20,447 nt of DNA from a virus, in the IMG/VR virus record IMGVR_UViG_3300025636_000055, positions 1 to 20,447 of that record. One strand, given 5' to 3'. Shown here piece by piece: positions 1 to 20,447 of this stretch. Made by a program: the position numbers and the translations under genes. The notes below the pieces were generated by a model, which searched no databases, was not told where the DNA came from, and saw only the letters and a list, made by a program, of their open reading frames with translations. Each line of letters starts with the position of its first letter. The first letter of the stretch is position 1.

Positions 1-114
1 TGCATATGATCCTGTTGAAATCCAATCAGTAGGATCGTTAAATCCAGCACTCATGCCTGAGATACTTTTAGTCAAGTCCTTGCGGAACTTGCTAACATCA
101 AACGATTTAGCCAT
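1..114 (-). CDS. uvsX: UvsX-like recombinase, N-terminal fragment (runs off the left edge)
   Basis: Only the first 38 codons are present; the gene continues beyond position 1. The ATG at 112-114 is preceded by AGGAG at 121-125 with a 6-nt spacer, so the start is well supported. The peptide begins MAKSFDVSKFRKDL and later reads DPTDWISTGSYA. The 'D-P-x-x-W-I-S-T-G' segment resembles the region just before the Walker A core of marine T4-like UvsX, the RecA-family strand-exchange protein of phage recombination-dependent replication. The Walker motifs lie outside the window, so the call rests on this short segment and on gp32 lying directly upstream, its known partner in T4 recombination. It is separated from gp32 by a terminator hairpin. 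Confidence 0.6.
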   Translation of the reverse strand, partial: MAKSFDVSKFRKDLTKSISGMSAGFNDPTDWISTGSYA

Positions 115-141
115 TAAATTCTCCTATAAAGCTGTAAAGTA

Positions 142-174
142 AAAAGGGTTGTTATACTAAAAAACAACCCTTTT
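142..174 (-). terminator. Intrinsic terminator after gp32
   Basis: A perfect 12-bp inverted repeat (AAAAGGGTTGTT at 142-153 and its complement at 163-174) encloses a 9-nt loop. Read on the minus strand the stem ends in a run of five T, then TACTTT. It lies 9 nt after the gp32 stop codon and before the uvsX ribosome-binding site, so it should end or attenuate the gp32 transcript. Confidence 0.8.
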
Positions 175-183
175 CAGTTGCTC

Positions 184-1170
184 TTAACCTTGACGTGAGC
201 GGATCATTGCAAGAATGTCTTGTGCGCCGCCGCCTGTTGCTGGTGCTTCTTCAGCTGCTACAGGTGCTGCCTCTGCTACTGGAGCAGGTGCTGCCTCTGG
301 TGCTGCTTGAGGTGCTGGAGCACTTTGACTTACAGCAGTTGCTTGTGGACTTGCGGCTTTCTGCGGATCACCTGTACGTGCTTGCATGCCTGCTGGACGG
401 AAATAGTTGCTCCAACGTTCTGCATCGTATGCTTCACCGTCAACTGACGCTTCAAACATTTCTTGCATCACTTTAATAGCAGTTGCGTCTGGCTTCTTAG
501 GAAGGAATTCACTTAGATCAAACAATCCGTGTGTATTGACCGCAGCCATCTCTGCATCGCCTAGTGGACGCTCACGACGTGCCCAATTACTTGTGCCGTA
601 GTCTGCATAGCCACCTTTTGATGTTTTGTTAAGACGGAAGTCTACGCCAGCAGTATAATCTGTTGGCAATTCTTCCATGTCTGGATCCATAAGTGCTGCC
701 TTAATGATCTGGAAGATTTGTGGACCAATAATAAAGCGTCGAATTGGATTCTCTGGTGCTTCATCTGTAGTCAATGGATTGTCAGTTACAAAGCCTTGGA
801 ATACGTATGAACGCTTTTTCCAATACTTACGACCCATGTCTTCTAGTGAAGGATCTTTAAACCAACCACGTACTTCTTGTAGGATCGAACAGCTTTCGCC
901 ATACATTTCCATACATGGAACTTGTACTTGTACTGGACGTGAATCAGTTTCACCTTTGATACCAGCGAACGGAAGTTTGATCATCAAACGTTCTGCCCAG
1001 AAAAAAGTGTTGTCTGCATTACCGTCAGGAAGGAAACGGAAAGTTGCGCTTTCGCCTTCTTTAATATTCCAAAATGGGTAAATTGGGTTTGGACCAGTTG
1101 GTCCTTGGTTGCCGCCTGCGCGGGCTTCTTGTTCTTTAAGTTTAGCTCTGATTTCTGCTAATGATGCCAT
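184..1170 (-). CDS. gp32: gp32-like single-stranded DNA-binding protein
   Basis: This 328-aa protein begins MASLAEIRAKLKEQEARAGG, the N-terminus typical of marine T4-like gp32, which coats ssDNA during replication, recombination and repair. An in-frame TTG 15 nt upstream (1185) lies inside the SD sequence TTGGAGG, so the ATG at 1168-1170, 8 nt after GGAGG, is the real start. The core (about residues 30-240) holds aromatic and basic segments such as NPIYPFWNIKEGE and KYWKKRSYVFQGF. Only C86 and C94 occur where T4 gp32 has a His-Cys3 zinc site, so zinc binding is doubtful. The last ~60 residues are an Ala/Pro/Gln-rich linker ending QDILAMIRSRQG, whereas the T4 C-terminus is strongly acidic. It has its own sigma70-type promoter and a structured leader. 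Confidence 0.9.
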   Translation of the reverse strand: MASLAEIRAKLKEQEARAGGNQGPTGPNPIYPFWNIKEGESATFRFLPDGNADNTFFWAERLMIKLPFAGIKGETDSRPVQVQVPCMEMYGESCSILQEVRGWFKDPSLEDMGRKYWKKRSYVFQGFVTDNPLTTDEAPENPIRRFIIGPQIFQIIKAALMDPDMEELPTDYTAGVDFRLNKTSKGGYADYGTSNWARRERPLGDAEMAAVNTHGLFDLSEFLPKKPDATAIKVMQEMFEASVDGEAYDAERWSNYFRPAGMQARTGDPQKAASPQATAVSQSAPAPQAAPEAAPAPVAEAAPVAAEEAPATGGGAQDILAMIRSRQG

Positions 1171-1201
1171 AGTTAATGCCTCCAATGTTATGCCTATGTG
1201 C

Positions 1202-1219
1202 TGTAGCGTTATTGCTACA
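1202..1219 (-). promoter_or_regulatory. Hairpin in the gp32 mRNA leader, possible autoregulatory element
   Basis: TGTAGC at 1202-1207 and GCTACA at 1214-1219 form a perfect 6-bp stem with a 6-nt loop in the predicted leader between the gp32 promoter and its ribosome-binding site. Flanking TGTGC and GCACA segments could add an outer stem. A UUAAA run (in ACUUAAAGG) also lies in the leader. In T4, gp32 represses its own translation through a leader pseudoknot and unstructured A/U-rich sequence; a similar role here is inference. Confidence 0.4.
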
Positions 1220-1249
1220 AGTGCCTTTAAGTGTTATAGCACAGTATTA

Positions 1250-1278
1250 ATAATAACACCGTCTATAACTTTCGTCAA
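1250..1278 (-). promoter_or_regulatory. Sigma70-type promoter for gp32
   Basis: On the minus strand TTGACG (1278-1273) is followed after 17 nt by TATTAT (1255-1250). Each hexamer matches the bacterial sigma70 consensus at 5 of 6 positions. The predicted start near 1243 gives a leader of about 73 nt. No late-type GATAAATA box is seen upstream of gp32, consistent with early or middle expression of a replication protein. Confidence 0.65.
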
Positions 1279-1317
1279 GTCTTTTTTTAAAGAAAAAACA
1301 TAAAAACTTATAAGTGG

Positions 1318-1345
1318 GTTAGCAGATTATCTTAAACCTGCTAAC
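1318..1345 (-). terminator. Possible terminator spanning the stop codon of the 572-aa gene
   Basis: GTTAGCAG (1318-1325) and CTGCTAAC (1338-1345) form a perfect 8-bp stem around the stop codon. On the minus strand it is followed a little later by the palindrome ACTTATAAGT and a T run. The T tract is not adjacent to the main stem, so termination efficiency is uncertain. Confidence 0.4.
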
Positions 1346-3045
1346 TCTCTCATTCTGTCGTAATCGTCATTTATTTCGTGTGCTGTGCCTTTATCCATTT
1401 TTACAGGGTGCATTTTGCCTGATCCTTTGGGATATTCAAACTCTGACTGATGTGCTCTTGCTGCTGCCGCTGCTGCTTGTGCAAAGTTTTCTTCTACTTC
1501 GTCTTCCATTTGCTGCGGCTGTGAGCGCATTTGCCACTCGTCAAATTTTGCTTGTATTTGTTCAATAAACGCCTTAGCAGGTTCTATGAACTGCTCTCCG
1601 TAGTCTTTTTCTACCATTGTTAATACTGCTGTTTCGCCTTTGGGGAACTGTCCGTTTTCTCTATCAAAGTAGCTAAGAATAAACTCGCCTAATGGTGTCT
1701 TTTGCTCTTCTGGCTCTTCGACTCCGTCATCTTTGCTTAGTTGGCCTTTGCTGTTAATTTTAACATCCATAGTATCGTCGCCTTCGTCTACCGACTTTGC
1801 TTTTTTCTTAATAGCAGTAGACATATCGTCGTGGCCTTCTTTTTCTTCTGCATCTGCTTTAGCATTTCCTGCTTTTTTCATTGCTGCAACACCTGGGCTA
1901 TCTGCTTCTGCAAACTGACCCATCATTTCTTCAAAGCCTTGTTCTAGTTCAATTTCTTCTGGTACACATTTGTTTACACGCTTGCCTTTGTTTTTACCAG
2001 TGCCTGGTTGTGTGCCATCTTTTTTGTAACCGTCCCAACACTTGTCTGGGCCTGCTACTTCGTCTAATTCATCTGGACCTAATGATTTGGCCTTTGTTGC
2101 TTCGCCTACTAACTTATAAATGTATGGAAATACATCTGCTAATTCTTCATTAAACTGTTTGATAGTTAATTGATCAATCCAGTTTTCTTTTACATCTGCT
2201 GGTACATCTTCCATCATTGGTGTTTCAAATGCTGCAAATGTTTCTGCATAGTATGCTGGCTTTTGAAGATTTTCAATTGTTTTCTTAACTGTACTAATAC
2301 GCTCTTTAACAACATCTACATACCCTGCAAGACTTTCTGCCATTACAGCACTACGTCCCATGTAGTTTTTGAATTTGCGTAGTTTGCCCATTTCTTCTGA
2401 TAGACCTACAATGTGCTTACCAAAATCATCATAAGCATTGCCGCCTTCTGCTACGTGACGTGCCATTGCTCTTGCACCGCTTAGATGTTTGAATGGGTAA
2501 CGGAATCTTTCACCATCTGCACTTTCAATATAAATTTTACCAATTTTTTGTGTGCGTCCTGTTGCACTTTCTTGGTTGATACTTTCTGTATGCTTAACTA
2601 CAATACGTGCTTCGCCTACTTTTTGATAGCTAATACGACTTGTGCCGTAAAGTTTTGATTCTGTCATTTGTTTGTCCTCAGTACGATTTTTTGCTAAGAA
2701 TTTATAATCACGTTTATCTAAATTTGATTTAGTAATATCCCTAACATCAAAATCTAACATACGTTTTTTACTAAACACACGCAATTCTTTTAGAAAATCA
2801 TACCATGCATTTTGTGTTATTTCGTTTTCGTTACTAATAAAGTCTTTAGAATAGATAACAGTTAATCCTTGATCTTCATCAATTGCAACACTCACTTTTC
2901 CAAGTCCGTTGTAGTCAAAGTCAAAGAAACGTGCCATAGTTGGCTCGTTAGTAACTGTTCCTGTTTCGTCACCTATAGTAACTTCTGGAAAACGTCCTCG
3001 TATTTTGTTAAAAAGGTCGCTACCTATTTTATTAAAATCTCTCAT
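1327..3045 (-). CDS. Conserved phage protein of unknown function, 572 aa, with CW-GYK-GT-CVP motif
   Basis: I do not recognise a characterised function. The N-terminus (MRDFNKIGSDLFNKIRGRFP, then ARFFDFDYNGLGK near residues 39-50) is a globular mixed alpha/beta region. At residues 336-361 the motif CWDGYKKDGT...KRVNKCVPEE appears, a Cys-bracketed element that recurs in structural or accessory proteins of marine phages. Residues ~370-450 are Lys/Glu/Asp-rich and probably disordered. A compact segment at 452-500 (FILSYFDRENGQFPKGETAV) and an Ala run near 523-531 follow, then a tail with YPKGSGKMHPVKMDKGTAHE. No signal peptide or membrane segment is seen. The ATG lies 4 nt after a late box (GATAAATACAAT-ATG) without a proper SD. 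Its position directly after the large terminase and its late promoter suggest a virion or packaging-associated role, but this is inference. Confidence 0.75.
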   Translation of the reverse strand: MRDFNKIGSDLFNKIRGRFPEVTIGDETGTVTNEPTMARFFDFDYNGLGKVSVAIDEDQGLTVIYSKDFISNENEITQNAWYDFLKELRVFSKKRMLDFDVRDITKSNLDKRDYKFLAKNRTEDKQMTESKLYGTSRISYQKVGEARIVVKHTESINQESATGRTQKIGKIYIESADGERFRYPFKHLSGARAMARHVAEGGNAYDDFGKHIVGLSEEMGKLRKFKNYMGRSAVMAESLAGYVDVVKERISTVKKTIENLQKPAYYAETFAAFETPMMEDVPADVKENWIDQLTIKQFNEELADVFPYIYKLVGEATKAKSLGPDELDEVAGPDKCWDGYKKDGTQPGTGKNKGKRVNKCVPEEIELEQGFEEMMGQFAEADSPGVAAMKKAGNAKADAEEKEGHDDMSTAIKKKAKSVDEGDDTMDVKINSKGQLSKDDGVEEPEEQKTPLGEFILSYFDRENGQFPKGETAVLTMVEKDYGEQFIEPAKAFIEQIQAKFDEWQMRSQPQQMEDEVEENFAQAAAAAARAHQSEFEYPKGSGKMHPVKMDKGTAHEINDDYDRMRELAGLR

Positions 3046-3049
3046 ATTG

Positions 3050-3057
3050 TATTTATC
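3050..3057 (-). promoter_or_regulatory. Late promoter box of the 572-aa gene
   Basis: GATAAATA on the minus strand matches the T4 late consensus TATAAATA at 7 of 8 positions. Its last base is 4 nt (CAAT) before the ATG at 3043-3045, so transcription would begin at or within 1-2 nt of the start codon. The 15-nt sequence from box to ATG is identical to that before the HNH gene at 13531. Confidence 0.7.
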
Positions 3058-3064
3058 CGCCTAG

Positions 3065-4645
3065 TTAAAAGTTTGTACTTATAAAGATAGGCATAGGTGC
3101 CTCATAATCTTCCATGTCTTCTGCTTGTGTAAATGTATTATATATCCTAGGATCCCAATCTTTTAAAACTGCCATCATTCTTAATGCTAATAGTGTAGCA
3201 CTAACTAAATCATCTCCCATACCGCTTTTTGCTTGATAACTTGATCCTGTTGCTACAAACCCTTTTAATTCTGATATAAGAGGTTTGCTGTGTATAATCA
3301 TTTTATCATTTTCAATCATAGTCTTTAGTCGACTACATGCCGTAATTTTAGTACCGTGTGTAGTGTTAAACCCTTTGCGGAATTTTCTTACATGTCCTTT
3401 GCGCATAGGTTCGCTTACAAATAGACCTGGAATATTTTCTTCGCCAAAATCATTAATAACTAACAAACATGCTTCGCCTATACCGTTGTTTTCGACACTC
3501 CAATATATACCGTTTGTATTATTAGTTTCTTGTTGTAAGTATTTGCATATGTCTGCAAGCACTCTTATCTGTCCTGGAATGGCAGTTTGATTGTGCTGCC
3601 ATTCTGCTACCTGTTCATAACTGGGCAATTCAAAAACTTGTATAGCAGCATTGTCGCCTCCTGTACCCATACTAGGATCAAGTGCTACAGCATATGTGTA
3701 TTGTGAACTAGGCTTTTTATACCAACGTGTTTGCCCCATATTAAGCACAGGCGAAGCACCTTCCATAACAGCAAGTTTGATACTGTTGATAAGTGTTTCA
3801 TCAAATACAAGGAATTCACAACCATATTCACGGCGGAACTTTTCTTCGCCAATACGTCCGATTTCTTCTTCTTTCCATTTGTCATCTCTGTCAGGATGTT
3901 CATCCCATTGTGCAACAAAACTGTGAAATCCATTTATACCTAGTTCTTGTTCGTTACCGTGTGCATCAAATTTTTCTTCTGCTTGTTTCCAGATAGTAGC
4001 AAATGTATCTTCGTCACTGTTAGGTGTTGATGTAATAATAGCTCTACCACCCGTTGCTAGTGTAGGTGATATTGAAGTCCAAAACTCTTCAGCAATGTTA
4101 GGTTGCACAAATGCAAACTCGTCACAGTATAGTAGCGAGATACTCATACCACGTCCTGTGTTGCCCGTTGTTGTTTGTGCTACAATGCGTGATCCGTTTT
4201 CAAATTCAATTGATTGTTTGTTGTACGATGTAACACCTGCTCTAATATGATCCGGACATGTTTCATACACAAAGCGTATACGTGACATAATCTCTTGCGC
4301 ACCTGTGTATTTGTGTGCAGCAACAAGAATAGTTTGATCTGGATTAAACATTGCATACCAAGCAAGATAGATACTAGCACACGTAGTCTTGCCTGTTTGT
4401 CTAGGCATCATATTAATGTTAAAGCGATAGTTGTGGTAGCTGTGCATTAGACGCAACTGATACTCAAATGGATCAAACAACAATTTACCTTTTACAGGAT
4501 GTTGAATGTAAGCAAACTTACGAGCAAAGTACAAGTACCCTTCGTCAGGGTCCATACACTTCATCAAGTCCTCAACTTGCTCGTTTGTAAATGTTTCTTG
4601 TTTATTGGCCTTCTTAATAAGAACGCCATCTAATGATGCTGCCAT
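3065..4645 (-). CDS. gp17: Terminase large subunit (gp17-like), ATPase plus nuclease
   Basis: The 526-aa packaging motor translocates and cuts concatemeric DNA at the procapsid portal. The N-terminal ATPase has Walker A PRQTGKTT at residues 81-88, Walker B ISLLYCDEFAFV with D175/E176, and coupling motif IITSTPN at 203-209. The C-terminal RNase H-like nuclease shows the three expected acidic sites: D323 in VALDPSMGTGGD, E385 in VENNGIG and D478/D479 in GMGDDLV. T4 gp17 has 610 aa, so this protein is shorter, mainly at the N-terminus and C-terminal tail. The ATG follows GTTAAATACAAT directly and has no SD. A 116-aa gene lies immediately upstream and the 572-aa gene downstream. All catalytic residues appear intact. 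Confidence 0.96.
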   Translation of the reverse strand: MAASLDGVLIKKANKQETFTNEQVEDLMKCMDPDEGYLYFARKFAYIQHPVKGKLLFDPFEYQLRLMHSYHNYRFNINMMPRQTGKTTCASIYLAWYAMFNPDQTILVAAHKYTGAQEIMSRIRFVYETCPDHIRAGVTSYNKQSIEFENGSRIVAQTTTGNTGRGMSISLLYCDEFAFVQPNIAEEFWTSISPTLATGGRAIITSTPNSDEDTFATIWKQAEEKFDAHGNEQELGINGFHSFVAQWDEHPDRDDKWKEEEIGRIGEEKFRREYGCEFLVFDETLINSIKLAVMEGASPVLNMGQTRWYKKPSSQYTYAVALDPSMGTGGDNAAIQVFELPSYEQVAEWQHNQTAIPGQIRVLADICKYLQQETNNTNGIYWSVENNGIGEACLLVINDFGEENIPGLFVSEPMRKGHVRKFRKGFNTTHGTKITACSRLKTMIENDKMIIHSKPLISELKGFVATGSSYQAKSGMGDDLVSATLLALRMMAVLKDWDPRIYNTFTQAEDMEDYEAPMPIFISTNF

Positions 4646-4649
4646 ATTG

Positions 4650-4657
4650 TATTTAAC
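4650..4657 (-). promoter_or_regulatory. Late promoter box of the large terminase gene
   Basis: GTTAAATA on the minus strand is followed by CAAT and the gp17 ATG (4643-4645). The box differs from GATAAATA at one base. The TAAATACAATATG string is shared with the boxes at 3050 and 13531, implying a very short or absent mRNA leader. Confidence 0.55.
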
Positions 4658-5003
4658 CTATTATATCGTCATAATAGCCAGTATCGAATCTTAAATCGAA
4701 GAGCTTACGCCTGTCTTGTTGAATTAAAATATGCGTAGGTGCAGCATACTTGCCGTATCTTGGTTCGCTCCACAACCACTCATATTCTAAACTAATGTCT
4801 AATTTACGGCATAGTTTCTTTAGACGTCTGCGATTATAGTTAGGAACAATATACACAATAGCTTGGTTATCACCTAAGTGTTCCCATTCGCCTGTCCACT
4901 GTGTAATTTTAATTTCACTCTTTTTCCACGCTGCTGCACTCCAAGGACACACAGGTTTTATGCTATCAAAGTATGCTGTCCAGTCAATATCATCTTTTGT
5001 CAT
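4653..5003 (-). CDS. Hypothetical protein, 116 aa, upstream of large terminase
   Basis: I do not recognise this protein. It is soluble, with no membrane segment, and rich in Trp and Tyr (WTAYFDSIKPVCPWSAAAWKK; YEWLWSEPRYGKYAAPTHI). A basic stretch NYNRRRLKKLCRKL lies near the middle, suggesting nucleic-acid or protein contact, though this is speculative. The ATG at 5001-5003 is 5 nt after a late-type box and has no SD. A strong terminator separates it from the 75-aa gene upstream, so it appears to start its own late unit with gp17. Its stop codon overlaps the gp17 promoter box. Conservation next to gp17 would make a packaging accessory role plausible. Confidence 0.75.
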   Translation of the reverse strand: MTKDDIDWTAYFDSIKPVCPWSAAAWKKSEIKITQWTGEWEHLGDNQAIVYIVPNYNRRRLKKLCRKLDISLEYEWLWSEPRYGKYAAPTHILIQQDRRKLFDLRFDTGYYDDIIG

Positions 5004-5008
5004 ACAAA

Positions 5009-5016
5009 TATTTACT
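5009..5016 (-). promoter_or_regulatory. Late promoter box of the 116-aa gene
   Basis: AGTAAATA on the minus strand sits 5 nt before the ATG at 5001-5003. It lies directly after the T tract of the upstream terminator, so transcription would stop and restart within about 20 bp. The box is a weaker match to the late consensus than the others. Confidence 0.5.
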
Positions 5017-5044
5017 CAAAAAAATAGACTCCGAAGAGCCTATT
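5017..5044 (-). terminator. Strong intrinsic terminator with UUCG tetraloop
   Basis: On the minus strand AATAGGCTC-TTCG-GAGTCTATT forms a 9-bp stem with one G-U pair, closed by a C(UUCG)G tetraloop and followed by a run of T. This is a textbook rho-independent terminator after the 75-aa gene, ending the transcript from the gp16 region before the gp17 unit. Confidence 0.9.
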
Positions 5045-5060
5045 GAGTTTAATTTTTATA

Positions 5061-5288
5061 TTAATTAAATCTAGTAAATCCAGTAACTCCTACCTTCTTA
5101 GCAGCATTTAGTAACTGTGTTCTAGTTTGATCTTCTATTTCGTTAGCTATTGTATTTAAAGGAAAGTTAGATTCTAGTATAGCTCGTGCTACTCTTTCTA
5201 CCATTTCGTCACTCATGTCATCCATGCCTTCGTCTCGACATAAATTTACTAAATTCCAAAAATCTTGAGTTGAATTTATAACATCCAT
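5061..5288 (-). CDS. Hypothetical protein, 75 aa
   Basis: This small, mostly helical protein (MDVINSTQDFWNLVNLCRDE, then MSDEMVERVARAILE and an amphipathic C-terminal half) has no motif I recognise. The ATG is preceded by AGGAG (minus strand) at a usable distance, and the gene starts 14 nt after the stop of the zinc-ribbon protein gene, so the two are probably co-transcribed. The strong UUCG terminator follows it, making it the last gene of this leftward unit. Confidence 0.7.
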   Translation of the reverse strand: MDVINSTQDFWNLVNLCRDEGMDDMSDEMVERVARAILESNFPLNTIANEIEDQTRTQLLNAAKKVGVTGFTRFN

Positions 5289-5302
5289 TTTAAAACTCCT
5301 AA

Positions 5303-6100
5303 TTACTTTTTCTTGCCGCGGCCTCTGCCAGCCATTAGCTTGTCTTTGCCGCGTCCGCGTCCAGCCATTACTTTGCCACGACCTTCGGTGGTTTTGGTAT
5401 CTTTTTTACCTTTGCTAAGATCGCCTTTGCCTTTGCCGTCTGCTGCATAGTCTGGCACCATTTTTCCATCTGGGCCTTTGACCATAGTCTTTTTCTTTTC
5501 AGTTAATGCTGCATACAATGCTGCTTTGATAGCTTCCACAGCCATTGGATTGTCGCCGTCTTGTGTAGCAGCATATGCTTTCTTCTTGCGGTTTAAGTCG
5601 TTGCCGTCTGGAATAGCGTCACTCATATCGCCATATTGTGGGTCTGGCTCGTTAGCATAGTCGCCTTCTTCAACTGCTTCTTCTGCAACAGCTTCGCAGC
5701 CTTCGCCGCAAGCACTACATCTGCCAGTTCCATTACGCTCATCTTGAACAGGAGCACTGCAACAGTTGCTTACCATACCTTCTGCGTTTTCATCACCTGG
5801 AGAGTATGCTTCGTCTGTATCTTCGTCACCTGGCTCATCCATCATTGCTGACAAACGTTCCATATCCATGCGCGGCGATAGCATTTTAGCACCTACTGGT
5901 TCTGCTGCACTCATACCTGCATTTTTCATCATGTCTAATAGATCTGCAACATGTTCTTTACCACTTGCGTTCATACTAACATTTACTGTTACTGGATTGC
6001 CTTCGTGCTGCTCTGGTGCAGGTAGTGCTGCTGCTGGCATTTCTGTCATTCCGCATTCTTCAATGTGATCCATTGATTCAATTAATTTCTTCATATCCAT
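5303..6100 (-). CDS. Acidic protein with Cys-rich zinc-ribbon-like motif and RGRGK tail
   Basis: This 265-aa protein is of unknown function. Residues ~1-75 are Met/Ala-rich and helical, and ~85-108 are strongly acidic. A Cys cluster at 113-135 (CCSAP...RCSACGEGC, with C113, C114, C128, C131 and C135) resembles a zinc ribbon. An acidic linker follows, then a Lys-rich helix near 170-203. The tail turns highly basic with a repeated MAGRGRGK unit ending GRGKKK, a pattern often linked to nucleic-acid binding. The ATG follows AGGAGG by 8 nt, and that SD lies inside the end of the 185-aa gene, so translation is probably coupled. The charge segregation suggests a scaffold-like or DNA-contacting virion protein, but this is inference. 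Confidence 0.75.
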   Translation of the reverse strand: MDMKKLIESMDHIEECGMTEMPAAALPAPEQHEGNPVTVNVSMNASGKEHVADLLDMMKNAGMSAAEPVGAKMLSPRMDMERLSAMMDEPGDEDTDEAYSPGDENAEGMVSNCCSAPVQDERNGTGRCSACGEGCEAVAEEAVEEGDYANEPDPQYGDMSDAIPDGNDLNRKKKAYAATQDGDNPMAVEAIKAALYAALTEKKKTMVKGPDGKMVPDYAADGKGKGDLSKGKKDTKTTEGRGKVMAGRGRGKDKLMAGRGRGKKK

Positions 6101-6104
6101 AATT

Positions 6105-6662
6105 TCAGCCTCCTACAACTGCTTTAGTATTTTCTGCATCACCAATATCAGATGATTCTCCAACCGGAGCACCTTCTGCACCACTGTGTTCATTTTCCTT
6201 GCGAGCAGTTTCTAATTCTTTTAATAAACTCATTACACGATTGCCTGCTACATCTTCTTGTGCAGTTTCTCCGCCCATGTCTTCTTTGGTCAACATAGCT
6301 TCGTAAGGCGCATCGTCTTTGGTTTCTTGGTATTCTTCTCTTGGATCGTTTGCATTACGTACAATAATATATGCTTGGTCAATCCCGCAGCATTTGCCTA
6401 CATATTCTTGTAGTACTTGACTTGTAGTTGGATATTCAACTGCTAGTTCAAAGTATGTAACTTCCATATTTTGTAATTGTGGAAAGTCTAGTGGACGTTC
6501 TTGAATTGGTGTTTTTTTACCAGATGACATATTAGAGACTTTAAATTTATGAAGTGACGTTTCCATAGAGTCAACAAACCCTTCTGGCAGAGGTCCTGCA
6601 ATACCTATTTTAAATTCGTAAGTCTTTTTAGATTCTGTTAATACTTGTGTAAATGATCTCAT
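6105..6662 (-). CDS. Conserved hypothetical phage protein, 185 aa
   Basis: The sequence starts MRSFTQVLTESKKTYEFKIG and has a compact alpha/beta N-terminal half with PIQERPLDFPQLQNMEVTY and YPTTSQVLQEYVGKCCGI, which I recall as conserved in marine T4-like phages without an assigned function. The C-terminal ~70 residues are acidic and Gly/Glu/Asn-rich and look disordered. No catalytic motif is evident. A late box overlaps the gp16 stop codon about 28 nt upstream; only a weak SD (AGGA) precedes the ATG. It is followed after 4 nt by the zinc-ribbon gene. Its place between the terminase genes suggests a head or packaging role. Confidence 0.75.
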   Translation of the reverse strand: MRSFTQVLTESKKTYEFKIGIAGPLPEGFVDSMETSLHKFKVSNMSSGKKTPIQERPLDFPQLQNMEVTYFELAVEYPTTSQVLQEYVGKCCGIDQAYIIVRNANDPREEYQETKDDAPYEAMLTKEDMGGETAQEDVAGNRVMSLLKELETARKENEHSGAEGAPVGESSDIGDAENTKAVVGG

Positions 6663-6688
6663 TGCGCAATGATCCTGTTCTATATATA

Positions 6689-7195
6689 TTATTTATCTTT
6701 ATCTAGCCCTTTAAGCTTCTCTAATAGACTATTTCTATCAGTAACAACATATCCTGCTCCGTTAACTATATCACCATCGCCCGGAGCAGTGCTATCTTTA
6801 TCCATTTTTTCTTTTTTAAGTTGCAATTCAATCATCTTTAGTTTTTTATCTAATTTTGCAACTTTTGCATCTAATGAAGTTTTAAGCATGCCGCCGGCAG
6901 TTTCAAATACTCTGCCACTATAACGACTTTCTACATTCATACCAAGATCCATTAAATCTTCATATGCTTGCATAGCTTTGTCAGCAACTTCATTAAGTTC
7001 TTTATCAGCCATGTCGCCAAGACCTTTAACAGCAGGTAATGCTGAACTTATTTTATCAAACTCATGTATATCTCGAAATGTTTTTTCTTGTTCGGCTATT
7101 TCGTATTTTTGCTGTTGTACTTCTTGCGCTTCTGCTTCTTCGATGATTTCTTTAGAATCTGGTAAATTTAATAGATCTTCTAATTTTTTTGTCAT
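6689..7195 (-). CDS. gp16: Terminase small subunit (gp16-like)
   Basis: This 168-aa protein is close to T4 gp16 in length (164 aa). Small terminase recognises phage DNA and regulates the large terminase. The central helical region from about residue 65 to 133 (ELNEVADKAMQAYEDLMDLG, then a coiled coil KVAKLDKKLKMIELQLKKEK) matches the helical hairpin and oligomerisation segment of the T4 family. The N-terminus is acidic and helical; the C-terminus is flexible. The gene lies downstream of gp4 and upstream of gp17, but three to four unknown genes intervene, whereas 16 and 17 are adjacent in T4. The late box is 26 nt before the start and the SD is weak (AGGTG). Confidence 0.75.
   Translation of the reverse strand: MTKKLEDLLNLPDSKEIIEEAEAQEVQQQKYEIAEQEKTFRDIHEFDKISSALPAVKGLGDMADKELNEVADKAMQAYEDLMDLGMNVESRYSGRVFETAGGMLKTSLDAKVAKLDKKLKMIELQLKKEKMDKDSTAPGDGDIVNGAGYVVTDRNSLLEKLKGLDKDK
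6690..6697 (-). promoter_or_regulatory. Late promoter box of the 185-aa gene
   Basis: GATAAATA on the minus strand overlaps the gp16 stop codon (6689-6691). The predicted start near 6684 leaves a leader of about 22 nt before the ATG at 6660-6662. A second GATAAA lies just upstream. Confidence 0.6.
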
Positions 7196-7221
7196 GGCAC
7201 CTATCCATTATATGCTACTAT

Positions 7222-7229
7222 TATTTATC
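7222..7229 (-). promoter_or_regulatory. Late promoter box of gp16
   Basis: GATAAATA on the minus strand overlaps the stop codon of the gp4 gene. The predicted start near 7216 gives a leader of about 21 nt before the gp16 ATG at 7193-7195. Confidence 0.6.
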
Positions 7230-7662
7230 TCTTATTTCCAGTATGAAAAATATCATCTTCAGTAACAATACGAAATGTAATACCTTTTTGTTTGCACCAT
7301 GCTCTTGCAGCTTCCCATTTAGCTTGATTAACAACATAATGTGCTTGGTTATGTTTTGAGTTGCCTAATCGTTCTCTCATTGCCTGATTGGCAGGTTTAA
7401 CTTCAATTAGTTCTACACGTTTTTTAGTATTTTTATCTGCATAGGAAATAAAGAAGTCGGGAACATATATAGTTTGTTTGCCAGTTAACGGATTACGGTA
7501 AGGTATACGTACAGCTTCACTAGCCCATTGTTCTATTGCAGGATGTTCATCGCAGAATTTCATAAAAGTAAATTCCCACCCTGAGCGATATGTAGGAGTT
7601 TTAGTTCCTATATATTTTTGAGGATTTTTTAAAACAAATTTACCTTGCGCAAAGCGGGACAT
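7225..7662 (-). CDS. gp4: Head completion protein (gp4-like, PD-(D/E)XK fold)
   Basis: This 145-aa protein aligns by eye with T4 gp4, which acts on filled heads before tail joining. Shared features are an N-terminal G-K-F/W-x-x-K-N-P-x-K-Y-x-G opening, YRSGWEFTFMKF, IEQWASEAVRIPY and a C-terminal KWEAARAWCKQKGITFRIVTE. The nuclease-like signature is complete: E in SGWEF, PD in YVPDFF and ExK in LIEVKP. This supports a PD-(D/E)XK endonuclease fold that could trim DNA ends at the portal. The gene overlaps the upstream 117-aa gene by one base (TAATG), so it is probably translationally coupled. No late box of its own is seen. Confidence 0.9.
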   Translation of the reverse strand: MSRFAQGKFVLKNPQKYIGTKTPTYRSGWEFTFMKFCDEHPAIEQWASEAVRIPYRNPLTGKQTIYVPDFFISYADKNTKKRVELIEVKPANQAMRERLGNSKHNQAHYVVNQAKWEAARAWCKQKGITFRIVTEDDIFHTGNKR

Positions 7663-8015
7663 TAGATAAGGACGTTTCTTTGATCGTATAATATAGAGTT
7701 AGAAGAAAGACGATATCCAACAGTACTACAGCTTGACCTAGATAAATTGAGTATTTGTGCTATAATATTATTCAACTGTACATCAGTAACACCTTTTAAT
7801 GTATCTAAAAGTTCAAATATAGGAAGTTTATCCGTTGATGCTTGTTGTAGTAATATCGAAGCAGTATTTATTGCAGCTATTTTATCAAAACCACGTTTTA
7901 AAAAATACCCGACAGCAGCATCAACATCACTCGGATTATAAAAAAACTCTTGATTATAAAATCTGTTAAACACTTTATTAGTAGTACCTATAGACGGTAA
8001 TGACGAATTTGACAT
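7662..8015 (-). CDS. Hypothetical protein, 117 aa, tail/head cluster
   Basis: I do not recognise this protein. It has helical segments (DVDAAVGYFLKRGFDKIAAI, then SILLQQAS and ELLDTLKGVTDVQLNNIIAQ) and ends STVGYRLSSNSILYDQRNVLI, a C-terminal style seen in small virion proteins. The ATG is 2 nt after the stop of the second tube-like gene and has AAGGAAG about 9 nt upstream. Its stop overlaps the gp4 start by one base. This tight coupling argues that it is a real structural gene expressed with its neighbours. Confidence 0.75.
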   Translation of the reverse strand: MSNSSLPSIGTTNKVFNRFYNQEFFYNPSDVDAAVGYFLKRGFDKIAAINTASILLQQASTDKLPIFELLDTLKGVTDVQLNNIIAQILNLSRSSCSTVGYRLSSNSILYDQRNVLI

Positions 8016-8017
8016 TT

Positions 8018-9313
8018 TTAAATTCTTCCTTTTATAGTATTAATAACTTGGCTTGCAATTTGATTTAATTTTCTATCGTTTCCTGCTGCTCTATTAATAA
8101 TTTCATTTTCAATAGTTTCTTGGGCAGCTTGTTCTAGTCTATCAAAGTTGCCAAAATTAGAACTATTCCAACTAGAACTATACGCACCTGTTGCTAAAGA
8201 TCGTTTTACAGTTGACCTTAATGCAACTTTATTTGTAGATAAAGTGTTTCTAACTGTATCAGAATCTAAATTATCTAAGTTTCTACTAGAAACTGTTGAC
8301 AATGATATTGTTGCACGAGGGTCTGTTCTAGGAAGATCAATTTGCTTTAATCCTCCCATGTTATTAATTCTACTAGAATTTTTTATTTTATTTAATAAAC
8401 TAGCAGGATCACCAGCCGACGAGCTATCACCATTTACTGGTATTCCTAAAACATTTCCTAATACATTGTAAATCCCTGAATTAATTCTAGAGTTTTGTTT
8501 TATAATAGAAGGTTCTAGACCTCTGCCTGCGCCAGCTTGAAATGCATTAGCATCGTATGTTTGATTATTACCTAGTGGGCTATCAACTAAATCGTATCTA
8601 GTTTCTTGGCTAGCAAATCCAGCAGGATCAGAATTAGGATCAATGTCACCTGAATCGTACATAACTGCTTCGTATGCAACAGATATTTTATTCATCATAA
8701 CATCGCCGCTATTAGCATATGACATATCATCGTGCTGAAAAGAAGTTACTAAAGGGTTAACTAACGTATACGAAACCCATTTTTGCCTAGCTAGTTGATA
8801 TATTCTAATATTTTTAAAAAAAGTTCCGCCCTTGCCTTCAAGATTATCCATACCATAACGAGGAACGGTTTTACTTAATTTATCTCTTGGATTAAAATCA
8901 AACGGAACTCCATTTGAATGCTTGCTGCCGTCTCTATAATAAAATCTATAATACTCTTCTAATAAAGCCCGGGTAATACCAGTATTATCATCAACAAAAT
9001 CCATTGTAACTTCGTCGTACTCGATACCTGTTTGAAAATTCTTTTTTCTATTATACTGTCTTTTAGTATCAACATCAATCTTAAAACCTGGTAAATTTAT
9101 ACTATTACATAACACACCTAGTTCTTTTTGAAACTGTGTACTATTAGGAATAAATCCGGTAGCTGCATTAAAGTCAAATACAACATGATATAAAAACTTT
9201 TGCTTAGGAGCTAATGCAAAATTGTGTTGGTTGTATAACTGATGAGCGTGTCTTGCATCTCTTAAATGCAATTCACTATCACGGTTAACTAAATATAAAT
9301 CTTCTATTGCCAT
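8018..9313 (-). CDS. Second tail-tube-fold protein, 431 aa (gp19/gp48/gp54-like)
   Basis: The N-terminal ~235 residues follow the same order of elements as gp19, encoded just upstream. They are an opening strand KQKFLYHVVFDFN, then LCNSINLPGFKIDVDTKRQY with NFQTGIEYDEVTMDFVDD (compare gp19 VTRPNLSFEQITIDAYNSR and HTWEPITLTLREDA). A helix ALLEEYYRFYYRD comes next, and the domain closes with an AYEAVMYDSGDI strand. The C-terminal ~190 residues are Asn/Ser-rich and of low complexity, with no recognised domain. The likely role is a tail-tube initiator, baseplate-tube junction or tube-like structural protein. T4 gp48 and gp54 have this fold and are 364 and 320 aa long. The ATG is 5 nt after a GATAAATA box and lacks an SD. 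Confidence 0.7.
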   Translation of the reverse strand: MAIEDLYLVNRDSELHLRDARHAHQLYNQHNFALAPKQKFLYHVVFDFNAATGFIPNSTQFQKELGVLCNSINLPGFKIDVDTKRQYNRKKNFQTGIEYDEVTMDFVDDNTGITRALLEEYYRFYYRDGSKHSNGVPFDFNPRDKLSKTVPRYGMDNLEGKGGTFFKNIRIYQLARQKWVSYTLVNPLVTSFQHDDMSYANSGDVMMNKISVAYEAVMYDSGDIDPNSDPAGFASQETRYDLVDSPLGNNQTYDANAFQAGAGRGLEPSIIKQNSRINSGIYNVLGNVLGIPVNGDSSSAGDPASLLNKIKNSSRINNMGGLKQIDLPRTDPRATISLSTVSSRNLDNLDSDTVRNTLSTNKVALRSTVKRSLATGAYSSSWNSSNFGNFDRLEQAAQETIENEIINRAAGNDRKLNQIASQVINTIKGRI

Positions 9314-9318
9314 AGTAA

Positions 9319-9326
9319 TATTTATC
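9319..9326 (-). promoter_or_regulatory. Late promoter box of the tube-like gene
   Basis: GATAAATA on the minus strand is followed by TTACT and then the ATG at 9311-9313. With the usual T4 late geometry the start site falls on the A of the ATG, so the mRNA is predicted to be leaderless. It lies just downstream of the gp19 terminator. Confidence 0.65.
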
Positions 9327-9352
9327 TATTTAATTATGTACTAAGATAATAA

Positions 9353-9385
9353 AAAACAGAAGCCAATTTAATTGACCTCTGTTTT
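9353..9385 (-). terminator. Intrinsic terminator after gp19
   Basis: Two 16-nt arms (9353-9368 and 9370-9385) pair almost perfectly, with two G-U wobbles on the minus-strand RNA. The outer AAAACAGA/TCTGTTTT stem continues into a T run (TTTTTTATTAT). It lies 25 nt after the gp19 stop and would separate abundant tube mRNA from the next gene. Confidence 0.85.
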
Positions 9386-9410
9386 AAAATAGAAGAACTG
9401 CCTTTTCTAA

Positions 9411-10073
9411 TTAGCCAGCGTTTGTGCCGCCTGTAACTTGCGAGCCGCCAGTGCCAGCTGCTGTAGTTCTTGTTGTAACTTCGCCGATGCCTACTTCACT
9501 TTCGTCTGAGCCATACTGGATAGCATTATCGTAACGAAGAGTTAACGAAACAGTTACTGGATCATTAGTTGCATATGCAAGTGTGTTATAGTTAGCTGAT
9601 TCAATATAACACCCTACTAAATGGAATCTATCTACTACCTGTGCACCGCCTGTATTGCCGTTGCCACCGTCTAATATTTCAATTCTAGTTTGGAATTTAT
9701 ATGTACCGCCTGCAACAGCACTAGACATTTCAAAAAAGTCAAATTGTCTTTGTAGCTGTTGACCAACAATTTTCTGTACATTATTGTTTGCATCTTCACG
9801 CAGTGTTAATGTAATTGGTTCCCATGTGTGCTTACCAGCTAAGTACGAACGACTGTTATAAGCATCAATGGTAATTTGTTCAAAACTTAGGTTTGGACGA
9901 GTTACGTCTACTACCTGTCTTGATATTTCTCTTACGCCATCTGGACCTCCAGTTGTGCCAAATCCGTCAAGTAGCACCCTAAAGCGGTATTGTAGTTTTG
10001 GCATTAATAGCGAACTGTTAGAACCTGCTCCCTCTGTAGGGATTGAAATGTTCTGTAGTGTTGTAATTGGCAT
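9411..10073 (-). CDS. gp19: Tail tube protein (gp19-like)
   Basis: This 220-aa protein forms the hexameric rings of the inner tail tube. The family pattern is visible: LQYRFRVLLDGF near residue 29, the surface segment VTRPNLSFEQITIDAYNSR, HTWEPITLTLREDA, QLQRQFDFFE, and a closing DPVTVSLTLRYDNAIQY. It is longer than T4 gp19 (163 aa) because of an N-terminal extension and a Gly/Thr-rich C-terminal tail (TTRTTAAGTGGSQVTGGTN). The ATG follows AGGAG by 7 nt, and a late box lies 24 nt upstream. It follows gp18 as in T4, but has its own promoter and a strong terminator, fitting high-level late expression. Confidence 0.92.
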   Translation of the reverse strand: MPITTLQNISIPTEGAGSNSSLLMPKLQYRFRVLLDGFGTTGGPDGVREISRQVVDVTRPNLSFEQITIDAYNSRSYLAGKHTWEPITLTLREDANNNVQKIVGQQLQRQFDFFEMSSAVAGGTYKFQTRIEILDGGNGNTGGAQVVDRFHLVGCYIESANYNTLAYATNDPVTVSLTLRYDNAIQYGSDESEVGIGEVTTRTTAAGTGGSQVTGGTNAG

Positions 10074-10097
10074 TCTATTCTCCTAATACGTTACAAG

Positions 10098-10105
10098 TAT
10101 TTATC
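10098..10105 (-). promoter_or_regulatory. Late promoter box of gp19
   Basis: GATAAATA followed by C on the minus strand. The predicted start near 10092 gives a leader of about 19 nt containing AGGAG before the gp19 ATG. Confidence 0.75.
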
Positions 10106-10110
10106 TATTT

Positions 10111-10139
10111 GGCTCCCCATTTCTGAGGAGCCGTTTTTT
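10111..10139 (+). terminator. Terminator-like hairpin facing the plus strand between gp18 and gp19
   Basis: GGCTCC (10111-10116) and GGAGCC (10127-10132) form a 6-bp GC-rich stem with a 10-nt loop, followed on the plus strand by GTTTTTT. On the minus strand, the direction of gp18, the 3' flank is AAATAG with no T run. It therefore looks better suited to stop antisense transcription than to end gp18 mRNA, although the hairpin alone could still protect the gp18 3' end. Confidence 0.5.
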
Positions 10140-10142
10140 AGT

Positions 10143-13100
10143 TTAACCTAGTGCTGCAATTTCACCAGTGTTCTTAATACGCAATGGAATATAAATAAAT
10201 TCAATTGCTTTCACAGGCTCAATAGCTATGTCTAAGTATAGTTCGTTCCGATCAATTCTAGCCGGTGTATTATTTGATTCGTCACACACAACTAAGTAAT
10301 CATAAAGACCTCGTAAACTTACTAGTTCTAAGCAGAATGCATCTGCTGCTGCTTTAATTTGATCACGTGTAATCTTATCATTTGGCTCAAACAAATACGG
10401 TCTTGCTAATAATTCTAGTTGACCGCGCATGTAAACAACCAAACGTGCTACATTAATTCTATCCAATGCACTTGCATTTCTTGCACGAGTCTTCTGTCCA
10501 AATACTACAAGTCCTGCGCCACTAATAAACGTAATTGGATTAATATTATTTGAATATAGTGTATCACGTTGACCAGTGTTTAATGCAACACTTTGGAATT
10601 CGCCTTCCGAAGTAATGTATCCACTTGCTGACGCATTACTAACACCGCCTCGTCTTGTACCAGCTGGTGCAAACCAGGGGAACGCAACTTGGTCATTTAA
10701 TATTAATGTGCGCAATGCCATATGACTTGGTGGAACAACAACATTGTTGCCAGCATTGTCACTACTAAAGCCCCATGGATAGAACATTGACATATATTCG
10801 TCTCTGCTTACTGCGCCGTTATCATTGTCTTCTGCTGCTAATTTAACATTAGATGCCCATTCGTTTAATGAAGTTGCATCCGGTGTTAGTCTTGCAGGAG
10901 TATCACCTACTACAAACCCAGTTAAGCGACGATCATAATTTAGTGTAATCATTTCGCCAATTAATTCTGGATAACCTGGTGTTGCTATTAAGTTAAACTG
11001 ACGACTTTCTTCATCACGAATGTCTGTGTTGCCATTAACCATAGCTTGTAATGCTTGAACTACACTTTTACGTTGTGCATGGCGGCCAAAACTACCTGAT
11101 CCATCTACATTATTACTCGAGTCTGTAACCCAAGTATGCGGATAGTATGTACTAGTATCTTGTGCATCACCTGCATTGTCATAGTCGCCATTAGTATCGA
11201 CTTTAAATCTAGCATTGTCTACTGTAATATCAACATTATTACGCACAAATTTCTTAACATTAAAGCCACTTCTACGTAAGTTCCATAGTAACATACCAGT
11301 TGGATAAAGTGCAGGATCTGGTGCATCTGGATCTTTATAATTAGATGCTATCAGTTCTGCAATAGTACCAGTTGGTGCAACTGTTGTACTTCCACCGTCT
11401 TTACCTAAACGTACATCTGCAAATAAAATGCCATTTTCTGTAGTTTGGTCTGTACTATCAATTAACACCCATTTTGTAAGTGCAAGGTTATAACGATAAA
11501 CATTTGGATAATTTTCTAAATCTGCTGTTGATATCCAAAGATCACCGTCAACAAGTGGTGATAAATCATCTTGTGTTACTGGTTCTGTTGCTGAAACCAT
11601 TGGACCTGTTGCGTTTGCGTTTGGATAAGCTGTAGCAGTATTATAACCTACCCAATCGTTGCCGTCATGAACTAAAATATCAACTTCGTCAATTTTTGAA
11701 CTATACCATAGTTCTCCATCTGCTGTTAGTGATAAAGGAGCATTACTACCTGGGGTATATGTTAATACTTTCCAGTTACTTGCTTCTAGATTTTTAGGAC
11801 TAGAACTTCCGTCTGTACCAGGTGCATAGTATAAGTTAGGAACAGATGCTACTACTAAGCCAGCGTCTGTTAGCTGATCGCTAGTATCAACAAATTTAAT
11901 GTCGCCACCTAATTTATGAGTAATTACAACTTTATTATTAGTAGCATCAACACTTGCAGTAACATTAACCAGTCCTGCACTGTTAATTGCTCCTGCAAAT
12001 AGATCTGCATCGCCTGCGGCGCCTGTAGCAGTAAATGTTACTGTTTTAGGAGAACCTGTATACGATGTAGTGTTTTTTAATGTTTCATCTACTGTAAACG
12101 AAATGCTTCCTGCTGCAAAACTACTAGATGTAATTTTTGGAGTAGTAATAGATGTTGCGCCAGCAAATGCTCGACGCATAACCTTCCATGTAGCAAGTTC
12201 TTGGGCATCTTCATTTACATTTACATGTACATATAAATCTCCAATTGCTAATGCAGTTCCGCCGGTTTTATCTAAACCATAAATTGCTTGAGCACTAGTA
12301 GAATATACTGGTGCTGTTACACTAGACCATAACTGCGTGTCTGTGCTATAAGATTTAACAGCAAAGTCTGCGCCGCCATTTGGTGAAGTTGTTTTTAACC
12401 AAATAGATCCAGTTGGGCGGGCGGCAGCGTCTACTGATGCAGTACCTTTCCATTGTGGAACACTTGTATGTGGGCCTGTTACTAACTTTGGTGTATTATA
12501 TGTTCCAGCAGCAATTCCCATATCTGCTAATAATGTTCCTGTGCCAGTAGCAACAACTAATGTATCATTTGAAGAGTAAATTTCTAAAGCCTGGTTAACT
12601 ACAGCAGCCGTAACTCCTGATACAGCAGCAGAGTTAATTGCAGCAGCCATAGCTGCAATATCAGTGCCGTTTACATCAATCGGTGCCGATCCGTCTAATG
12701 TAATTGTATCTCCGTTAGTTAGTGCAACATTTTTTGTTCCTCTAACTGTTGCGTTAGCTGCCTGCCAATCATCTGATCCAACTACTACCCAACTACCACT
12801 ATTATTCTTTTTATATAGTGTGTTTAAAGTACTAATTGCTACAACAGCATAATCGCCAATTGCGCCAACTGAAGCTTTCGGTGCTCCTGGTGCTGCTAGG
12901 TTACCTGTTACTTGTGATAGTTCAGTAATAACAGTTGGAGTTACAGAAGAAAAACTTTGGCCGCCAGTTACTGTAGCTGCTGCGCCATTCCACTCTAAGA
13001 TGCCCCATTTAGTAGCATCAGTATCAAACCAATAAGAATTGTTAGCTGGTTCGCCGCCCGGTGCTGTTGCTGTTGCTTGTAATTTATCAAGATCTAAATC

Positions 13101-13436
13101 TGCTCTACATACATAAACGCGGTTTGATACGCCTAGTAAAGAATATGCAGTTTGTAGACCGTATTCGTTAAGTTCGCCACCGTGAATCATATTGCCGTTT
13201 GCGTCGGAATAAAATAGTGGATCGCCGAATGTTTCGCCTAGTTCTCTTTGACTAGTAATTAAGTAAGGTTTTCCTGCGTTTGCTTTAAGTGTTCCTGCTG
13301 CTGTTCCAGAACCGCTTGCTGCGGTCTTGTTACTTGCAGAAGCAACAAAGATCATTGGTACAGTTCCGGCAGCTGACGGAGTGTAAAAACTCTCATCAAT
13401 TACACTAACTTCTACACCTGGTGATGATAATGCCAT
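10143..13436 (-). CDS. gp18: Tail sheath protein (gp18-like), greatly enlarged
   Basis: This 1097-aa contractile sheath subunit compares with 659 aa for T4 gp18. The N-terminus (MALSSPGVEVSVIDESFYTP) and the C-terminal ~290 residues are family-typical: IATPGYPELIGEMITLNYDR, YPWGFSSD, VVPPSHMALRTLILND, FPWFAPAGTRRG and the closing IEPVKAIEFIYIPLRIKNTG strand. Residues ~125-680 form a large insertion. Two copies of a ~80-residue unit containing AxAINSAxxxxVTAxV occur near 232-316 and 446-528. Several short GxLW/GDxY...W modules occur near 133-150, 194-216, 342-372, 399-420, 573-600 and 630-660. The insertion probably projects from the sheath surface. The ATG follows AGGAG by 7 nt. The late box (AATAAATA) sits inside a 10-bp inverted repeat. 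Confidence 0.93.
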   Translation of the reverse strand: MALSSPGVEVSVIDESFYTPSAAGTVPMIFVASASNKTAASGSGTAAGTLKANAGKPYLITSQRELGETFGDPLFYSDANGNMIHGGELNEYGLQTAYSLLGVSNRVYVCRADLDLDKLQATATAPGGEPANNSYWFDTDATKWGILEWNGAAATVTGGQSFSSVTPTVITELSQVTGNLAAPGAPKASVGAIGDYAVVAISTLNTLYKKNNSGSWVVVGSDDWQAANATVRGTKNVALTNGDTITLDGSAPIDVNGTDIAAMAAAINSAAVSGVTAAVVNQALEIYSSNDTLVVATGTGTLLADMGIAAGTYNTPKLVTGPHTSVPQWKGTASVDAAARPTGSIWLKTTSPNGGADFAVKSYSTDTQLWSSVTAPVYSTSAQAIYGLDKTGGTALAIGDLYVHVNVNEDAQELATWKVMRRAFAGATSITTPKITSSSFAAGSISFTVDETLKNTTSYTGSPKTVTFTATGAAGDADLFAGAINSAGLVNVTASVDATNNKVVITHKLGGDIKFVDTSDQLTDAGLVVASVPNLYYAPGTDGSSSPKNLEASNWKVLTYTPGSNAPLSLTADGELWYSSKIDEVDILVHDGNDWVGYNTATAYPNANATGPMVSATEPVTQDDLSPLVDGDLWISTADLENYPNVYRYNLALTKWVLIDSTDQTTENGILFADVRLGKDGGSTTVAPTGTIAELIASNYKDPDAPDPALYPTGMLLWNLRRSGFNVKKFVRNNVDITVDNARFKVDTNGDYDNAGDAQDTSTYYPHTWVTDSSNNVDGSGSFGRHAQRKSVVQALQAMVNGNTDIRDEESRQFNLIATPGYPELIGEMITLNYDRRLTGFVVGDTPARLTPDATSLNEWASNVKLAAEDNDNGAVSRDEYMSMFYPWGFSSDNAGNNVVVPPSHMALRTLILNDQVAFPWFAPAGTRRGGVSNASASGYITSEGEFQSVALNTGQRDTLYSNNINPITFISGAGLVVFGQKTRARNASALDRINVARLVVYMRGQLELLARPYLFEPNDKITRDQIKAAADAFCLELVSLRGLYDYLVVCDESNNTPARIDRNELYLDIAIEPVKAIEFIYIPLRIKNTGEIAALG

Positions 13437-13460
13437 TTTGTTTCTCCTAGTTGGACTTTA

Positions 13461-13487
13461 TTACATGTATTTATTAGATACATGTAA
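13461..13487. repeat. 10-bp inverted repeat enclosing the gp18 late promoter
   Basis: TTACATGTAT (13461-13470) and ATACATGTAA (13478-13487) are perfect inverted copies with a 7-nt spacer. The gp18 late box occupies the left arm and spacer. It may be an operator, a cruciform-prone site, or a hairpin at the end of incoming transcripts; no T run supports a simple terminator. Confidence 0.6.
13468..13475 (-). promoter_or_regulatory. Late promoter box of gp18
   Basis: AATAAATA followed by C on the minus strand. The predicted start near 13462 leaves a leader of about 25 nt with AGGAG at 13444-13448 before the gp18 ATG. Confidence 0.65.
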
Positions 13488-13530
13488 AAATGTACCATAA
13501 AGCTAGGCAAAAAAGGTACCGAAAAGGTGA

Positions 13531-13538
13531 GATAAATA
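13531..13538 (+). promoter_or_regulatory. Late promoter box of the HNH gene
   Basis: GATAAATA is followed by CAAT and the ATG at 13543. Box, spacer and start are identical to those of the 572-aa gene on the other strand. The only SD-like string (AGGTGA) overlaps the box and is too far from the ATG, so a leaderless mRNA is predicted. Confidence 0.65.
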
Positions 13539-13542
13539 CAAT

Positions 13543-13878
13543 ATGAGACCGTTATGCACATGTGGACAGCGTCCTGCTGCTATTAATTACAAAAAGAATA
13601 ATAAAACTTATTATCGTAAACTATGCGAAACTTGCTTACGCAATGGAGAAGGGCACGGAATTCCTAAATGGAAACAGCGAGGATATGAGAAAAAAAATAT
13701 TTGTGAAAAATGTAATTTTTCAAGTAAACATTTTGAACAGTTTAATGTGTTTCATATAGATGGAGATTTAAATAATTGTAGGCCAAATAATTTAAAAACT
13801 ATTTGTGCTAACTGTCAGCGTATAACACAAAAAGAAGGTATCCGATGGAAGCAAGGCGACTTAACGCCAGACTTTTAA
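13543..13878 (+). CDS. HNH-type zinc-binding endonuclease-like protein
   Basis: This 111-aa protein has two Cys pairs near its start (C5/C7 and C28/C31), a second set C54/C57 (ICEKC) and C88/C91 (ICANC), and the core FHIDGDLNNCRPNNLKTICA. H71, N82/N83 and the Cys-bracketed beta-beta-alpha core fit an HNH nuclease of the kind conserved in marine T4-like phages. A second catalytic His is not obvious, so activity is uncertain; a DNA-binding or packaging-linked nicking role is possible. It is the only plus-strand gene inside the leftward block, lies upstream of gp18 in opposite orientation, and its 3' end overlaps that of the kinase-like gene by 18 bp. It could be a free-standing homing-type nuclease or a resident phage gene. 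Confidence 0.8.
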   Translation: MRPLCTCGQRPAAINYKKNNKTYYRKLCETCLRNGEGHGIPKWKQRGYEKKNICEKCNFSSKHFEQFNVFHIDGDLNNCRPNNLKTICANCQRITQKEGIRWKQGDLTPDF

Positions 13879-14367
13879 ATGTTCAATTAGTTGATAAGTG
13901 TTAAACATTAGATCGTCTAATGTACCATTATTATCAATAGTATAATCAGCCATCCAATGTTCTAGGCTCATACTATCTTTTGATTCAGGAGGCAAATGAT
14001 CTAAACGATCTACCCAAATAGCATAATCAAATACACCAGTATTTTTCATAGCAAAGAACTCTCGTTTGTTTCGCAGTCCGCAATAGATATCATGTGCTTT
14101 GAAAATTTCTCTACCTAGTGTAGCAGCATCTTTGGAGTTATAGTCACAGATAGCATTATACCATTCTGCTCGATGATTGTGTCTGTCATCATAGCACTCA
14201 TCTTCGTTAGCATAACCATATTTGTCTTTGAGCATATCATATATAAAGAGTTTTGAACAAAAGCGGCTGCTAGATTCAAAACTATAATTATAGTTCTTTT
14301 CTAAAATTTCGCAGACAGTATCTTTGCCGTGTCTACCGTGACCAATTACTAATAACTTAGGTTTCAT
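13861..14367 (-). CDS. P-loop kinase-like protein, putative deoxynucleoside monophosphate kinase
   Basis: This 168-aa protein opens with a hydrophobic strand and P-loop, LLVIGHGRHGKDT (G9-T17), the GxxxxGKD(T/S) form seen in phage dNMP kinases related to T4 gp1 and to adenylate/thymidylate kinases. Further segments are FESSSRFCSKLF, LGREIFKAHDIY and a later strand DYAIWVDRLDHLP that fits a Walker B-like position. It would phosphorylate dNMPs for phage DNA synthesis, but the substrate cannot be read from the sequence. The ATG follows TTGGAG. Unlike the flanking structural genes it has a sigma70-type promoter, which agrees with a nucleotide-metabolism gene expressed before the late phase. Confidence 0.7.
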   Translation of the reverse strand: MKPKLLVIGHGRHGKDTVCEILEKNYNYSFESSSRFCSKLFIYDMLKDKYGYANEDECYDDRHNHRAEWYNAICDYNSKDAATLGREIFKAHDIYCGLRNKREFFAMKNTGVFDYAIWVDRLDHLPPESKDSMSLEHWMADYTIDNNGTLDDLMFNTYQLIEHLKVWR

Positions 14368-14392
14368 ATATAAATCTCCAACGTATCTATAT

Positions 14393-14420
14393 ATTATAGC
14401 ATCTTAGTTTAGTTTGTCAA
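14393..14420 (-). promoter_or_regulatory. Consensus sigma70 promoter of the kinase-like gene
   Basis: On the minus strand TTGACA (14420-14415) and TATAAT (14398-14393), both perfect hexamers, are separated by 16 nt. The predicted start near 14386 leaves about 19 nt including the SD before the ATG at 14365-14367. The promoter occupies the short gap after the 78-aa gene. Confidence 0.75.
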
Positions 14421-14422
14421 CC

Positions 14423-14659
14423 TTAATCGTACCCTAATACAGCAACTCGATTTATTTCTTCTGCTTCTCGTTCTGCCCATGCTTGTTCGAACCCATGTTC
14501 GTACTCGCTTAAACACTGAGATTCATCATTCCACAAACGTTTGAAATAACTTTCATAGTAACCTTCAACAATATTGTCTGGCTCTGATTGGGGGATTAGG
14601 TGACCTTTAACTAACCAAAAAAGTCTGTTGGCTTCTTTTCTTACAAATGGACTGCACAC
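14423..14659 (-). CDS. Hypothetical protein, 78 aa, GTG start
   Basis: I do not recognise this small protein. It starts at GTG (14657-14659), supported by AAAGGAG 8 nt upstream. It reads MCSPFVRKEANRLFWLVKGH and is then acidic and aromatic (VEGYYESYFKRLWNDES, YEHGFEQAWAEREAEE), probably helical, with no membrane segment or catalytic motif. A weak late-type box (TGTAAATA) lies 24 nt upstream in the 83-nt gap after the methyltransferase gene. The strong SD and spacing argue that it is real. Confidence 0.65.
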   Translation of the reverse strand: MCSPFVRKEANRLFWLVKGHLIPQSEPDNIVEGYYESYFKRLWNDESQCLSEYEHGFEQAWAEREAEEINRVAVLGYD

Positions 14660-14683
14660 AATAGTAACTCCTTTGTTATATTG

Positions 14684-14691
14684 TATTTACA
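14684..14691 (-). promoter_or_regulatory. Late-type promoter box of the 78-aa gene
   Basis: TGTAAATA followed by CAATAT on the minus strand repeats the TAAATACAATAT string found at 3050, 4650 and 13531, but here ATG is replaced by ATA and the gene starts 24 nt downstream with an SD. This shows the CAATAT part is kept even when it is not a start codon. Confidence 0.5.
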
Positions 14692-14742
14692 GCATATCAA
14701 TTTGTTAGCGTAAACTTGGGGTGGTTTTAGCCTATTAAGTTG

Positions 14743-15348
14743 TCAAGTATTTTTTATAACAAAGAAATTTCCAGGCATAATTTCTTTAGTACACAAATTA
14801 CTAATACTATATTCATCTACAGCGTTCATTACACCTTCCCAATCACTACAATAGTCGTCGCCGCATACAATTGATACTTTATTAAAATTTTTTAACCAAG
14901 TTTTTACAGTATAATACGTGTGGTCGTCGTCAATATATACTAAATCCCATTCGTTAGTAAAATATTCACTTTGAATCCAATCTCTACCTTCCATATGCCA
15001 TACTTGCTTAATAATAGATTCATTGGGATGTCTTTTAATAACAGTATCAAATATTTCTCGTTGCGACATTTTTAATTTAATTGCCCTTTTAGCAAAGCTA
15101 CCAGACCATCTTCTGAAAGTGTGGTATTGTAACTTAAAATTATCAAGAACATAATACGAAGTATTTTTAGGAAGTACATCTAACCAGGCCCAAGTACTTC
15201 TTCCGTAGCCGCAACCAATTTCTAAAATTCGAGGTGAATTAGGTAATTGTGATACTAAAGATTTATAAGCAGTATGTTGTTTTGGGAAAGTTGCGCCTGG
15301 TATTTCTAGTGCAGACGAAACATTTAAAAATAATCTTTTATTAGCCAA
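14743..15348 (-). CDS. Class I SAM-dependent methyltransferase
   Basis: The 201-aa protein carries SAM-binding motif I, ILEIGCGYGRST (from residue 41), an acidic residue after the next strand (VLDNF), and the DLVYIDDDHTYYTVKTWL segment (135-152) typical of the Methyltransf_24-type family. GDDY at 163-166 follows the next strand. The substrate is unknown; small molecules, sugars or proteins are possible. Its frame opens with TTG at 15346-15348, immediately after an in-frame stop, and the next in-frame Met falls beyond motif I. The TTG therefore seems to be the start. It overlaps the gp13 end by 8 nt, suggesting translational coupling. Confidence 0.75.
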   Translation of the reverse strand: MANKRLFLNVSSALEIPGATFPKQHTAYKSLVSQLPNSPRILEIGCGYGRSTWAWLDVLPKNTSYYVLDNFKLQYHTFRRWSGSFAKRAIKLKMSQREIFDTVIKRHPNESIIKQVWHMEGRDWIQSEYFTNEWDLVYIDDDHTYYTVKTWLKNFNKVSIVCGDDYCSDWEGVMNAVDEYSISNLCTKEIMPGNFFVIKNT

Positions 15349-16096
15349 TTAAAAATCCGTATCCTGTGCCGCCTGCTACAGCCATTGATACTTCGGCTTC
15401 TAATTTTTCCATTTCAGCTTGTGCTTCTGCTTTTAAACTATCGCCATTAAGAGTTGACCCACCTTGTGGACCAGCAATAGTAGCAAACTTGCTTCGTGCT
15501 TCGCCGAGCATATATTTACAGGCTGCAAGGGTGTAATCTTTGATCCACTGTACTGCCATATAATCGCTTAATAGCTCGCTATCTGGACGGTAGTTATATG
15601 CGTATAACATTAATGTTTCTTCAGCTCTAGGTCTTTGTAATAATGTTAGTTTTTTACTAGTTGAACTCCATTTAAATTCAATAAAGCTACCAAACATTCT
15701 GCCTACTAATTCTTGGTACTGACTAAACATATCGTATGTTGCAATACCACCCATATTTGAACTTGCTAACAAGTACGAATTTGTATATGCCATATTAAAC
15801 GGCTCAAATACAGTTCCGCCGTCGCCGCCTCCTGTGCGTGAACCAACACTTCTACGAAAAATCTGGCGCACTTCCATAACTTCGTTTGGCAATACATATT
15901 CATTTTGATCAACTACAGTAGGCATAAACAAGTAGCTTTCTTCAACACTATGGTCACTACGCTGTCTATAACGAGTTAATGCTTTAGTTAGTGCAGTTTG
16001 ATAATGTATAGGATCAAGTTCAACATCGACCATTCCGCCACCTAGAAAGGTGTTAACATAATCATATATTTCTTGTTTTTGTGTTGCCAGTGTCAT
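15341..16096 (-). CDS. gp13: Neck protein gp13-like (head completion)
   Basis: With the ATG at 16094-16096 this is a 251-aa protein starting MTLATQKQEIYDYVNTFLGG. Longer in-frame starts further upstream would lie beyond the predicted transcription start. Matches to T4 gp13 (309 aa) include the N-terminal VELDPIHYQTALTKALTRYR (compare T4 VELTPDQIYDCISRALELY) and the C-terminal WIKDYTLAACKYMLGEARSK, with the following helix AEAQAEMEKLEAEV. gp13 sits on the portal of the filled head and joins gp14 to receive the tail. GGAG lies about 9-10 nt before the ATG, and a late box is 17 nt upstream. In T4 genes 13 and 14 are co-directional; here they diverge. Confidence 0.88.
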   Translation of the reverse strand: MTLATQKQEIYDYVNTFLGGGMVDVELDPIHYQTALTKALTRYRQRSDHSVEESYLFMPTVVDQNEYVLPNEVMEVRQIFRRSVGSRTGGGDGGTVFEPFNMAYTNSYLLASSNMGGIATYDMFSQYQELVGRMFGSFIEFKWSSTSKKLTLLQRPRAEETLMLYAYNYRPDSELLSDYMAVQWIKDYTLAACKYMLGEARSKFATIAGPQGGSTLNGDSLKAEAQAEMEKLEAEVSMAVAGGTGYGFLIG

Positions 16097-16113
16097 ATGA
16101 AAGTCTCCAATAG

Positions 16114-16121
16114 TATTTATC
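16114..16121 (-). promoter_or_regulatory. Late promoter box of gp13 (left half of divergent pair)
   Basis: GATAAATA followed by C on the minus strand. The predicted start near 16108 leaves about 12 nt with GGAGA before the gp13 ATG. It is the mirror image of the box at 16127-16134, five bases away. Confidence 0.75.
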
Positions 16122-16126
16122 TTAAC

Positions 16127-16134
16127 GATAAATA
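16127..16134 (+). promoter_or_regulatory. Late promoter box of gp14 (right half of divergent pair)
   Basis: GATAAATA on the plus strand. Its last base is the A of the ATG at 16134, so a transcript beginning near 16140 could not use that ATG. The leader would instead contain AGGAG (16146-16150) and reach the ATC codon at 16158. Confidence 0.75.
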
Positions 16135-17321
16135 TGTATAACAATAGGAGAAGAGCTATCCCCCGCTTATCATTATATAAACCGGAACGTGGAAACGATT
16201 ACGAATTTCTAGATCGCCAAATTGAAGAAATGTTTCAAGTCGGCGGCACAGATATTAATATCCATAAGTACTTAGGTCCTGAAAATACCGTCGAAGGAGA
16301 AGGAACTGCTGTTCAGCCTACATATGATGCTGTAAAAGAAACTAACATACAAGATCTATTATTTCTAGAAAACAGAGACAGAAAATATGATCCTGATGTT
16401 TATAGTATGCGTGGTATTTATAATGTACAAGATATTGACTTTGACTTATCACAATTTGGACTATTTCTAAGCAACGACACATTAATGTTAACTATTCACA
16501 TTAGAAGTAGTGTTAAAGCATTAGGTAGAAAAATTATGAGCGGCGATGTTATCGAACTTCCCCATTTAAAAGATGAATATGCCCTTAATGATTATAATGT
16601 TGCTTTGAAACGATTCTATGTTGTAGAAGATGTAAATCGTGCAGCAGAAGGGTTTAGTCAAACTTGGTATCCACATTTATATCGTTTAAAACTAAAGCAA
16701 ATATACGACGGGCAAGAATATGCAGAAATACTCGATTTACCTGCAGAAGAAGGTAGTAATAATACACTTCGTGATTTGCTTTCAACTTATGAAAAAGAAA
16801 TGCAAATTTCAAATGCTGTAGTTGCACAAGCAGAAGCAGATGCTCCTAAAAGCGGATACGACACTAGCCATTATTATACAGTTGCTACAAATGACGACGG
16901 TAGTATTGCATTACAAACAGCAGACGAAACCGATTTAGACGCAAGTAATATTTCAACAAGTGCTGATGAGATTGTTGATAGACCTGCTCGAGAAGGATAC
17001 AGCGGATATCTTTTAAATTACGGCGATGGCGACACGCCAAACAATGCACCATACGGTTTTGGAATACAATTTCCTAGCAATCCCGAAAAAGGTGATTACT
17101 TTAATCGTACAGATTTTTTACCTAATCGTATGTTTATGTATGACGGTACCCGCTGGACTAAAGTACAAGATGATGTACGCATGACACTAAGTAATACGTT
17201 AGACCGTGTTACACAAAAGTCTAGTTTTATTAATAATACTTCTACAAATAATATTAACGGTCAAGAAGTGCCTGAAAGACAAAGTCTTTCTAAAGCATTA
17301 AGGCCAAAGGCGGATAATTAA
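16134..17321 (+). CDS. gp14: Neck protein gp14-like (head-tail connector)
   Basis: The protein has 395 codons from the only canonical start (16134), but 387 from ATC at 16158, which I consider the likelier real start. ATC is 7 nt after AGGAG. Translation from it would give (M)PRLSLYKPERGNDYEFLDRQ, the usual N-terminus of marine gp14. The ATG at 16134 overlaps the late promoter. Recognisable segments are FQVGGTDINIHKYLGP, DLLFLENRDRKYDPDVY, DIDFDLSQFGLF, GDVIELPHLKDEY and AAEGFSQTWYPHLYRLKLK. gp14 works with gp13 to close the head and bind the tail. It is longer than T4 gp14 (256 aa). The C-terminal part has a GDYFNR...FMYDGTRW module, after which the ORF ends with a 1-base TAATG overlap into gp15. 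Confidence 0.9.
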   Translation: MYNNRRRAIPRLSLYKPERGNDYEFLDRQIEEMFQVGGTDINIHKYLGPENTVEGEGTAVQPTYDAVKETNIQDLLFLENRDRKYDPDVYSMRGIYNVQDIDFDLSQFGLFLSNDTLMLTIHIRSSVKALGRKIMSGDVIELPHLKDEYALNDYNVALKRFYVVEDVNRAAEGFSQTWYPHLYRLKLKQIYDGQEYAEILDLPAEEGSNNTLRDLLSTYEKEMQISNAVVAQAEADAPKSGYDTSHYYTVATNDDGSIALQTADETDLDASNISTSADEIVDRPAREGYSGYLLNYGDGDTPNNAPYGFGIQFPSNPEKGDYFNRTDFLPNRMFMYDGTRWTKVQDDVRMTLSNTLDRVTQKSSFINNTSTNNINGQEVPERQSLSKALRPKADN

Positions 17322-18736
17322 TGCAACATTTTTATGATGGTCAAGTAAGACGTTACATTACACAACTAATGAGAATAGTTAGTAATTTTCCAGTAAGAGA
17401 TGGTAAAGATAAGGAAACTATCGTTCCTGTAATGTACGGTGATTTAACTCGCCAAGTAGCTAATATTATTAGAGAAAACAGTGAAAATAAATTACCTAGT
17501 GCTCCTAGAATGTCTGTATATATTACAGCTCTTGAATTAGATAAAGACAGATTAACTGATGCAAGCTATACTAGATCAGTTAATGTTAGAGAAAGAGCAT
17601 ACGACGACAATAATAACGAATATTTAAACTCTCAAGGTGCAAACTATACAGTTGAAAGATTAATACCTACGCCTTACATGATGCGGGCCAATGTTGATAT
17701 TTGGACATCTAATACTGACCAAAAATTACAATTGCTGGAACAATTATTAGTATTATTTAATCCAAGTTTAGAAATACAAACTACAGATAATTTTATTGAC
17801 TGGACTAGTATTACTGTTGTTAATTTGGAAAACGTTCAATTTACTAATAGATCTGTCCCAGTCGGTATCGACAGCGAAATTGATATTGCTACATTAACAT
17901 TTAGTGTTCCTATATATATTAGTCCGCCGTCTAAAGTTAAAAAGATGGGTGTAATTACAAATGTAATTACTAGCATGTTTGACGAAACTCGAGGAACTAT
18001 TGAACAAGGAGTGAGTACTCCTGAAATAAACCAATACGACGATTATCCCAAACCCGGAGCAGAAACCAATAACTTTGGACAGAAAGCAGTAACAGAATTA
18101 ACTGATAAAATGGCTAATGCTAATTATAACACATATGGATTATATATTGAAGGTCAATCAGCTAAACTTATCAACCGCGGCATTGTCGGGGGTATTAACT
18201 GGAATAGTATATTTGAAGCTATGCCCGGTAACTATCTAGCTGACGTAAGTAAAATTCATTTAACAAATGCAAACAATAATAATAATACTATAACAGGAAC
18301 AATTAGTTTAAATCCGTTTGACGACAATGTAATAAATGTTAATTGGGATAGTGATAGCTTCCCACAAGATACTGTAATTGACGGTCGTACAAGCATAGAT
18401 TATATTATAGATCCTACTAATTTTAATCCTAGTAATATAAAAGTAGCAGGAATACGTTTATTACTATTAAATGATGTAGGCGATGCAACTGCTACAGAAT
18501 CTCCTGTAGCATGGCAGAACACTGATGGCACTGGTATTATAGCAAGTGCAAATGATATTATTGAGTGGGATGGCAACAAATGGAATGTTGTTTTTGATGC
18601 AAGTTCCGCAACATCAGTTACATATACTACAAATCTTAATACTAGTGTACAATATAGATTTTCAGAAGGCGAGTGGTTGTTAAGTGTAGATGGCGAATAT
18701 CCAGTAGGAACATGGCGAATTAACCTGTATGGATAA
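17321..18736 (+). CDS. gp15: Tail sheath stabiliser / tail completion protein (gp15-like)
   Basis: The N-terminal ~215 residues fit T4 gp15, the hexamer that caps the tail and docks it to the neck. They include FYDGQVRRYITQLMRIVSNF, IVPVMYGDLTRQVANI, APRMSVYITALELDKDR, PTPYMMRANVDIWTSNTDQK, LLEQLLVLFNPSLEIQ and a final TFSVPIYISPPSKVKK strand. T4 gp15 has 272 aa; this protein has 471, with a ~250-residue C-terminal extension rich in Asn/Asp/Thr. That extension ends with Trp modules (IIEWDGNKWNVVFD, YRFSEGEWLLSVDG). The start overlaps the gp14 stop (TAATG), with AAAGGCGG upstream, so translation is coupled. A Nudix gene follows after 8 nt. Confidence 0.88.
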   Translation: MQHFYDGQVRRYITQLMRIVSNFPVRDGKDKETIVPVMYGDLTRQVANIIRENSENKLPSAPRMSVYITALELDKDRLTDASYTRSVNVRERAYDDNNNEYLNSQGANYTVERLIPTPYMMRANVDIWTSNTDQKLQLLEQLLVLFNPSLEIQTTDNFIDWTSITVVNLENVQFTNRSVPVGIDSEIDIATLTFSVPIYISPPSKVKKMGVITNVITSMFDETRGTIEQGVSTPEINQYDDYPKPGAETNNFGQKAVTELTDKMANANYNTYGLYIEGQSAKLINRGIVGGINWNSIFEAMPGNYLADVSKIHLTNANNNNNTITGTISLNPFDDNVINVNWDSDSFPQDTVIDGRTSIDYIIDPTNFNPSNIKVAGIRLLLLNDVGDATATESPVAWQNTDGTGIIASANDIIEWDGNKWNVVFDASSATSVTYTTNLNTSVQYRFSEGEWLLSVDGEYPVGTWRINLYG

Positions 18737-18744
18737 TTATTTAT

Positions 18745-19182
18745 ATGAACAATATCATTTGTAGTGGTGCGCTATTTTATACATTAACAACTAATCGATT
18801 TTTATTCTTATATAGAAACAACAGTAAGCGATCAAACGTATGGGGACTTGTTGGTGGGACTAATGAAGGAGCAGAAACTCCCTGGGAAGGTCTTCAACGA
18901 GAAATAGAAGAAGAAATTGGCATATTGCCAAAAATCGAAAAAACAATACCTTTAGAAAGTTTTATTAGCACAGACCAACATTTTCAATTTCATACATATT
19001 TGTGTGTAATAAAAAAAGAATTTATTCCTAATTTAAACAACGAACATAGCGGGTATTCTTGGGCTAGTTACGATAATTGGCCTAAACCACTACATAAAGG
19101 TTTACGCAATACACTGCAAAGCAAAATAAATCGAGCAAAACTAGAAACTGTTTTTAGTATGGCAGATTTACTTGACAAATAA
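18745..19182 (+). CDS. Nudix hydrolase
   Basis: The 145-aa protein has a complete Nudix box from G38 to I60, G-x5-E-x7-REIEEEIGI, with R52, E53, E56 and E57 in place for Mg2+ and diphosphate binding. The fold's leading strands (ALFYTLTTNRFLFLYR, NVWGLVGG) also fit. Nudix enzymes split nucleoside diphosphates linked to another moiety, such as sugar nucleotides, ADP-ribose, dNTPs or capped RNA 5' ends. The substrate cannot be fixed. Since hldE follows, a nucleotide-sugar substrate is a reasonable guess, but an RNA-decapping role is also possible. The ATG lacks an SD. The last codons contain the -35 box of the hldE promoter. Confidence 0.88.
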   Translation: MNNIICSGALFYTLTTNRFLFLYRNNSKRSNVWGLVGGTNEGAETPWEGLQREIEEEIGILPKIEKTIPLESFISTDQHFQFHTYLCVIKKEFIPNLNNEHSGYSWASYDNWPKPLHKGLRNTLQSKINRAKLETVFSMADLLDK

Positions 19183-19200
19183 TTTAAATTAGTGTATAAT
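19172..19200 (+). promoter_or_regulatory. Perfect consensus sigma70 promoter of hldE, predicted leaderless
   Basis: TTGACA (19172-19177) and TATAAT (19195-19200) are exact consensus hexamers with the optimal 17-nt spacer. The -35 box is within the Nudix 3' end. The start site expected 7 nt after the -10 box is 19207, the A of the hldE ATG, and no SD precedes that ATG. The mRNA is therefore predicted to begin with AUG. Confidence 0.85.
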
Positions 19201-19206
19201 AAAAGC

Positions 19207-20343
19207 ATGAAAGTTTTAGTTCTCGGCGACATTATTGTCGACAAATATATCTACGGTACAAGCACACGCATTAGCCCAGAAGCGCCGGTGCCTGTTGTAA
19301 CATATCAACGTGAAGTCGAGACTGTAGGTGGTGCTGGACTTGTTTACGAAAATCTTAAAAGTTTAGGTGTAGATGTCAAACTAATTGACTTCTTTGATAA
19401 AGCTAGTGTAAAGACTAGAGTAATATGTGACGGACATTACATAACACGTATCGACGATGATTACATTGCAGATGGTAATGCGTTTCTTACATACGTCTTA
19501 TCACAAGACTTTGATGCATACGATTATGTTATCCTAAGTGACTACAATAAAGGCACACTAGACGAAAGTATCGAAATCATTAAACATATCAATACCTATG
19601 GTTGTCGTGTTATTGTAGATCCTAAAGAACACTCTAGTCACTATGCAGGTGCTTGGCTAGTAAAGCCCAACGAAAAAGAATTTCAACAATACTTTATCAA
19701 CTGGCAAGGTAATATTATTACAACTAGAGCAGATAAAAGTGTTGTTGCTAAAATCGACAATGAAGTATTTGAAATAGAAGTGGAACCAGTTGAAGTGTCA
19801 GATGTAACGGGAGCAGGAGACTGCTTCTTAGCTGCATTTGTATATGGGTTAACAAAAGATTATGATTACAAACATGCAATTGAACTTGCTGTTAAAGGTT
19901 CTACAGAAAGCGTCAAGCACGTAGGCACATACACGCTACAACAGCATGATTTAGAAGAAAGGCTAGTCTTTACCAACGGAGTGTTTGACATACTGCACAA
20001 GGGTCATTTTGAGCTCTTAAAAGAAGCTAAATCTCTCGGTGCTAAATTAATTGTAGGTATTAATAGTGATTCTAGTGTAAAACGACTTAAAGGCAATAGC
20101 CGTCCGATTAATAATCAAATGAAGCGTATTAGTCAGCTAGAGATTTTACCGTGGGTGGATCAAGTAGTTGTATTTGATGAAGATACCCCATACGAATTAA
20201 TTAAAAAAATTAAGCCGCATGTAATAGTTAAGGGCGGCGATTATACAGTAGAAACAGTAGTAGGACATGATTTAGCCGATGTGCATATTGTACCTACTGT
20301 TGAAGGCTACAGCACTACAGAAATTATAGAGGCAAGCAAATGA
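19207..20343 (+). CDS. hldE: HldE-like bifunctional heptose kinase / nucleotidyltransferase
   Basis: This 378-aa protein starts MKVLVLGDIIVDKYIYG. An in-frame GTG 15 nt upstream lies in the promoter spacer and is rejected. The N-terminal ~245 residues are a PfkB/ribokinase-type domain: VETVGGAGLVYENL near 38-50, VDPKEHSSHYAGAWLVKPNE near 138-156, and the catalytic DVTGAGDCF with D205. The C-terminal ~128 residues are a cytidylyltransferase-like domain: FTNGVFDILHKGH (HxGH at 264-267), VGINSDSSVKRLKG and VKGGDY. Together these make ADP-heptose precursors in bacterial HldE (RfaE), which has 477 aa in E. coli; the kinase domain is shorter here. It may supply a modified sugar for host surface or phage glycans. 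The next gene overlaps by ATGA. Confidence 0.88.
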   Translation: MKVLVLGDIIVDKYIYGTSTRISPEAPVPVVTYQREVETVGGAGLVYENLKSLGVDVKLIDFFDKASVKTRVICDGHYITRIDDDYIADGNAFLTYVLSQDFDAYDYVILSDYNKGTLDESIEIIKHINTYGCRVIVDPKEHSSHYAGAWLVKPNEKEFQQYFINWQGNIITTRADKSVVAKIDNEVFEIEVEPVEVSDVTGAGDCFLAAFVYGLTKDYDYKHAIELAVKGSTESVKHVGTYTLQQHDLEERLVFTNGVFDILHKGHFELLKEAKSLGAKLIVGINSDSSVKRLKGNSRPINNQMKRISQLEILPWVDQVVVFDEDTPYELIKKIKPHVIVKGGDYTVETVVGHDLADVHIVPTVEGYSTTEIIEASK

Positions 20344-20447
20344 AAATATTAGTAACGGGACACAAAGGGTTTATAGGATCAAATATTGCATTATACCTGC
20401 AATCCCAAGGACATGAAGTAGAGGGTTGGGAATGGCAACCTGGTATT
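20340..20447 (+). CDS. NAD-dependent sugar epimerase/dehydratase, N-terminal fragment
   Basis: Only 36 codons are visible before the right edge. The ATG overlaps the hldE stop as ATGA, indicating translational coupling. The peptide MKILVTGHKGFIGSNIALYL carries the extended SDR Rossmann signature GxxGxxG (GHKGFIG), as in UDP-glucose epimerase, GDP-sugar dehydratases or HldD. After hldE an ADP-heptose 6-epimerase (HldD-like) or another nucleotide-sugar enzyme is most likely, but the substrate-binding half is outside the window. Confidence 0.8.
   Translation, partial: MKILVTGHKGFIGSNIALYLQSQGHEVEGWEWQPGI

Follow-up and report, generated by a model that had tools for sequence, protein, structure and literature searches.

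The repressor gene cI of the temperate phage lambda is transcribed from PRM, a weak promoter that is activated. Its mRNA is leaderless (PMC9031893), and phage leaderless mRNAs are usually cited as single cases of this kind. The hldE locus described here is similar in that the predicted phage mRNA begins at AUG and lacks a Shine-Dalgarno sequence (SD), but here the promoter matches the full consensus, stands before a metabolic operon and belongs to a jumbo phage related to T4. In cellular genomes, TA-led (leaderless) bacterial genes have been described in which a -10-like signal precedes the start codon by about 12 bp and an SD is lacking (PMC3160421), whereas here the genes belong to a phage, a full -35 element is present and a parallel pattern is found at late promoters. 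Leaders of 26-491 nt are reported for the giant phage AR9 (PMC5312081). Leaderless transcripts reportedly escape the action of kasugamycin (PMC5230787). T4-type late promoters (TATAAATA) and gp55-like sigma factors also have counterparts in these viruses, where the T4-type motif GATAAATA precedes structural genes and the encoded sigma homologues are 45-47% identical to the annotated late sigma factor of PA5oct. This Pseudomonas phage (Arenbergviridae), one of the nearest cultured relatives, has a TerL that is 54% identical and retains the gp15-Nudix gene order, but hldE is not annotated behind its Nudix gene. Phage-borne bifunctional heptose kinase/nucleotidyltransferases (about 36% identical) occur in the hldE/gmhA sugar modules of cyanophages P-SSM2 and S-CAM1, which differ in their other neighbours (phosphoheptose isomerase, carbamoyltransferase). 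Leaderless mRNA is already known, but no description of a conserved, dual (leaderless or SD-led) architecture in PA5oct-like marine jumbo phages was found in the open-access literature searched.

The window, i.e., the whole stretch of DNA that was analysed, is a 20,447-base IMG/VR virus record. Close to its end lies a CDS of 378 aa (19207-20343, plus strand) with a PfkB kinase domain (Pfam PF00294, 1.2e-15) and a cytidylyltransferase-like domain (PF01467, 1.3e-20) in one chain; by this domain content the product is predicted to be an HldE-like bifunctional heptose-7-phosphate kinase/heptose-1-phosphate adenylyltransferase. Its upstream neighbour on the same strand encodes a Nudix hydrolase (18745-19182; PF00293, 2.1e-15), and this is preceded by a late structural gene for a gp15-like tail sheath stabiliser (17321-18736, plus strand; PF16724, 8.4e-26). 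The gene 3' of hldE (20340-20447, plus strand) is truncated by the window end, overlaps the hldE stop as ATGA and has a GAGG upstream. Comparison with the relative G001, whose counterpart (L192:2760-3575) has a Pfam Epimerase match (8.3e-32), identifies it as an NAD-dependent epimerase. Further upstream in the window, a short region common to divergent late genes (16096-16134) carries GATAAAT-type motifs on both strands.

Direct reading of 19172-19207 confirmed the perfect TTGACA-N17-TATAAT promoter that a preliminary description had reported before the hldE ATG. On the plus strand, the -35 hexamer TTGACA (19172-19177), a 17 nt spacer (19178-19194) and the -10 hexamer TATAAT (19195-19200) give 12/12 consensus matches at a spacing within the range taken for sigma70 promoters (TTGACA, TATAAT, spacer 16-18). 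The promoter had been placed within the end of the Nudix gene, which holds for the -35, since this overlaps the last codons (CTT GAC AAA TAA; stop at 19180-19182), but not for most of the spacer or for the -10, which lie in the 24 nt gap between Nudix and hldE. TATAAT begins 12 nt upstream of the start codon, an ATG, and the intervening discriminator AAAAGC (19201-19206, plus strand) offers no SD; as had been stated, none is present upstream of hldE (no GGAG, GAGG, AGGA or AAGG in -17 to -5). Because the last T of the -10 is at -7, the canonical -10 to +1 distance predicts +1 at the A of the hldE ATG (19207, plus strand). An in-frame GTG at 19192 was considered as an alternative start and rejected, as it sits upstream of the predicted +1 on this transcript; conservation of this GTG was assessed only by visual inspection of the alignment.

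Dinucleotide shuffles gave an expectation of 0.12 perfect TTGACA-N15-19-TATAAT pairs per window, and two were observed. The second (14393-14420, minus strand, N16) provides a contrast to the SD-less hldE promoter, being SD-led, with a TTGGAG leader and 25 nt to the ATG (at 14367) of a dNMP-kinase-like gene. Related contigs totalling 1.01 Mb contain 30 perfect hexamer pairs with a spacing of 17 and seven with a spacing of 16, whereas each of the other spacings from 8 to 29 is represented 0-3 times.

Conservation was assessed at 79 hldE loci plus the window, which give 41 distinct upstream regions; the relatives are metagenomic contigs and a 335-kb contig from a MAG labelled Neomarinimicrobiota. 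The promoter arrangement is kept in 34 of the 41 regions, always with a spacer of 17 nt and with the first T of the -10 hexamer 11-12 nt before the ATG. The -10 to ATG gap is 6 nt in 26 of these and 5 nt in the other eight, even as the distance from the Nudix stop to the ATG varies from 12 to 27 nt. The -10 is TATAAT in 33 and TATCAT in one, the -35 is TTGACA in 28, TTGACT in five and TTGATT in one, and none of the 34 has an SD. Comparison of hexamers and spacing in related phages, a check that the preliminary description had proposed, thus bears that description out. Mean pairwise identity is 99% for the -10 and 94% for the -35 but only 46% for the non-coding spacer and 54% for the discriminator, with 50% at third codon positions of hldE; the hexamers are therefore maintained, whereas the sequence around them diverges about as fast as third codon positions do. 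By this pattern, the arrangement is under strong selection in the relatives, and there can be little doubt that the hldE promoter is real. Seven of the 41 regions lack the promoter, and in four of them the search window contained a GAGG-type SD. Since hldE lies directly behind Nudix in two of the promoter-less loci (L073 and L134), the promoter is dispensable in some phages.

That the -35 is mere Nudix coding sequence was ruled out by Nudix orthologues that have no same-strand module behind them (L064, L066 and L069), which end in IELF followed by the stop and contain no TTGACA. The Nudix gene of G010, ending in GDIDG, lies before another gene, and the promoter is absent there. The module of that phage begins instead with the epimerase gene, which has TTGACT-17-TATAAT-5-ATG, while hldE is second and without a promoter. 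Other genes are also found behind Nudix. In L010, L011 and L017 it is a 132-aa cytidylyltransferase-like gene behind TTGACG-17-TATATT-5-ATG, and in L040 (5607-6833) it is a different HldE (43% identical) with the 17/6 geometry retained, which suggests gene replacement behind a retained promoter.

Sigma70-type sites (at least 11/12 hexamer matches, near genes) were counted in 15 related contigs, and their distance to the ATG is bimodal: 18 are at 3-8 nt, two at 9-19 nt and 30 at 20-40 nt. Control hexamers gave one site (reversed) and none (swapped) at 4-8 nt. An SD accompanies 0/20 sites at less than 10 nt but 30/32 at 10-40 nt (Fisher, 2e-12), and ATG is used in 18 of the 19 starts at leaderless distance. 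The contigs are related and the counts not independent, representing about nine sigma70 and about nine late gene families. This split between SD-less sites at 4-8 nt and SD-led sites at 20-40 nt supports leaderless mRNA, as had been proposed for hldE, and bimodal distances, absence of an SD and ATG starts together form the signature used for TA-led bacterial genes (PMC3160421). The short-distance families include hldE, primase, replicative helicase, epimerase, the dNMP-kinase-like gene and a TonB-dependent receptor; a peroxiredoxin-like member (G002) is doubtful, as its counterpart in G007 does not retain the start. Orthologues do not always share a geometry, the dNMP kinase gene being leaderless in arrangement in G010 and SD-led elsewhere, and the helicase gene leaderless in G014 and SD-led in G001. 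In the near-complete 335-kb relative, leaderless geometry is a minority (5 of 38 sigma70-type sites). As expected for an early class, sigma70-type sites are found before primase and replicative helicase genes and before the gene for the gp55-like late sigma homologue encoded in relatives, the last with an SD-led leader. The product of the receptor gene in G001 (L190:2013-3749, minus strand) is 578 aa long and has plug and barrel domains of the TonB-dependent receptor type, an unusual cargo for a phage; a perfect sigma70-type promoter is located 6 nt before the ATG of this gene.

The T4-type late motif shows the same two modes. In the window, GATAAATA is found at 3050-3057 (minus strand), 4 nt before the ATG at 3045 and near-leaderless; at 9319-9326 (minus strand), 5 nt before the ATG at 9313 and in leaderless arrangement, the gene belonging to a family present in 13 contigs; and at 13531-13538 (plus strand), 4 nt before the ATG at 13543. 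Motifs at 4-5 nt from the ATG mostly lack an SD and those at 13 nt or more mostly have one. With the pattern [GAT]ATAAATA, 41 of 140 gene-proximal sites in the sampled contigs lie 3-8 nt from the ATG, and an SD is present at 5/44 sites closer than 10 nt versus 82/99 at 10-40 nt, orthologues being counted repeatedly in these totals. Leaderless geometry occurs at 9-10 of the approximately 44 late sites of the 335-kb relative, again a minority. No gene-proximal late site lies within 8 nt of the ATG in the stretches of T4 (0/15) and Phosso (0/9), and leaderless geometry is rare in PA5oct (1/12 sigma70-type and 2/29 late sites). With the marine orthologues counted repeatedly, the contrast in short-distance sites is weak for the sigma70 type (18/50 in the marine contigs versus 1/12 in PA5oct, p = 0.085) and clearer for the late type (41/140 versus 2/53 for PA5oct, T4 and Phosso pooled, p = 7e-5).

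The explanation that best fits the locus as a whole, and which is likely to be correct, is a functional full-consensus sigma70-type promoter giving a leaderless hldE mRNA. In an alternative that is unlikely, a genuine promoter directs transcription from a few bases before the ATG, and ordinary 30S initiation takes place on the resulting short leader, which lacks an SD, in an unstructured, AT-rich start region. Transcription start sites can shift by 1-3 nt, an SD is recognisable in only 447 of 724 genes of these phages, and the fold of the predicted hldE mRNA leaves its first 16 nt unpaired, all of which would suit such a leader. This alternative does not account for a gap that stays at 5-6 nt while the discriminator sequence drifts, the near absence of promoters at 9-19 nt from the ATG (2/50), or the near-exclusive use of ATG at leaderless distance. 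A second alternative takes TATAATA as a variant T4-type late promoter, hldE as a late gene and TTGACA as Nudix coding sequence. Although hldE is located among late genes, its -35 overlaps Nudix codons and GATAAATA is also found 4-5 nt before ATGs, this reading was rejected and is very improbable: -35 matches at late sites are no more frequent than at random, whereas hldE has TTGA at exactly 17 nt in 34/34 relatives, its -10 is TATAAT rather than ATAAATA in 33 of them, and TTGACA is missing from Nudix orthologues without the module. A chance match without function, hldE being translated only from late polycistronic mRNA, has a negligible probability, since looser promoter-like sites in the AT-rich window are indeed near the shuffle mean (79 versus 70.1, sd 7.5) but perfect pairs exceed expectation, cluster at spacing 17 and keep their hexamers while the spacer drifts.

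Under the leaderless explanation, host RNA polymerase with its housekeeping sigma factor would bind the hldE promoter; the host sigma70 polymerase named in the preliminary description is predicted from the consensus match. Transcription is predicted, with high confidence, to begin at the A of the ATG or 1-2 bases from it, and translation of the resulting SD-less mRNA would depend on ribosomes recognising its 5'-terminal AUG. The overlapping epimerase gene, with its own GAGG, would be translated next by coupling. We infer that the heptose/nucleotide-sugar operon behind the late gp15 and Nudix genes could be turned on independently of the phage late sigma factor. Given the promoter class and its use by replication genes, expression probably precedes the action of the late sigma factor, and this would make a sugar-nucleotide operon in the late region a separately, probably early, controlled module. 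Independence from the late operon had been claimed as well. The operon has its own promoter, but the analysis does not support its insulation from late transcription: read-through into hldE is likely because a terminator scan of the window listed no plus-strand terminator-like site from gp15 to hldE, and the operon may additionally be read from late transcripts. As a late polycistronic mRNA gives hldE no SD, translation from it may be weak.

The hldE promoter is very probably a real promoter and one case of a two-way design across these viruses, in which sigma70-type and T4-type late promoters would each come in two geometries, with the start codon at about +1 and no SD, or with a leader that holds an SD. 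More tentatively, and with somewhat less than an even chance of being right, the marine PA5oct-related jumbo lineage may have a dual translation scheme, in which early and late promoters are each leaderless or SD-led, orthologues switch between the two, and mRNAs could be sorted to two initiation routes, for instance should host ribosomes be altered during infection. Beyond single cases such as lambda cI, the geometry of 17 nt, 5-6 nt and ATG is maintained by selection in dozens of uncultured phages, and the two-mode pattern is common to two different promoter classes. Promoter-to-start distance alone can expose leaderless genes in metagenomic phages, which bears on start-codon annotation.

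A search for the host by way of the phage TonB-dependent receptor gene gave no match in genome contigs. TerL matched genome contigs in MAGs of scattered taxa (Neomarinimicrobiota, Euryarchaeota, Betaproteobacteria and others), and binning therefore does not reveal the host. The probably near-complete relative (L263-L279, G015:C57; 335,231 bases) is binned in a Neomarinimicrobiota MAG, and many of its promoter sites recur on contig C77 of the same MAG, so that the phage was seemingly assembled twice. It encodes a homologue of PA5oct ribosomal protein S21 (G015:C57:47241-47414, 55% identical) that had no match in the 15 other contigs; a link to altered translation initiation is possible. A candidate tRNA-Met in G001 was considered because an initiator tRNA might favour leaderless initiation. 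The same phage has a run of small plus-strand genes (L189:1-9500), several with TTGACA-17-TATACT and leaders that hold GAGGGC, looking like an early region.
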